Below are positions 1 through 64,000 of a stretch of DNA of 64,000 bases, piece by piece. The first letter of the stretch is position 1. Every line of letters begins with the position of its first letter. Source of the DNA: a bacterium (GTDB lineage: Bacteria > Cyanobacteriota > Vampirovibrionia > Gastranaerophilales > Gastranaerophilaceae). The position numbers were made by a program, and so were the translations under genes. The notes beneath the pieces were generated by a model, which saw only the letters and a program-made list of their open reading frames with translations, searched no databases and had not been told where the DNA came from. The stretch covers positions 1 to 64,000 of the forward strand of contig JAFUXT010000020.1 of the NCBI GenBank assembly GCA_017470815.1, read 5' to 3'.

Positions 1-210
1 AATTACAGGTGCGAGGTTATAACATTCTTCTATTTCAGGTTGATTTGATACGAAGCGGATTGTCGGCAGAGGGCTGAAGCGTGAGCGTGCCCGTTTAACG
101 CCGACAACCAAGCAGTAATCAACGATAACGGCTATATTATAAACATTCTCTGCCCACTTGCTAATTTGCTTAAATTCTTTATTCGTAATATTATATCCAA
201 CTTCTTCCAT
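1..210 (-). CDS. Hypothetical protein, C-terminus cut off by window edge
   Basis: The reverse strand is open from an ATG at 208-210 to the window edge, giving 70 codons without a stop. A strong Shine-Dalgarno sequence (AGGAGG, at about 213-218) precedes the start with good spacing, so this is a translated gene and not a shadow. The visible part begins MEEVGYNITN and contains a basic stretch, VKRARSRF. I do not recognise the family. It lies downstream of the restriction-modification genes on the same strand. The 117-bp gap between them (211-327) holds only a possible 23-codon ORF on the other strand (241-312), which I do not call. Confidence 0.6.
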   Translation of the reverse strand, partial: MEEVGYNITNKEFKQISKWAENVYNIAVIVDYCLVVGVKRARSRFSPLPTIRFVSNQPEIEECYNLAPVI

Positions 211-327
211 AATTCCTCCTAATATCAGGAAACACAATACATGAAAGAAGTCAAAAAAGCGAAAGAGCTGGAAAAATCTTGCAAAAGAACACAAAGAATA
301 AAACGAATATAAATTATTACTTTTTGC

Positions 328-1836
328 TTACTCTTTTTCCCATATAGTTATACTTTTTCTTAAAGGAACACGTCCAAATTTTTTCATTTGTTGACTACTA
401 TTACCTTTTTGTTGTTTTAGTGAATATATTCTCTTGGGTTTAAAGCCAATCATTTCAGCAATTTGTGTAGACATAAAATCAATTGGTATTATCTCACCGG
501 CATAGCGAACGTTATCATTTACGAATGCTACCATTGCTCCATGTTTGCATATTCTAAATAGCTCATAGAAGATAATTGTTAATTCTTCAAAATAACCTCT
601 TACCATTCTGATTACACCACTATTATTAATATCATCATTTAATTTTCTTTTATTTAAAGCCTCTATTATCTCATTAAGCACAAAATTGTTATTTATTATA
701 TTTTCAATCTTTATGTAATCATCATCACGATTTATAGCATGATAAAATTTTTTAATTCTTGATAATTTATTTTTACTTTCAACCGTACAACTTAATAACT
801 CTTGCCTCATTTGTTTTATTGAATCATCACTTATACCCATAAAAGCAAGCTCTAATGCGTAAATACGAGTATAATCATATCTATTGCAATATGGAGGAGA
901 AGTAATAACCCCATTTATCGAATTGCTTTCAATGTTTTGGAGCCCAAATAATGCACTATTCATAAATATTTTTGTATTTACATTACATTTTTGTTTGTCA
1001 AAGGAATTTCGTATAACCATTATGTCGTTTATATAAATGTTTATTTCTGAATTTAAAACGTCTATAACTTTTGGTAAAATGCCTTTATTTAAAATAACTT
1101 TTATTGGTGGAAGTCCTTTTTCTTTTCTTTTTTTATTTGAGTTTAAAACTTTTTCAGACCTATAATCCCAACGTAAATATTGTCCATCCTTTGCGGTATA
1201 ACTAATTTTTTCTAACGAATTTAATAAACAAAGTATAAATAAATTTTTTGAATCCTCAGAAAAATTTGATTGTTTTATTAATTCACAGTAGTATTCTATA
1301 TCATATTCCGTATCAATAGGGTATGCGCCTTTTGTTATATTAATACTATTGGTTCTTAAATTGTAATTTTTAGGACGAGGATTTTTATTTATATATTCCT
1401 TAAATTTTATGATTTCTTTTATATCATATTTAAAGATATTTGTTTTTGCTAATGTAGCAATTTTAGACATTGGCATAATATCAAAACCAATGCTATTTAT
1501 TCCATTTAATAAACAGACTAATGAGGTAGTCCCTGAACCTAAAAACGGATCAACAACAGTATCGTTTTGACAAATATTCATTTCTTCTAAAAGTGTTTCT
1601 ACTAAATCTGACGAGAAACCTTCTTTGTATTTAAGCCATCTATGGATATGTTCTTTTTTGCTAAGTTGATAACTTACACTTTTACGATTAAATTTTTCAG
1701 TAATTTCTAATATATTTGAGTACAAGTTTTCTAATGCTTGTCTATTTGTATCCGTACATAAATTATTTGCTGAAAAGCTTTTAGTTATCCAGTTATCTTT
1801 TTCTGATTTTGTATCAAATAATACAAGTTGTTTCAT
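328..1836 (-). CDS. Type II DNA methyltransferase (modification subunit of AvaI/BsoBI-like system)
   Basis: The 502-residue protein has the SAM-binding motif I DPFLGSGTT at about residues 96-104 and the catalytic motif IV TSPPY at about 312-316. The S/TSPPY form is typical of N4-cytosine methyltransferases and some N6-adenine enzymes. Motif I comes well before motif IV, with some 200 residues between that could hold the target-recognition region. It starts 9 bp after the restriction endonuclease stop, so the pair is probably cotranscribed with the nuclease first. By family knowledge it should protect the same site as its partner (CYCGRG if the nuclease call is right). No clear Shine-Dalgarno sequence is seen. 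The exact base modified cannot be told from sequence alone. Confidence 0.9.
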   Translation of the reverse strand: MKQLVLFDTKSEKDNWITKSFSANNLCTDTNRQALENLYSNILEITEKFNRKSVSYQLSKKEHIHRWLKYKEGFSSDLVETLLEEMNICQNDTVVDPFLGSGTTSLVCLLNGINSIGFDIMPMSKIATLAKTNIFKYDIKEIIKFKEYINKNPRPKNYNLRTNSINITKGAYPIDTEYDIEYYCELIKQSNFSEDSKNLFILCLLNSLEKISYTAKDGQYLRWDYRSEKVLNSNKKRKEKGLPPIKVILNKGILPKVIDVLNSEINIYINDIMVIRNSFDKQKCNVNTKIFMNSALFGLQNIESNSINGVITSPPYCNRYDYTRIYALELAFMGISDDSIKQMRQELLSCTVESKNKLSRIKKFYHAINRDDDYIKIENIINNNFVLNEIIEALNKRKLNDDINNSGVIRMVRGYFEELTIIFYELFRICKHGAMVAFVNDNVRYAGEIIPIDFMSTQIAEMIGFKPKRIYSLKQQKGNSSQQMKKFGRVPLRKSITIWEKE

Positions 1837-1845
1837 CGACCTTAC

Positions 1846-2874
1846 CTATAATGAAATTATCCAACTACAATAATCTACCAGTTGATTCTGCTTTGTCATA
1901 TTTGCGGCTTTTGTTAAAGTTCCATTATTCAGTTGTGCAAATATTTCTTCAGCCATTTTGTTTTCAATAGCAGCACCAATAAAAGATGTTTTCACTTTAT
2001 AACCTTTTATTTTAAAAGCGTTCCTAATCCTTTCAAGAGCAGTATTTGCTGTTTTCCAATGTTCATCTGCTCCAGCCGGATCGATACCTCCTTTTAATTC
2101 ACCCAACATAATTGTTTTTTCTGGAGAATTAATACATTTTTTTAAATCATATTCTTCCTTACCTGAAGAAAACAAACAAATATCAACATTATTTCTCACA
2201 ATGGGAATTTTTAAATTAAAAGATAAAATTCTATTTTCATTTGTATTTTTCCAATAAAATGCTTTAATATATTTTTCAATATCCGCATCATCATTGGATA
2301 CTTTAGACCAATTATTTGAGTTACTAAGTAATACTTCATATTCAAAACCTTGAAATCTTAAGATGGTTATCAATGCACGAACCAATTTTTGTTGTGCATA
2401 AGCACCTACTAAATTTCGCATTGAACCACCCAAACTATCACCTTTAACTAACAAATATCTGTATACAACTTCTTCAACAAATTTGTCCCCTGCGGGTTCT
2501 AAAAAATTTTTTATCAGCTCTTCAATAGCTTTATCTCTGTCATTTTCGGTTAAATATTTTAAAGATTTATCAGACAATCCAGCAGCAGTTAATAAAGGCA
2601 AACGTATTTTTTCCAAATTTAATAGTTCTCTTGGCGTTTTCGCTCCACTCGCTAGTTGACGTAAAATTTTTGCTTCTTCAACTACTGGTGTAGATAATCT
2701 ATTTTTCTCTAAAGCAAAGGCAATAAATCCTGCTCTAGTTTGTTCCCTAGTAGTAACTAAATCTAAATAGTCTTTAATATTGAGAAATGATTTATCATTG
2801 GTAACCATGCGTTTATTATACAACGAATAAATAAACAATTCTATTTTTGGTAAATTCTTGTAATATTTAAACAT
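1846..2874 (-). CDS. Type II restriction endonuclease, AvaI/BsoBI family
   Basis: The 342-residue protein reads like the AvaI/BsoBI family, which cuts C^YCGRG: LEKNRLSTPVVEEAK, LLTAAGLSDKSL, NFLEPAGDKFVEE and KGDSLGGSMRN are family-like blocks. The active-site residues fall with the spacing I recall for BsoBI (Asp212, Glu240, Lys242, His253): here Asp231, Glu259, Lys261 and His272, that is 28, 2 and 11 residues apart. Starting at Met23 (2808) would give 320 residues and bring the numbering within three of BsoBI, so that start may be the real one; neither start has a good ribosome-binding site. The methyltransferase gene follows directly. Family assignment is from memory of conserved blocks; no search was run. 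Confidence 0.87.
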   Translation of the reverse strand: MFKYYKNLPKIELFIYSLYNKRMVTNDKSFLNIKDYLDLVTTREQTRAGFIAFALEKNRLSTPVVEEAKILRQLASGAKTPRELLNLEKIRLPLLTAAGLSDKSLKYLTENDRDKAIEELIKNFLEPAGDKFVEEVVYRYLLVKGDSLGGSMRNLVGAYAQQKLVRALITILRFQGFEYEVLLSNSNNWSKVSNDDADIEKYIKAFYWKNTNENRILSFNLKIPIVRNNVDICLFSSGKEEYDLKKCINSPEKTIMLGELKGGIDPAGADEHWKTANTALERIRNAFKIKGYKVKTSFIGAAIENKMAEEIFAQLNNGTLTKAANMTKQNQLVDYCSWIISL

Positions 2875-2983
2875 TAAATAATGTGAAAATAATAAATTTT
2901 AATAAGCATATTATTTACCTCTAAATAAACTTTTGTAGTACAATTTAGTTAGATGATATAAAAAAAATAAAAAGGGGTCTTGT

Positions 2984-3088
2984 ATGACTTTTCAAATCCC
3001 ATTAATCCCTGAAGACTTACCAAATTCAAGTGTCATTATTGATGAAACAGATTTAACAACAAAGTTATTACATCCATTTTCTAAATAG
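2984..3088 (+). CDS. Possible 34-residue small protein upstream of the R-M genes
   Basis: A short ORF starts at an ATG eight bases after a GGGG-containing purine run (AAAAAGGGG) and reads MTFQIPLIPEDLPNSSVIID and onward to a TAG at 3086-3088. A weak promoter-like pair lies upstream (TTGTAG, 17 bp, ATATAA, about 2933-2961). It is divergent from the restriction endonuclease. It could be a small protein or the surviving N-terminus of a lost gene. No family is recognised. The rest of the 2875-3148 gap holds nothing else I can support. Confidence 0.3.
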   Translation: MTFQIPLIPEDLPNSSVIIDETDLTTKLLHPFSK

Positions 3089-3148
3089 ATATTATTAATA
3101 AATAAATCGTATAATCTTAAGTATATTCTACAATGAATAAATAAACCA

Positions 3149-4588
3149 TTATTTAACTCTTTGCTTTTTGATATACACTAACAGATAAATTAGTACTGCT
3201 ATTGATATGATAAACGCAACTATTTCGGCATATTTTAACGGAAGATTAAAACCTATTCTTTCGCTGAATATAAATGCCATAGTTATAAATACATAAAATA
3301 ATGCAGGAATTAGTGTTACCCAAAAGTTTTTCTTATTTATTGCCATATATATAGTCGCGCAACAAAGAGTCGGAATTGCTATTAATTGGTTAAAGAAAGT
3401 AAAGTATTGCCAAACCATAGAAAAACTGTTTGAATTTGTCTTCGCCCACACTAAAACTAACAAAACACAAATAACAATCGGAATAACTATAACAAGCCGA
3501 TTAAATATTCTCTTTTGTTCAAGATTCAGAGCATCTGCTATTGTGATTCTTAATCCTCTCAGGGCAGTATCCCCTGATGTTATCGGAAGTATTATTACAG
3601 CAATAGTTACCAAAAATGCCAGATGGAACGGTACAAATTTGTTTGCAATAATATTTACAACATTTACTGTTCCTATAAGATTTTGAGGCACCTGATTAAG
3701 AGTATATACATCCATAGAAGCCGCAGCCCAAATCATTGCTATTAATGATTCAATGCACATCATACCGTAAAAAATCTGTCTGCCGTCTTTTTCTTTATCA
3801 ACAGCCCTTGAAATTATTGTTGCCTGTGTGGAATGAAATCCTGACAGTAAACCGCAACTGACTGTCATAAAAAACATTGGTATAAGAGGAAGTTTTTGGG
3901 GATGTATATTAAAATTTTCCAAAGTCAGATTTTGTAAATTTACCCCGTTTATAAAAAATCCTATAAGTATAAGTCCGGTTCCCAATATTAAAAATAAGCC
4001 TAAAATCGGGTAGAATTTGCCTATAATTTTATTAATAGGAAAAAGAGTTGCTAATACGAAATATAAAAGTATTATGATATAAGAGCATAATACAATCGGA
4101 TTTGTTATTCCAAAATCACTAACTCCGAAAAATCGTTCAACAAACAAATCTCCTGCGGTGTAAACAAATACTGTAGCAAGTAAAAGAAGCATTATTGATA
4201 CAATAACCATAAAAATCCTGAACGCATTTTTCCCTAAATACTTATGAATAAGTCCGGTAATTTGTGCGCCGCGATTTCTAACCGAAAGCATTCCTGCGAA
4301 ATAATCGTGCACTCCGCCTGCAAATATACAGCCGACAGGAATGAGTATAAAGGCTATAGGTCCGAATAATATTCCCTGTATAGCCCCGATAATAGGTCCC
4401 ATTCCTGCAATATTCAAAAGATGAATAAGTGAATTTCTGTTTTTGGACATGGGGATAAAATCGACATTATCATTGTTCTTGTGTGCCGGAGTCAATCGCT
4501 CGTCAGGCTCAAAGATTTTATCGATATATCGGGAATAGAATATATACCCTAAAAATAAAATTATTATGCCAATTAAAAAAGTAATCAT
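3149..4588 (-). CDS. cstA: CstA-family carbon starvation/peptide or pyruvate transporter
   Basis: This 479-residue, very hydrophobic inner-membrane protein has the CstA signature regions: FIPMSKNRNSLIHLLNIAGM near residue 45, GPIIGAIQGILFGPIAF, and a loop GGVHDYFAGMLSVRNRG. It is the short form found in many anaerobes, compared with about 700 residues in E. coli CstA. The family imports peptides or pyruvate; substrate is not decided by sequence here. It is a single gene, divergent from birA. A good promoter sits so close upstream (-10 at 4595-4600) that the predicted transcript would begin at or beside the ATG, and no Shine-Dalgarno sequence is present, so it may be translated from a leaderless message. 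Confidence 0.9.
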   Translation of the reverse strand: MITFLIGIIILFLGYIFYSRYIDKIFEPDERLTPAHKNNDNVDFIPMSKNRNSLIHLLNIAGMGPIIGAIQGILFGPIAFILIPVGCIFAGGVHDYFAGMLSVRNRGAQITGLIHKYLGKNAFRIFMVIVSIMLLLLATVFVYTAGDLFVERFFGVSDFGITNPIVLCSYIIILLYFVLATLFPINKIIGKFYPILGLFLILGTGLILIGFFINGVNLQNLTLENFNIHPQKLPLIPMFFMTVSCGLLSGFHSTQATIISRAVDKEKDGRQIFYGMMCIESLIAMIWAAASMDVYTLNQVPQNLIGTVNVVNIIANKFVPFHLAFLVTIAVIILPITSGDTALRGLRITIADALNLEQKRIFNRLVIVIPIVICVLLVLVWAKTNSNSFSMVWQYFTFFNQLIAIPTLCCATIYMAINKKNFWVTLIPALFYVFITMAFIFSERIGFNLPLKYAEIVAFIISIAVLIYLLVYIKKQRVK

Positions 4589-4594
4589 ATATAT

Positions 4595-4623
4595 ATTATA
4601 GAATAATATTTAATTGATGCCAA
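4595..4623 (-). promoter_or_regulatory. Sigma-70-type promoter of cstA
   Basis: On the reverse strand TTGGCA (4618-4623) and TATAAT (4595-4600) are separated by 17 bp. The expected transcription start, about seven bases after the -10 box, falls at about 4588, which is the annotated start codon. AT-rich DNA gives chance matches, but both boxes and the spacing are near consensus. Confidence 0.6.
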
Positions 4624-4711
4624 ATATTAATTTTGAAACTTAATTTGTAAATATATATATTTTGTTTGTAGTATAATTATACTAATTGGAAATTTCTGAT
4701 TAGAGGATTTT

Positions 4712-5437
4712 ATGAGAGTTATAAAACTTGAGGAGACACAATCCACCAATAATTATGCAAAAGAGCATATTACCCTGCTTGAAGACAGGAGTATTGTGCA
4801 TGCCCTTCGTCAGACAAACGGCAGAGGCAGACTAAATCGCACATGGGTTGATTTAGGAGATAATAACTTATTCTTCTCTATTGTTTTAAAACCGTCAAAT
4901 GCGTTTTGCCCCGTTTATTCAAATCTTACCCAATACGCATCAGTTATTTTATGCAAAATTTTTGAAAATTACGGGTTAAACCCGAAAGTCAAATGGCCAA
5001 ATGATGTTATGATTGACGGATTGCGTAAGATTTGCGGAATTTTATGTGAAACAGTTATAGAAAATAACGAACTCAAAGGAATAATTTTAGGTATCGGGAT
5101 AAATTTAAACGCATCAAAAAAAGATGTTGAAAATATTCCCGACAGAGTTGTTACCGCACTTAATCTTGAAATCGGTAAAAGCGTAAATTCCGAAGCGTTT
5201 TTAGATGAATTTTTAACCGAATTTTTCAAATCTTATGATGAATTTTTATCAAAAGGTTTTGAATATATAATGAATGATTACATTAAAAGAAATTGCTTTC
5301 TTGAAAAAGATTTGAATGTTCAGGTTCTAAACAGCGTAAAATCCGGCTATGCAAAAGGAATCAACAATAACGGTGAACTGATTTTGCAAACGGAAGATAA
5401 TAAAGATTTGATATTAAACATAGGAGATATATTATGA
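4712..5437 (+). CDS. birA: Biotin--protein ligase (BirA catalytic domain, no HTH)
   Basis: This cytoplasmic enzyme activates biotin with ATP and attaches it to a lysine of a biotin carrier domain. The 241-residue protein has the biotin-binding GRGR motif in QTNGRGRLNRTW (near residue 36) and the KWPNDVM block followed by KICGIL. It lacks the N-terminal helix-turn-helix of regulatory BirA, so it should be a class I ligase without repressor function. Its stop overlaps the oadG start (ATGA at 5434-5437), placing it at the head of the oxaloacetate decarboxylase operon. The carrier domain of OadA, encoded two genes downstream, is the obvious substrate. A TATAAT box lies at 4672-4677. Confidence 0.95.
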   Translation: MRVIKLEETQSTNNYAKEHITLLEDRSIVHALRQTNGRGRLNRTWVDLGDNNLFFSIVLKPSNAFCPVYSNLTQYASVILCKIFENYGLNPKVKWPNDVMIDGLRKICGILCETVIENNELKGIILGIGINLNASKKDVENIPDRVVTALNLEIGKSVNSEAFLDEFLTEFFKSYDEFLSKGFEYIMNDYIKRNCFLEKDLNVQVLNSVKSGYAKGINNNGELILQTEDNKDLILNIGDIL

Positions 5438-5667
5438 ACAATTTTGAAAACGGGTTGGCATTATTGCTTATCGGAATGGGTACTGTTCTGGCATTCCTTA
5501 CGGTGCTTATATTTGCGATGGGTATAATGTCAAAAATTGTGGGATGGTTGAATAAAATTTTCCCTGAAGCAGTTGAAGAAGTAAAATCAACAGCAAAAAA
5601 AGTTGCTTCTAATGTTGACGAAGCAATAGCAGTAGCAATAGCGGCAATTATGGCTAAAAGAAGTTAA
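5434..5667 (+). CDS. oadG: Oxaloacetate decarboxylase gamma subunit (OadG family)
   Basis: The 77-residue protein has one N-terminal membrane helix (residues about 7-30, with GMGTVLAFLTVLIFAMGIM) and a short charged cytoplasmic tail, the architecture of OadG. In the family this subunit holds the alpha and beta subunits together and helps coordinate Zn2+. The start overlaps the birA stop by four bases, implying translational coupling. It is followed after 28 bp by the alpha subunit gene. The tail is alanine-rich (EAIAVAIAAIMAKRS) and lacks an obvious His cluster, so assembly is its better supported role. Confidence 0.88.
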   Translation: MNNFENGLALLLIGMGTVLAFLTVLIFAMGIMSKIVGWLNKIFPEAVEEVKSTAKKVASNVDEAIAVAIAAIMAKRS

Positions 5668-5695
5668 TTTTAATTTATAATGAAAGGATATATAT

Positions 5696-7486
5696 ATGAG
5701 TAAAAAACTTATTAAAGTAATGGATACGTCATTTAGAGACGGTTTCCAGTCTGTTTACGGAGCAAGAGTTTTTGTTGATGACTTTATTCCTGCTCTGCAA
5801 TCTGCGGTAAAAGCAGGTTTAAGACATTTTGAAGTTGCAGGCGGTGCAAGATTTCAGTCACCGATTTTTTACTGCAACGAAAACGCATTTGAGACAATGG
5901 ACAAAATCAGAGCAGCAGTCGGTCCTGATATCAATTTGCAATCTTTATCAAGAGGCGTAAATGTTGTAGGATTAGATTCTCAACCTCGTGATGTTATTGA
6001 TTTGCATGCAAAAATGTTTGCAAAACACGGTGTTACAACAGTCAGAAACTTTGATGCCCTTAATGATGTAAACAACTTATTATATTCAAGCCAATGTATT
6101 AAAAAACACGGCTTGAAACATGAAGTTACAATTACAATGATGGAACTTCCTATCGGTTGTCAGGGCGCACATGATGTAGAATTTTATGAAAGAGTATTAC
6201 GCTCAATCTTAGATGCGGGAATTGAATTCGATTCATTAGCATTTAAAGATGCATCAGGTACATCAGCACCGAGGAAAGTATTTGAAACAGTAAAAAGAAC
6301 AAGAGAAATATTAGGTGAAGGTGCAGATATTCGTTTCCATTCTCACGAAACTGCAGGAACAGGTTTGGCGGCATATTTGGCAGCATTAGAAGGCGGAGCA
6401 AATTGTATCGACTTGTCTATGAAACCTGTTTCGGGCGGAACTGCACAGCCGGATATCGTTTCTATGTGGCACGCTCTAAAAGGCACCGAATACGATTTGG
6501 GTATTGATGTTGAAAAGATTTTGGAAACGGAAGAAATCTTTAAAGAATGTATGAAAGATTACTTCTTACCGCCTGAAGCAATGGCAGTTAATCCTATGAT
6601 TATCCAATCGCCTTTACCTGGAGGTGCTTTGACAGCAAATACTCAAATGCTTCGTGATAACAATCTGATGGATAAATACCCTGAAGTTGTTGCAGCAATG
6701 AAAGAAGTTGTTGAAAAAGGCGGTTTCGGAACATCTGTTACCCCTGTTTCTCAATTCTATTTCCAACAGGCATTTAATAACGTAATGTTTGGTGCTTGGA
6801 AAAAAATTGCCGAAGGATACGGCAAAATGGTTTTGGGATATTTTGGTAAGACACCTTGTACTCCTGATCCGGAAGTTGTAAAAATTGCTCACGAACAGTT
6901 AGGACTTGAGCCGACGACTGAAACGGTTGTTGATTTGAATGATAAAGATCCGAATAAAGGTTTGGAAGTTGCTAAAAAACGTCTTGAAGATGCAGGATTG
7001 GAAGTTAATGATGAAAACTTATTTATCTCTGCCGCTTGTAAAGAAAAAGGCATTTTATTCTTGCAGGGCAAAGGTACAATCGGAGTTCGTAAGAATGAAA
7101 AATCATCAGAACCTAAAGCATCTGCAGGCAACGATACAAACGGTTATACGGTTACAGTAAACGGTAAAAAATATGCAGTCGCATTAGAAGGCGATAAGGC
7201 AACCGTCAATGGCAAATTGTATGACTTCAATGTTAAAGAAGGTATTGAAGCAAAGGCAAATGTTGGCGGTGAAGGGACACCTGTCAAGGCTGCTTTACCT
7301 GGGAATGTATTAAAAGTTCTTGTATCTGAAGGTGATAACATTTCAGAAGGTGATGTAATTGCAGTTGTTGAAGCAATGAAGATGGAAACAGAAATCAAAT
7401 CACCTGTATCAGGAACAGTTAAATCGGTCGAAATTGAAGTAGGTAATAAAGTCCAAAACGGACAAGTATTGGTAACAATCGGTTAG
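5696..7486 (+). CDS. oadA: Oxaloacetate decarboxylase alpha subunit (carboxyltransferase plus biotin carrier)
   Basis: This soluble subunit transfers the carboxyl group of oxaloacetate to biotin, releasing pyruvate. The 596-residue protein has an N-terminal carboxyltransferase TIM barrel ([11 protein letters not shown] at residues 9-19; metal-binding HSHETAG), a conserved PYC_OADA region, a linker from about residue 475, and a C-terminal biotinyl domain with EAMKMET, whose Lys562 is the biotin site. The common form of the barrel motif is HTHDT(S/A)G, so Glu replaces Asp here. A ribosome-binding site (AAAGGA) precedes the ATG. Its neighbours OadG, OadB and a biotin ligase make the membrane decarboxylase the best call over a pyruvate carboxylase B subunit. 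Confidence 0.95.
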
Positions 7487-7496
7487 GGGGTTTTGG

Positions 7497-8711
7497 ATGG
7501 AAATTACAGATGGTTTAATAAATCTGTGGCAAAATACAGGAATTTATAACCTGATATTGTCACCCGATCCGAAACTTAGCGGAGTTGAACAATTCCTACA
7601 TGTATTCGGTCATCCTATAATGCTTTTGATATGCTTATTCCTTTTATGGTTAGGTATTAAAAAGCAGTATGAACCGCTATTGATGGTTCCAATCGCATTT
7701 GGCGGAATTTTATCCAATATCGCATTTTTAGACCCGAATGAGGCAATCGCAGGACCTAACGGATTTTTGGGTATAATATTTAATTTTGGTATTGATAAAG
7801 GCTTATTCCCATTGATAATCTTTATGGGGGTAGGTGCAATGACAGACTTTGGTCCGTTGATTGCAAATCCAAAAACTGCGCTCTTAGGTGGTGCGGCTCA
7901 GTTTGGTATATTTGGAGCCTTGCTTATGGCTCTTTGCCTGTTTGGTTTTACATTGCCACAGGCTGGTGCTATTGGTATAATCGGCGGTGCTGACGGTCCT
8001 ACATCAATTTATGTTACCCGTTCACTTGCACCTGAATTATTAGGAGCAATTGCTGTTGCAGCATACTCATATATGGCACTTGTGCCTGTTATCCAGCCGC
8101 CTATTATGAAATTATTTACTACAAAAGAAGAACGTGTCATTCAAATGGAACAGTTAAGACCTGTTTCTAAAAGAGAAAAAATCGTGTTCCCGCTTATCGT
8201 TCTGTTTATGTGTATAATCTTGTTACCTTCTGCTTGTCCTTTAGTCGGGGCATTTACATTTGGGAACTTATGTAAAGAATGTGGTGTCGTTGACAGATTA
8301 TCGGATACTATGCAGAATGCTTTAATTAATATAGTTACGATATTCTTAGGCTTGACAGTCGGTTCAAAATTATCGGCGGATCATTTTTTAACAGTTCAGA
8401 CATTATTTATTCTTGTACTTGGTATTTTGGCATTCTCATTTGCCACAGGTGCAGGTGTATTGATGGCAAAACTTATGAACTTGTGCGAAATTATTGCCGC
8501 TAAAATCGGCAAACGTGAACCAAAACTGATTAACCCATTAATCGGTTCTGCAGGAGTATCTGCGGTTCCTATGGCTGCGAGAGTATCAAATAAAGTCGGT
8601 TTGGAATATAATTCTCAAAACTACCTTTTGATGCACGCTATGGGCCCTAACGTATCAGGTGTCATCGGCTCTGCCGTTGCCGCAGGTATTTTGCTTGCAT
8701 TATGTAAATAG
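7497..8711 (+). CDS. oadB: Oxaloacetate decarboxylase beta subunit (Na+ pump)
   Basis: This integral membrane subunit decarboxylates carboxybiotin and couples this to Na+ export. The 404-residue protein is hydrophobic throughout, with the family blocks [32 protein letters not shown] (the conserved Asp of the Na+ site lies in GGADGPT), [15 protein letters not shown] and a C-terminal [13 protein letters not shown]-like region ([16 protein letters not shown]). It starts 10 bp after oadA with an AGGGGG ribosome-binding site, and an intrinsic terminator follows. It completes the birA-oadG-oadA-oadB operon. The family also contains methylmalonyl-CoA and glutaconyl-CoA decarboxylase beta subunits; the OadA barrel next door favours oxaloacetate. 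Confidence 0.95.
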
Positions 8712-8730
8712 TTATTTATTACATTATAAA

Positions 8731-8765
8731 AAAGAGGAAGGCATAAAGCATTCCTCTTTTTTTTT
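8731..8765 (+). terminator. Intrinsic terminator of the oad operon
   Basis: AAAGAGGAA (8731-8739) pairs with TTCCTCTTT (8751-8759) around an 11-base loop and runs into nine T residues. It begins 19 bp after the oadB stop. Confidence 0.9.
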
Positions 8766-8823
8766 AATATTTTGCTATGTAAAGTTCTTGCATTTATAAA
8801 GTGTTTATAATACAATAATTATC

Positions 8824-9003
8824 ATGAAAATTGTAAAAATATTAACCCCGTTGGAAGCGGCAGCAAAGTCACTTTTCAAAGACACAATAGGGAACGACTT
8901 GGGAAAAACTAAACATTGCCAATATGCAAATATATATGATTGTGATATGTTTGTAAAGTCTGCTAAAGCAAAAGTGACATCAAAAAACAGAAGAAAGTGG
9001 TAA
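8824..9003 (+). CDS. Small hypothetical protein (59 aa)
   Basis: The ORF begins MKIVKILTPLEAAAKSLFKD and ends in a basic tail (SKNRRKW). The stop codon is one base before the start of the next gene, so the two are probably translationally coupled. No clear Shine-Dalgarno sequence is visible. Two Cys residues occur mid-protein (KHCQYANIYDCD). I do not recognise a family; gene status rests on the tight arrangement and a balanced residue composition. Confidence 0.55.
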   Translation: MKIVKILTPLEAAAKSLFKDTIGNDLGKTKHCQYANIYDCDMFVKSAKAKVTSKNRRKW

Positions 9004-9004
9004 C

Positions 9005-9487
9005 ATGCCTAAAAAAGTTGTAATATCTTATCCTGAAATATTTGATGAATTAAAAAAATATTTTACAGATAAAGATGTTGAACTTGTTGTTTTTGATAAA
9101 GACAACCCTCAATATGATGCTGATTTGCTGGTGTTTTTTGATAATTATGATTGTGTTTTAAAAGGTGAAAAATTTATAAATGTTCAGCCGTCACTTTTGC
9201 CTGCTTATGAGGGTAAAGATGCAATTTTTAGTGCGTTTAAAGACGGTGTAAAAGTAAGCGGAATAACAGTTCATTCAAAAGACAAAATTATCGCACAATA
9301 TCCCATTCTTATCGGACTTGATACTCATATAGACGATTTTATAAAAGAAATTCATTTGGTTGCATCAAAACTTTTACCTGTTGTAATAGATGCAATTTTA
9401 AATGACAGAGTTTTTGATTTTAATGATTTATTGTCTAATACATGTCACAATTCCGGCGGTTGCTCAGGATGCAACGGCTGTCATTAA
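9005..9487 (+). CDS. Formyltransferase-like (PurN-fold) protein with altered active site and Cys-rich tail
   Basis: The 160-residue protein resembles glycinamide ribonucleotide formyltransferase over residues 57-95: NVQPSLLPAYEGKDAIFSAF then GVKVSGITVH. In PurN the matching motif is N-I-H-P-S-L-L-P, where Asn and His are catalytic; here His is Gln61. The catalytic Asp region (DxDxGPII in the family) reads KDKIIAQYPILI, so that Asp is also missing. The protein is shorter than PurN (about 200 residues). It ends with CHNSGGCSGCNGCH, which could bind a metal or an iron-sulfur cluster. It follows a 59-residue unknown protein by one base. It is probably not an active PurN; its actual role is unknown. 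Confidence 0.75.
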   Translation: MPKKVVISYPEIFDELKKYFTDKDVELVVFDKDNPQYDADLLVFFDNYDCVLKGEKFINVQPSLLPAYEGKDAIFSAFKDGVKVSGITVHSKDKIIAQYPILIGLDTHIDDFIKEIHLVASKLLPVVIDAILNDRVFDFNDLLSNTCHNSGGCSGCNGCH

Positions 9488-9568
9488 GGATTGTAAATAA
9501 AAGATTAAATTTCGCAAAAATTATTTTTACAGGGTTTAATCTATTATAATATGCAATAAGGATATGTC

Positions 9569-9973
9569 ATGCAAATTGCAAAGATAGAAAATAACTTATC
9601 ATTTGAGGCAAGAATAAAAATTAATAAACCGAAAATTGAAAGTAAATTGTTAAAAAGTACAGGTATTTCTTTAGTTTCCGGTGGAAGTTCGTCTATTATG
9701 ACAGGGGCATCATCAGGTGCAGATATGATTGTTCACAATTCAAATTCTGTTGTTCCTTTTGCGCAGCATAGTTCTTCATTATTTGATCAATTTTTTGAAT
9801 ACGGGCATAAAATATTAAATTTGTTTGTGAATAAAGGTTATCAGCATAACGGATATGATGCGTCATTCTTCTCCGGTACTATGTCAAGTACTGGTACAGG
9901 AACTTATTCGCAAGGAATGAATACTCTTATAAAAGGAATAGAAAAAGATTATAAAAGTAAAATACCAACATAG
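9569..9973 (+). CDS. Hypothetical protein (134 aa)
   Basis: An AAGGA ribosome-binding site sits seven bases before the ATG and a TATAAT box at 9545-9550. The N-terminus MQIAKIENNLSFEARIKINK has the SFxAR-type motif that also appears, varied, in other unknown proteins of this window. The middle is rich in Ser, Gly and Thr (SLVSGGSSSIMTGASSGAD) and the C-terminus is charged. No signal peptide or membrane helix is evident. It is convergent with the hydrogenase gene. Probably lineage-restricted; no function can be assigned. Confidence 0.6.
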   Translation: MQIAKIENNLSFEARIKINKPKIESKLLKSTGISLVSGGSSSIMTGASSGADMIVHNSNSVVPFAQHSSSLFDQFFEYGHKILNLFVNKGYQHNGYDASFFSGTMSSTGTGTYSQGMNTLIKGIEKDYKSKIPT

Positions 9974-10026
9974 TATAAATACAAATGCAGGTCGAAATAA
10001 TTAATAATACAATTTTATAATTACAA

Positions 10027-11496
10027 CTATTTTACGACATCTTTAATTTGCGGACTTTGTTCAACATAAGCGCCAAGTTGTTTTGTTGCCTGACGATATG
10101 AATTAATCGTATTTGAACCGCCTAAGCATCCCCCCGGACATGCCATAACTTCAATCAAATCGCCAAATTCACATTTGCCGTTTTTGGCAAATTTTTTCAA
10201 ATCTCGGATGCCGGATTTATCAAGTCCGTTGATAACATAAGGTTGCGCTTTATCTTTATCATCGAGCAAAGAATTTACTGCCTGAGCAACTCCGCCCGTG
10301 ACGGCAAAATTTCTTGCTTGAGCGGAGGATTTTGTTACAAATTCTGATTCTTCACACTCTGCGACCTGAATATTCAAAGCAACGAACCACGCTCCAAGTT
10401 CCTCAAAACTTAATACATAATCAATATTTGGATTTTTACTTGCTTCCGTACGCTTTGCAACGCATGGACTGAAAAAGACGGTTAAATAATCTGGGTGCTC
10501 TTTTTTTACAAGTTCAGCCGTATAATATGCAGGAGTTTTTGTTGTAGAACGATATTTATCAATTTCAGGAATATGCTTATCTACAAGTTCGTTATATGCG
10601 GCACAGCAAGAAGTTGTCATAAAAGGCGCACCATTTTCTTTCACTCTTTCCTTAAATTCTTCGGATTCGTTTTTAGTTGTAATATCTGCCCCTTGAGCGA
10701 CTTCCACAACATCGGTAAATCCAAGTTCTAATATCGCTTGTTTTAATTGGGCAGGAGTGCATGGTAACTGTCCCATAATCGCAGGCGCAAGCATCGCAAC
10801 AACTTTTTTACCGTTTTTGATATTTTTTAAAATATCTATTATCTGACTTTTTTTGTGAACTGCTCCAAATGGACAAGCACTAACACATTTTCCGCAGGAA
10901 ATGCATTTTTCAAAATCAATTTTTGTTAATCCGTCTTCGTCCTTTGCAATTGCCCCGACAGGACAAGCATTTTCGCACGGAACAATTATTTTTGTAATAG
11001 CCTGAAACGGACATACCTGAGCGCATAATCCGCAACTTTTACATTTTGACTGGTCAATTCTTGACTTCCCGTCAACAACCTTTATTGCCCCAAATTTGCA
11101 AGCGCTTTCGCAAGGTCTTGCAACACAGCCCTGACACAAATCAGTAACATGTATTCTTGCCGGTACACATTCGTTGCAGGCTGTTTGTAATAGTGTCAAA
11201 GGATGCTGCTCAGGCTTTTCTCTTTTAGTTGCCTTTTGTGCCAAATCAGATAAAAGTTCATAATCTTTTACTTCTTCTATATCAAAACCCAAACTTGCAA
11301 TAACACGGTCTCTCAATATTGCGCGTTCTTTATGAATACAGCATCTGTAAGGCACTTCACTTCCTTGCGGACGCATTTTATAAGGAATTAAGCGCACATC
11401 TTCTTCATAATTATTACCTATATATGCCCTGATAATCCTTGCCAAAATCTCACGTTTCAGATGTGAAGTTTGTTTGTTGGGGGTATTTATACTCAT
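10027..11496 (-). CDS. Monomeric [FeFe] hydrogenase, group B-like
   Basis: This cytoplasmic enzyme would evolve or oxidise H2. The 489-residue protein has an N-terminal Cys-rich region (CC at 52-53; CNEC 107-110; CQGCVARPCESAC 121-133), a long ferredoxin region with CKSCGLCAQVC (152-162) and CISCGKCVSAC (198-208), and an H-cluster domain: L1 TSCCAAY (295-301), L2 SPCVAK (343-348), L3 EVMACPGGCLGG (449-460). All H-cluster cysteines, including the proton-transfer Cys, are present. The usual L1 motif is TSCCP; Ala replaces Pro here. L2 starting SPC and not MPC fits group B monomeric enzymes. No maturases (HydE, HydF, HydG) are in the window. Ribosome-binding site AAGGA precedes the ATG. Confidence 0.92.
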   Translation of the reverse strand: MSINTPNKQTSHLKREILARIIRAYIGNNYEEDVRLIPYKMRPQGSEVPYRCCIHKERAILRDRVIASLGFDIEEVKDYELLSDLAQKATKREKPEQHPLTLLQTACNECVPARIHVTDLCQGCVARPCESACKFGAIKVVDGKSRIDQSKCKSCGLCAQVCPFQAITKIIVPCENACPVGAIAKDEDGLTKIDFEKCISCGKCVSACPFGAVHKKSQIIDILKNIKNGKKVVAMLAPAIMGQLPCTPAQLKQAILELGFTDVVEVAQGADITTKNESEEFKERVKENGAPFMTTSCCAAYNELVDKHIPEIDKYRSTTKTPAYYTAELVKKEHPDYLTVFFSPCVAKRTEASKNPNIDYVLSFEELGAWFVALNIQVAECEESEFVTKSSAQARNFAVTGGVAQAVNSLLDDKDKAQPYVINGLDKSGIRDLKKFAKNGKCEFGDLIEVMACPGGCLGGSNTINSYRQATKQLGAYVEQSPQIKDVVK

Positions 11497-11561
11497 AATA
11501 AAATCCTTCTTACTATTCTCTCATTAATTTTTATTATCTCATAAAAATATATTTTTACAAA

Positions 11562-11590
11562 TAAAAAAGCCGTGTCTATACACGGCCTTT
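11562..11590 (-). terminator. Intrinsic terminator of the lytic transglycosylase gene
   Basis: On the reverse strand GCCGTGT (11580-11586) pairs with ACACGGC (11569-11575) with a four-base loop, followed by six T residues (11563-11568). It starts about 30 bp after the stop at 11616. Confidence 0.88.
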
Positions 11591-11615
11591 TTACAAATAC
11601 AATAATGCATTACTA

Positions 11616-12338
11616 TTACATATCAACATCGATTTGTGAATCTAAAATATCGCTTTGCCCGACACTTTTTGCCTTCTCGATAGGCACAGGCGCTTTCGTA
11701 ACTGAAGGTGCTGTTGCGACAAATTTTGGAACAATATTAATTTTGGGTATGTCAACAACCGCTTGCTGAGACTGAACCTGAGCAACCTGTGATGTTTGAA
11801 CGGATGCCTGTTTTTGCTTTTGTTCCGATAATTGTTTTTTCGCTTTTTGTGCTTTGTTGTATGCAACTATTGCCGGATCTGTGTGAGCCTTTAAGTAATA
11901 ATAATCAGACATTATCAGAGATACAAATCTTTTTGTTTCCCTGAACGGAGGTATGGCATTGTATTTTTTTACATTTGCCGGACCTGCATTGTAAGCGGCT
12001 ACTGCAAGTTCCATTGAACCAAACATCTTATACATTGATTTGTAATACATAATCCCTGCTTTGATGTTGTCGTCAAGTGAATAAGGATTCAAACCCATTC
12101 TTCTTGCAGTCGATGGTAATAATTGAAATACTCCGACTGCACCGTGACTGCTTCTGGTTTCATGTCTGAAACCTGATTCTGCTTTTGCGATGCTGAGTGT
12201 AATTGCGGGGTCAACCCCCATTTCGACAGAATACTTGACTATTGCCGCTTTCACCGTATCCACACTGGCCGCATCCGCTTGTGAAAATAACATTAAAACC
12301 AATGCTACGGCTAAGAGTAATAATTTTTTTAAAGTCAA
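11616..12338 (-). CDS. Lytic murein transglycosylase (SLT domain), secreted
   Basis: This envelope enzyme cleaves peptidoglycan glycan strands to 1,6-anhydro products. The 240-residue protein has a signal peptide (MTLKKLLLLAVALVLMLFSQ, cleavage near ADA) and a Slt70-type domain at about residues 25-145 with the catalytic Glu in IAKAESGF, GAVGVFQLLPSTA, and AVAAYNAGPANV. The C-terminal tail from about 165 is Gln-, Lys- and Val-rich, low in complexity and without a domain. GAGGA precedes the start. The 248-bp gap upstream (12339-12586) shows no gene. Confidence 0.93.
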   Translation of the reverse strand: MTLKKLLLLAVALVLMLFSQADAASVDTVKAAIVKYSVEMGVDPAITLSIAKAESGFRHETRSSHGAVGVFQLLPSTARRMGLNPYSLDDNIKAGIMYYKSMYKMFGSMELAVAAYNAGPANVKKYNAIPPFRETKRFVSLIMSDYYYLKAHTDPAIVAYNKAQKAKKQLSEQKQKQASVQTSQVAQVQSQQAVVDIPKINIVPKFVATAPSVTKAPVPIEKAKSVGQSDILDSQIDVDM

Positions 12339-12586
12339 AATAAAATCCTCAAAGTTGTAAATTGAAAATTCTCAAAAAGTTACTTTTTGTGTCTAAATCA
12401 ATAAACTTTTCACTTTTTTTGAATGTGATTATGCAATCATTATATTACAAAAATTTAAAAATTCAAGTCTTTTTGGAACACAGCAAAAACAAAAAAAGTC
12501 GAAAACGCACTCAGGAGTTAAGTTTTCATTATAAAAATTTAGTGTAAAAATTACATTAATTTTGTCAATATAGGTATATGTTTTCA

Positions 12587-13357
12587 TTATTTTAGCGATG
12601 AAAAATTTTCTTTAAATTTATATTTTTTGTCATGTATATCATAGGAATAGATTTTATATTTATGTCCGTCTGTTGAAATTTTTATTGAATTGAGCAAATC
12701 TGTTCTTAAAATTTCGGTATTGCGCAAAGTATCCAAAGTTCCCTTATTGGGGTGTCCAAAAGTATTTATTCCTGTCGAAATAAGGGAAATTTTATTGTCC
12801 AAATATTCAATCATTTCTTTATTCACCACATTCGGACCGCCATGATGTCCGACTTTCAGTATCTCAATGTTATTACGAATATAAGGTTTAATTTGGTCAA
12901 AAGCATCAACACCTGCATCTCCCATAAAAAGCATATCGAAATTTTTGTAAGACAAAAGTGTAATAATTGAGCATCCGTTACTCTCATCTTTCCCTTTAAT
13001 ATCAGCCTTATAGGTATAGATTTTTAAATCCGGTTCTTCGTAAATCAATTTATTGTTTTTTGCAATTTCCCATTTTTGTTTATTTTCCTTTGCCGTTTTG
13101 AATATACTGACAGCCGTTTGTGTTTCTGTTTTTGTGCTGTTTAGATAAAGTTTTTTAACCTTTGTATTTGTTATAAATTCCGGAGTTCCGCCTGAGTGGT
13201 CGTTATCAAAGTGTGTAACGATAAGCCCTTCGATATTTTTTATTCCGTTATCTTTAAGGTATTTAAGCATAATAATTTTAGCCTGCGAATTTCCGCTTTG
13301 ATAAGATTTTTTGCCCGTATCAATAAAGAAATATTTATTTTGAGGCGTTTTAATCAT
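12587..13357 (-). CDS. ComEC C-terminal metallo-beta-lactamase-fold part, separated by in-frame stop
   Basis: The 256 residues from the first ATG contain the MBL-fold metal motif THFDNDHSGG, HHGGP and TGxNTFGHP, in the form found in the C-terminal domain of ComEC. The reading frame is open upstream of this ATG for another 30 codons to a TGA at 13448-13450. Those codons encode the end of a membrane helix and the first strand of the domain, with FDVGNADSF matching the family's DVGQGD motif. Starting at the ATG would cut off this strand, so the ATG is probably not a natural gene start. No Shine-Dalgarno sequence precedes it. In intact ComEC this domain is thought to process incoming single-stranded DNA. 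Confidence 0.8.
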   Translation of the reverse strand: MIKTPQNKYFFIDTGKKSYQSGNSQAKIIMLKYLKDNGIKNIEGLIVTHFDNDHSGGTPEFITNTKVKKLYLNSTKTETQTAVSIFKTAKENKQKWEIAKNNKLIYEEPDLKIYTYKADIKGKDESNGCSIITLLSYKNFDMLFMGDAGVDAFDQIKPYIRNNIEILKVGHHGGPNVVNKEMIEYLDNKISLISTGINTFGHPNKGTLDTLRNTEILRTDLLNSIKISTDGHKYKIYSYDIHDKKYKFKENFSSLK

Positions 13358-13447
13358 AAAACTGTCAGCATTACCGACATCAAAAGCGATAACCTCAAGA
13401 TTTTTATTTGGGATGCTTATTGTAGATACAAGTAAAACTGAAGAAAT

Positions 13448-15028
13448 TCAAACAACAGTAATAAAAGCCTTTTTATATTTGTTATATTTAACAAGTAATG
13501 AAGCACAAATAAGCATAATATAATATATTGTTATTTGTATAATATTCGGATGTGTAGTTTGGATAAGACTGTGAGGCAAGTTACCAAAGAAATCAGAAAT
13601 TACAATAAGTGTGCTTATCAGATAATTGTTGATAAAATCAAAAATCATGCATACAATATCCGCAACAGGCTTAAATATCGCAAGAACAGAACTTATAAAC
13701 CCCGTAAAACTTATAACAATCAAAAGAATTGAAGATGTAATATTTGCAAGAATAGAGTACAAACTGAAAGTATTAAAATAAAACATTTGAATCGGAGCAA
13801 CCCAAATTTGAGCAACAATTGGAATTAATATAAGTGATGTAATTTTATCAGGTACATTGTCCCATTTTTTTATGATAATGTTTGCCGTAAACAAAAGCCC
13901 GAAAGTCACAAGGAACGACAGTTGAAATCCAACATCATTTATATAAGCCGGATTATATAGAAGCATAAGAATTGCAACAAAAGACAAAAGGGAAATTGAA
14001 TGAGTATCTCTGTCTATGAGTTTTCCCGTAAGTACAAATAAAAGCATTAAAGATGCCCTTACAACCGAGGCTCCAAGCCCTGTCATTAAAGTATAACCGA
14101 TAACAAGAAACATTCCTGATATAACTTTTGGTTTATAGGGAACTCTGAAAAATGTCATTATGAAAAACCAAAATGAGAAAATAAATCCGACATTCATTCC
14201 TGATGCCGCAAGAATATGCAGCAAACCCGAATTTATAAACGAGTTTTTAATGTAATCAGGCGGAGCAACAGCGTCATCTCCGAAAACTATTCCGCCCAAT
14301 ATTTCTAAATTCGGGGTTTTAAGATATTTTGAGTGAGTTTTAAGTACGAAATTTCTGATATTATTCAGGTCATATAAAAATTTCCATTTAGGACTCATTT
14401 TCTCGTTGTGAATTTTTAAATTCTCACCTGTTGAATAAATAACCGTAAAAACTCCATAGTTTTTAAGATATGAACTGTAATCAAACTGTGACGGGTTTGT
14501 TGACCTGAATGGTTGTCTTAAATTCCCTTTTATTGTAATTTTTTGTCCTATATTAAGTTGTGAAATGTCATTTTCATCTGCTTTAACAGTTAAAAGCGTT
14601 TTACCATTAACCACATTATTTCCCGCTTTTTCGACATTAAAGAAAAATTTTGCTTTACCTTTTTCCGCACTGTTTGGAATACTTGCTATTTGACCGTAAA
14701 AATCTGTATTCAACGGGGCAAGACTTATAAGAGCATCAGAATTTTTTACCCTTAAAATGGTAATCGCAAAACCAAAATAAAATATTAAGGCAAAAATTAA
14801 AACCCTTTTTATATCAAATATTCTCGTGATAAGCAAAATGCAAAGAATAACTGTAATAATGCTTGCACTTAGCAATTCTTTTTGCGAAAAATATGACATA
14901 ATCCCGCACATAAAGAACAGCGAAGCCCCGCACATTACAAAATTTCTGTTTTGTAATAAATCGTTTATTTTATCCCTGTCAAACATAATTCCAACGGATA
15001 AATGATAACATAAAATAATCTTGTGCAA
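13448..15028 (-). CDS. comEC: ComEC/Rec2 DNA uptake channel, N-terminal membrane part ending at premature TGA
   Basis: ComEC forms the inner-membrane channel for single-stranded DNA in natural competence. These 526 residues hold the N-terminal DUF4131 soluble region (about 85-210, with an OB-like part) and the multi-helix Competence domain with LHILAASGMNVGFIF, corresponding to the family's HLLAISGxH motif. The ORF ends in KAFITVV and TGA inside what should be the last membrane helix; the same frame then continues into an MBL domain. A complete ComEC would be about 810 codons here. Met15 (14986) is a possible alternative start. It is divergent from pilT, another competence and pilus gene. Confidence 0.88.
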   Translation of the reverse strand: MHKIILCYHLSVGIMFDRDKINDLLQNRNFVMCGASLFFMCGIMSYFSQKELLSASIITVILCILLITRIFDIKRVLIFALIFYFGFAITILRVKNSDALISLAPLNTDFYGQIASIPNSAEKGKAKFFFNVEKAGNNVVNGKTLLTVKADENDISQLNIGQKITIKGNLRQPFRSTNPSQFDYSSYLKNYGVFTVIYSTGENLKIHNEKMSPKWKFLYDLNNIRNFVLKTHSKYLKTPNLEILGGIVFGDDAVAPPDYIKNSFINSGLLHILAASGMNVGFIFSFWFFIMTFFRVPYKPKVISGMFLVIGYTLMTGLGASVVRASLMLLFVLTGKLIDRDTHSISLLSFVAILMLLYNPAYINDVGFQLSFLVTFGLLFTANIIIKKWDNVPDKITSLILIPIVAQIWVAPIQMFYFNTFSLYSILANITSSILLIVISFTGFISSVLAIFKPVADIVCMIFDFINNYLISTLIVISDFFGNLPHSLIQTTHPNIIQITIYYIMLICASLLVKYNKYKKAFITVV

Positions 15029-15109
15029 AATTGAAAAAGGTGATATAAGTATAATATGCTTTATAATGTATAAAGTGTGAACGGTGTTTTTTTTAAGAGG
15101 TAACTTTAT

Positions 15110-16216
15110 ATGGGCGATTCAACTCCTTTTTATATAGATGATTTTTTAAGACAGGCTGTCACTGTCGGGGCTTCAGATATTCACCTTATGGTAGGGGAAC
15201 GTCCTGCAATAAGAGTTGCCGGTCAAATTATGAGGATAAATCTTCCGCCATTAACAGAAGATGATTTGATGCAGACCATAGATAAAATTTCACCGGAACA
15301 CTTAAAAGACAGAATTTCAAGATTTTTTGATATTGATTTTTCTTATGAAATCCCAAAATTTTCGAGATTCAGGGTTAATTTAAGCCATCAACTCGCAAAA
15401 AATGCTATTGTATTCAGGGTAATTCCGTATTACATAAAATCATTTGAGGAACTTAATCTGCCTAAAACAATAGAGAATTTTGCAGATTTTAATAACGGTA
15501 TAGTCTTGATTACAGGTCCGACAGGTTCGGGTAAATCTACAACAATAGCATCTTTGATTGATTATATTAACGAAAAATATGCAAAACATATTGTTACAAT
15601 CGAAGATCCTGTCGAATTTATTTATACAAATAAAAAATCAATTGTTTCGCAAAGACAATTGCTGATTGATACCCCTTCATTCACAGACGGTATTAAATAT
15701 GCACTTAGACAAGACCCTGATGTAATCTTTATCGGGGAAATTCGTGACAGAGAAACAGTTGAGGCGGCTTTAAATGCGGCAGAAACAGGACACATGGTTG
15801 TATCAACAATACATACTAATGATGCGGTTCAAACAGTTAACAGAATTGTAAACTTCTTTGAGCCCTCAGAAAGAAATTTTGTAAGACAGCAACTTTCAAA
15901 TACTCTAAGAGGAACAATAGCACAAAAACTTGTTCCGACCGTTGATGCTGATACACGGCTTCCTGCACCTGAAATACTTGTTGTCACTCCACCTGTAATT
16001 GATTTTATTGCAAAAGATGAACTTGAAAGAGTATATGAACTTGTAAAACAGGGTTCATATAATAACATGGTTACAATGAACATGTCTTTATACAAATTGT
16101 ATGAAGAAGGTCATATAACAAAAGAAACCGCCCTTTATTATTCCGATGCGAAATCGGAACTTGAACAAATGATAAGGGGTGTTTATCACGGGACAGGAGT
16201 AAATAATAAAATTTAA
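15110..16216 (+). CDS. pilT: Type IV pilus retraction ATPase PilT
   Basis: This cytoplasmic hexameric ATPase depolymerises type IV pili for twitching and DNA uptake. The 368-residue protein has the N-terminal ASDIHL motif (21-26), Walker A GPTGSGKST (136-144), the Asp-box TIEDPVEF, Walker B region VIFIGEIRD (205-213) and the His-box GHMVVSTIHTNDA. Length is normal for PilT and too short for the assembly ATPase PilB. Ribosome-binding site AAGAGG precedes the ATG. It is divergent from comEC, and recO follows after 23 bp. PilT paralogs such as PilU share these motifs and cannot be excluded. Confidence 0.92.
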   Translation: MGDSTPFYIDDFLRQAVTVGASDIHLMVGERPAIRVAGQIMRINLPPLTEDDLMQTIDKISPEHLKDRISRFFDIDFSYEIPKFSRFRVNLSHQLAKNAIVFRVIPYYIKSFEELNLPKTIENFADFNNGIVLITGPTGSGKSTTIASLIDYINEKYAKHIVTIEDPVEFIYTNKKSIVSQRQLLIDTPSFTDGIKYALRQDPDVIFIGEIRDRETVEAALNAAETGHMVVSTIHTNDAVQTVNRIVNFFEPSERNFVRQQLSNTLRGTIAQKLVPTVDADTRLPAPEILVVTPPVIDFIAKDELERVYELVKQGSYNNMVTMNMSLYKLYEEGHITKETALYYSDAKSELEQMIRGVYHGTGVNNKI

Positions 16217-16239
16217 TTTTAGCCAAACTTGGGAAGAAA

Positions 16240-17010
16240 ATGCAAAATAATTATGTAACTGATGCTATAAATTTAAAGTCATACAACCTCAGCGAATCAG
16301 ATAAGATAATTGTCATGTATTCTAAAGAAAAAGGACTGATAAAAGGTATCGCTAAAGGTGTAAAAAAGCCAAAAAGTAAACTCGGAGCAAGAATGGATTG
16401 TCTTGTAGCCAATACTGTTATGCTTCATCAGGGAAAAACATTTAACACAATTTGTCAGGCTGAAAGCATAAATACATTTAAACAAACAAGGACTGATTTG
16501 GATAAAATTTTTTATTCAATGTATATTGCTGAAATTGTTCATAATTTTGGACTTGAAGACGACCCGTCATCTAATGAAATTTATAATCTTTTGTATGAAG
16601 CATTAGGTAAAATTTCTGAAGCGAAAAATAAAGTCGAAATTATAATTGCTGTCATAAAATTCCAACTGAAAATGATGGCTGAGAGCGGATTCTCACTTGA
16701 ATTTGATACTTGTCTTAATTGCAGACATCAAACAAGCGGACAAACAGTTTATTTCGTTTCTGAATTGGGAGGAATAGTTTGCAAAGATTGTGTAAGTGCA
16801 GTACCTTACGCTAAAAAACAAATGCCTGCAAAGTTGTGTGATTTTTTTAAACAAATGCTTAAAAATGATTTTGATGTAATTGGGGAATTTGAGCAAAAGG
16901 CAAACGAAAAAGTTTGCGAAGTTACTTTTGAACTTTTAAAAGAATATATAGAGAAAAAATGCACAAAGCGAATAAAATCTTCTAAAATTTTATCAGAAAT
17001 TCCTGCATAA
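16240..17010 (+). CDS. recO: DNA repair protein RecO
   Basis: RecO helps load RecA onto single-stranded DNA coated with SSB and anneals strands. The 256-residue protein has the N-terminal OB-fold (TDAINLKSYNLSESDKIIVM; KGLIKGIAKGVKKPKSKLGA) and a C-terminal helical domain with a four-Cys zinc site (CLNCRHQ and GGIVCKDC, about residues 165-190). Length fits the family. It follows pilT in the same direction with 23 bp between, probably in one transcript. Confidence 0.93.
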   Translation: MQNNYVTDAINLKSYNLSESDKIIVMYSKEKGLIKGIAKGVKKPKSKLGARMDCLVANTVMLHQGKTFNTICQAESINTFKQTRTDLDKIFYSMYIAEIVHNFGLEDDPSSNEIYNLLYEALGKISEAKNKVEIIIAVIKFQLKMMAESGFSLEFDTCLNCRHQTSGQTVYFVSELGGIVCKDCVSAVPYAKKQMPAKLCDFFKQMLKNDFDVIGEFEQKANEKVCEVTFELLKEYIEKKCTKRIKSSKILSEIPA

Positions 17011-17031
17011 TTATTAAAATTATCTTAATAA

Positions 17032-17061
17032 TTGCCTATTTGACTGTCTTTGTAATATAAT
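17032..17061 (+). promoter_or_regulatory. Promoter of dapA
   Basis: TTGCCT (17032-17037) and TATAAT (17056-17061) are separated by 18 bp. Transcription would start near 17068, just past the upstream ATG at 17066, which argues for the ATG at 17096 as the real dapA start. Confidence 0.5.
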
Positions 17062-17095
17062 TATCATGTATTATTTAAAAGACGAGGGACAAAGG

Positions 17096-18001
17096 ATGAC
17101 AAGATTTGATTGCGGTGAAGTTATAACGGCCATGGTTACGCCAATGAACGCAAAAGGCGATATCGACTACGATGGAGTAGAAAAACTTGCCAAATATTTA
17201 GTTGAAAACGGTAGTGATGCTATATTGGTTGCCGGTACAACAGGCGAATCTCCGACTCTAACAAATGAAGAAGAAAGAGAATTAGTCAGCACCGTTAAAC
17301 ATGCTGTTGCAAACAAGGCAAAAATCATCTTAAGTGCCGGTTCAAATTGCACAAAAACAGCAGTTGAATTTTCTAAAAATGCCCAAAAAGAAGAAGCAGA
17401 TGCAATTTTATCGGTTGTTCCATATTACAATAAACCCAATCAGTTAGGCTTATTAAATCATTATGAATCGATTGCAAAAGCAACTGATTTGCCGATAATT
17501 CTTTATAACATTCCGTCAAGAACGGGGATAAGTATTGAACCTTCAACAGTTGCATATCTTGCATCAACTTATGAAAACATTGTAGGTATTAAGCAAAGTT
17601 TGGGCGATATGGATAAAGTCACAGAAATCAGAAGTTTTTGTCCTGACAGTTTTGCAATTTATTCCGGTGATGACAGTTTAACTCTACCGATGCTTTCACT
17701 TGGCGCAAGAGGGGTAATTTCTGTAGCATCTCATTTGTTCGGAACAGAAATAAAATCAATGATTAGAAACTTTAAGTCAGGCGACGTTCTTGTTGCAAGA
17801 AATATGCACAAAAAACTTTATCCTGTATTCAGACAGTTGTTTATGGCTCCGAATCCTATCCCTGTCAAAGCCGCTTTAAAATATAAAGGACTGATAGAAG
17901 AGTATGTCAGAAGTCCGTTGGTTACATTAAATGAAGATGAAAAAATCGTTTTATTCAGAGTAATTGATCAGGTTAAACAAGAACTTGAAAACGGAGAGTA
18001 A
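17096..18001 (+). CDS. dapA: 4-hydroxy-tetrahydrodipicolinate synthase
   Basis: This enzyme condenses pyruvate with aspartate semialdehyde in the lysine and meso-diaminopimelate pathway. The protein has the AGTTGESPTL motif, the catalytic Tyr in LYNIPSRTG, and the Schiff-base Lys in GIKQSLGD. I chose the ATG at 17096 because GAGGG lies seven bases upstream and the resulting 301 residues fit the family; an in-frame ATG at 17066 would add ten residues but sits at the predicted transcription start. Diaminopimelate fits the peptidoglycan enzymes in the window. Confidence 0.95.
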   Translation: MTRFDCGEVITAMVTPMNAKGDIDYDGVEKLAKYLVENGSDAILVAGTTGESPTLTNEEERELVSTVKHAVANKAKIILSAGSNCTKTAVEFSKNAQKEEADAILSVVPYYNKPNQLGLLNHYESIAKATDLPIILYNIPSRTGISIEPSTVAYLASTYENIVGIKQSLGDMDKVTEIRSFCPDSFAIYSGDDSLTLPMLSLGARGVISVASHLFGTEIKSMIRNFKSGDVLVARNMHKKLYPVFRQLFMAPNPIPVKAALKYKGLIEEYVRSPLVTLNEDEKIVLFRVIDQVKQELENGE

Positions 18002-18013
18002 AAATAACTGTAT

Positions 18014-18083
18014 TACCCTCTACCTATGAGAGAGGGTAGAATTTCTTAACGAACTTTGTGAGTTTAGAAATTCGGGTGAGAGT
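18014..18083. repeat. Dispersed palindromic intergenic repeat, copy 1
   Basis: The 70-bp stretch holds CCCTCT...AGAGAGGG as one hairpin, GAATTTCT...AGAAATTC as a second, and ends GGGTGAGAG. A second copy lies in opposite orientation at 61164-61239 and a partial one at 23005-23047. Its GAGAGGGTAGAA part recurs just upstream as AGAGGGTAGAA in the secD leader (18146-18156). Confidence 0.8.
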
Positions 18084-18110
18084 CAGATTCCGAATCAAGT
18101 TCGGAATGAC
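18082..18110. repeat. Short inverted repeat ATTCCGAA/TTCGGAAT
   Basis: ATTCCGAA (18087-18094) and TTCGGAAT (18100-18107) form a perfect eight-base inverted repeat with a five-base loop, extended by GTCA/TGAC on the outside with a bulged G. It abuts the larger repeat and has no T tract, so it is not a typical terminator. Confidence 0.65.
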
Positions 18111-18158
18111 AAAATATTCAAAAGCGTAAACATAGTACACATATAAGAGGGTAGAAAA

Positions 18159-19511
18159 TTGAAAAACAAATTAATTATGTTCTGGGTTATTGTTGCGATA
18201 GTAATTGCATCCATAATTACTGTTTGCAAGATGCCTACAAAATTAGGACTTGATTTGGTTGGAGGTTCAAGAATAGTTCTTGAAGCGCAAACAACAAGTT
18301 CTATCAGGAAAATTACTCCCGATACTATGAATCGTTTGCAAACCGCTATCGAAAAACGTGTAAACAAACTCGGTGTATCGGAAACAAGTGTTGCTCAGGT
18401 GGGTGACAAAAGATTATTAATTGAAATTCCGGGGGTTATGAATTCTAAAGAAGCGGAAAAAATTCTTGGGAAAACAGCACAATTAGAATTTAAACAACCT
18501 GTAATGGATGGAAATCTTCAGGCTCGTGACCCGAAAACGCATGCTCCTATATGGGAAAGTGCTAAAACAGCAGAAGGTGAAACTCTGACAGGTGAAGATT
18601 TAAAAGATGCGAATATAGGTACAAATCAGGCAGGTCAATGGACAGTATCTTTGGAATTTAATTCAAAAGGTGCTCAAAAATTCGGTGAATTGACTGAAAA
18701 ATGGGTTGGTAAACCAATGGCAATCTATTTCGACGGAGAAGAAATTTCCGCACCTGTAATCAATGAACCGATTTATGGCGGCAAGGCTGAAATTTCAGGC
18801 GGCGGAGAATCAGGATTTTCACCTGAAGAAGCCAAGGAAATGGTTGATTTGTTAAAGGCCGGTGCGTTGCCTGTTCCGTCACAAATTATTCAGGAAAATA
18901 CAGTCGGACCTACTTTGGGTGCAGTTAGTATCGACAAATCCAAAACCGCAAGTATGATTGGTATTGGACTTGTAATGTTATTTATGCTTTTGATGTACAG
19001 ATTACCGGGATTTATTGCAGATATTGCATTAATTATTTACGGTTTAATCTTGTTTGCATTATTCAAAGCGTTTGGCGTTGTTTTAACTCTTGCAGGTATT
19101 GCAGGGTTTGTATTGAGTATAGGTATGGCGGTTGATGCCAACATTCTTATCTTTGAGCGAACAAAAGAAGAATTAAGGGCAGGGCGAAATTTGTTTACTG
19201 CTATAAACTCAGGTTTTGATAGAGCCTGGACAAGTATTATCGACTCAAATATGACTACAATGCTTACCTGTGTAATCTTGTATTTCTTAGGTACAAGTGT
19301 TGTTAAAGGTTTTGCTTTGACGCTGTTTATCGGTATTATTGTTTCATTGTTTACGGCAATTACCGTTACAAGAAACTTTATGCATTTGATATTCGGTACA
19401 GGCGAACTTAAATATCCGGGGTTATTCGGTTTGAGAAAAGAAGAAATCGGGCAGGCCACTGTATTTGAAGAAACAAAACGTGAAAAAGCAAGATTTGGTA
19501 TATTAGATTAA
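18159..19511 (+). CDS. secD: Protein translocase subunit SecD
   Basis: SecD works with SecF to drive the late steps of Sec-dependent export using the ion gradient. The 450-residue protein has one N-terminal helix, the motif LGLDLVGGSRIVLEA (near residue 28), a periplasmic P1 region and five C-terminal helices including SIGMAVDANILIFERTKEEL and a TVGPTLG block. I accept a TTG start at 18159 because GAGGG lies seven bases upstream; the first in-frame ATG (18177) would trim into the helix. It is shorter than E. coli SecD (615), as in many Gram-positive and cyanobacterial relatives. secF follows after 19 bp. Confidence 0.95.
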   Translation: MKNKLIMFWVIVAIVIASIITVCKMPTKLGLDLVGGSRIVLEAQTTSSIRKITPDTMNRLQTAIEKRVNKLGVSETSVAQVGDKRLLIEIPGVMNSKEAEKILGKTAQLEFKQPVMDGNLQARDPKTHAPIWESAKTAEGETLTGEDLKDANIGTNQAGQWTVSLEFNSKGAQKFGELTEKWVGKPMAIYFDGEEISAPVINEPIYGGKAEISGGGESGFSPEEAKEMVDLLKAGALPVPSQIIQENTVGPTLGAVSIDKSKTASMIGIGLVMLFMLLMYRLPGFIADIALIIYGLILFALFKAFGVVLTLAGIAGFVLSIGMAVDANILIFERTKEELRAGRNLFTAINSGFDRAWTSIIDSNMTTMLTCVILYFLGTSVVKGFALTLFIGIIVSLFTAITVTRNFMHLIFGTGELKYPGLFGLRKEEIGQATVFEETKREKARFGILD

Positions 19512-19530
19512 GAGTAAGAGGTAGATAAAA

Positions 19531-20511
19531 ATGTTTAATTTTAATAAGAACGGAATACATGTTGTCAAGTACAGAGTTCTATGGATGTGTTTATCAGCCG
19601 TATTGCTCTTACCCGGCATCGTTGCAATGATTTATTCTATGATGAATTATCCGACACATTCACCCGTAAAAGTCGGAATTGATTATACGGGCGGTTCGAT
19701 TTTGCAATACGAAACAAGTGCAAATGTTGACCATAAAGATGTCGGAACTATTCAGACAAATTTAACTAAAGCGGGTGTGCCAAGTGCTTATGTTCAGGTG
19801 CTCAAAGGTACATCAAAAGACGAAAAAGATAATGCGACATCAATGATTTCAGTCAGAACCAAATTTATTGACGAAGGTTCTGATATGGCTGATAAAATTG
19901 CCGGTGTTATCAAAAAAGATTACAAGGATGCACAAATGATTCAGTTCACATCTGTCGGACCGACATTGAGCAGTGAACTTTTCAGAATGTCATTTATCGC
20001 ATTACTTGCTGCTATAATCGGGATTATTGCTTATATTTCATTTAGATTTGAATTTAAGTATGCTGTAAGTGCAATTTTAGGTTTGATACATGATGTTTGC
20101 TTTGTAATGGGTGCATTTTCACTTTTGGGCTTATTTTTCAATGTCGAAGTTGACGGTTTGTTCTTAACTGCAATGCTTACGGTAATAGGTTATTCGGTTA
20201 ACGACACAATTGTTGTATATGACCGTATCAGAGAAAACCTCAGATATAACGGAAAGAAAATGTCGTTTGGTGAAATAGTTGATGCATCTGTTCAACAGAC
20301 TTTGACAAGAAGTATTAATACATCAATGACAACATTTTTGGCATTAGCGGCATTGTATTTCTTTGGCGGAGTAACAACAAAAGACTTTGTCTTGGCTATG
20401 ATGCTCGGTGTCTTGATAGGTACATATTCAAGTATCTTCTTCTGCTCAATGCTTATTGATTTCTGGACAGAAAGAGCAAATGCACCGAAAAAACCTGCTA
20501 TTGCGGATTAG
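19531..20511 (+). CDS. secF: Protein translocase subunit SecF
   Basis: The 326-residue inner-membrane partner of SecD has an N-terminal helix, the GIDYTGGSILQYE motif (near residue 50), a small periplasmic domain and five helices with TVIGYSVNDTIVVYDRIREN and RSINTSMTTFLALAALYFFGG. AAGAGG precedes the ATG. The secD-secF order is standard and an intrinsic terminator follows. Confidence 0.96.
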   Translation: MFNFNKNGIHVVKYRVLWMCLSAVLLLPGIVAMIYSMMNYPTHSPVKVGIDYTGGSILQYETSANVDHKDVGTIQTNLTKAGVPSAYVQVLKGTSKDEKDNATSMISVRTKFIDEGSDMADKIAGVIKKDYKDAQMIQFTSVGPTLSSELFRMSFIALLAAIIGIIAYISFRFEFKYAVSAILGLIHDVCFVMGAFSLLGLFFNVEVDGLFLTAMLTVIGYSVNDTIVVYDRIRENLRYNGKKMSFGEIVDASVQQTLTRSINTSMTTFLALAALYFFGGVTTKDFVLAMMLGVLIGTYSSIFFCSMLIDFWTERANAPKKPAIAD

Positions 20512-20530
20512 GAAGATGTAATAAAACAAT

Positions 20531-20563
20531 AAAACGGGAACTTTAATAAAGTTCCCGTTTTTT
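20531..20563 (+). terminator. Intrinsic terminator after secF
   Basis: AACGGGAACTTT and AAAGTTCCCGTT pair with a short loop and run into T residues. The A-rich left side means it could also end transcripts arriving from the convergent gene at 20583. Confidence 0.9.
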
Positions 20564-20582
20564 AATTATATCAAACATTTAT

Positions 20583-22268
20583 TTATTCTTGCTCCATAGC
20601 TTTTGCTATCAATGCTCGCATTGCACCGCTTGGGTCATTTGAATTATTATATTTATCCATTAATGATGCTAATTCATCAGGACTTTTACCTTTTAAATCT
20701 GCTTCGGTTAATCTTGCATGGGTCGTTCCAAGATTAGTTATTTCACTTAGTTCATTACCGGTTGACACAGAAGACGGGGTATTAGTTGTTGTTGTCCGAA
20801 TTGATGCAGGAGCAGGGTCTGCCGGTTTACTTGATAACATATTGTTTGCTTTTTCAAGATTTTTAATAGTATAAGATTGATTTTTACTGTTCTTAAATGT
20901 CGTATCGCCCGCTGCAGATAATGATGAAACTAATTGACTTAATTGAGAATATAATCCTGAGCGTTGAGCAATTAATCCGTTCAATTTATTTGCACGTGCT
21001 TCATCTTTTTTGTCATATTTATCAGGACTCTTATCTGCTTTTGACAATTCGTCTATTTCTTTGTTCAATTTCTCAAGTTTTTGCATAGCCTTGCCTAATT
21101 CTTCATCTTGAGATTTTGCCAAATCATATTTTTTATCTTTCATACCATCTTCGGCTTTTTTCATATCCTCAATTTCAGTTTTCTTCGCTTTCAAACTGTC
21201 AATTGTATTTTGTGCCTCTGTTGATATTTGATCAACTGCTTTTTCTGCTGCTTCTATTTGTTTTTTCTGGTCTTCTAATTTTGGAATTTCTTCTTGTTCA
21301 AGTTTGTCTATTTGTTTTTGAAGTTCTGCTATTTTTGTATCATTGCACCCATCTTTATTTGTGCTTTGTAATGTCGCTAAATCTGCTTTAGATCTTTCTA
21401 ATTCGCCTTTCTTGACTGTTAGAGTTCCGGATATTTGTCCTGATTTTTCTGAAATTTTTGCTTTTGCTTGAGTTAAATCTTTTGTTTTAAAGTCACCAAT
21501 TTTTGTTATATCTTTGTCGATTGTTTTTGCACTGCCTTCTAAATCTTCAGGTTTTAATTCTGACAATTCAAATGCAGACTTGTCTATATCAACACCAGCG
21601 AGTTTCATGCCGTCAGAAACACCTTCACCGCCAAGAATTTCATCAACATTAGCGGTTGCCTTTGTTCCAACTCCTTTATAATCTGTATTAAGATTTGCTT
21701 TCTTTTGAGCAATTTCATTTTCAATTTTATTAACTTCTGCAAATGATTTTGCACCTGACAGTGAACTTGTGAAGTTTCCTGTTACGGTTGTCGCCAAATT
21801 ACTTAAATTAGTCTTATCTAACAAAGCATCACCGGCACCCTGCGGAGTTACGTCTTTCTTACCTCCAATTATGCCCATATCACTTAATTGCTTCAATGCT
21901 GATAAGCCAAGATTTATCATGCTTCCGACACCCATACCGGCATTGAAAGCATTAGATGTTCCCATCGTAAAGTTCTGTTTATAATTTACACCCGAATATG
22001 CAGGAATACCTCCTCCGCTTACAAATCTCATATTTTGCCCGTTCAAAGCCCTGCTCAGCGCAGAAGAACTTGCATATCTCGGAGTACCACCTATTCTTCT
22101 TGCAGGTGTAAACAATAAGTTGGAGCCAAAAGTATAATTACTGTTTTTGACCATAGCGGCAGCTGAACCTCTGTTTGCCGCAACATTTGCAGCCACAGAT
22201 TTAGCACTGAAGTTAGATTTTAACTTCAGACCGCCACTATTCAGTTGTCGTATGGCGTTCATACTCAT
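20583..22268 (-). CDS. Large coiled-coil protein of unknown function
   Basis: The 561-residue protein has a Ser-, Ala-, Asn- and Gly-rich N-terminal region (1-145; LKLKSNFSAKSVAANVAAN near the start), a mixed region to about 250, a long charged heptad-like region from about 260 to 425 (ELERSKADLATLQ, KIAELQKQIDKLEQEEIPKL and similar), and a Ser/Thr/Pro-rich C-terminal part. No signal peptide or clear membrane helix is seen; a short hydrophobic stretch lies near 112-128. A purine-rich GAGAGAG precedes the start. It stands alone between convergent secF and the serB terminator. No family is recognised; a structural or scaffold protein is possible but not shown. Confidence 0.75.
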   Translation of the reverse strand: MSMNAIRQLNSGGLKLKSNFSAKSVAANVAANRGSAAAMVKNSNYTFGSNLLFTPARRIGGTPRYASSSALSRALNGQNMRFVSGGGIPAYSGVNYKQNFTMGTSNAFNAGMGVGSMINLGLSALKQLSDMGIIGGKKDVTPQGAGDALLDKTNLSNLATTVTGNFTSSLSGAKSFAEVNKIENEIAQKKANLNTDYKGVGTKATANVDEILGGEGVSDGMKLAGVDIDKSAFELSELKPEDLEGSAKTIDKDITKIGDFKTKDLTQAKAKISEKSGQISGTLTVKKGELERSKADLATLQSTNKDGCNDTKIAELQKQIDKLEQEEIPKLEDQKKQIEAAEKAVDQISTEAQNTIDSLKAKKTEIEDMKKAEDGMKDKKYDLAKSQDEELGKAMQKLEKLNKEIDELSKADKSPDKYDKKDEARANKLNGLIAQRSGLYSQLSQLVSSLSAAGDTTFKNSKNQSYTIKNLEKANNMLSSKPADPAPASIRTTTTNTPSSVSTGNELSEITNLGTTHARLTEADLKGKSPDELASLMDKYNNSNDPSGAMRALIAKAMEQE

Positions 22269-22302
22269 ATCTGACTCTCTCTGTTATTTTTCTCTCATGT
22301 AT

Positions 22303-22346
22303 ATAAAAAAAAACGAAAAGCATTGATTTCACATGCTTTTCGTTTT
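22303..22346 (-). terminator. Intrinsic terminator of serB
   Basis: On the reverse strand AACGAAAAGCAT-type arms (22333-22345 with 22311-22323) enclose a nine-base loop and are followed by a run of T residues (22303-22312 as A on the forward strand). It lies about 30 bp after the serB stop. Confidence 0.88.
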
Positions 22347-22374
22347 GTTACATTTGTTTACAATTATTTTAAAA

Positions 22375-23001
22375 TTATATGTATTTTAGTATTTTACTTA
22401 AATCTTTTTCTTCAACAATAATATTTGCATTTTCTTTTAATATAGGCTTTGCGCAAAATGCAATTCTTTTACCCGCATATTTAAACATACTCAAATCATT
22501 TGCACCATCACCTACGGCTATTGTATTTTCAGGTGTTACATCAAGTATTTTTTGCAATCTTTGTAACATTTGCCCTTTTGAATCGTTAAACATCATTTCT
22601 CCACCAACAAGACCTGTTAATATCCCGTCTTTTGAGTGTAAAATATTTGCAAATTCTCCGTCTAAACCAAGTTTATGTGCAAATAATGTTGTTGCATTTC
22701 TGAACCCGCCCGAAAAACAAACCACTTTATATCCTTTTGCTTTTAGCCCTGAAACAACTTCCTCTGCTCCGTTCATAAGCGGTAATTTCGCGCATATTTC
22801 ATTAATTTTATCTACAGGAAAACCTTTCAGAAAGGACACGCGTTCTGTCAAACTCTCAAAAAAGTCTAATTCCCCGCGCATTGCCCTGTCTGTAATTTCT
22901 TTAACTTTATCGCCAATACCGATTTCTTTGGCAAAAAATTCTAAAGTTTCGCCATCCATCAGAGTTGAATCAAAATCAAATACCGCAAGCTTGTTTGTCA
23001 T
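22375..23001 (-). CDS. serB: Phosphoserine phosphatase
   Basis: This HAD-superfamily enzyme removes phosphate from O-phosphoserine, the last step of serine synthesis. The 208-residue protein has the nucleophile motif DFDSTLMDGE (residues 8-17), motif II CFSGGF, and motif III/IV VGDGANDLSMF. It lacks the N-terminal ACT-like domain of E. coli SerB. It lies downstream of serA in the same direction, separated by about 110 bp that hold a repeat, so it may be in the same transcript. Confidence 0.95.
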   Translation of the reverse strand: MTNKLAVFDFDSTLMDGETLEFFAKEIGIGDKVKEITDRAMRGELDFFESLTERVSFLKGFPVDKINEICAKLPLMNGAEEVVSGLKAKGYKVVCFSGGFRNATTLFAHKLGLDGEFANILHSKDGILTGLVGGEMMFNDSKGQMLQRLQKILDVTPENTIAVGDGANDLSMFKYAGKRIAFCAKPILKENANIIVEEKDLSKILKYI

Positions 23002-23004
23002 TTA

Positions 23005-23047
23005 TTAAGCCCCTCTCCCTACCCTCTCCCCAAAGAGTGAGAGGGTT
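23005..23047. repeat. Partial copy of the dispersed palindromic repeat
   Basis: The sequence ACCCTCTCCCCAAAGAGTGAGAGGGT (about 23020-23046) forms the CCCTCTC/GAGAGGG hairpin seen in the copies at 18014 and 61164, preceded by a second CCCTCTCCC unit. The second stem of the full element is missing. It lies between serA and serB. Confidence 0.6.
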
Positions 23048-23112
23048 GTTTAGTGCAAGTTAAGTCATAGTGTTCCGCTTAATTATTCCCTATCGGTGAT
23101 ATGAAAACCTTG

Positions 23113-24705
23113 TTATACGGTAAGGTTTACATATTTTGGATTATGAACACCGTCAATTTTTGCGATTTCGTTTAATACTTCGCTTCCGACAGCACTATCA
23201 GTATTGATAACCATTATTGATTCTGTTTCATGCCTGTCGTTTTTCTGAACAACATTCATTGAACCGATATTTATACCTTTTTCACCGATAACCTGCGCTA
23301 CTTTTGCAATCATAGACGGTTTGTTTGTGTGAGGTACAATCAGAACATGCTTTTCAGGTCTGATACTTGTCTGGTAGTAATTTATTTTTACGATTCTTGG
23401 AACATCTTTTGTAATCAACGCTCCGGCAACTACTGTTGTTTCTTTGTCAGTTGTTAATCTGACCGTAATTCTTCCTGCCAAATTTGTATTAGCCTTTGAA
23501 TGTGTAGAAATAATGCTGATTCCACGCTTTTTGGCAATTAATGGTGCATTGACATAATTTACCCCTTCAAGTTTTGAAGATAAAATGCCTTTTAATATTG
23601 CAACTTCAAGCGGTTGAATATCCAAATCAGCCAAATCGCCGTCTGCAGAAATTTCAATAGTCTGAACCGCTCCGTTTGAAAGTTGAACCGCAAGTTCACC
23701 TGTGTTTTCTGCAATTTGCATATAATCTTTTACGGGTTCAAGTTTGTCAGGTCTTAATGACGGAATATTAACTGCTGAAGATGCACTTCCGCCTGACAAA
23801 ACTTCTTTAATTTGTTCCGCAACATCTATTGCTACATTCATTTGTGCTTCCTGTGTGCTTGCACCCAAATGCGGTGTCAAAACAATATTGCCTTTGCAAT
23901 TGATAAGCGGGCACTCTGAGATATTTGGTTCGTTTTCGTAAACATCAATCGCCGCAGATGCAACTTTTCCGCTGTCTATTGCATCTTTTAAATCACTTTC
24001 ATTGATAATTCCGCCTCTTGCACAGTTTACAAGTCTGACACCATCTTTCATCTTTGCAATGGTGGTTTTATTAATCATATTAATTGTATCTTTATTTTTT
24101 GGAACATGAACTGTAATAAAATCAGGTTTGCCCCAAAATTCGTCTAAATCTTCGACATACTCTCCGCCAAATTTTTCTACAATGCTTTTTGATGTAAACG
24201 GATCATATACAACGACTTTCATTCCGAGTGCCAAAGCAACTTCGCCGACATGAGAACCGATTTTGCCAAACCCTATGATGCCTAATGTTTTTTTATAAAG
24301 TTCTGTTCCGGTAAATTTGCTTCTGTCCCATTTGCCTTCTTTTGTTGAAGTTGCTGCAGGGGCAATATTGCGAGCCATAGCAAGCATCAGAGCAACAGTA
24401 TGTTCAGCCGCAGCCATTGTGTTGCCGTCAGGGGAATTTACTACAATAATCCCCTGCTGAGTTGCACTGTCCAAATCAATATTATCAACACCTACACCTG
24501 CTCTTCCGATAATTTTTAAGTTTTTACCTGCTTTAATAATTTTTGGGGTCACTTTTGTTTGGCTGCGAACCATCAAAGCATCATATTCACCAATGACTTT
24601 TACAAGTTCATCTTCACTCATCGTAGGCAGAAAATCTACCTGTGCGGCTTTTTCAATAATTCTTCCTGCTGCTTCATTTATTTTATCCGTTACTAATACT
24701 TTCAT
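23113..24705 (-). CDS. serA: D-3-phosphoglycerate dehydrogenase (ACT-domain type)
   Basis: This enzyme oxidises 3-phosphoglycerate with NAD+, the first step of serine synthesis. The 530-residue protein has the catalytic domain with GRAGVGVDNID, the Rossmann motif LGIIGFGKIGSHV, NCARGGIINE (catalytic Arg) and TPHLGAST (catalytic His), then an allosteric substrate-binding domain (about 320-450) and a C-terminal ACT domain (HVLIVPHTNKPSMIAKVAQ onward). This long form is the one often inhibited by serine. AAAGGAG precedes the ATG. It is third in an operon with a class V aminotransferase and an unknown 129-residue protein. Confidence 0.97.
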   Translation of the reverse strand: MKVLVTDKINEAAGRIIEKAAQVDFLPTMSEDELVKVIGEYDALMVRSQTKVTPKIIKAGKNLKIIGRAGVGVDNIDLDSATQQGIIVVNSPDGNTMAAAEHTVALMLAMARNIAPAATSTKEGKWDRSKFTGTELYKKTLGIIGFGKIGSHVGEVALALGMKVVVYDPFTSKSIVEKFGGEYVEDLDEFWGKPDFITVHVPKNKDTINMINKTTIAKMKDGVRLVNCARGGIINESDLKDAIDSGKVASAAIDVYENEPNISECPLINCKGNIVLTPHLGASTQEAQMNVAIDVAEQIKEVLSGGSASSAVNIPSLRPDKLEPVKDYMQIAENTGELAVQLSNGAVQTIEISADGDLADLDIQPLEVAILKGILSSKLEGVNYVNAPLIAKKRGISIISTHSKANTNLAGRITVRLTTDKETTVVAGALITKDVPRIVKINYYQTSIRPEKHVLIVPHTNKPSMIAKVAQVIGEKGINIGSMNVVQKNDRHETESIMVINTDSAVGSEVLNEIAKIDGVHNPKYVNLTV

Positions 24706-24726
24706 TTTTACTCCTTTTTATCAGTT

Positions 24727-24746
24727 GTTGGGCTGGTATGCCCAAC
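24727..24746. repeat. Short inverted repeat GTTGGGC/GCCCAAC, copy 1
   Basis: GTTGGGC (24727-24733) and GCCCAAC (24740-24746) form a hairpin in the 48-bp gap before serA. A near-identical hairpin is at 62335-62353 and a looser one at 62234-62257. There is no T tract, so it is unlikely to be a full terminator. Confidence 0.65.
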
Positions 24747-24753
24747 TTTCAAA

Positions 24754-25143
24754 CTACCAAGTTTTAAAATAACCCATTACCTTGAAAATGTTTGCTATTC
24801 TTAGACCTTCTTTTCCAAATTTTTCTTCTATTTGTGCGTAAGTACCACTACCTTCATTACAACCAAATTTCAAGACCAAATCCTTCATTGAATCTTTTTC
24901 TTCATAGTCATATTTCCCTTTCCCCGACCACCATTTTATAATACGAGGTATAAGTTTTTGAGTTTTTTTATAATCTTTGTCAGATAAAATTGTAATTTTG
25001 CCTTTGCCTTCAAAAATATCTAACCCTATACTGCCGTATAGTTCTTTTACTTTTTCTTTTGGAAATGTCGAAGAATTCTTTATTACCTGTTTTAACGGTG
25101 TCCTTTCCCAACTTAAGCCAATTATTTCTGTTGGTTGAATCAT
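24754..25143 (-). CDS. Hypothetical protein in the serine operon (129 aa)
   Basis: The protein begins MIQPTEIIGLSWERTPLKQV and is rich in Lys and aromatic residues (KWWSGKGKYDYEEKDSM). It has no signal peptide or membrane helix; the single Cys is in KFGCNEGSG. It lies 12 bp after the aminotransferase gene and 48 bp before serA, all in one direction, so it is cotranscribed with serine biosynthesis. AAAAAGGA precedes the ATG. I recognise no family. It may be a lineage-specific partner of the pathway or simply inserted there. Confidence 0.7.
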   Translation of the reverse strand: MIQPTEIIGLSWERTPLKQVIKNSSTFPKEKVKELYGSIGLDIFEGKGKITILSDKDYKKTQKLIPRIIKWWSGKGKYDYEEKDSMKDLVLKFGCNEGSGTYAQIEEKFGKEGLRIANIFKVMGYFKTW

Positions 25144-25155
25144 ATTAAATCCTTT

Positions 25156-26307
25156 TTACTTTGCTAATTCTCTGATTACTGTTGCTACACCTTTGCCGAG
25201 TTCAAACTTGTAGCCTAATTTGTATAATGTTGCTTCTAATGCGCCGACTGCAGAGATTAAATCTCTGTCACAGACAAAACCTAATGTTCCCATTCTGAAA
25301 ATTTTGTCTTTTAATGCGTTTTGACCGTTTGCAACTACTATATCAAAATCTTTTGTAATTGTTGAACGAATATCAGGAACGCTTATACCTTCAGGCGGAT
25401 AAATTGAAGTAATCGAATGACTTGCGCATTTATCTTCTTTTACAACAAGTTCTAACCCTATTGCTCTGATGGCACTTCTTAAAGCATTGCAATGACGGGC
25501 ATGGCGGGCATTCATATTTTCAATTCCTTCTTCTTTAATCATTTCAAGTGCTTTATCCAATCCTACAAAAAGATTTACTGCCGGAGTGAATGGTGTTGAA
25601 TTTGCCTGTGTAGATTTTCTGTATGCCGCCCAATCCCAATAGAATGACGGATGTTTGCATTGTTCGTAAACTTTCCACGCTCTTTCATTTGCGACTAAAA
25701 AAGCAAGCCCCGGCGGAATCATAAATCCTTTTTGAGAACCGGAAACCAAAACATCAATGCCCCATTCATCAGGCTTACATTCCATTGCACAAACTGATGT
25801 AACGCCGTCAACAACCGATAATGCGCCATGCTCTCTGATTATTGAACAAAGTGTTTTAATATCGTTTGCCGCACCTGTTGAAGTTTCGCTATGAGTTAAA
25901 GTTACGATTTTAATTTCCTTATTAACATCTTGTGCCAAGCGAGCGCGCAAAACTTCAGGGTCAATAACTTCTCCTGTTTCAACTTCTATTTTTTCAACAT
26001 CTGCACCGCGGCTTTGTGCAATTTTTGCCCAGCGGTTACCAAAGTTACCCAATACTAAAGATAAAACTTTGTCCCCTTCATTGATAAGGTTTTCGAGTGC
26101 GGCACACATTGCGCCTGTTCCTGATGAAGTATAAACAAATACATCATTTTTTGTTTGGAAAACATATTTCAAATTTGCGTAAACTCTTTCCAATATTTTT
26201 GAAAATTCGCTGCTTCTGTGCCCTATCGGGTGTTTTGCAATCTCTAACATTACGCTTTCCGGTACAGGTGTCGGTCCCGGTATCATTAAAAAAGTTTTAT
26301 CTTTCAT
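25156..26307 (-). CDS. Class V PLP aminotransferase, probable phosphoserine/serine aminotransferase
   Basis: The 383-residue cytoplasmic enzyme belongs to the alanine-glyoxylate/serine-pyruvate aminotransferase group: MIPGPTPVPESV near the start, the YTSSGTGAM phosphate-binding loop, and VSGSQKGFMIPPG, which holds the PLP lysine. No classical SerC is seen in the window, and this gene heads an operon with serA and lies near serB. It is therefore likely to convert 3-phosphohydroxypyruvate to phosphoserine, as proposed for related AGT-like enzymes in some other lineages. A serine-glyoxylate reaction is the alternative. GGGGAG precedes the start and a good promoter lies at 26344-26372. Confidence 0.88.
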   Translation of the reverse strand: MKDKTFLMIPGPTPVPESVMLEIAKHPIGHRSSEFSKILERVYANLKYVFQTKNDVFVYTSSGTGAMCAALENLINEGDKVLSLVLGNFGNRWAKIAQSRGADVEKIEVETGEVIDPEVLRARLAQDVNKEIKIVTLTHSETSTGAANDIKTLCSIIREHGALSVVDGVTSVCAMECKPDEWGIDVLVSGSQKGFMIPPGLAFLVANERAWKVYEQCKHPSFYWDWAAYRKSTQANSTPFTPAVNLFVGLDKALEMIKEEGIENMNARHARHCNALRSAIRAIGLELVVKEDKCASHSITSIYPPEGISVPDIRSTITKDFDIVVANGQNALKDKIFRMGTLGFVCDRDLISAVGALEATLYKLGYKFELGKGVATVIRELAK

Positions 26308-26343
26308 TTACACATCTCCCCTTTAAACTAAAACTCTGTGTTT

Positions 26344-26372
26344 ATTTTATCATGCTTTGCGAGGACATTCAA
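26344..26372 (-). promoter_or_regulatory. Promoter of the serine biosynthesis operon
   Basis: On the reverse strand TTGAAT (26367-26372) and TAAAAT (26344-26349) are 17 bp apart. The -10 box is preceded by TGA. It leaves a leader of about 30 bases with an AAAGGGGAG ribosome-binding site. Confidence 0.55.
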
Positions 26373-26424
26373 TAAAAATAATAAATAATTGTAATATCCT
26401 TTAATCCATGATAAACTTCAATTT

Positions 26425-27057
26425 ATGAAAGAAGAAGCAAAATATACTCCGGCTGAAGAATTTGCCAATGCCTTTACACATTCTATCGGGGCATTGTTTT
26501 CCATCTATGCAATAGTTATGCTTGCTGTAAGTTCGCATAACGCAATAGAGGTTGCTTCAACTGCAATATTTGGCTCAACATTATTTATTTTGTTTCAGTC
26601 ATCGGCACTATATCATGCGATGGTTAATCAGACTGCCAAAAAAGTTTTTCAAAGAATTGACCATAGCGCAATATTTATGCTGATTGCAGGTACTTACACT
26701 CCGATATTGCTTCTTGTTGTTCCTTTTCCGTTATCGGTTGCTCTGCTTGCAATGACTTGGTATCTGGCGGTAACAGGGATTATTTATTCCTGTTTAACAC
26801 TAAAATTTAAGTATCTTTCGACAGGTTTGTATCTTGTAATGGGTTGGTTGTCATTATTTTTGGCATATTCAATTTGGACAAACACAAGCCATAGTGCTTT
26901 TTGGTGGCTTTTAGGCGGAGGACTCGGGTATTCTGTCGGATGTGTTTTTTATTTATTAAAGAAGAAATTTATGCACAGCATTTGGCATCTTTTTGTAATC
27001 GCAGGCGCAGTCGCACACTACATTGCTATTATGGAAATTTTAAAAGTCGCAAAATAG
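26425..27057 (+). CDS. trhA: Hemolysin III / TrhA family membrane protein
   Basis: The 210-residue protein has seven predicted helices and the conserved PAQR-like residues: EEFANAFTHSIGALF at the N-terminus, FQSSALYH with RIDHSAIFMLIAGTYTP, and a C-terminal SIWHLFVIAGAVAHYIAI. The conserved His residues would form a metal site. In E. coli TrhA has been linked to membrane energetics; hemolytic activity is not established for most members. It is a single gene. Its stop is one base from the stop of the convergent restriction gene. Confidence 0.93.
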   Translation: MKEEAKYTPAEEFANAFTHSIGALFSIYAIVMLAVSSHNAIEVASTAIFGSTLFILFQSSALYHAMVNQTAKKVFQRIDHSAIFMLIAGTYTPILLLVVPFPLSVALLAMTWYLAVTGIIYSCLTLKFKYLSTGLYLVMGWLSLFLAYSIWTNTSHSAFWWLLGGGLGYSVGCVFYLLKKKFMHSIWHLFVIAGAVAHYIAIMEILKVAK

Positions 27058-27058
27058 G

Positions 27059-28168
27059 TTAAGGGAAATAATATTTTTGGGTTTCTTTATATTTTAAATT
27101 CTTAAAAAACATTTTTCCTGCAATAGTCGGATTAAGTTGTTCAACATTTTTAATGTCAAATGTAATTCGATTGTCTTTTTCCGAACAATGCTTTAAATAC
27201 ACGAAAAATAACGGATTGATTTTATAGCCTGATATTTTTCCGTTTCCCCCTCGTTCCTTTCTTGTTGCTAAATTATTAATGGGGATTGTAACTTTGTCAT
27301 TGTCAAATATTGCCCCCATTTCTTTTAGAAAATTCTTAAGTGCAACAGGTGTCCAGACTTTATAATGATTTCTTCCTGCAGGTCGTATTTCTCCTTCTAT
27401 ATCAGCCCAAAGTGAAATTTGATTTGCTGGAAGCATTACCAAATATCCGTTTTTATCTTCGGTACAAATCACATCTGCGTATTTTTTAGTGTAATTATGC
27501 GATATTGCAATATCAATACTTTCTTTAGTGAAATTGTGAACATTATTACCCATAACATCAAAGAAATTCAGTCCTGTTTGCTCTTTTAACATTTCTTTAA
27601 ACTGAGGATATTTTTCCAAAAAATCTTTTGTAATTCTTAAATTTCCATCTTCCATATATTTTGGTAAATCAGGCTCGCTTGTTTTTGCCCCCGGTTCTTT
27701 AAATTCAATCGTATAAATGTTTAAATCTAATACCGTAATCAATGCACTGTCAATTCCGTTGCAACCGCCAGCCTGAATTAAAATTCGACTTTTGTTATTA
27801 TTTGAATAAGCATATCTTGGGAATAAATGATAGGATTTTAGTAAACTTAAAATGTCATCAGGTAAAAAAGAATCATTTGTTGTGCAATTTACAAACTCTT
27901 TTAAATCAAGCATATTTGCGAAAGTTTGAGCATAAACACATTCACTAAAAACTGCAGATTGAATATTGTTTCCGTTTTCATAACTTTTTAAAATTTGATG
28001 AGCAAGGGCAGGGCATTTAGATTCAATATTTTTTATATCAATAACTCCTTTAGATGTAGCCATTTTCCATAATTTAGAGCGCTCTTTTTTATCAAAAATT
28101 ACTTTAGTGGGAGTTATAGAATAAAATTCTTCCATTATTTCTTTTTGTAATTTACTTAAAGGAATCAT
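27059..28168 (-). CDS. Predicted type II restriction endonuclease (PD-(D/E)XK)
   Basis: The 369-residue protein is encoded directly after a DNA adenine methyltransferase, with an ATGA overlap and a GGAGGTGA ribosome-binding site, the usual layout of a type II system. A plausible PD-(D/E)XK core is GIDSALITVLD...YTIEFKE, with Asp140, Glu155 and Lys157. The rest of the protein is unfamiliar and the cut site cannot be predicted. Its function is inferred mainly from the partner gene. Its 3' end abuts the trhA stop with one base between. Confidence 0.78.
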   Translation of the reverse strand: MIPLSKLQKEIMEEFYSITPTKVIFDKKERSKLWKMATSKGVIDIKNIESKCPALAHQILKSYENGNNIQSAVFSECVYAQTFANMLDLKEFVNCTTNDSFLPDDILSLLKSYHLFPRYAYSNNNKSRILIQAGGCNGIDSALITVLDLNIYTIEFKEPGAKTSEPDLPKYMEDGNLRITKDFLEKYPQFKEMLKEQTGLNFFDVMGNNVHNFTKESIDIAISHNYTKKYADVICTEDKNGYLVMLPANQISLWADIEGEIRPAGRNHYKVWTPVALKNFLKEMGAIFDNDKVTIPINNLATRKERGGNGKISGYKINPLFFVYLKHCSEKDNRITFDIKNVEQLNPTIAGKMFFKNLKYKETQKYYFP

Positions 28169-29754
28169 ACATTCACCTCCAAAGCCATGTTTGAATGTAC
28201 TAAATCCAATATTTTCTCATCCTCATTTATATTTAATATTTTAAATATTCTTTTATTGATTTTATCCCTGTACTGTCGTGGAAATTTGATATTTTCCTGC
28301 GTGCCCACATTATTTTTTTTGATTATGAATTTCTCCGCATTGAGAATCATTTCATTTGTAATATTGTCAAAGAAAATATAATCTTCTTCTGTTAAAAGAT
28401 CAAAAAATACGGGCATACATAATAAAAGATTTTTTGGGTATGTAATACCGCCGTCATAAATTCTCCAATGCCAATAGGCAAAAGATGAATTTATAAGGCA
28501 ATAAATGAAATTAAATATTTTTTTATCTTCAAAATTTAATGTAATTTGACCGCTTCGATTCATTTTTTTATCAGAAGCCGTTGTGTAATATCTGCAAGTA
28601 TTTGGCATTGATATAACATATTTGCCATCCGATTTTATGTAGTCTGATAATATTTTTCCATTACTTAAATTTTTCCATTTTTCAAAAATTTCGTTTAATT
28701 CTTTATGGCATTTAAAAAACATAGAATTATTTTTATCGACAATTTGAAAGGTCGGATTTATAAAGTTTTCTAATGCAGAGCATGTGAGTAAATTTTTTCT
28801 TTCTGTTTGTTTAAACCTGATAAGTGGTGAAAACTGAAAACCTTTGTTATTATTTTTTTGTAATACAGTAATTGCGGCTCTGACTGAATTTGAGGTATTT
28901 GAATTAAATATTCCATGCTTTCTTCCGTTAAAAATATTACCGGGGACATTATCAAAAGACACAACAAATCCGCAATATTCGCTCATTATTTGTCTTAAAG
29001 AATAAAATTTTCCGCCGGATATGAAACTAAATGGGGATATTGTAACAGCACTTTTGCATTGTTTAAATATTTTAGCCATAAAAGATGCGTAGTATTCCAT
29101 AGTATCTTTTATAACTGAGGAACTTTCCCATTTATCCGAAATTTGTTTTATTTTTGCATAAGGCGGATTAGATATTACTTTGCTATTTTGAGGTAATGTC
29201 ACTGACTTATCTAAAAAATCGCATAAAACAATATTTAATTTTGAAACTATATCAAAACCGTATTTCATGCCAATAGCGGTTTTGCATATATTAAGAGCCG
29301 TTTTGTCATTGTCATATAAATAAATATTCCCATTTGAAATAAGGTCTTTTGCCTTTTCAATACCAATAAAATCTAAATAGGATAAGATAAGGTTTCCTGT
29401 TCCGCAACCGACATCACATATATTATCCCCTTCGGTTTGGGATAGCCATTCGGACATAACTCTTGCTACATCTTCAGGAGTATAATATTGTCCGCTATTC
29501 TTTTTAGAAATTTTATCGTCGGTAGAAAGTCCTATTTCATATAATTCACCCAAATTTCCAACGGATAATATTTCCGGAAGATTATCCGGATTATTTTTTA
29601 TAAATTGGCAAATGTTATTCCAAGTTTCGTCCAATCCTTTTGATTTAATATCATTTATATAAATGTCTAATGTATAATACTGCAACTTACTGTTATAATT
29701 TTCAGAAGTTATAACATCAAATATATTCAATTGTTCATTTGCTATATTTAGCAT
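28165..29754 (-). CDS. N6-adenine DNA methyltransferase of a second type II R-M system
   Basis: The 529-residue enzyme has SGQYYTP (87-93) as in gamma-type adenine methyltransferases, SAM motif I ICDVGCGTGN (112-121) and the catalytic motif ISNPPYAKI with NPPY at 196-199. The C-terminal half (about 330-520) should hold target recognition. It methylates adenine in an unknown site to protect the host. It overlaps the nuclease gene by four bases and is probably transcribed first, which lets methylation precede cleavage. No SD is obvious at its start. Confidence 0.92.
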   Translation of the reverse strand: MLNIANEQLNIFDVITSENYNSKLQYYTLDIYINDIKSKGLDETWNNICQFIKNNPDNLPEILSVGNLGELYEIGLSTDDKISKKNSGQYYTPEDVARVMSEWLSQTEGDNICDVGCGTGNLILSYLDFIGIEKAKDLISNGNIYLYDNDKTALNICKTAIGMKYGFDIVSKLNIVLCDFLDKSVTLPQNSKVISNPPYAKIKQISDKWESSSVIKDTMEYYASFMAKIFKQCKSAVTISPFSFISGGKFYSLRQIMSEYCGFVVSFDNVPGNIFNGRKHGIFNSNTSNSVRAAITVLQKNNNKGFQFSPLIRFKQTERKNLLTCSALENFINPTFQIVDKNNSMFFKCHKELNEIFEKWKNLSNGKILSDYIKSDGKYVISMPNTCRYYTTASDKKMNRSGQITLNFEDKKIFNFIYCLINSSFAYWHWRIYDGGITYPKNLLLCMPVFFDLLTEEDYIFFDNITNEMILNAEKFIIKKNNVGTQENIKFPRQYRDKINKRIFKILNINEDEKILDLVHSNMALEVNV

Positions 29755-29823
29755 TTGATATTATCCCTCCAGCCTGACACAATTATATCACATATTTGTT
29801 ATTGTCATTGACGAAATTTGTGC

Positions 29824-32800
29824 TTAATCCTCTTTTTTAAACAAATGTTTTAATTTGTATTTGATTGTTTTCTTTTCTGCTTCGAGGGCGGCTTGCTGCG
29901 CTTCTTCATAAGCTTTGCGCTCTGCAATTACTTCTTCAATTGTTGTTGCAGTACTTCCCTCAATTTGTTCAGGAATCGAATCTACAAAGTTCTGCGCATT
30001 TTCAACCTCCGCTTTCGTCGCAAGCCACTTAAATGATTTGATAAGTTTCAATGGTTTTGCCACATCCCCTCTTACCCCAAGTTGAAATTTTGTTGCCGAA
30101 TTATCAACATATTTGTTTGAAAATTGAGGCATAACATTGTATTCATTTTCAGGAACGGTTTCACAGAAAAGCGAAAATGCTTTTGCCGTAACAACATTCA
30201 TACTTGCCGCACTGTTTACCAAATTTACAGGGTTAATTGCGTTCAATGGTCCTAAAAGATTTGAAATTATTGAGGTAATTTTTACCCTAACCTTCATATC
30301 CGCATAATTTTTGATAACATCAAATTTGCCTAAAATATGCAAATTCATTACATTTCCTTCTGAAGTTATATGTTTTATGTCGCAAACTCCGTCTTTTAAG
30401 AACAGTTGCCCTTTGAGTTTTGCAAAATGTGCGGTGTCAATGGTCGAAATTTTATTTATAATCCCGCCCAAAGCAGTCTGGAAGAACTGTGATTCCCTGA
30501 TATTTTCAGCCAAAATCATATTTTCTAATTTGCCAAACGGCCCAAATTGTCCGTCTTTTGCTTCAAAATTAATTTCTCCATTAATACCTTTAATCTGTTC
30601 TGCCTGAGTTTTTGCATTACCGTTTATGCCGAGTTTTGCAGTAAAACTTGCTGTGCCTGACAATGCATCTTTCATTCCCGACGAATCAAGTAATGCTTTT
30701 TCAATATTAATATTTTGTCCTGCAAGATCAACATTTATAAGTGTTTTTATCAAATCAACATCAACCTTACCGTTAACCTGACCTTTAAAAATGTTTGTTG
30801 CAAGGTTATTAAGGTTTAAGATATTATGTCTTAATAACATTTGAGCCGTAGTGTTTGTCAATTCAATGTTGCCTGTAACAATTTTTCTGAAATCAATTCG
30901 TCCGTCAGGAATGACTACAGGAATATTCGCATTTGCACCTGCACCTGCCTTGGCTGTATTTTTTTGTGCAGGCATGTGACGGTTCAAAGAATCCAAAACG
31001 GATGTTAAATCATCAACATTTACAAGTTTTGAATTTACTCTAAAATTATCTATTTCAATATTTTGTTGAGGTTCAAGTGAATATCTGCCTGATGCGCTGA
31101 TATCAGAATTTTTGAGCATTAAATCTTTCATATTGAAAGACAATTCACGCCCTCCGATTTTAATATTGAAATTATCAAGTGCAGTCTGAATTTCAGGAAT
31201 AATTAAATTATTTATGTTAATATCACCTCTGATAAGCGGTTTAATCATCCCCCCAAATGCAAATATTCTTGATTTTTGTAATGTAAATTTTGAGCGAGGG
31301 AAAAGATATATTTTACCGACCAAATCTCTATCTATATCAAATTTCATAAGATTTATACGATCGTTTTCAAGGGTTCCGTCAAGATCAAAAACTTTACCCA
31401 AAGCGACTTGTTTATTGCCCTCTGCATCTGTTGAAACACTTCTTGTAAATAAACCCGTATTTTTAATTTTTATCCTGTTTGGCTTGAATACTACTGTAGC
31501 CTGAAGTGAAGTATTTTTACCCTGAAGTTCATCAAAATCAACAGGGGTTATATAATAACCGGAACTCCCGAGAGCCTGTGCGAAAAGAGTTTTCTTTCTA
31601 AAATCGCCGTTAAATCCAAGTTCAACAGGCAATTTACCTTTTGCATTAAGGTACGGTCTTAAATCGTTTCCGATAAATTTGATTAAATCAGATGTATCAA
31701 CCGATCCCTTTGCATTAAAATCAATATTTTGCATCAATTCGTAATCTGTTATTTGTCCTGAATATTTTATTACCGAATTGTTATTAAATAATAAATCATT
31801 TTTTGCGATAACTATATTTTTATCTGCAATTTTTATCCCTAATTTTGGAACAGAAATTACCGAGGATGTCTTCGGGAAAACAAATTTGAAATCTCTGTTA
31901 TTGATATTTCCTTTAAAATCCTGAGTTTTTGAATCGTAATTAAATGAAGAATTTAATTCTCCATTTTTGATGTCAAAAGTATTTTTTCTATCTCCAAAAT
32001 CAAAATTATTCAGTTTTAAATCGGCTTTTGCAACGGCTTCTTTCATTTTACCTTTAATATTGAAGGATGAAGATAAATAGCCTGATTTCAAATTGAAAGA
32101 ATTTCTGAGGTTTTTAGGTGCAAAAGCATTGAAAAGTTTTGAAAGCGGAATTGCTTTTGTTTCAATATCAACATTTGTATAAGATTTTTCATCTATTGCA
32201 CCGCTGATTTTAACCGGTGAAGTTTCAACAAACAACCCTGAATCAACGATATTTAAGATGTTATTATCAAGTATGATATTTAGGTTTACATCCGAAAGAA
32301 CTTTATTAATCTCTCTCACAGAAAGAGAGCCGTTTTTAATATTAATAAAACCATTAGATTTTAATTTTCTGAAATTGGTTTTAATGTAACAGTCAGCAAG
32401 CAAAGTGCCTGATGCTTTGTACTGATAGAGTTCATTCGGAATTTGCAGAGAATCCAAAAATGCTTTGCCCAAATCCAAAAGGTTTTGGAATTTTATATCC
32501 GCTGTTTTTATATTCATATCAATACTCGGGTGTTTTGAATAGAATACCCTGCCCAAAAGTTTAATATTCTCGTCTTTTGTTGTGTAAATATTGGCATCAA
32601 TATCGGCATCATAGCCAAATGTTTTTATTCTGAAATAACTTTTCGGCAGTTGGATATGAGAAAGTCTTAATGTTAAATCTTCAACATTAAAGTGTCCAAA
32701 TGAAATCAGTCCGCCTTTTTTGGCTTTGCGGATTTTGATTTTTGTATCTATGTTTGCTTTTAAATCGTAATTTTGGTATGTCTTAACAGGGTTCACAAAC

Positions 32801-33555
32801 GGAATATCAATTTTTTCCGCTGGGTCATCTTCTTCATCAAGTTCAGGAGAAGGCGGAGGTAAGAATGTATCAAAATCAATGTTCATTGAAACATTTTTAT
32901 TTTTATCGCTGTATAAATCGGCTATTGTTTTTACTCTGATATGTTTGCGGTCAAAGTAACCAAAAATGAGTTCATCGCCGTGCAAATCAAGATAATGGTT
33001 TGTTCCCAAATCAGTAACCAAAACTTTGTAATTATGCAATCTGACATTTGGTATAATAATTTTTATCCACTCAGGGTTAAACTGAAAGCCTTCTTTTTCT
33101 TCCACAACAGGCTTTTGACCAAATGTTGCTTCTTTTCGGGTATTCAGAATATCTTCAATATGTTTAACTATTTTGTATTCTTCGCCGTTTTTTAGAATCT
33201 CAACATTTATCAATGGATTTTGAACATCAATTGCTGATACTCTTACGGTTAAAAATAACAGATGCGGTAAAGAAACACTTGCTTTAATTTTATCTGAAGA
33301 AAATATTGTTGTTTTGTCAGGTAATTTTACAGTAACATCATCAGCCTTAAAACCGACACCTAAAATCGGAGTAGTAATGAGTTCTTCGTTTTTATAATCA
33401 ATATCAAGATTTGCCTGTTCTTTTACAATTTGTCTTATCTGTTCTTTATATTGTGTAATATCAACGACTCTTGGCACTACAAAAAGAAAACTTATATATA
33501 ATGCGACTAAAATTACGCCTAAAATTATCCCTGTTATTTTTAAAAATTTACTCAT
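29824..33555 (-). CDS. AsmA-like (bridge-type) envelope protein
   Basis: The 1243-residue protein has an N-terminal signal anchor (FLKITGIILGVILVALYISFLFVV, cut here to its core residues 4-24) followed by a very long beta-rich region typical of the AsmA/TamB/DUF748 group: repeated short strands, VDITQYKEQI just after the helix, and a C-terminal AsmA-like block (about 960-1130; GTASFTAKLGINGNAKTQAE and LKGQLFLKDGVCDI). These proteins are thought to move phospholipids between inner and outer membranes. The last 60 residues form a charged, helical cytoplasmic-like tail rich in Glu and Lys. It lies downstream of the LicD operon and supports a diderm envelope. Confidence 0.85.
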   Translation of the reverse strand: MSKFLKITGIILGVILVALYISFLFVVPRVVDITQYKEQIRQIVKEQANLDIDYKNEELITTPILGVGFKADDVTVKLPDKTTIFSSDKIKASVSLPHLLFLTVRVSAIDVQNPLINVEILKNGEEYKIVKHIEDILNTRKEATFGQKPVVEEKEGFQFNPEWIKIIIPNVRLHNYKVLVTDLGTNHYLDLHGDELIFGYFDRKHIRVKTIADLYSDKNKNVSMNIDFDTFLPPPSPELDEEDDPAEKIDIPFVNPVKTYQNYDLKANIDTKIKIRKAKKGGLISFGHFNVEDLTLRLSHIQLPKSYFRIKTFGYDADIDANIYTTKDENIKLLGRVFYSKHPSIDMNIKTADIKFQNLLDLGKAFLDSLQIPNELYQYKASGTLLADCYIKTNFRKLKSNGFINIKNGSLSVREINKVLSDVNLNIILDNNILNIVDSGLFVETSPVKISGAIDEKSYTNVDIETKAIPLSKLFNAFAPKNLRNSFNLKSGYLSSSFNIKGKMKEAVAKADLKLNNFDFGDRKNTFDIKNGELNSSFNYDSKTQDFKGNINNRDFKFVFPKTSSVISVPKLGIKIADKNIVIAKNDLLFNNNSVIKYSGQITDYELMQNIDFNAKGSVDTSDLIKFIGNDLRPYLNAKGKLPVELGFNGDFRKKTLFAQALGSSGYYITPVDFDELQGKNTSLQATVVFKPNRIKIKNTGLFTRSVSTDAEGNKQVALGKVFDLDGTLENDRINLMKFDIDRDLVGKIYLFPRSKFTLQKSRIFAFGGMIKPLIRGDININNLIIPEIQTALDNFNIKIGGRELSFNMKDLMLKNSDISASGRYSLEPQQNIEIDNFRVNSKLVNVDDLTSVLDSLNRHMPAQKNTAKAGAGANANIPVVIPDGRIDFRKIVTGNIELTNTTAQMLLRHNILNLNNLATNIFKGQVNGKVDVDLIKTLINVDLAGQNINIEKALLDSSGMKDALSGTASFTAKLGINGNAKTQAEQIKGINGEINFEAKDGQFGPFGKLENMILAENIRESQFFQTALGGIINKISTIDTAHFAKLKGQLFLKDGVCDIKHITSEGNVMNLHILGKFDVIKNYADMKVRVKITSIISNLLGPLNAINPVNLVNSAASMNVVTAKAFSLFCETVPENEYNVMPQFSNKYVDNSATKFQLGVRGDVAKPLKLIKSFKWLATKAEVENAQNFVDSIPEQIEGSTATTIEEVIAERKAYEEAQQAALEAEKKTIKYKLKHLFKKED

Positions 33556-33663
33556 AATATCCCTTCTTATCTGTTAATTATGAATAAATTAAAGCAAAAA
33601 AATATTGAAATAACAACTGATAATAAGAATTATTATATGTTGGTGCTAAATAATATTGAACTG

Positions 33664-33954
33664 TTACTGTGTAACAAGAATTTTATCTTGGTTCTTGCTG
33701 TTTAATATATTCATATCGACATCAGAGAATGTGAATTCAACTGTCTTTGGTGGCAACGAATTGATAAGTTCTCTAACAAGTTCACTATACTCAGAGTTTA
33801 CTACAAGAATAACAAAATCAATTTCACTTATTCCGTCAAAAATATCCAGAGTCCTCTCAAGAATTGTTTTTCTTGATATTTTAATGAATTGCTTAGGCAA
33901 ATTACCACCAAATCTTTTCCCTGATGAAGCTAATATTATTGCGTATGTTTTCAT
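33664..33954 (-). pseudogene. Truncated IspD/TarI-type cytidylyltransferase, N-terminal remnant
   Basis: The 96-residue ORF starts like a cytidylyltransferase: AIILASSGKRFGGNLPKQF matches the nucleotide-binding start of the full-length neighbour ([20 protein letters not shown]), and KTILERTLDIF matches [11 protein letters not shown]. After about residue 60 the similarity ends and the protein stops, where an active enzyme needs about 230 residues including the ARPF region. It starts four bases after the bifunctional gene, so it looks like a partial tandem duplicate left behind. Whether the short product has a role is unknown. Confidence 0.75.
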
Positions 33955-33958
33955 AGAT

Positions 33959-35308
33959 TTATCTTCTTACGTCAACGACCTGACCTGTTAAATTAGATAA
34001 TAGTACACTTAAAGATATTTTTGCAGCTTTTTGGGGTGATAACAACGATTCTTTCGGTTCCTTGCCGAAAGCTTTGAATCTCATAGGTGTAGCAGTTCTT
34101 TCAGGATTTATTACATTAATTCTTATCCCATCATTTTCAAGTTCTTCTGCCAAAGCCTGTGCAAGATTTACTATACCGGCTTTTGTTGATGAATACGTAG
34201 AATAAAGACTGCGCCCCCTTGTATATGAACTTGAAGCGTACAATTGCATAGCACCTTTTGTTTCTTTTAAATATGGGATTGATGCTTTTGCAACATTGAT
34301 TGAGCCCATGTAATTTATACTTATATCATTGCGAATATCATCAATATCTCTTTCAACAAGTTTACCCATGCAAAGAATACCTGCGGTATTTACTACATAA
34401 TCTATTTTTCCTGCTTGCTGATATACGTTCTGAAGAAAATTTTTTACAGCATCAAAATCTGTTATATCACAACCCGTACTTTTTGATGCGATATACACTC
34501 TTGCACCGTTTTGTGCAGCAAGTTCCGCACTACACTTACCTATGCCACTTGTTCCTCCAAAAATTACTATTACTTTGCCTTTCAAATTGTCAAGACTCTC
34601 TACATCAGGACATTCATGGCTTCTAACCTGAAATAACCTGTCTGCCATAAAAATATCTTCAGGATAGGTTATTTTAATATTTTCCCCCGAACCCTCTACA
34701 ACATAAACATTTCCCAAGCCATATTTTACAATCAGACCGCAATCATCCGTAAAATTAGTATCATTTTTTGAAAGTTCGTGCGCCTTTTTTATTACTGATA
34801 ACTTGAAACATTGAGGCGTTTGTCCTCGTTTTAAATATTTACGCTCCGGAATACTTTCAATTAAATTATCTTTAACCTTAATAATTGTGTCAGCAGAAGG
34901 AATTGCCACATCAACCGCATTATAAGTCTTTAATGCCTCAATGCAATTTTGTATAATTTTTTGACTTAAAAACGGTCTGGCGCAATCATGAATAATAACA
35001 TTTGCTTCTTCATCTTCAATAGAACTTATACCGATATAAGAACTCTCTTTTCTTGTTGCACCGCCATTTAACAATTTTACGATTTTTTTGAAATTATTTT
35101 TTAATAAAATTTCTTCAGCAAAATGTCTGTATTCAGGCGTAATAACTATAATTACATTATCTATGTACTTTGATTTTTCAAAAATTTCTATTGTATGCTC
35201 AAAAACTGTTTTTCCTGCAATTTTAACAAATTGTTTAGGAACATCTGCACCGTATCTGTTCCCTGTTCCTGATGCAAGTATTATTCCGTAATTTTTGAGT
35301 TTATTCAT
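33959..35308 (-). CDS. Bifunctional cytidylyltransferase / SDR reductase (Bcs1-like, CDP-ribitol synthesis)
   Basis: The 449-residue fusion has an N-terminal IspD/TarI-type domain ([18 protein letters not shown] at 10-27; HDCARPF near 107) and a C-terminal short-chain reductase ([17 protein letters not shown] near 250; [10 protein letters not shown] with the catalytic Tyr and Lys). This is the arrangement of Haemophilus Bcs1, which reduces ribulose 5-phosphate and makes CDP-ribitol for capsule. By that analogy it would supply CDP-ribitol or a similar alditol for the LicD proteins encoded just upstream. It overlaps the preceding licD stop by eight bases. Since IspD is also needed for isoprenoids, a dual role cannot be ruled out. 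Confidence 0.87.
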
Positions 35309-36335
35309 ATAATTCGTTCTCCTCGGTCATAAATTTTTTATACCTTGTCGTATATTTTGCAATTTCCATATTCACCGGAATGTTCATATATTCACCGTAA
35401 AAATCTGTTAAATATTTATCAATATTATTCATTGTATAAAAATCATAATCTTCAAATTTAATTTTTTGAACCGGTAAAATGTCACTTGTATTCATTATTG
35501 AAAACTTGTTATATTTAAAACTGAAGTTTCCCCAGCCGTATGCAGTAAGCGGGCTCTCTTTGCAGTATATTTTTTCATTTTTTAATTCTTTTGATGCCAA
35601 GTCAAATAATTCTGAAAAACAAGTTTTTTTGTATAATTGTTTATGGAATTGCTTTCTGTATTTATAATACTCCTGCTTTGACAAATCAGGATTTATATAA
35701 TCTCTTGGGAAAAAGTCTACTGTTAAACAGTCATTTAGTGAAGAACCGATATAGGCACTTAAACAAGACGGCTTTTGAGAAAAGATTATTTCATTCGGGT
35801 GATTTTCAAGTTCTTTTTCTACCAGTGATAAGTGCTCGGCATAGTTTATACTTTTATATGAATCAACATATATGTAGTTATTTTTTACATAATTACACAA
35901 TTTATCAAATTCATCCCTCATCAAATCAAAATCTATATCATCATCCCATGGGATAAAACCTTTGTGTCTCACTGCACCTATCAAACACCCTCCGGTAAGC
36001 ATTGGTTTAATATCTATTGCCTTTTCGAGGTCTTTGGTAATTGTATTTGCAAAATCAGCAAGTTTTAATTGGAATTCTCTCAATTCTCCTTTACAACTTG
36101 GTAATTTTGTTACATCAATAGTTTTATAATAATCTTTTAATATTTTGCTGTATTTTAAATATGCCGGTTTATAAAATAAAAACGGTTTTGAATTTTTTAT
36201 TTCGACAATTAACTGCTTATCTAAAGATATCAAATCATCAAGCCAGCACACTGATTCTACAAGATTTTTATATTTATGTTTGTATTCTTTTTGTAATAAA
36301 AAATTAATTACTTGCTGTACAAACTTTATTCTCAT
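35301..36335 (-). CDS. LicD-family phosphotransferase 1
   Basis: The 344-residue protein has the LicD signature [20 protein letters not shown] (near residues 114-134) with the DDDID metal-binding motif. LicD proteins transfer phosphocholine, ribitol phosphate or similar groups from CDP carriers to glycans on the inner face of the membrane. It has an N-terminal extension of about 100 residues before the core. It overlaps the previous licD gene by 32 bases; GAGGA lies eight bases before its ATG. The transferred group is not known; the CDP-ribitol-type synthase next door is the best hint. Confidence 0.9.
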
Positions 36336-37344
36336 TTTTTATTTCCTCATATATATTTGTAAGTTCGTGTAATATGTTATCATAGTCAATGTCTGATGAA
36401 TAATTCATTTGAGTGTGAGCAAAACCGGAATCTTGTATTCTCGGGAATGTCATTACAGCACCATATTCACCATATTCTCCCGATTGATACAAATGCTGCA
36501 ATGGGTCAATTGGAGCAGGAAGCGATAAATCCTCAAATTGCAGATTCTGTAATGGGAATATGTATTCGCAATCAAATACCGCACATTTTGTTGCTACGGT
36601 CATGGTTTCAAGTGAACGAATAACTTGGTTTGTTGTTGAATTTTCTTTATAAGAAATATCAATGATTTGCTGCTTTAAGGTATTAACAAAAGGAATTACT
36701 TCAAATTGATTGTATTTTCCAGAAATAAAATCTTTTACTTTATATTTTTTTAAAAAAGCATTTCTACATTCTAACCATTTGCATACGTGAATTGCTTTTT
36801 CTTCTTCTGTGTAACATTTTTTATTGATATATTCCATAGGGAAAAAATCAACTACATAATCATTATAACAAAGCTTTATTAATTGTGAGCCTGCATCATC
36901 ACAATATATATAATTTAATCCATATCTAACTAATTCTTTATCAAAAATTTCCGGCAATTTTAGATAATCATCTTTCATAATACAAAGGTCAATATCGTCA
37001 TCCCACGGGATAAAACCTTTGTGACGAATTGCACCAATTAAAGTCCCAAAATCTATCCAGTATTGCATATGGTATTTTTTTAGAATTACATCAATAATTT
37101 GTAAAATCTTTGTTTTTATCAATTGTACTTTTCTCAAATTTCCCGTTGCTTTCGGGATTTTTGTAATATCAATGGATTTTTCAATTATTGTTCTCAAAAG
37201 TTTTGTTTCTTTTGATACTTCAGATAATGTTCGTTTAATATTCAATGTTTTTAGTTTTAAGCCTAATACGGTTGTAACTTTGTATATTTTCCCGTTTTTT
37301 TCCTTTTGATTTTTTATAGAAAAAATATTCTGTAAAATCCCCAT
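36304..37344 (-). CDS. LicD-family phosphotransferase 2
   Basis: The protein has the core [20 protein letters not shown] with DDDID, as in LicD1, and continues with [18 protein letters not shown], typical of the family. I chose the ATG at 37344 because AGGGAG lies seven bases upstream; an ATG at 37368 would overlap the previous gene and add eight residues. With this start it is 346 residues and begins [12 protein letters not shown], similar to the probable start of LicD3 (MSLFSKIFSLED). The previous stop is one base away. It is the middle of a tightly packed operon. Confidence 0.9.
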
Positions 37345-37345
37345 A

Positions 37346-37810
37346 TTATTTCTCCCTTGTTTCTGCATCCATAGGCAGGTGATTGTCCACTTTTTCCTGC
37401 AACTTTTTATAATTATTATAGATTTTCTTTTTGAGACTGGATGAACTTATGCCTGCGCCATAAGGGAAGTAAACAACATCTACCCCCATGTCTTTCAGGT
37501 AATCATATTTCCCTGCCCAATCATCTCCAACTACGAATATGTCAAAATTGAGTTTTGCAACTTTATCCGTATGGTCTAATGAACGTTGCGGAATTACAAC
37601 ATCAGGACCTTTAATAGCTTTCATCAGCGCAATTCTTTCTTCAAACGGAATTATCGGAGTCGACTTGTAACTTGCAACGAGTTCATCGGTATTAACGCCG
37701 ACAATTAAAATATCCCCTAATGCTCTTGCGTATTCAATCATTTTCAGATGATTGATATGTAACATATCAAATGTTCCCGATGTATAAACTACTGTTTTAT
37801 TTCCTATCAT
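37346..37810 (-). CDS. Cytidylyltransferase, glycerol-3-phosphate type (TagD-like)
   Basis: The 154-residue protein has the nucleotidyltransferase motif GTFDMLHINHLKMI (HxxH-type HIGH motif) near the N-terminus, PFEERIALMKAIKGPD in the middle, and GISSSSLKKKI (ISTS-like motif) near the C-terminus. Members of the TagD group make CDP-glycerol from CTP and glycerol 3-phosphate; others activate ethanolamine phosphate or sugar phosphates. Its start overlaps the aminotransferase stop (TAATG). Together with the neighbouring PLP enzyme it may activate an amino-alcohol phosphate, but the substrate is not shown by sequence. Confidence 0.88.
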   Translation of the reverse strand: MIGNKTVVYTSGTFDMLHINHLKMIEYARALGDILIVGVNTDELVASYKSTPIIPFEERIALMKAIKGPDVVIPQRSLDHTDKVAKLNFDIFVVGDDWAGKYDYLKDMGVDVVYFPYGAGISSSSLKKKIYNNYKKLQEKVDNHLPMDAETREK

Positions 37811-38904
37811 TATGATACTCCCTGTAATTGTTTTACCTTAATCGCATTAATAGACAACAAGAGGTTTTCCAATAAATCATCAATGTCTGACATTGTAGTA
37901 TTACCTATATGTGCAACTCTAAACATTTTGTTACCGAGTTCCCCGCCACAAGGATTTACACATATTTCATAATTTTCTCTTAAATATTTGACAACATCAT
38001 TCGCATTAACCCCTTCCAAAACCACAGGTGTGACTGTATAAGATTTTGGATAATCAGGAATAGTTAATCCTGACTCCGTCGCTCTTTTTCTGAAATAATT
38101 TGCTTTATCTTGAACTATTTTTATCCAAGCATCTTTCCCGCCGGCTTTTTCAATAAGTTCAAGCATATCTTTTAATTCATACATTATAGAAACCGTAGTC
38201 GTAAAAGGAGTTTGCCCTCTTTCAATATTCTTAAAATACGATTTAAAATCGAAATAATATGAATTAGGATTTCCTTCTCTATTTATTTTATCAACCATTC
38301 TTTTACTGAATGCAACAATTGACATCCCAGGCGATAAACAAAGACCTTTTTGCGAGCTTATAATAGTTACATCAATTCCCCATTTTTCCATATCATAATC
38401 ATCAGCCAAAAATGTTGAAATCGCATCAACAATCAAGTACATATTATTTCTTTTGCAAAAATCACTGATTAATTTTATATCATATAATTTGCCGGAAGAA
38501 GTTTCATCAAGATTCACAAATAATGCGGTATAACCCTTATTTTCATAAGGTTCTAAATCTTTTGCTTCTATTACCTCATTCCATTCCAAATTAATTGAAT
38601 CGTACGGAATATTATACCACTTTAAAAGTTCACAAAACCTGTGCCCGAAACTTCCGCCGTTTATAACTAAAGCCTTATCATTTTCCCCCATGCAATTATC
38701 CACAACCGCATCCATTGCACCTGTTCCTGAAGCCGCAAGATAAATTGTTGTGCAATTTTCAGCACCCATCATTTTTGCAACTTTTGCTAAGCATTCTTTT
38801 ACCATATTGCCATATTCTTGAGTTCTAAAATATGTATAACCTTTTTCAAGTACGTTTTTCGTACTAGGATACATTTCAACAGGTCCGACAATGAATTGTT
38901 TCAT
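37810..38904 (-). CDS. Class V PLP-dependent aminotransferase in the LicD operon
   Basis: The 364-residue protein resembles the alanine-glyoxylate/2-aminoethylphosphonate aminotransferase group: FIVGPVEMYPS at the start, YLAASGTGAMDAV as phosphate-binding loop, and TIISSQKGLCLSPGM with the PLP lysine. Within a CDP-alcohol and LicD operon it probably makes an aminated precursor of the surface substituent. A PhnW-like role is less likely because no PEP mutase or phosphonopyruvate decarboxylase gene is present in the window. It shares one base with the upstream stop (TAATG) and one with the downstream start. Confidence 0.85.
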   Translation of the reverse strand: MKQFIVGPVEMYPSTKNVLEKGYTYFRTQEYGNMVKECLAKVAKMMGAENCTTIYLAASGTGAMDAVVDNCMGENDKALVINGGSFGHRFCELLKWYNIPYDSINLEWNEVIEAKDLEPYENKGYTALFVNLDETSSGKLYDIKLISDFCKRNNMYLIVDAISTFLADDYDMEKWGIDVTIISSQKGLCLSPGMSIVAFSKRMVDKINREGNPNSYYFDFKSYFKNIERGQTPFTTTVSIMYELKDMLELIEKAGGKDAWIKIVQDKANYFRKRATESGLTIPDYPKSYTVTPVVLEGVNANDVVKYLRENYEICVNPCGGELGNKMFRVAHIGNTTMSDIDDLLENLLLSINAIKVKQLQGVS

Positions 38905-39863
38905 TAATTACTATCTCCGATTAAATCCTTCATAACTTCTTTTTCTGTTTCCGAAAGTTTTATGTATGCATTATGCCCGAAGCCAAATTTTTTGGGATAC
39001 GCCATATAATCACCAAAAATATCTGATAAATATTGTTCAGGTTTATTTATACACATAGCCTGAAAACCTTCAAACTCAATTTCTTTCAGCGGGAAAATTG
39101 TTTCATAAGAATAAACCCATAAAGGTTCGGTATATGAATAATCTAAACCGCATTGAATATCGCTGTTTTCGACAAAAATATTTGGTATAAGTTCTGAATT
39201 TAGTTCTTTTATTTTTTGCAAAACTTTGTCTGAACTGCTATAATTTTTATTTTTATTTAATTGGTTTCTTATTTTTTGTAAATATTTAGTTTTAAGTATT
39301 CTATTTTCTTTATTTTCAACCGAATTTGCATAATCGCATGGAAAAATATCAACAAACAAATGAGAGCATCTTTTGTGCTTAACTTTAATAATAGTTTGCG
39401 CTTTACCCAAATAAGTCTGTTCAGCATATATATCGTGATTTCTTGATGTGTTATTAAATGCATCAATTATCTTTTCATAATCTTCTCTCATCATACTTAC
39501 GTCAATATCGTCATCCCACGGTATAAAACCTTTGTGACGGACAGCCCCTAGAAGTGAACCAAAATCAAGCCAGTATCTTAGTCCGTTTTGTTTGCATACA
39601 TAGTCAAATTCTTTTAAGAGAGCAAGATTCGCAAGTTGAATATCTCTTATTTGTCCGGTGGCCGGCGGAAGTGTTGTTATATCAACATTATTCCTTTTAT
39701 ATTTTTCAAAAGGATTTTCTTTTTGTTTTTTAATATATTCAGTTTTGGGAAATTTAATTTTTATACCCAAAATATGCAAAATTTTGTGTGTCACCCCGTA
39801 ATCTTCAAGCGAAAATATTTTTGAAAATAGGCTCATAACCATAATATCCCATTTTGGGGGCAT
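38904..39863 (-). CDS. LicD-family phosphotransferase 3
   Basis: The first gene of the operon encodes up to 319 residues with the core [20 protein letters not shown] and DDDID motif and VDIFPCDYAN. Three starts are possible: Met1 (39863), Met8 (39842) and Met10 (39836). Met10 gives MSLFSKIFSLED, which matches LicD2, and the region HKILHILGIKIKFPK that follows resembles the N-termini of other surface-polysaccharide enzymes. Met1 has GGGGA nine bases upstream. The 186-bp divergent gap to 40050 must carry the operon promoter. Confidence 0.88.
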   Translation of the reverse strand: MPPKWDIMVMSLFSKIFSLEDYGVTHKILHILGIKIKFPKTEYIKKQKENPFEKYKRNNVDITTLPPATGQIRDIQLANLALLKEFDYVCKQNGLRYWLDFGSLLGAVRHKGFIPWDDDIDVSMMREDYEKIIDAFNNTSRNHDIYAEQTYLGKAQTIIKVKHKRCSHLFVDIFPCDYANSVENKENRILKTKYLQKIRNQLNKNKNYSSSDKVLQKIKELNSELIPNIFVENSDIQCGLDYSYTEPLWVYSYETIFPLKEIEFEGFQAMCINKPEQYLSDIFGDYMAYPKKFGFGHNAYIKLSETEKEVMKDLIGDSN

Positions 39864-40049
39864 ATAAAATTATCCCCAAATATCTTAACTTACTTATAAC
39901 TCGGAACTATCCATTCCTTAATAAGTGTAGCACGAATATAATAAAAAAAATATATATGTTAAATTTTGTTTTATTTTGATTCAGATATATCAAATTATAT
40001 TTTTTTAGGGTTTAATATTTTATAAATATAACCCTCGGAAATTAAATTC

Positions 40050-41654
40050 ATGTACGATATCACAGTTCAATCTTATAATTTAAATAAATCCCCAAACCCA
40101 TATAGCCAAATCTATTCATCGAAAAAATATTTATGGCTGAAAGATCCGTTTGTAAATTCAAATAAAAAACACCCTAAAGAAGAAGCCGCAGGACTTATTT
40201 TGGCTACCGCATCCCTTTTGATGCTGTCAAAAGGGATTCAGAAAAATGCTAAAAAAGTACTTTTGGTATTAAAAAAGTACACTGATAAAAAATATCAAAA
40301 AACATTCTTTGATGATTCAAAATCTAAAAAAAATTTTTATAATTTTACCGGCAGAAAAATTGATTCATTTATTCATAAATCAGAAAGCCTTAATAACATC
40401 ATCTCACTCAAAGATATTTTGTTTATGAAGTTGATGTATGAATCTAAACCTACAAAATGGATTCATTCTTCAATTTCGGAATTGTTTGAAAAAATTTCAA
40501 GACATACAGTCTCAAAATCATATAGAAAAACTCAAAAAGAATTTGATAAAATGTATAATATTTTTGACAAATTTGATGAGTACCTTTTGAAACACCCCGT
40601 AAAAGATAAAACCTATGCGTACAAAGATAAACAACTGACTTTTGAGGAAATGATAAAAGAAGCAAAAAGTTGCAGAGAAAGTGTAAGACTTGTTGTAAAT
40701 TCATTTATAGCAAGACCGACACAACAAATTCGATATGAAAGTATTAAAGACTCGACATCATCATTATATTCAAGATTTTGGAACGAATCATTTAAAGGTT
40801 TTTGGACAAAAGAAAATAAATTTAAAAGAAAAGAAATGTGGCAAACTTTTATTGCTGCCGAGCAGGTTAAACTAAATAAAACCGAACTTGCAACGCAAGT
40901 TGCTTTTGCAAGAAATATGCTTTCTTACACGCCAAAAGCGAAATCAAGATATATTTCAGGGTATCTTAAAAATATAGATTCTGTTATTCCGCAGGAAGAT
41001 ATTGAGGGAGCAAATATTTTAAAAAGGCTTGAATGGTATATTCAGGATAATTCTGCGTTAACTGTAAATAAGGAAAATTTTATATACGAACTTGATAAAT
41101 TGGAAAAACATCAATCCGTTGTGTCAGCGGATGCAAAGATGAGTGAATCTAATATAAAAGATAAAAAAACAAATATAAGAATGATTCGCACAATGGTAAA
41201 TGATGACGGAACGGGCGAACTTGATGATATGATAAACATATACAGGCGTTTAGCACCTTTCGAGTTATCAAAATCCGGGGCCTTGGATGTTGCCCGCAAA
41301 TCCGTTGAATCATTTGACCGTTCTGTTCATCTTGAAACAGGAGAATTGTATGATAAACTCCGAGATTTAGATATCGGTTCGGCTCCGACTGATGTCCTGA
41401 CCTTGGTATTTTCTGCATGGATGATTGTATCTGCGTTGGATAAAGCTAAAAATCATGAAGAAAAAAAATCCATATTATTAAAATCAGGTATTCCGATTAT
41501 TGGTGGTGTTGCCACAACTCTTATTTCGGCAACGAAACTTTTATCGAGCGGAAAATCAATTATGTTAGGGTTTATCTCAGGTCTTATTTTAAACAGAATG
41601 GGTTTAATTGCAGATGATATAAGAAAAGAAATAAGATCTGATAAAAAATCATAA
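40050..41654 (+). CDS. Hypothetical protein with terminal membrane segments (534 aa)
   Basis: No family is recognised. Residues about 47-62 (AAGLILATASLLMLSKGI) form a possible membrane helix, the long middle (70-440) is charged and helical with many Lys, Phe and Tyr, and residues 445-520 hold hydrophobic stretches (TDVLTLVFSAWMIVSALD; IPIIGGVATTLISATKLL; IMLGFISGLILNRMG). It is probably membrane-associated. No good Shine-Dalgarno sequence is visible before the ATG. It is divergent from the LicD operon and convergent with the lipid kinase. Probably restricted to this lineage. Confidence 0.7.
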   Translation: MYDITVQSYNLNKSPNPYSQIYSSKKYLWLKDPFVNSNKKHPKEEAAGLILATASLLMLSKGIQKNAKKVLLVLKKYTDKKYQKTFFDDSKSKKNFYNFTGRKIDSFIHKSESLNNIISLKDILFMKLMYESKPTKWIHSSISELFEKISRHTVSKSYRKTQKEFDKMYNIFDKFDEYLLKHPVKDKTYAYKDKQLTFEEMIKEAKSCRESVRLVVNSFIARPTQQIRYESIKDSTSSLYSRFWNESFKGFWTKENKFKRKEMWQTFIAAEQVKLNKTELATQVAFARNMLSYTPKAKSRYISGYLKNIDSVIPQEDIEGANILKRLEWYIQDNSALTVNKENFIYELDKLEKHQSVVSADAKMSESNIKDKKTNIRMIRTMVNDDGTGELDDMINIYRRLAPFELSKSGALDVARKSVESFDRSVHLETGELYDKLRDLDIGSAPTDVLTLVFSAWMIVSALDKAKNHEEKKSILLKSGIPIIGGVATTLISATKLLSSGKSIMLGFISGLILNRMGLIADDIRKEIRSDKKS

Positions 41655-41708
41655 AATTAGCAGACCTGCAACAACAAATTTTCATCTTAAAAAAGTAATT
41701 TACCGCAT

Positions 41709-42566
41709 TTATTTTGAATAAACATTTAAAATTTGCGGGATGACAGAGATATTTATGTCGTTTTTCAATTTCATTTTTTCTCCGTCTATGTGACAGGCAA
41801 CCCAGTTATTTTTTATAGTTAATTTATTCGTTTTAAAATATTTAGTTTTTTTTGTATTAAATTTTATATTCAAAAGGATTTTCAGAAATTCAATAAAAAA
41901 TGAAACGGGATTTTTGGTATTTAGAACAAAAACATCCATAAGTCCGTCGTCAAGTTCATTTTTTCTTCCGACAGAAACCCAATTCCGATACATATTTGCA
42001 GAATTTGCAACAATTACACAACTTGCATTGATTCTTATATCTCTACCGGCAACATTTATATCATAAGGTCTGGGATTAAGTTTCAATGCAAAAATTATAC
42101 CTGCCAGAAAATACGCAAAATAACCAAAATCATTTTTTATGGATTGAGGAGTTTTACAAATTATATCAGAATCGTACCCAAATCCGCATCGTAAAAAAGA
42201 TGGCAAATTATTTATATTAAGAGCGTCAATTTTTTTGATATTATTTTTATCAATAATTTTTAATGCTTTTTTTAAATTTGACGGAATACCCAATTTTGCA
42301 GCAAGCAAATTTGCAGTTCCGCATGGAATTATAGCAAGAGTCATATCCGTTCCTGCGATAATTCTTGCAACCTTATTAACTGTCCCGTCACCGCCAACCG
42401 CAAAAATAGTGTCATATCCGTTTAAATCAGTATTATCAAGTTCATCTATTGATACAAATTTAAACAAACTGCATCTTTTCAGCAGAAATTTATGTATTAT
42501 TTTTTTGTGGAGAATTGCTTTTTTGCGGCCTGCATTATAGTTGAAAACGACAAGAGCATTTTTCAT
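41709..42566 (-). CDS. Diacylglycerol kinase-like lipid kinase (DAGK catalytic domain)
   Basis: This enzyme would phosphorylate a lipid with ATP. The 285-residue protein has the catalytic-domain motifs AVGGDGTVNKVARIIAG (near residue 56) and AIIPCGTANLLAAKLGIP, plus the C-terminal region with DDGLMDVFVL. It begins directly after the PAP2 stop (TAAATG) and is third in an operon with PAP2 and a radical SAM protein. A kinase and a phosphatase together suggest lipid phosphate turnover, for example recycling of diacylglycerol or undecaprenol. Substrate is not decided. Confidence 0.9.
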   Translation of the reverse strand: MKNALVVFNYNAGRKKAILHKKIIHKFLLKRCSLFKFVSIDELDNTDLNGYDTIFAVGGDGTVNKVARIIAGTDMTLAIIPCGTANLLAAKLGIPSNLKKALKIIDKNNIKKIDALNINNLPSFLRCGFGYDSDIICKTPQSIKNDFGYFAYFLAGIIFALKLNPRPYDINVAGRDIRINASCVIVANSANMYRNWVSVGRKNELDDGLMDVFVLNTKNPVSFFIEFLKILLNIKFNTKKTKYFKTNKLTIKNNWVACHIDGEKMKLKNDINISVIPQILNVYSK

Positions 42567-43181
42567 TTAACATTTGCCCCCGATAAGTCTTATCAGTTTT
42601 ATATAAAACAAAATAAATATTAATGCAAGTAAATACCCTCCGATAACATCTGTCGGATTATGCACCCCTAACCAAATTCTGCTGAAACCTTCAAATAAAA
42701 TCCACAATATAGCAAAACATATCCCAGTAATTTTTAGAATTTTATTTTTGCAATATTTTACGAGGTAAAATATTATAAGTCCGTAGAGGGTTGTCGTAAT
42801 GAAAGTGTGATTAGACACAAAACTAAATGACGTTTTATGGACAAATAATTGCATTTCAACAGGAGGCCTTGGTCTTTGCACTACATTTTTTAATATTTTG
42901 TTAAAACAATATGCAACCATAGGAGATGATACAAAAATTATCAAATCAATCAGTAAATATTTTTTGAAAAAGTAAATTCCGCCAATAATAAGCGGAACAT
43001 ACAAACAAATGTTGTAAAGCCATGAACCTGCCATATCAGGTATGGAAACAGGCAGATTTTTTAATAATTCCTGAACGGATAATATAACACCTCTGTCCCA
43101 TTGAGTAACAACAGGACAGGTGTTTACAATAATTGAATAAATTATAAATAATATTACAAGTACAATAATACTTTTTTTCAC
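42567..43181 (-). CDS. PAP2-family membrane phosphatase
   Basis: The protein has the three acid phosphatase motifs: KNVVQRPRPP, SFVSNHTFITT (SxxHxxF-like, with Ser/Asn in place of SGH) and RIWLGVHNPTDVIGGY, across six predicted helices. I chose a GTG start at 43181 because AAGGA lies seven bases upstream and just past the previous stop (43192). The upstream ATG at 43289 would overlap the radical SAM gene by 98 bases and add a 36-residue stretch unlike a PAP2 N-terminus. The GTG start gives 204 residues. Substrates may be phosphatidic acid or undecaprenyl pyrophosphate. Confidence 0.87.
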   Translation of the reverse strand: MKKSIIVLVILFIIYSIIVNTCPVVTQWDRGVILSVQELLKNLPVSIPDMAGSWLYNICLYVPLIIGGIYFFKKYLLIDLIIFVSSPMVAYCFNKILKNVVQRPRPPVEMQLFVHKTSFSFVSNHTFITTTLYGLIIFYLVKYCKNKILKITGICFAILWILFEGFSRIWLGVHNPTDVIGGYLLALIFILFYIKLIRLIGGKC

Positions 43182-43191
43182 TTTATTATCC

Positions 43192-44709
43192 TTAATGGCA
43201 TCCGCATCCTGCACAGTGCCCATCGCAAGCGTGTTCAGGTTTTTCGGTTGAGCAGAAGTGATCTCGGTCAATGTAATATTCTCCTTCAAGCGGGAATATT
43301 GTCATCCATAGATTTTCTCTCCAATCTTTATCAAGAATTTCTTTGACTTCAGATGAATACTTGTCAATTTCTGCTTTAATTTGAGGATTTGTAAGGTAAT
43401 CTGCAGCGCCTTTATGTGTTTCGTAAGGTTTAAATTCTTCGTAGTATTTTCTCAATACATCAGGTCTGTCAACAATCATACAAGGACGAAGCATATTGCC
43501 GTCTTCATAAGGAATACCGTTTCTTATTGCAGTCATAAACGGAGAAGCCAAAGCCTCTGTTAATGTGCAATCTTTAAGATTATGAGTAGCCAAATGAACA
43601 AATGTACAAGGTTCAACATCCCCTCTTGGATTAACATGAATATATTGGCGGCCGCCTGCGATACATCCCATCATTTCAGGTCCGTCACCCCAAAAATCAA
43701 CTGTCATCATAGGCAAAGTATTTCTTGCATTATAAACGGCTTTTAAAATTTGACGTCTTTGCTGTGCGTTCGGTGTCATACTGACATCAGGACTGTCTCC
43801 GACAGGAACATAATGGAAAAACCAAGTCCATAAGCATCCTTTATCAGATAACATCTTCATAAAATCGTCCGAAGTAACCTCGTCACAGTTTTGACTTGTA
43901 GCTGTAACGGAAGCACCGAAGAAAATTCCTGCTTCTCGAAGCATATCCATCTTTTGCATAACCATATCAAAACATCCGTCCCCTCTTACGGCATCAGTGT
44001 TTTCTTTTAAACCGCCTAATGAGAACATCGGCTGAACATTGCCAAGTCTTTTAAGCGTTTCTACCGTTTTTTCGGTAATCAAAGAACCGTTAGTGAATGT
44101 GATAAATGTGCAATCGTTAAATTCTTCGCAAAGTTCAAGAAATTCTTTTCTTGCAAAAGGTTCTCCACCTACGATTGGGAAAATATGAATACCCATCACA
44201 TCTCTTGCTTCGGTAAATATTTCTCTCCATTTATCTTTTGTCAAATCTTCTTTGACATCATATTCGTGTGCCCAGCAGCCTTTGCAATTGAAGTTGCATC
44301 TTTTTGTAATACTTGCCAAAAGTACAGTAGGCGGGAAGAAACCGTTTTTCTCATTAAATTCCGAACGCTTTCTCAAATTATCGCCGTAATAGCCATTTAC
44401 AAAAAAGTTTTTAATCCATTTATTACGACAATTAGGGTGAAGTTCGGTTAAAATTCTTTTCCACCAGAAAAGATGTGCGTGTTCAGTTTCAAAAAGCCAT
44501 TGCATCCTTTTAGCGTGATTAATACCGCCTTTTGACCCCGAAATTTTTTCAAATATTTTTGCAAGATTTATCAGTTTTTCTTTACTGAAATTGTGCCCGA
44601 GATAATTTATAGCCGAATCTATTGCAAGATTGCTTAACTGTAATTTTATTCTGTCAAAAGCACCCATAGAGTTGGATTGCCATACTGTTGATTGTTTTTC
44701 TACTCTCAT
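43192..44709 (-). CDS. Radical SAM protein with Cys-rich C-terminus
   Basis: The 505-residue protein has an N-terminal helical region, the radical SAM cluster motif CNFNCKGCW (near residue 142), GGEPFARKE, and a C-terminal iron-sulfur region with PRGDVEPCTFVH, followed by a tail ending ACDGHCAGCGCH. These suggest at least one extra cluster. Its reaction is unknown. It leads an operon with PAP2 and a diacylglycerol kinase-like gene, which hints at lipid modification. AAAGGAG precedes the ATG with ideal spacing. The CxGxCxxCxCH terminus resembles that of the formyltransferase-like protein at 9005. Confidence 0.9.
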   Translation of the reverse strand: MRVEKQSTVWQSNSMGAFDRIKLQLSNLAIDSAINYLGHNFSKEKLINLAKIFEKISGSKGGINHAKRMQWLFETEHAHLFWWKRILTELHPNCRNKWIKNFFVNGYYGDNLRKRSEFNEKNGFFPPTVLLASITKRCNFNCKGCWAHEYDVKEDLTKDKWREIFTEARDVMGIHIFPIVGGEPFARKEFLELCEEFNDCTFITFTNGSLITEKTVETLKRLGNVQPMFSLGGLKENTDAVRGDGCFDMVMQKMDMLREAGIFFGASVTATSQNCDEVTSDDFMKMLSDKGCLWTWFFHYVPVGDSPDVSMTPNAQQRRQILKAVYNARNTLPMMTVDFWGDGPEMMGCIAGGRQYIHVNPRGDVEPCTFVHLATHNLKDCTLTEALASPFMTAIRNGIPYEDGNMLRPCMIVDRPDVLRKYYEEFKPYETHKGAADYLTNPQIKAEIDKYSSEVKEILDKDWRENLWMTIFPLEGEYYIDRDHFCSTEKPEHACDGHCAGCGCH

Positions 44710-44738
44710 ATTGTCTCCTTTAATTTTCCCTATAAAAA

Positions 44739-44776
44739 ATTATACTACAAAAATTTTTGACAAACTCTTGTAGTAT
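44739..44776 (-). promoter_or_regulatory. Promoter -10 and overlapping inverted repeat before the radical SAM/PAP2/DAGK operon
   Basis: On the reverse strand TTTGTAGTATAAT puts a -10 box at 44739-44744. ATACTACAA (44742-44750) and TTGTAGTAT (44768-44776) form a perfect nine-base inverted repeat with a 17-base spacer. One arm overlaps the -10 box, so the repeat could be an operator, or the two arms could be two facing promoters. No good -35 box is seen. Confidence 0.4.
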
Positions 44777-44805
44777 AACTAATTATTTAATATTGTTCTT
44801 TAGCA

Positions 44806-47181
44806 TTACCATTTATGAACTGCAAATGCCATCAAAAATACCTGGCTGAATGCCTGAAGTGCGGCTGAAATTGGTGTAATCCAATCATTTCCGGCAATTC
44901 TTCTTGGAACAACAATCGTATCTCCTGCATAAACTTTTGTTCTTTTGTGTGCTTTTACTGCTCTGCCGTTTACTCCGACTTTATATACTCTGAATCTGTT
45001 TGCATTAGGAGTATATCCGCCAACTTCTCTTATGTAATCTCTGACTCTTGTTCCGTTTTTATAAATGAATGACTGCTCATTATAGACTTCACCGATAACG
45101 CTGACATGATTAGACATTCTCGGAATATAAATGTCATCTCCGTCCTGAATTTCTATATTATCAACTTTATCGATTTTTTTGATGTCATCGGTTTTAATAT
45201 TAAGAGCGATTTGACCGGTATATCTTTCGGATAATTTTCCTTGGGAAATTTGCAATTGCGCTATTGTTTCTAATTTAGTCTGTTGGTCTTGTTCGGATTG
45301 TTTATATCCGCTTGCAAGTTTTCCTTGAATCAACTGGATATCACGTTCGTTGTTCTTTTCCGCAATATCAGTCTGTTTAGCCTTCAAGTTCGTTCTCTTG
45401 AATACTATCCCTCTTAAATTCGCATCTTCAGTCAAACCGCCTGCCATTTCAATAACATCAGACAATTTTTGACCTTTGACAAATGAGAATACTCCCGGTT
45501 CTTTAACATAGCCTGAAACTTTAACAGTCTTAATTACTTCATTGTTTCTTAATGTTCTGAAGAACACTTTTGATTCAGGTGCAATACTGATGGATTTGAT
45601 TCTATCATAACTTACCATCAAATCATACATATAATAAATGCTTGTGCTTCCTCCCGGCGGTGTTATTTCGACTGCTACATTTTCGGTCGGAATTAATTGA
45701 TTTGAATTTTCAGTACCGACTTTTAATCTTAAATTACCGTCATTTCTTGATGTTTTATATTCATTTTCATCTGTTTTAATATCTGATTCCATAAATTTAA
45801 TATTTGACAGTACATCTGCCAATGTCATATTTGTCATATAAGGCATATGTTTTGGAGTATTTATGCATCCGTAAACATCAACAAACTGTGAATTTGTACT
45901 TTTATAAATAGTAATAACATCTCTCGGCTGAAGCAACGGGTCATTCATTCCTGAGAAAAATTCTTTTAAAAATACAGGAATAATTTCGACATTTCTGCCG
46001 TCACCTGAAATTCTTCTTATTACGGCCTGATTTGTAAATGTTTCTTCCAAAAATTCGTCTTCATTTTTCAAAATTTCTGAAAGTCTCATTCCTTCGTGAT
46101 AAACATAAGTCGCAGGGTGTTTAATATTACCCTGAATTGCTATTGTATTTTCGGAATTGTTATATGTTTCTTTGAATTCAACGGATTCACCGTTTGAGAG
46201 TTTTGAATTTATTGCATTATCCCACTTAACTGTTCTTGCAATTCTTTGATTGGCATTTCTGTCAAAACCTGTCATTATAACATCATCTTGTCTTGTAGTA
46301 ACAAGTAATCCACCTGCATACTTAACCAAATCCTTAAGTGTTTCTCCTGTTTTCAATTCGTAAATACCCGGTTCTTTTACGCCGTTTTTGAGAGCAGCAA
46401 CACTTCCTATTTTTCCTACAAATATTGTATCATTAGGTTTTACCATTACAGTTGTGTTTTGTCCTAAAAATATCGGATAATAAAGGTCTGTACTCTTTTT
46501 GTTATACATAACATTTCTCAATGTACCTGTTTTCTTGATTCCGCCTGCTGCTCCTAAAGCATCCATAAGTGTAGAATTGTTACCGATTAAAACTTTACCC
46601 GGTCTGCCGACTTCACCATATACATATATAGGGAACTGACTGCCTGATAATACGCTCAATTTTATACGCATATTATTATACTTGCTTCGTGCAATTGAAT
46701 TTACATCATTTTCAACTTCGCTTAATGTTCTTCCTTCTGCTTTTATCAAGCCTATACCGGATATGAAAATCGCACCGCTTGAAGATACTTCTGTTTGACT
46801 TGACGGAGTAACAAGATTTGCACCTGTCATCCCCATCATATCTACCGAATCTCCATAGGCATTGACAATTAATCTTGTACCGATTGTGAGTCTGTAACCG
46901 CCATCATATTTGCCTGTTGCTGATGATGCATCAATAGGATTTGTGAAATGATCATAACCCTTTTGGCGTAAAATCGTACCGGAAACTTTATTTTCTTTTC
47001 CGTTGAACATTTCTTCTATTTGACTGCCTGCAACATAGTGTGCTTCATCAATACTTTGGTGATTATCTTCAAATACATCTTTTAGTCCCAAAGCATCAGA
47101 TTCTGTGACGGCAAAAGCCACCTGCATATTGCAAAATACTAATATAAGCAGGGTGGCAATTATTCTTTGAAATTTTTTCAT
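44806..47181 (-). CDS. Polysaccharide export protein with SLBB domains (Wza-like)
   Basis: The 791-residue protein has a signal peptide (MKKFQRIIATLLILVFCNMQ, cleavage after AFA), a Poly_export start (GGYRLTIGTRLIVNAYGD near residue 93) and several SLBB repeats (YVYGEVGRPGKVLI, GVKEPGIYEL, VSGYVKEPGVFSF, VIGEVYNEQSFIY). Such proteins form the outer-membrane channel for capsule or exopolysaccharide. It is twice the length of Wza, lacks a lipobox Cys at the cleavage site, and has a Lys/Glu/Gln-rich coiled insert near 600-660. A hydrophobic segment ends the protein. It sits between two radical SAM genes with gaps of about 75-95 bp. Confidence 0.9.
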   Translation of the reverse strand: MKKFQRIIATLLILVFCNMQVAFAVTESDALGLKDVFEDNHQSIDEAHYVAGSQIEEMFNGKENKVSGTILRQKGYDHFTNPIDASSATGKYDGGYRLTIGTRLIVNAYGDSVDMMGMTGANLVTPSSQTEVSSSGAIFISGIGLIKAEGRTLSEVENDVNSIARSKYNNMRIKLSVLSGSQFPIYVYGEVGRPGKVLIGNNSTLMDALGAAGGIKKTGTLRNVMYNKKSTDLYYPIFLGQNTTVMVKPNDTIFVGKIGSVAALKNGVKEPGIYELKTGETLKDLVKYAGGLLVTTRQDDVIMTGFDRNANQRIARTVKWDNAINSKLSNGESVEFKETYNNSENTIAIQGNIKHPATYVYHEGMRLSEILKNEDEFLEETFTNQAVIRRISGDGRNVEIIPVFLKEFFSGMNDPLLQPRDVITIYKSTNSQFVDVYGCINTPKHMPYMTNMTLADVLSNIKFMESDIKTDENEYKTSRNDGNLRLKVGTENSNQLIPTENVAVEITPPGGSTSIYYMYDLMVSYDRIKSISIAPESKVFFRTLRNNEVIKTVKVSGYVKEPGVFSFVKGQKLSDVIEMAGGLTEDANLRGIVFKRTNLKAKQTDIAEKNNERDIQLIQGKLASGYKQSEQDQQTKLETIAQLQISQGKLSERYTGQIALNIKTDDIKKIDKVDNIEIQDGDDIYIPRMSNHVSVIGEVYNEQSFIYKNGTRVRDYIREVGGYTPNANRFRVYKVGVNGRAVKAHKRTKVYAGDTIVVPRRIAGNDWITPISAALQAFSQVFLMAFAVHKW

Positions 47182-47256
47182 TTTATATATCCTTTATTAT
47201 ATCTTTTACTATATACACATAGCAATAATATTCAAAAAAAATATTATTTGCTACTA

Positions 47257-48306
47257 TTATGTAATAGCAATTTCCATTAATGATTTTATTGCAGGCCATT
47301 CTAATTTCCACAAGCCCGATGCATCAAGCGCATAGTTGCCTACGCATGCAAGTTTACAATCTTTACATTTGTTAACAGTTTCTATAAATACAGGGTCACT
47401 GATAACATCTTTTAAAGAACGACCTTTTACGCTAATAAACGGTTTTCTGTCATAACAGCGGAGCATATCACCGTTTGAATAAATAACGGTCGCAATTCTT
47501 GGCCAATGACATTCATAATAGTTTTTCTTTGCAATAATGTAATCCATAAAGTAATAAGAGTTTCTTATCGGATAACCTTGTTTTTTAAGTTCTTTAATCT
47601 TAATAAACATTTCTGATAATTGGTCATTTTCAAGTTCCGTGTTTACGACATTTTCGGCTTCTTCAGGTCTTGAAGCCGCTTTATTTACTGTAAAGTATAA
47701 CAAGATATCCGCATCTTTGCAGTACTGAGCAACTTCTTTAATCTGTTCAAAATTAGTCTGCGTTGATACTGTACAGCAAATATAAATTCTCATTTTCGGA
47801 GAATGAACTTTATGGTATTCAATACCGCTCATTACTCTGTCACAAATCCCAGGTAAATGACGAATATCATCGTGCGCTTTACCGACAGCATCTAAAGAGC
47901 AGAACATAAGATCGGTGTATTGCCCAAATCCCGGATTTTCTTCCAAAAACCACCCGTTTGTTGCGATTTTTGTATATAAACCTGCATCGTGAGAAGCCTT
48001 ACAGATTTCGGTGAAATCTTTCCTCAACAATGGTTCACCGCCCCAAAGAATACTGTCCATATAACCGATTTGACCTGCTTCAGTCAGTAATCTTACGATT
48101 TCTTCGGTCGACATATCATCTTGTCCCTTTTTGGATTTCCAAAAACAAAAATCACAGTCGCAGTTGCAGGCACTTGTGACCATTAATGAAAAACATAATG
48201 GTTTCGGATTTTTTGAAAGTCTGCTTTGTATACATTCCAAAGCACCGCCAAATAAATGTCTGTAATATTTGATTCTTTCTAAAGTCATACTATTTCTTGA
48301 TTGCAT
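47257..48306 (-). CDS. Radical SAM protein in the HgdB-like operon
   Basis: The 349-residue protein has the cluster motif CNCDCDFCFW (near residue 47), GGEPLLRKDF, and a C-terminal region with Cys residues (CYDRKPF; CKDCKLACVGNYALD) that may bind another cluster, as in SPASM/Twitch proteins. Its start overlaps the preceding HgdB-like gene by 17 bases, so it is the last gene of that operon. The substrate is unknown; a peptide, lipid or cofactor are all possible. Confidence 0.9.
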   Translation of the reverse strand: MQSRNSMTLERIKYYRHLFGGALECIQSRLSKNPKPLCFSLMVTSACNCDCDFCFWKSKKGQDDMSTEEIVRLLTEAGQIGYMDSILWGGEPLLRKDFTEICKASHDAGLYTKIATNGWFLEENPGFGQYTDLMFCSLDAVGKAHDDIRHLPGICDRVMSGIEYHKVHSPKMRIYICCTVSTQTNFEQIKEVAQYCKDADILLYFTVNKAASRPEEAENVVNTELENDQLSEMFIKIKELKKQGYPIRNSYYFMDYIIAKKNYYECHWPRIATVIYSNGDMLRCYDRKPFISVKGRSLKDVISDPVFIETVNKCKDCKLACVGNYALDASGLWKLEWPAIKSLMEIAIT

Positions 48307-49489
48307 TTTCTTCCTCGTTTTCCTTTATATTCTTTATCTTTCTTCTCTTAATTAAATCTGCAAAAGCCTCAATTCTTGTTATATTCCCTGCTTTACCCGT
48401 TTGTTCATCAAGCACAAGTTCGAGTATGGGGATGTTTTCCTGTCTGCTGACTTTTGGTAAAATATTTTGAGCCACGATTTCCGGCATACAGGAAAATGGC
48501 ATTATATGTATTATACCATCAATACCGTTTTTTGCAGCAAATACCGTATCGCCTACAGTTTCAAGACATTCCCCGCCTATTGCGCGTTTCATATAATCTT
48601 TAGCAAAGCGTACGCAGCGTTCACGATGAGATTCTTTTTTATAAAATATCGATGGCTGTAATACATGTTCTAACCAATCAGAGAAAAATATTTGCCTTTG
48701 GACTTCTATACCGAGTTCGCCCAATGTTTTTTCTATTTCCTGATTGGTGTAGGGGTCTAATAATACAAAAAATTCCCCCAAAAGATAAACTGTCGGTACA
48801 ATTTTATCTTTATCTATAGGAATTTTTGCAAAATCTTCAATTACCCGTTGTTTTAATTTTTTACATTCTCTGACGGATGTTGTTTCTCTTATGATTTCGT
48901 ACCATTTTTTATAGCATTTTTCTGCATCGCCTTTATTCAGTTCTCTCGGTCTTGTGTAGAACATCAGTTTTTCGGCTTTATCTATTGCAAATGCTTTGTT
49001 AAACCCGGTACTAAAGCCTTTATAATATCTGTAAGGATTCCAGCATCTTGTTACATGCCAAAACGCTTCAAGTGTTTGTTTCATTTTACTTTGGTACATA
49101 TCAAATACGCACATATCAAATTTGTAACCGAGTTTTTTTAAAGTTTTTTGGGCCATTTTGGTATAATTGCCAAACCTGCAAGACCCCGGAGCCTGAAACA
49201 TCATTAGTGTATTTGCACCATTCTCAAGTGCCATTATGTAATTGGCAAGATTGAGTTTATACGGTAAACAAATTCCTTCAATACTGTTTTTAACTCCGAT
49301 TTCAAGCGCTCTGTTTGTGTTTTGCGGAGGCATAACAATTTTTGCCCCCAAAGAACTGACTAATGCGCCCATAGACAAATCGATATTGCCCATTCTCGGC
49401 CAGGCTACAACTCTGTCTTTTGTCGCTATAGAGTGGTCTTGTTGTGCATAACGCTCTTTATAAAATTGTTTTTCTTTAGATTTATTCAA
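48290..49489 (-). CDS. HgdB/DUF2229-like protein 2 (acyl-CoA dehydratase-related iron-sulfur protein)
   Basis: The 399-residue protein resembles the part of CoA-protein activase/2-hydroxyacyl-CoA dehydratase relatives with IEGICLPYKLNLANYI (Cys near residue 74), MFQAPGSCRFGNY, IMPFSCMPEIVAQ, and a C-terminal LVLDEQTGKAGNITRIEAFA. The Cys residues could ligate a [4Fe-4S] cluster. Related proteins act with an ATPase activator in low-potential electron transfer; that activator is not in the window. It starts three bases after the PHP gene and overlaps the radical SAM gene. Confidence 0.8.
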   Translation of the reverse strand: MNKSKEKQFYKERYAQQDHSIATKDRVVAWPRMGNIDLSMGALVSSLGAKIVMPPQNTNRALEIGVKNSIEGICLPYKLNLANYIMALENGANTLMMFQAPGSCRFGNYTKMAQKTLKKLGYKFDMCVFDMYQSKMKQTLEAFWHVTRCWNPYRYYKGFSTGFNKAFAIDKAEKLMFYTRPRELNKGDAEKCYKKWYEIIRETTSVRECKKLKQRVIEDFAKIPIDKDKIVPTVYLLGEFFVLLDPYTNQEIEKTLGELGIEVQRQIFFSDWLEHVLQPSIFYKKESHRERCVRFAKDYMKRAIGGECLETVGDTVFAAKNGIDGIIHIMPFSCMPEIVAQNILPKVSRQENIPILELVLDEQTGKAGNITRIEAFADLIKRRKIKNIKENEEENAIKK

Positions 49490-49492
49490 TGT

Positions 49493-50536
49493 TTAATCTT
49501 CCACTATTATCGGGTTAGAATAGGCAAAACCTTTGCCGTTTAATTCCGTTTCAACTCTGTACTTACCGAATTCGGACAGTTTGAATTTTAAATTTTTGGA
49601 ATTTGTCGTGTTTATTTTTGTACCGTCTTTAACTACTGTTATTTTTGTCTTTCTATTACATTCTACATTAATATAAGTGTCGTTGTCCAATTTTATAATA
49701 TTACCGCTTTGAGCAGTTTTATTTTTATTAGATATATAAATTTTGGGAACATCTTTACATACTGACACGTTTGCAATTATATTATTTCCGTTTTTTAATG
49801 CGTTTAATATCTGCTCTTTTGCTTTTTCAAAATTTTGACTCAATTCTTCTTTTAAATAAATTTGGTTAAGTATGGTTTTGAATGAATATTCATAAGAAAG
49901 CACTTTTACAGGTATTATATATTTTGAAATTTTAAATTCATGGGCATCACTTCCTGAGATTGCCGGAACGATTTTTCCATTTTTGTTATTCAGTTCGTCC
50001 CACCATTCCAGCGTTTTTTGATACGGTTTTGTTATCAGATTTTGTTTAAACAGATACGAATACGCCATTGTAAAAATATTGCGTTCATCATACTTATCAC
50101 CCCACTGTGAAAACAAATTCCATATTTCTATACCGTCGGGAATAATATTTTTATCAGTCCATTTCAACGGCTTATGCAAGTTTTTACGTTGCTCTGACTC
50201 GTCAGGATGAGCAGCAAACCCAAAACCACCATTAATTTTTACCATATCAACATTATCCTGGCAATTATCCGAAGGAGGGATTAGTTTATTTATACCCAAT
50301 GCAATATAATGATTGCCGTAATCGGGGGAAATTTCTTCGCCCTTTATTACATAAATACCGTTAATAACCCCTTCCTGCACATCAAAATTGTTGTGGTCTG
50401 TTATTATAATCCAGTCTAATCCGGCTTTTTTTGCCGAATTTGTTATGGTTTCAATATCCCCTGAACCGTCAGAGTACAAGGTGTGAATATGAATTGCACC
50501 AAAATATTTGTATTTATCTGTTGTATTTTTCTTCAT
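49493..50536 (-). CDS. PHP-domain phosphoesterase
   Basis: The 347-residue protein has the PHP metal motifs: HIHTLYSDGSG (16-27), ITDHNNFD, GFAAHPDE and SGSDAHEF. These form a trinuclear metal site of a phosphoesterase, as in histidinol phosphate phosphatase or nucleotide phosphoesterases. After about residue 235 a beta-rich C-terminal region follows without a recognised family. It is encoded directly after HgdB-like 1 and three bases before HgdB-like 2. Its substrate is unknown. Confidence 0.88.
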   Translation of the reverse strand: MKKNTTDKYKYFGAIHIHTLYSDGSGDIETITNSAKKAGLDWIIITDHNNFDVQEGVINGIYVIKGEEISPDYGNHYIALGINKLIPPSDNCQDNVDMVKINGGFGFAAHPDESEQRKNLHKPLKWTDKNIIPDGIEIWNLFSQWGDKYDERNIFTMAYSYLFKQNLITKPYQKTLEWWDELNNKNGKIVPAISGSDAHEFKISKYIIPVKVLSYEYSFKTILNQIYLKEELSQNFEKAKEQILNALKNGNNIIANVSVCKDVPKIYISNKNKTAQSGNIIKLDNDTYINVECNRKTKITVVKDGTKINTTNSKNLKFKLSEFGKYRVETELNGKGFAYSNPIIVED

Positions 50537-51610
50537 CTATTTTACTGAAAGTAAGATTTTTTGTTTTTCTGTTTGAGATAAATCGTCTTTTTCGGGTTCA
50601 ATGTTCTTGAGTTTTTGTCGTTTTTTGCGCAAAAGCATATCAGCAAAGGCTTCAAGCCTTGTAATAAACCCTGCTTCACCTGTGTGTTCGTCAGTATTGA
50701 GGTGCAATAACGGAACTCCGAAATCTTTTGCGTGATGTTCAATTTCATCTACCATGAGCGAATCAGGTCCGCAACCAAACGCAGAGAGTGCAATTATGCC
50801 GTCAATTTTATTTTTTAGTAAATAATGTGCCGCTGTTGCAGTTAAATCAAGTTCGTTTGCCCAATACTGCGTTTCATCAAGTTCATTGAGCGCATTTATT
50901 GCATCATCTCTTTGAATATTTAAGGATGTATAAACCTTTATATCCATCTTTTCAAGTTTTTTTATCAGGTTAAGAGAAATTCTTTCATCAAACAGGTTGT
51001 ATCCATGTGCCATAATTACAACTGATATCGGTTTGACAAGTTCGATGTTTTTCTTTTCGCAGATTCCGTTAAGGGCATTATTTAGTGCCGTAGTGTAATT
51101 AATGCCTGATTCTGTCATCATTCTGAAATTATCATAACATTCCCAGCCTGATTCTATTGCCTGTTTAACAAGTTTTTTATCCGTAATTCCTAATGATTTT
51201 GCACTTTCAAACCAAAACTGCTTAAAACCGAGTTTTTCCGTTTTGTCAAAAGTCGGCTCTATCATATTAAAAGGCTTGTCTATAACATTTCTGATAATTT
51301 CCGGCAATCCTCTGATTTTACTGCAATTATTAATTTTGTATCCTGTAGATTGAATTGACGGAATAAAAATATCTGTTATTCCTTTTTCAAGCAAATTTAC
51401 GACATGACCAACAAAAACTTTTATAGGCAGGCAAGTTTCCGATGCAACATACTTGTTGCCGTTTTTTATAATTTCTGCGGTCGTTTTATCAGACAGTACA
51501 ACTTCTACCCCTAACGCATTAAAAAATCCGTAGTAGAAAGGGTAATTTGTATAATATGAAATCGCTCTTGGGATTCCTATTTTTTTTATTTTTCGGTTAT
51601 CAAGTGTCAT
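50537..51610 (-). CDS. HgdB/DUF2229-like protein 1 (acyl-CoA dehydratase-related iron-sulfur protein)
   Basis: The 357-residue protein begins KIGIPRAISYYTNYPFYYGF, the usual start of the DUF2229 domain, followed by VASETCLPIKVFVGHV, SAFGCGPDSLMVDEI and LHLNTDEHTGEAGFITRLEA. The spaced Cys residues suggest a [4Fe-4S] cluster. It is a paralog of the gene at 48290 and the two are separated only by the PHP gene. An AAAGGA ribosome-binding site precedes the ATG and a TATAAT box lies within 51640-51660 on the reverse strand, so this operon has its own promoter. Confidence 0.82.
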   Translation of the reverse strand: MTLDNRKIKKIGIPRAISYYTNYPFYYGFFNALGVEVVLSDKTTAEIIKNGNKYVASETCLPIKVFVGHVVNLLEKGITDIFIPSIQSTGYKINNCSKIRGLPEIIRNVIDKPFNMIEPTFDKTEKLGFKQFWFESAKSLGITDKKLVKQAIESGWECYDNFRMMTESGINYTTALNNALNGICEKKNIELVKPISVVIMAHGYNLFDERISLNLIKKLEKMDIKVYTSLNIQRDDAINALNELDETQYWANELDLTATAAHYLLKNKIDGIIALSAFGCGPDSLMVDEIEHHAKDFGVPLLHLNTDEHTGEAGFITRLEAFADMLLRKKRQKLKNIEPEKDDLSQTEKQKILLSVK

Positions 51611-51678
51611 TTGGTATCCTTTAGAAAAATAAAAGTTCCAAAATTATATTATCATAAAAATATTTTACATAAAATATT

Positions 51679-52980
51679 TTATTTCAATCCTGCAACAATC
51701 AGGCAAATCAATGCTATCGGAACAATGTATTTTAGTCCGAAATTAAATAATTTCGCAGACATTTTATTTTTTATTATAATTTGTCCGTTAATTTTCAGAT
51801 ACCAACCTGAAATAATGCATAAAAACAAAGTATTCAACGGAAGCATAATATTTGAGGTCAGAAAATCTAAAAATTCAAAAAGCGTTTTATCAAATATTTT
51901 TAATCCGTTCAAAAGTCCAAATGATAGTGTTGTCGGAATTGCTATAAGCGAAATTATTGTAAATAAAATTGTGCAGGCCTTTACTCTTGAAATTTTAAAT
52001 CTTTCAACAAGAGTTGCGCAAGGTCCTTCAACAATACTTATTCCTGATGTTACCGCAGCGCAAAACAACAAAATAAAAAACGCAGAAGAAATAAGATTTC
52101 CAAACGGGATTTGTGAAAATATTTTCGGCAAAGTTACAAAGACAAGCCCCGCACCGGAGTCAGGAAGCATCCCGAATGAAAACACAGCAGGGAAAATCAT
52201 TATCCCCGCAAGAATAGCAAAAGTTGTATCTGATAAAATTATTGTATAGACCGATTTTACAAGCGTTTTATCTTCCTTTATATAACTTCCGTATGTTAAT
52301 AAAGCCCCCATCCCAATACTTAACGTAAAAAAAGCCTGACCTAATGCAGCAAGTAACATGTGCGAATTAAGTTTTGAAAAATCAGGCTTGAACATATATT
52401 CCAAACCCTTGTGTGCGTCAGGAAGATTTAGCGAAATTATTACAAGAAAGACTAATATCAAGGCAAGCATAGGCATAAAAATTTTATTAGCCTTTTCTAT
52501 TCCGTTTTTGAGCCCTCTTGCGGTAAAAAATACGCATAAAAAGATAAATAATAGTGTTAGGATACACGGATATACTGGTTCACTTATGAAAGATGAAAAA
52601 TATTGTCCGTAATCTTTTATTCCCGTTGATGAAAAACTTTTAAATATATAGTTAATAATCCAGCCGCCGACTATAAAATAGAAGGCTGAAATTAAAATTC
52701 CAGTTACAGGGTTTAATGCTCCGAGCGGTTTAAGGTTTTTGTTAATTGATTCATAAGCGCCCACACATTCTTTTTGGGTAAGTTTACCGACATAAAGTTC
52801 ATTTAAAAGCGGAATAAAACATATTGTGCATATAAGTATTATATAAACCGCAAGAAATATTGCACCGCCGTTTTGTCCCATCACATAAGGAAATCGCCAA
52901 ATATTGCCCAAGCCGACCGCAGAACCTATTGCGGTTACTATAAAAGCATATTTAGATGTCCATGCCGGTCTTTTATCCAC
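51679..52980 (-). CDS. Sodium:neurotransmitter symporter family (SNF) transporter
   Basis: The 433-residue membrane protein has the SNF/LeuT start TSKYAFIVTAIGSAVGLGNI followed by WRFPYVMGQNGGAIF, which lines the Na+ and substrate sites, and about 11 helices. Members import amino acids or tryptophan-like compounds with Na+. Eleven or so helices and short loops are typical of bacterial members. It is upstream of the HgdB-like operon with a 68-bp gap. The substrate is not predictable. Confidence 0.93.
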   Translation of the reverse strand: MDKRPAWTSKYAFIVTAIGSAVGLGNIWRFPYVMGQNGGAIFLAVYIILICTICFIPLLNELYVGKLTQKECVGAYESINKNLKPLGALNPVTGILISAFYFIVGGWIINYIFKSFSSTGIKDYGQYFSSFISEPVYPCILTLLFIFLCVFFTARGLKNGIEKANKIFMPMLALILVFLVIISLNLPDAHKGLEYMFKPDFSKLNSHMLLAALGQAFFTLSIGMGALLTYGSYIKEDKTLVKSVYTIILSDTTFAILAGIMIFPAVFSFGMLPDSGAGLVFVTLPKIFSQIPFGNLISSAFFILLFCAAVTSGISIVEGPCATLVERFKISRVKACTILFTIISLIAIPTTLSFGLLNGLKIFDKTLFEFLDFLTSNIMLPLNTLFLCIISGWYLKINGQIIIKNKMSAKLFNFGLKYIVPIALICLIVAGLK

Positions 52981-53068
52981 TTGTTTCTTCTGTTTCTTTT
53001 ACTTCCGTTTTAATTTTATATGCTTTAGTTGAAATTTGCATCAATTATAAAGTGTAAATTTTCAAAAT

Positions 53069-53105
53069 TAAATAAGCAGTTTAATAATGGTAAACTGCTT
53101 ATTAT
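53069..53105 (-). terminator. Probable terminator of the rubredoxin-domain gene
   Basis: AATAAGCAGTTTA (53071-53083) and TAAACTGCTTATT (53091-53103) form a perfect 13-base stem with a seven-base loop. On the reverse strand it is followed by a mixed T-rich run, weaker than a pure T tract. Confidence 0.7.
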
Positions 53106-53120
53106 TTTATAATTGGGTAT

Positions 53121-53447
53121 TTAAAGTATTTTCTTTTCAAATGCAGTTTTAGGCATTGCGCAAATCGGGCATTTGTAATCATCAGGTTCTTTGTCTAAAT
53201 CTCCGACATACTCAAATCCGCATACTTTGCATACATATACAGGCTTATTAGAGTTATTATCATTTTCTTTTGGTGCATATTTATTAATAATTGCTTCGGT
53301 TACTTCTCCATGGTGTTTTTCCTGAAGTGCGAATTCTCTCACCTGCTCTACTGCTTTTTCATCAACTCCCATAGATGCAAGTTTATCTGCAAGTTGATTT
53401 ATATTATTTTCGCCTTTGTATTCTGCTTTTGACAGCCCTCTGACCAT
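53121..53447 (-). CDS. Rubredoxin-domain protein
   Basis: The 108-residue protein has a C-terminal rubredoxin domain with [10 protein letters not shown] (73-76 as CxxC) and [15 protein letters not shown] (93-96 as CxxC), which bind one iron. The N-terminal 60 residues are helical and charged ([17 protein letters not shown]) and not part of a standard rubredoxin. It would carry electrons in oxygen or peroxide defence. No clear Shine-Dalgarno sequence precedes the ATG. It is divergent from a flavodoxin-type gene, a likely redox partner. Confidence 0.88.
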
Positions 53448-53507
53448 CTGCCAAAAAGTATCATAAATAATTATATTTGGTATAATAAATTAAAAAGGGG
53501 GAAAGAA

Positions 53508-54176
53508 ATGAAAAAAGTTATTGTTTTGAATGCGGGTCCGAGGAAGAATTTTAATACTGCGAAGATGTTAAAAGAAGCGCAAAACGGTGCACAGTCTGTT
53601 GGTGCGGAAGTCGAATATTTCAATCTTTACGACTACAGTTTTTTAGGTTGCAGAAGTTGTTTTGCTTGTCAGCGCAAAGGTTCAGTAACAAATAATGTCT
53701 GTGCAATCAAAGACGATATAAGACCAATACTTGAAAAATGTGCCAAGGCAGATGCAATAATAATAGGTTCGCCTGTTTATTTCTCTTATCCGACCGGAGT
53801 ATTCAGAAATTTTGTTGAAAGGCTTATGTTTGCTAACCATACTTATATGGTTGATAAAGAAAGAGGCGGATGTAAATCTCAATTAGACAGAACAATTCCT
53901 GTCGGAGTAATTTTTACAATGAACTGCCCTGAGGACTTGGCTCATCAAATTAACTATGATGTAATTTTAGATGAAAATGTAAAATGTTTGAATCACGTAT
54001 TAGGATATGCGCAGGGATTATATGCCTATGATACATATCAATTTGCAGATTATTCAAAATACAACTGTGACCTTTTTGATGAAAGTCACAAGGCAAAAGT
54101 ACGAGATGAACAATTCCCGAAAGATTTGCAAAAAGCATTTGATTTGGGCAAAAAATTAGTTGAAATGGAATTTTAA
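53508..54176 (+). CDS. Flavodoxin-fold NAD(P)H-dependent FMN oxidoreductase
   Basis: The 222-residue protein has an FMN-binding start (VIVLNAGPRKNFNTAKML), a Cys-containing loop GCRSCFACQRKG and the IIIGSPVYFSYPTGVFRNF block found in iron-sulfur flavoprotein-like and NADPH:FMN reductases. It probably reduces an electron acceptor using flavin. AAGGGGG precedes the ATG and a TATAAT box lies at 53481-53486. It is divergent from the rubredoxin gene. Confidence 0.9.
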   Translation: MKKVIVLNAGPRKNFNTAKMLKEAQNGAQSVGAEVEYFNLYDYSFLGCRSCFACQRKGSVTNNVCAIKDDIRPILEKCAKADAIIIGSPVYFSYPTGVFRNFVERLMFANHTYMVDKERGGCKSQLDRTIPVGVIFTMNCPEDLAHQINYDVILDENVKCLNHVLGYAQGLYAYDTYQFADYSKYNCDLFDESHKAKVRDEQFPKDLQKAFDLGKKLVEMEF

Positions 54177-54179
54177 ATT

Positions 54180-55106
54180 CTACACTTTAAAGTTTTTACA
54201 ATTTTTGGGGCATAAATTTTTGCAATTTTTATCATAACACTCGGGCTCGGAATGAATGGATATTGATGCATTTGGATACATGTTTCGGATTTGATTTTCA
54301 ATATCATCGCAAATTTGATGACATTGGCAAAGTGAAGTATCACTCGGAAATACCAATACAAAATCAATATCCGTTGATGGTCCGACCTGACGTGCTTTCA
54401 GAGTGCCGTCTTTAAGTTTTGCATTGCTGCTGAGATTAATTATTATATTGCTCAAATTTGTTATGTCTTCACTGGGCAAAGAATAATCCAAAAGCCTCAT
54501 TACTGATTGTTTTACTATTTTATGCCCCGTTTTACATATAAAACATGCAACAAGAATTGCAATTATCGGGTCTAAGAGATTATATCCGGTATATTTTATC
54601 AGGAGTAAACCAAGTAACACCCCGAATGATGAGTAAATATCTGCTCTAAGATGTTGAGCATCTGCATACAAAGATATTGAATTTGCTTCTTTAGCAGTTT
54701 TAAAAAGTAAGGAACTTACTATTATATTTGTAAGAACTGCAATCAGCATAACTGCTATACCGAGATTATTTTCAGCAGGTGTAATGTCTCCGAGAATTAT
54801 TTTTTTTGAGGAACTGTAAATAATAAAAAATCCCGCAAGAATTATTACCCCCCCCTCAATAAACCCTGCCATATCTTCGTATTTCCCATGTCCGTAAGGA
54901 TGATCTTTATCAGCAGGCTGAGAGGATTTAACAACAGAAAAGAATGTCAGAACAGATGCACTAAAATCACTCAAGGAGTGAATTGCCTCTGATATTATGC
55001 TCATACTCCCGGACACAATTCCGATTATAAGTTTTAATCCTGTCAGAACAATATTTGAAAGTACCGAAACCCCTGCGGTAAGTTGTTTTTTTCTGTTTAT
55101 ATCCAT
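54180..55106 (-). CDS. Cation diffusion facilitator (CDF) metal exporter
   Basis: The protein has about six helices and the family's metal-site regions: SEAIHSLSDFSASVL and KDHPYGHGKYED in the first half, ADAQHLRADIYSS in helix V, and a cytoplasmic C-terminal domain. It exports Zn2+, Mn2+ or Fe2+ in exchange for H+. I chose the ATG at 55106 (GAGGCG just upstream) over one at 55133; this gives 308 residues. The C-terminus carries an extra Cys-rich tail (ECYDKNCKNLCPKNCKNF) that could bind metal. Confidence 0.92.
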   Translation of the reverse strand: MDINRKKQLTAGVSVLSNIVLTGLKLIIGIVSGSMSIISEAIHSLSDFSASVLTFFSVVKSSQPADKDHPYGHGKYEDMAGFIEGGVIILAGFFIIYSSSKKIILGDITPAENNLGIAVMLIAVLTNIIVSSLLFKTAKEANSISLYADAQHLRADIYSSFGVLLGLLLIKYTGYNLLDPIIAILVACFICKTGHKIVKQSVMRLLDYSLPSEDITNLSNIIINLSSNAKLKDGTLKARQVGPSTDIDFVLVFPSDTSLCQCHQICDDIENQIRNMYPNASISIHSEPECYDKNCKNLCPKNCKNFKV

Positions 55107-55163
55107 TAAAGCGCCTCTGTTTATTCTACACATTATATATCTTTAACGGATATTTAGCAATTT

Positions 55164-56729
55164 TTAAATTTTTAATAATTCATCCATAAATTTTTGAAAT
55201 TTTGAATTAAATTCGGACATTTTTGTTTGTATTTCTGCAATAAATTGTTCTCTAAATGCATTAAAATATTCTGTTGCCGCAATACTTCCGTTCTTTTTGC
55301 CAAGTGAACTCATTTGTTCTTTGAGTTCGTCCAAATTCTCAACATTACCTAAATCTTTGATTCGTTCGGGCTTTTGATTTTTGGTTATTCTCTGAACTCT
55401 TGGAGCGGGTTTTATTGTTTTGGAAAGTTTAGCCGGAATATCTTCTGCTGTATTTGCGGCTTCTGACAAACTTAATTCCGCCGGTTGCTTTATAATCTGT
55501 GCCATATAATAATCAAGTTTTTCCTCAATTTTTCGTTTTTTGAGTTCATCGGGAGTGAGTTCGTAAACTATATGATCGGAAGATATATGAGGTTTACCTT
55601 TATCTTTTGTGCGCAAAATTTTATTTGTTATCATATCAATACTTATAAAATTCATGGTTTTGTCCTTATTTACTTTTTCAAAAGACAAATATGGCATAGA
55701 ACTTCCGTAACTGCCTACAACTTTTTTCAAAACTTTCAGAGTCCCCCCATCATCAGTATTAAGCGAAAACCCAAGAATTGTTCCGCTTGGTGTAGATTTT
55801 GGAGTCAAATGAGGAGGAAAATCATTTTCCGGTTGTCCAAAAAGTTTAGTTATATTTTTTACAATATTTTTTGATTTTTGGGTGATTAATTCAGCATAAC
55901 TTTCACTTGTAAGACGTGGCGGTTTGTGGACAGGACGATTTTTGGATTCCGGATTTCTGTCCACAAATTTGGGTAGTTTTGAATCAGTTTTAGTTTTTGT
56001 TTCACTTAACTTTGCAGTCCGTAATTGAGAAATTTCTGTTTTGTTGACTGCAATTTTATTTTCTTTATCTTTTTCAAGCCATGCTTTTCTTGCGGGCGTC
56101 ATTCCTACCTTTGGCATAGGAATTTCACCTGATTCTAATTTTCTTATATAATCCCCGTAGTTTTGCAGTTTTTCATCGGCAATATTTATAAATTTCTCAG
56201 GCTGAGCCTTGACCATTCGCTCATTATTCATGTATTTCAATTCCCTTGGAAGCATATGAGCATGACGCTTCAGGTAATTTGCAATAAGTCTGTCCTTGCC
56301 GTCCACTACAATACCGTTAAAATCCACCGAGCCGTTATCAATACTTATATAAAGAATATTATCCCTTGTCTGACTGCGCATAATCTCTATTGTATCTTTT
56401 GAGTCGGGAAGCCTGAAAACAATTCCCGACTGACGCTTTGGTATTAAATCGGAATAACCTTTTTTAATTAGTGAACCAAGTTGAGGGTTTTTAATGGTAT
56501 ACTTCGCAAAAAAGTTTTTTATAAAATCAAGATTTTTGTGTATATTTACGATTTTAACCTGCAAATCCTGCGGAAGTTTTGCAGGAATCCCATAATTAAT
56601 GCGCATCCCGAAACTGACTGTGTTTGTTTCAATATTGCGCATATAAGGAACGGATTCCTGATTTGATTTATGCTGATTAGAATTATTTGCGGAATATATT
56701 CTTACACTTGTAATACTGTTTATTCTCAT
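55164..56729 (-). CDS. Hypothetical protein, lineage-type N-terminus (521 aa)
   Basis: I chose the ATG at 56729 (AGG seven bases upstream, MRINSITSVRIYSANNS) over one at 56756 without a ribosome-binding site. Near residue 38 it has TVSFGMRINYG, similar to the SFEAR motif of the protein at 9569. Two regions repeat a pattern, one near 75-165 (GIVFRLPDSKDTIEIMR) and one near 310-400 (GTILGFSLNTDDGGTLKVL), suggesting an internal duplication of a beta-rich domain. The C-terminus is helical. No signal peptide is seen. Function unknown. Confidence 0.72.
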   Translation of the reverse strand: MRINSITSVRIYSANNSNQHKSNQESVPYMRNIETNTVSFGMRINYGIPAKLPQDLQVKIVNIHKNLDFIKNFFAKYTIKNPQLGSLIKKGYSDLIPKRQSGIVFRLPDSKDTIEIMRSQTRDNILYISIDNGSVDFNGIVVDGKDRLIANYLKRHAHMLPRELKYMNNERMVKAQPEKFINIADEKLQNYGDYIRKLESGEIPMPKVGMTPARKAWLEKDKENKIAVNKTEISQLRTAKLSETKTKTDSKLPKFVDRNPESKNRPVHKPPRLTSESYAELITQKSKNIVKNITKLFGQPENDFPPHLTPKSTPSGTILGFSLNTDDGGTLKVLKKVVGSYGSSMPYLSFEKVNKDKTMNFISIDMITNKILRTKDKGKPHISSDHIVYELTPDELKKRKIEEKLDYYMAQIIKQPAELSLSEAANTAEDIPAKLSKTIKPAPRVQRITKNQKPERIKDLGNVENLDELKEQMSSLGKKNGSIAATEYFNAFREQFIAEIQTKMSEFNSKFQKFMDELLKI

Positions 56730-56821
56730 ACAAAGACCTGATACACTTTTACTCATTTATTCTATTATAAAAATATATCATGAAGTATATCTTTGAAGTT
56801 TTATAAAGTTTACAATATAAA

Positions 56822-56852
56822 AGCCCCGGAATTTGTTAAAATTCAGGGGCTA
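56822..56852 (-). terminator. Intrinsic terminator of the 66-residue gene
   Basis: On the reverse strand AGCCCCTGAATTTT pairs with AAATTCCGGGGCT around a short loop, followed by TTTTATATT. It lies about 15 bp after the stop at 56868. Confidence 0.8.
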
Positions 56853-56867
56853 ACCTTAATTAATGAT

Positions 56868-57068
56868 TTAGAATAACCTGTGAATAAAATCATAAGAATT
56901 CGGGTCATAAATGCTTGTTTGTTTTATAAATTCCGTATGTTTTTGTGATGGGACAAATATATCTTTCTGAATTTTCGGTGCAATCTTTTCGGCTGTTTTT
57001 ACAACTGTTTTTGCACTTTTACCAAATAAATATTTTAATCCGCTAAATCCAAGTTTTGCAATTCCCAT
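56868..57068 (-). CDS. Small hypothetical protein (66 aa)
   Basis: The protein begins MGIAKLGFSGLKYLFGKSAK and is basic and amphipathic in its first half. An AAAGGG ribosome-binding site seven bases before the ATG and a terminator after the stop support a real monocistronic gene. No family is recognised. Confidence 0.65.
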   Translation of the reverse strand: MGIAKLGFSGLKYLFGKSAKTVVKTAEKIAPKIQKDIFVPSQKHTEFIKQTSIYDPNSYDFIHRLF

Positions 57069-57192
57069 AACATTTCCCTTTCGACTTTCTAAAACTACTT
57101 TCCTTATTTCTATAAAGGTTTTTTATTATGTAAAATTGCCTTTTATGAATTATTTTTGGTAACAATACTTAATAAAACAAAAATTTAACTGT

Positions 57193-57221
57193 TTGCGAAA
57201 TATTTTTTTCAATGTTATTAT
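57193..57221 (+). promoter_or_regulatory. Candidate promoter of the ATP synthase operon
   Basis: TTGCGA (57193-57198) and TATTAT (57216-57221) are separated by 17 bp and lie just upstream of GAAGGGAG, the ribosome-binding site of the first ATP synthase gene. Confidence 0.45.
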
Positions 57222-57239
57222 AAACACGAAGGGAGTAAT

Positions 57240-57926
57240 ATGGAACATTGGATTTGCAATACAAAATTGTTTGGTGTTTGGTTTTCGTTTAATGTCGATA
57301 CCGTAATAACAATGTGGATTGCCATGTCTGTTTTACTTATTTTGGCATTTTTTGCCACTCGTAAAGTTTCTGTTTTTCCCTCAAAATTGCAGGTCGCATT
57401 TGAAAATATTCTCGGCTTTTTTTGGGGTATGTCAGATTCATTGATGGGCAGAGAAGGCAGAAAACATATTCCTATAATTGCCTCATTATTTTTGTTTATT
57501 ATTGTTGCAAACCTTATGGGGCAAATACCATTCAGGGTATTGGAACTTAAAAACGGGGAACTTGCATCTCCGACAAATGATATAAATTTAACTGCCGGTT
57601 TGGCAATAATAGTTTTGGTTTATTATATTTGTGCGGGATTAAAAAAGAAAAAATTTAAATTCTTACTAAAAGATTTATCGCCTATAAGCATATTTATATG
57701 CTTAATAGATATATTAGAAATGTTTACAAGACCATTAACATTGGCACTCCGACTTTTTGGGAACATACTTGCAGGAGAGATACTTATTTCTGCTATGCTC
57801 GGACTTTGTGCATATTTTTTGCCTTTGCCGTTTATGTTCTTTGAAGTTTTGGTGGCTTGTGTTCAGGCATTGGTATTTTCAATGCTGACTATGGTTTATG
57901 TATCAACGGCGATACAGGAAGAATAA
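57240..57926 (+). CDS. atpB: F-type ATP synthase subunit a
   Basis: This inner-membrane subunit forms the ion half-channels of F0. The 228-residue protein has five or six helices and the C-terminal signature TLALRLFGNILAGE, with the essential Arg in LRLFGN, and ANLMGQIPF earlier. AAGGGAG precedes the ATG. It opens a seven-gene operon in the cyanobacterial order. No atp1/AtpI-like gene comes before it, which is often present in cyanobacteria. Confidence 0.96.
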   Translation: MEHWICNTKLFGVWFSFNVDTVITMWIAMSVLLILAFFATRKVSVFPSKLQVAFENILGFFWGMSDSLMGREGRKHIPIIASLFLFIIVANLMGQIPFRVLELKNGELASPTNDINLTAGLAIIVLVYYICAGLKKKKFKFLLKDLSPISIFICLIDILEMFTRPLTLALRLFGNILAGEILISAMLGLCAYFLPLPFMFFEVLVACVQALVFSMLTMVYVSTAIQEE

Positions 57927-57959
57927 TATACAGTAGTTATAAATAAAAGGAGAAAAATT

Positions 57960-58190
57960 ATGGTAGCAGAATTAGCACAATTAGGAGCAGGCATTGCAAT
58001 CGGATTTGGTGCAGTTGGCGCAGGTTTGGGTATCGGAGTTGCAACAAAAGGATTGATGGAAGCAATGTCAAGACAGCCTGAAGTTGCAACAAAAGCGTTA
58101 ATCTTTTTCTTAATCGGTGCGGCAATGGCAGAAGCCTGCGCAATTTACGCATTGATTATTGCATTGAAATTAGCAGGAATGATGGGTTAA
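57960..58190 (+). CDS. atpE: F-type ATP synthase subunit c
   Basis: This 76-residue hairpin of two helices forms the rotor ring. The polar loop is RQPE (38-41) and the ion-carrying carboxylate is Glu58 in AMAEACAIYAL. Na+-type rings such as that of Ilyobacter have Gln in helix 1 and Ser after the Glu; here those positions are Ile and Ala, so proton use is more likely. AAAGGAG precedes the ATG. Confidence 0.96.
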   Translation: MVAELAQLGAGIAIGFGAVGAGLGIGVATKGLMEAMSRQPEVATKALIFFLIGAAMAEACAIYALIIALKLAGMMG

Positions 58191-58194
58191 TTAA

Positions 58195-58626
58195 ATGGAA
58201 TTCAACGCAACTTTTCTTATAACGATAATAAGTTTTATAACATTCACTATTTTGATGAATGTTATACTTTATCGTCCTTTGGAAAGAATCGTTGATGAAA
58301 GAAAAGAATTGATTGAGAAAAATTATTCTGATGGTGAAAGTGCAAAACTCAAAGCAAAATCAATTCTTGAAAAGAAAGCAAATGAACTTGCGCAAGCCAA
58401 GACAGATGCGAAACATTCAATTGATGTCAAATTGAAAAAGGATTATGACGAAAGTTCCGAAAAATTGCGTGAAGAAAAGGTCAAGAGCGTTCAGTATCTT
58501 TCAGAACAAAAAGATTTGCTTAAACAGGAAAGTGATATGACGGAAGCGAATTTGAGCGAAAATATCAGACAGTATGCGCAAATGATTAAAGACAAACTGT
58601 TTGGAGGTCAAAGCAATGGATTTTAA
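58195..58626 (+). CDS. F-type ATP synthase subunit b' (first b-type subunit)
   Basis: The 143-residue protein has one N-terminal helix (TFLITIISFITFTILMNVI) and a long charged coiled coil. It is followed by a second, different b subunit, so the peripheral stalk is probably a b/b' heterodimer as in cyanobacteria and plastids (gene called atpG or atpF2 there). It starts four bases after atpE and overlaps the next gene. Confidence 0.9.
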   Translation: MEFNATFLITIISFITFTILMNVILYRPLERIVDERKELIEKNYSDGESAKLKAKSILEKKANELAQAKTDAKHSIDVKLKKDYDESSEKLREEKVKSVQYLSEQKDLLKQESDMTEANLSENIRQYAQMIKDKLFGGQSNGF

Positions 58627-59110
58627 TTTGATTTTGCACTCTAATTTGTTTAATTTCGCATTTTTCATGCTTATAATAATCGTTATTTGTATTAAGGTTG
58701 ATGTTCCTGCCGTTTTGGAAAAAATGAAGGAAAAAGTGTCTTCTGAAATTGAAAATTCAAAAGAAACAAAAGAAAAATCTTTGAGTGATTTGGCGGATGC
58801 AAATACTCAGTATTCAAAACTTCCACAGGAACTTGAAAATATTTCCGAAAACGCAAAACAAAAGTCAGAGTCGTTGTCTAAACAAATTGTGCTTGAAACA
58901 GAACAAAAAATTTCTAATATAGAAAATAATACTCAAAACATACTGAGCGCAGAACAAAAACATGTAACTTCAGACCTGATTTCAAAACTGGGTGTTAAAT
59001 CGGTTGAATTTGCAAAATACGATATCATTGAAGAATTAAAAAACAATCCGCATTTGCATGACAAATTTATAGAAGAAAGCATTGCAAAACTTGATGAGGT
59101 GGTATTATGA
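58616..59110 (+). CDS. atpF: F-type ATP synthase subunit b
   Basis: The protein (164 residues from the ATG at 58616) has an N-terminal helix (LFNFAFFMLIIIVICIKVDV) and a long coiled-coil stalk. I chose this ATG because GGAGG lies eight bases upstream; a TTG at 58601 is possible but poorer. It overlaps the b' stop by 11 bases and the delta start by four. Confidence 0.92.
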   Translation: MDFNLILHSNLFNFAFFMLIIIVICIKVDVPAVLEKMKEKVSSEIENSKETKEKSLSDLADANTQYSKLPQELENISENAKQKSESLSKQIVLETEQKISNIENNTQNILSAEQKHVTSDLISKLGVKSVEFAKYDIIEELKNNPHLHDKFIEESIAKLDEVVL

Positions 59111-59637
59111 CGGAATTTATATCACAGGGGGCAAAAATTTATGCAAATGCTCTTATCGGGTTAAATGCTGATAAAAACACAATAATAAATGATTTAACTC
59201 AAATTATTGAAGTTATTGAACAATCTGATGATTTAAGAGCAATACTTTCAAATTCTTCAGTCAATTTTAATAAGAAAAAGGAAATTTTATCGGAAATTTT
59301 TGGCGGTAAAATTGACGAAAAACTTATTAATTTCTTATACATTCTTACAGAAAAAAATAAAATAAATTTACTTGGCGAAATCCTGAAATCTTTTGAACAA
59401 ATTTCTGCCGAAAATTCAGGAATAAGTGTTGTAGAAATAATTTCCGCAACGGAATTAAATCAGGATTATAAAAACAGAATTATACAAAAACTTGAACAAA
59501 AACTTGATAAAAAAGTTCAACCGTATTGGAATATTGAACCTGAAATTATAGGAGGTCTGATTTTCAAAATAGGGGACACCGTAATTGACTCGAGTTTAAA
59601 AAACAAGATAGAAAATTTTAGTAAAGTAATGAAATAG
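59107..59637 (+). CDS. atpH: F-type ATP synthase subunit delta
   Basis: This 176-residue subunit joins the peripheral stalk to the alpha3beta3 head. It has the N-terminal helical domain (YANALIGLNADKNTI), LILTEKNK-like FLYILTEKNKINLLGEI, and the C-terminal IIGGLIFKIGDTVIDSSLK signature. Its ATG overlaps the b subunit stop (ATGA). Confidence 0.95.
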   Translation: MTEFISQGAKIYANALIGLNADKNTIINDLTQIIEVIEQSDDLRAILSNSSVNFNKKKEILSEIFGGKIDEKLINFLYILTEKNKINLLGEILKSFEQISAENSGISVVEIISATELNQDYKNRIIQKLEQKLDKKVQPYWNIEPEIIGGLIFKIGDTVIDSSLKNKIENFSKVMK

Positions 59638-59646
59638 GAGCAGATA

Positions 59647-61158
59647 ATGGCACTAATACAACCTGATGAAATCAGTTCAATTATTAAAAGTAAAATAGAA
59701 AATTACGAACTTCAGACTGAGGTATCAAATACCGGTACTGTTTTGGAAGTCGGTGACGGAATTGCAAGAGTTTACGGCTTAAGAAATGTTATGGCAAGCG
59801 AACTTATACAGTTTGAAGACGGACATTCGACTTTGGGTATTGCAATGAACCTTGAAGAAGATAATGTCGGTGTCGTAATTTTAGGTGAATACACAGAAAT
59901 TAAAGAAGGTACGATAGTAAAAACGACAGGCAGAATTGCGTCAGTTCCTGTCGGTGACGGTTTAATCGGCAGAATTGTTGATCCGACAGGAGCAGTGCTT
60001 GACGGGAAGGGTGAATATTCTTATGAAAAAACAAGACCTATTGAGAGGGTTGCCCCCGGAATTGTAACAAGACGTTCTGTTTACCAACCTTTGCAGACGG
60101 GTTTAACTGCTATTGATGCTCTGACACCTATCGGCAGAGGGCAAAGAGAACTTATTATCGGTGACAGACAGACAGGAAAAACCGCTATTGCGATTGATAC
60201 TATAATTAACCAAAAAGGTAAAAATGTAATTTGTATCTATGTTGCTATCGGTCAAAAAGCATCTACTGTTGCGCATTTGGCAAAAACATTGGAAGAACAC
60301 GGAGCAATGGCTTACACAATTATCGTTTCTTCTACAGCTGACGAATCCGCACCGCTACAATATATTGCACCATTTGCAGGTGTAACGATAGGTGAAGAAT
60401 TTATGGAGCAGGGAAAAGATGTTTTGATAGTTTATGATGACTTGTCAAAACACGCTCAGGCATACAGAGCAATGAGTTTGCTTCTTAAAAGACCGCCGGG
60501 ACGAGAAGCGTACCCGGGTGATGTATTCTACTTACATTCAAGACTATTAGAACGTGCGGTAAAACTTAACGATGAACTCGGAGGCGGCAGTATTACGGCT
60601 TTGCCTATTATTGAAACTCAGGCTGGTGATGTTTCCGCATATATTCCGACCAATGTAATTTCAATTACTGACGGGCAAATATTCCTTGAAAGTGATGCGT
60701 TTAATTCAGGTATCAGACCGGCAATCAATGCAGGTATTTCGGTTTCCCGTGTTGGTGGTGCTGCCCAGACCAAAGGTATTAAACAGGTTGCAGGGACATT
60801 AAGGCTTGCTCTTGCACAATACAGAGAACTTGAAGCGTTTGCGCAATTTGCTTCAGATCTTGATGCTTCAACCAAAAAGCAACTGTTAAGAGGTGAAAAG
60901 TTAACTGAAGTCTTAAAACAACTTCAGTATAATCCTTTGAGTGTTGCTCAGCAGGTTTCTATCCTGTTTGCGGCGAACGAAGGGGTTTTAGACGATATTG
61001 AAAATTCAAAAATCCAGAAATTTAAAAAAGACTGGTTTGTTTGGTTTGATGCTAATATGTCTGAATTATCAGAGAGATTAAATGCAGGAGATGCGCTTTC
61101 TGATGATGATAAAAAAGCATTAAAAGATGCGCTTGAATCTTTTAAGACAACATTTTAA
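59647..61158 (+). CDS. atpA: F-type ATP synthase subunit alpha
   Basis: The 503-residue nucleotide-binding subunit has the P-loop [14 protein letters not shown] (near 169), the ATPase alpha/beta signature [14 protein letters not shown], and full length. Ribosome-binding site TAGGAG precedes the ATG. It is followed by a 96-bp gap holding a dispersed repeat before the gamma gene. The beta and epsilon genes are not nearby, as in cyanobacteria where they form a separate operon. Confidence 0.97.
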
Positions 61159-61163
61159 AATGT

Positions 61164-61239
61164 AACCCTCACCCGGATTTCTAAATTTGTCTTTCAGACT
61201 CATTAAGAAATCCTGCCCTCTCACAAAGAGAGAGGGCAA
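61164..61239. repeat. Dispersed palindromic intergenic repeat, copy 2 (inverse orientation)
   Basis: This 76-bp element holds AACCCTCACCCGGATTTCTAA, then ATTAAGAAATCC, then the hairpin GCCCTCTC...GAGAGAGGGC. Read on the reverse strand it aligns along its length with the copy at 18014-18083. It fills most of the atpA-atpG gap. Confidence 0.8.
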
Positions 61240-61254
61240 AATAAAGGAAATAAT

Positions 61255-62187
61255 ATGGCAAGTTTAAAAAGCATAAAAAAGAGAATAAACAGTGTTCAAA
61301 GCACCAAAAAGATTACAAGAGCAATGAAAATGGTTGCTGCCGCAAAGGTTCGCAGTTCTGAAACTGCGGTCAAAGCGTCACGTCCTTATGCAAAAGAACT
61401 TTATCATATGTTTAAAAAACTTTTAAATTCTGTCGGAACTTTCAGTTCTGAAACTCTAAAAATAAAGCGTGCGGTTGATAATTACCCGAAACTTCTTGAA
61501 AAAAGAGAATTTAAATCTGTCGGGTTATTTGTTATCACCTCAAATAAAGGGCTTGCCGGTGCATACAGCGCAAATGTCGTTAAAGCCACAATAAAAAGAA
61601 TTAAAGAACTCAAAGAACAGGGACTTGATGTTAAAGTTTTTGTTGCAGGTCAAAAAGGTGTTTCTATGCTTTCAAAGCGTCTTATACCTTTTAATTGTCA
61701 GATAGAAAAGAAATATTATTCTGCAGTAGAAATTCCTGATGCTATGGGAGCAAGAGAAATTGCAGAGGATTTGGCGGAATATTATGTTGACGGAAGAATA
61801 GATAAAATTGAACTTATTACAACAAGATTTCGCAACATGGTTAGTTACAGTGTCGATAAATGGTCGGTTTTGCCTGTTGATGATATTAGAGATAATCACG
61901 AAAAGATAACAGATAATATAATTGAACCGTTGATGGAATTTTCACCTGATATGCATCATATTTTGCAAAAAGTAGTTCCGATGTATATTACGGATACATT
62001 CTATCAGGCATTATTGGAAGCGAAAGCAAGTGAACTTGCATCTCGTATGACTGCTATGTCTGCGGCGACTACAAATGCTGAAAAAATTATTCACAGTTTG
62101 TCTATTGAATACAATAAACTCCGTCAGTCCGCGATTACGAATGAAATTATTGAAGTAATCAGTGGTGCAAATTCACAGATGAAGTAG
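61255..62187 (+). CDS. atpG: F-type ATP synthase subunit gamma
   Basis: The 310-residue central shaft subunit has the N-terminal SLKSIKKRINSVQSTKKITR and MKMVAAAKVRSSE helices and the C-terminal signature ASELASRMTAMSAATTNAEK. AAGGA precedes the ATG. In cyanobacteria this gene is called atpC. The redox-control insert of plant gamma is not apparent. It ends the operon. Confidence 0.96.
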   Translation: MASLKSIKKRINSVQSTKKITRAMKMVAAAKVRSSETAVKASRPYAKELYHMFKKLLNSVGTFSSETLKIKRAVDNYPKLLEKREFKSVGLFVITSNKGLAGAYSANVVKATIKRIKELKEQGLDVKVFVAGQKGVSMLSKRLIPFNCQIEKKYYSAVEIPDAMGAREIAEDLAEYYVDGRIDKIELITTRFRNMVSYSVDKWSVLPVDDIRDNHEKITDNIIEPLMEFSPDMHHILQKVVPMYITDTFYQALLEAKASELASRMTAMSAATTNAEKIIHSLSIEYNKLRQSAITNEIIEVISGANSQMK

Positions 62188-62334
62188 TTATTTAGTCAAT
62201 GCCTTTACTATTTTATAAAAGTCTTCAATAGGTAAGTTTGGGTTTCTACCCCAACTTTAATTTGTTGGATTTACAGGGTGAGGCGTCAATCCTTTAAAAT
62301 GTTTTTTGTCGTTCAGCGTTATTATAATTGATTT

Positions 62335-62353
62335 GTTGGGCTGAAAGCCCAAC
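62335..62353. repeat. Short inverted repeat GTTGGGC/GCCCAAC, copy 2
   Basis: GTTGGGC (62335-62341) and GCCCAAC (62347-62353) enclose a five-base loop. The hairpin and its flanks (TTGTTGGGCT...GCCCAACTT) match the copy at 24727-24746 apart from the loop. Confidence 0.65.
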
Positions 62354-62491
62354 TTACGAATTGAGTCGCTCGCAGTAAACGGCATTTCGCATTTTGCCTT
62401 TTGTGCCTATTGGCACAAGCCAAAATCTGCTCCTGCCTCTGCTCGCTCCTCGTGAACCGACAAAAGGTCGGTTCTCCCAACAACCACCTAA

Positions 62492-62521
62492 TAAAAAAAA
62501 CAGACTACTGACGAAGTCTGT
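62492..62521 (-). terminator. Intrinsic terminator of tRNA-Leu
   Basis: On the reverse strand ACAGACT (62515-62521) pairs with AGTCTGT (62500-62506) and is followed by eight T residues. It begins nine bases after the tRNA 3' end. Confidence 0.85.
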
Positions 62522-62529
62522 CTTTAATA

Positions 62530-62615
62530 TGCCGGTGGTCGGGGTCGAACCGACACGAGGCGTGAACCTCACCAGATTTTGAGTCTGGCACGTCTACCAA
62601 TTCCATCACACCGGC
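62530..62615 (-). tRNA. tRNA-Leu (anticodon CAA)
   Basis: The 86-base reverse-strand sequence folds as a class II tRNA: acceptor GCCGGTG/CACCGGC with discriminator A, D-arm with TTGGTAGA, anticodon stem CCAGA/TCTGG with loop CTCAAAA (anticodon CAA, reading UUG), a long variable arm TGAGGTTCACGCCTC, and a T arm with GGTTCGACCCC. The 3' CCA is not encoded and must be added. A terminator follows. Confidence 0.95.
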
Positions 62616-62737
62616 TTGTTGGTTTCCGTAAATTAATCTTATCAAAAAAATATTATTTTTCAACAATAAATTATAATTATTCTTTATTTTTCCAAAATGT
62701 GAATTTTTTTTATCTTAAATTATTTAATAACTTTAAT

Positions 62738-63529
62738 ATGAACAAACTGAAAATTTTATTACTATTCCTTATATTACTTATCCTGCCTGCCAATGCAACT
62801 ACATATTCAGGCGGAGTTACAAAAATCGGACAGCAGCAAAGTAATAAAATTATTGATGCGCAAACAAAACAACCTGTTGAATTTGCCAAAATTTCTATCC
62901 CTCAACAAAAATTTCGTACATTTTCAGATATGAACGGCAACTTCGAACTCCCCGATATTCAAATTAAACAACCGACAATTTTGAATGTCGAAAAAGAAGG
63001 TTACAGACCATTTTCGCTTACCATTAACAATAACCAAAGTCTTAATAACCCCATGCAAATTGAAATTGCTCAATCAGAACCCTTTGACATAAATCTTGAT
63101 TCTGAGATAATTCACCTCGGCGATAACAGTTTTTCCAAAAATTCAGCCTCCGCCAGAGATTTTAAACTAAAATCCTCTGGAGCAAGTTATTCAAAGGATT
63201 TTATTATGACAAGTAATGCAAAAAAAAGTACAAATTATTTGTGCATAGGATCAATTTGCGGACTTGATACCCTACTTGCAAAAAAAATGGGGCAAAATAA
63301 AATCAGAACATCTGCCTATTCTACTCCTACCGAAATCTTTTTTAATAACCAAAAAATCGGAGAAATTAAAATTAACGGTGACGGACAAAGGATTAAAATT
63401 CCAAATTCACTTATAAAACCTGATGCAAAAAACCAAATTACCATTAAAACAGGACACAATACTTATGCAAGTAATCACCTTGATTATGATGATATTGAAC
63501 TAATGAATATATCAATTTTAAGCGAATAA
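62738..63529 (+). CDS. Secreted protein with carboxypeptidase-regulatory-like domain
   Basis: I chose the ATG at 62738, which starts a clear signal peptide (MNKLKILLLFLILLILPANA); an in-frame start at 62579 would run through the tRNA-Leu gene. The 263-residue protein has a CarboxypepD_reg-like beta-sandwich near residues 35-100 (IIDAQTKQPVEFAKISIP, TFSDMNGNFELPDI), as in extracellular or outer-membrane proteins, and an unknown C-terminal beta-rich region with two Cys (YLCIGSICGLD). No Shine-Dalgarno sequence is obvious. Its partner is unknown. Confidence 0.8.
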   Translation: MNKLKILLLFLILLILPANATTYSGGVTKIGQQQSNKIIDAQTKQPVEFAKISIPQQKFRTFSDMNGNFELPDIQIKQPTILNVEKEGYRPFSLTINNNQSLNNPMQIEIAQSEPFDINLDSEIIHLGDNSFSKNSASARDFKLKSSGASYSKDFIMTSNAKKSTNYLCIGSICGLDTLLAKKMGQNKIRTSAYSTPTEIFFNNQKIGEIKINGDGQRIKIPNSLIKPDAKNQITIKTGHNTYASNHLDYDDIELMNISILSE

Positions 63530-63564
63530 AAAGGACAGAAATTTGTTTCTGCCCTTTTTGTTTT
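63528..63564. terminator. Probable bidirectional terminator between the secreted protein gene and ftsZ
   Basis: AAAAGGACAGAAA and TTTCTGCCCTTTT pair with a short loop and one mismatch. A run of T follows on the forward strand and TTTTTATT on the reverse strand, so it can serve both convergent genes. Confidence 0.7.
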
Positions 63565-63580
63565 ATATCTTATTTTTTAA

Positions 63581-64000
63581 CTATCTTTTTAAAAAATCAG
63601 GAATTTCAATATTTGTAAAGTTTTTATTTGTACTTCCGCTATCCAAAACTGACTTTGACTGATTATTAAATGCACCTGAAAAATAATCTGCTGCATTCAA
63701 TTTGGAAATATTTCCGTCAAAAGATGAGTTTGAAGTTGAACCAAATGATGCCAAATTGAGATTTGAAGAATTATTTCTCAATTCAAACCCTGTTGCAATG
63801 ACAGTAATCTGAATAGAACCATCCTTGATTGTATCATTTACCGCCGTACCAATGATAACTGTCGCATCATCAAGAACTGCATCATGGATGATAGAAGCAG
63901 CATCACTGATTTCGTGAAGTCCCATATCAGGACCACCGGTAATATTAACGATAACTCCTGATGCTCCGTTGATTGAAGATTCAAGCAATTGAGAATTTAC
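63581..64000 (-). CDS. ftsZ: Cell division protein FtsZ, C-terminal part (N-terminus outside window)
   Basis: The frame is open to the right window edge (140 codons visible). It matches the C-terminal half of FtsZ, the tubulin-like GTPase of the division ring: LLESSINGASGVIVNITGG, MGLHEISDAASIIHDAV, DATVIIGTAVND and ITVIATGFE, then a variable Ser- and Asn-rich linker and the C-terminal peptide EIPDFLKR, which matches the conserved tail that binds FtsA- or ZipA-like partners. The GTP-binding half lies outside. Confidence 0.95.
   Translation of the reverse strand, partial: VNSQLLESSINGASGVIVNITGGPDMGLHEISDAASIIHDAVLDDATVIIGTAVNDTIKDGSIQITVIATGFELRNNSSNLNLASFGSTSNSSFDGNISKLNAADYFSGAFNNQSKSVLDSGSTNKNFTNIEIPDFLKR

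Follow-up and report, generated by a model that had tools for sequence, protein, structure and literature searches.

The analysed window (64,000 nucleotides, positions 1 to 64,000 of contig JAFUXT010000020.1, assembly GCA_017470815.1) carries on its minus strand a comEC gene whose frame is open from an ATG at 14986 to a TAA at 12587-12589, apart from a single in-frame TGA at 13448-13450, as a first-pass annotation of this DNA had described. On the minus strand the letters around the stop are GTT GTT TGA ATT TCT TCA (TGA at 13450-13448), and from stop to stop the frame comprises 843 codons, with this one TGA only. In the list of open reading frames the gene appears as two entries, 13448-15028 with a TTG start (526 aa) and 12587-13357 with an ATG start (256 aa), which agrees with the 30 sense codons previously counted from the TGA to the next ATG at 13357. 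The earlier statement that no ATG lies within these 30 codons can be extended, as in-frame GTG and TTG codons are absent from them too.

The 5′ part of the gene (13451-14986, minus strand; 512 aa from the ATG at 14986, extended by the ORF tool to the TTG at 15028) encodes the OB-like domain DUF4131 (PF13567, 38-187, E 2.4e-19) and the membrane channel domain Competence (PF03772, 234-498, E 3.1e-52). The 3′ part, in the same frame (12587-13447, minus strand), encodes a metallo-beta-lactamase (MBL) domain (Lactamase_B in Pfam), in which the motifs THFDNDHSGG, GDAG and GHHGG are retained, preceded by the final portion of the last hydrophobic helix. The hydrophobic run AFITVV*ISSVLLVSTIS is consistent with a stop position inside the last membrane helix. 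Divergent to comEC lies an intact pilT-like gene for a pilus retraction ATPase (15110-16216, plus strand, 368 aa, 97.8% identity to the sister genome G020), already noted as intact in the first reading of the window. A lytic-transglycosylase-like gene is located immediately downstream of comEC (11616-12338, minus strand), its first listed start being a TTG. The promoter and terminator scan gave results at chance level.

The combination of DUF4131, Competence and Lactamase_B is known as the DCL profile of ComEC/Rec2 (PMC6299819), with which the locus shares the three domains, their order and the MBL metal motifs, and from which it differs by the one TGA that interrupts the frame between its Competence and Lactamase_B domains. 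Both domains of ComEC/Rec2 proteins in general, Competence and DUF4131, were found; of the form with a nuclease domain, the MBL domain is present but the continuous frame is not, being interrupted at 13448-13450. Identity to the intact ComEC/Rec2 proteins of the genus was 60-90%.

comEC in related genomes

The window's assembly is a draft with a total length of 2.24 Mb, divided into 83 contigs, and its estimated contamination is 7.29%. The comparison set consisted of 46 genomes of the genus and 383 of the family, the named relatives including rumen and gut MAGs (RUG13741, RUG12020, RUG12313) labelled Gastranaerophilales or Melainabacteria. A comEC gene was present in 45 of the 46 genus genomes, with a single copy in the window's assembly; G022, which is ~97% complete, was the sole genome without a match. 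The internal stop was absent from 44 of these 45 genes and occurred as TGA in the window's genome only. Over its full length the joined protein can be aligned with the 44 unbroken ComEC proteins of the genus, and a lone stop within ~800 otherwise conserved codons is no chance reading of non-coding DNA.

The first-pass annotation had proposed an alignment with close relatives and had named two separate genes in all of them as the arrangement that would speak against a broken gene. All 44 intact genomes had one fused frame and none had comEC as two genes; genomes in g3, g21, g36, g37 and g41 for which the alignment fell into two pieces also had a single open frame, of 813-884 codons. Among the family matches listed (comEC matched in 374 of the 383 genomes, i.e., it is kept almost universally in the clade), none had the same stop, and the other internal stops examined there were situated at the extreme C-terminus in G059 and G109 and at a contig edge in G254. 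Because no examined relative has the stop or two genes, the stop is, on this comparison, a derived state of the window's genome.

At the stop site the two nearest relatives (90% and 89% protein identity) have a cysteine codon (TGC and TGT) and the third-nearest a serine codon (TCA). Across 84 homologues the residue varies between I, S, V, C, T, A, L, G or F, plus a single M and a single K, and the site is thus a variable hydrophobic or small position at which no particular residue is needed.

Meaning of the TGA codon

The cysteine of the nearest relatives could suggest that the TGA is decoded as an amino acid, either as selenocysteine or through an altered code, but cysteine is not conserved across the 84 homologues and the genome offers no means for such a reading. 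All 45 tRNAs found in it were read with ARAGORN, and none had a UCA anticodon, the single tRNA-Trp having CCA. Neither SelB nor tRNA-Sec was found in the window's genome (the best matches were EF-Tu and tRNA-Ser, respectively), and selenocysteine was ruled out on these grounds. Moreover, the conserved genes at 4712-5437 and 28165-29754 end in TGA at the position where their G020 counterparts end, and comEC of G020 itself has TGA as its natural terminator. Neither mark of a TGA-recoded genome, i.e., a UGA-reading tRNA and the absence of TGA as a terminator, was thus observed, and a changed code or a suppressor tRNA was ruled out by the anticodons together with the TGA-terminated conserved genes. 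The code change that had earlier been called unlikely is excluded, TGA is a true stop here, and decoding as an amino acid retains next to no probability.

Constraint after the stop

Codon comparisons were carried out with G020, G023 and G021. Between the comEC of the window and these relatives dN/dS was 0.056-0.081 after the stop and 0.067-0.089 before it, and between intact relatives it was 0.046-0.073 after the stop position. Lineage-specific amino-acid changes numbered 13-15 after the stop (vs. 8-9 in relatives) and 26-27 before it (vs. 10-12 in relatives); as the contrast is larger before the stop, an acceleration peculiar to the MBL part is not apparent in these alignments. In a rough Poisson calculation ~23 replacement changes were expected and 25 observed, with an unconstrained share of at least 5% of the branch being rejected (P 0.009), so that the unconstrained part of the branch leading to the window's lineage would amount to at most ~5%. 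As the constraint after the stop resembles that of intact relatives, the stop is either very recent, still polymorphic or a consensus error, or else the region downstream of it is still translated.

The last of these options would involve leaky readthrough of the TGA or re-initiation behind it, either of which would give a certain amount of ComEC, full-length or in two pieces. The normal constraint after the stop fits with this, and UGA is the leakiest of the stop codons; on the other side, no relative has the stop or a split gene, no tRNA with a UCA anticodon is available for readthrough, and no ATG, GTG or TTG precedes 13357. The MBL domain of ComEC is extracellular (PMC8579336), and a restarted one without the preceding helices and their anchor would end up on the wrong side of the membrane. 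Because of the missing start codon and the loss of the membrane anchor, re-initiation is unlikely, and for the ATT at 13447, which the first-pass annotation had put forward as a start, nothing was found in favour. Readthrough and re-initiation taken together are improbable as the cause, and a narrower version, with a real TGA that has become fixed in the species and a little full-length ComEC arising by leaky readthrough as a dial on DNA uptake, is more improbable still. Of the four causes originally listed, a recent loss or a base error fits best, given the fused gene in relatives and the constraint kept after the stop.

A probable recent nonsense allele, with a base error as the main rival

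The most likely explanation is a very recent knock-out mutation or an assembly base error, in either case nothing out of the ordinary for a known gene. The main rival to a recent nonsense allele is an error in the consensus, with the true comEC being intact and the TGA representing a miscalled base or a mixture of strains in a metagenome-derived draft. The lack of any decay after the stop, its occurrence in one draft genome out of 46 and the estimated contamination level of the assembly all speak for such an error, and the window's species is represented by one draft consensus, in which a base error or a minority variant would look like a real mutation. Against it, no other broken gene was seen in the window between 3149 and 52980 compared with G020, and over these ~48 kb the local consensus is thus not error-rich; in addition, real strains often carry nonsense mutations of recent origin. 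We consider an assembly error possible, although less likely, and infer a real base. These comparisons probably reflect a nonsense change of one base, confined to the window's genome, in a comEC that is fused and otherwise normal.

If real, the nonsense allele would be very recent or still polymorphic. Translation would end within the last hydrophobic run, and truncation after the Competence domain would remove the tail of the last helix together with the whole extracellular MBL nuclease domain, leaving a product with the OB-like and channel domains only. In Bacillus subtilis, loss of ComEC abolishes transformation (PMC12455585), and disabling the MBL metal site lowers it 10- to 100-fold without eliminating it (PMC8579336). 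By analogy with the latter effect, truncation of ComEC would be expected to strongly reduce or abolish DNA uptake. Some channel function could perhaps be kept, as the MBL domain is missing from almost half of the ComEC proteins in sequenced genomes (PMC8579336). The predicted product shares its layout with the DC-profile competence proteins, which consist of DUF4131 and Competence only (PMC6299819), but here this layout would arise through a nonsense mutation that also cuts the last helix, and not through an established loss of a domain.

Broken competence genes, i.e., nonsense or pseudogene com alleles, are known from single strains, and the present case resembles them in that one genome is hit and its relatives are intact, with no difference apparent. 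If real, the allele would offer a snapshot of competence loss in one lineage of Gastranaerophilales (Melainabacteria). A direct literature search found no publication on comEC in Melainabacteria or on transformation in Gastranaerophilales, and the near-universal retention of a constrained comEC in the clade tells more than the single stop.

Other competence genes and a variable region

DprA, like pilT, is intact in the window's genome; that pili may be kept while uptake is lost is a suggestion of the first-pass annotation. The nearest relatives encode an HhH protein of 311-313 aa (L201:9706-10647 and L202:9155-10090) that contains a hydrophobic segment near its N-terminus and an HhH_3 domain at its C-terminus. 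It is a possible ComEA stand-in, and its gene adjoins an AAA+ ATPase and a gene resembling radical-SAM activases. Proteins with an HhH_3 domain above the cut-off occurred in 35 of the 46 genus genomes. Neither the HhH protein nor its whole 6-kb neighbourhood was found in the window's assembly, and because the entire neighbourhood is missing an assembly gap is more likely than gene loss; the absence was therefore rejected as a second sign of competence loss.

Most other genes that the window shares with G020 had 80-99% identity to it. Between 35301 and 39863 a run of ORFs is located, several of which match the same relatives' proteins at only 26-55% identity, and this stretch looks like a variable island formed by a duplicated gene family.
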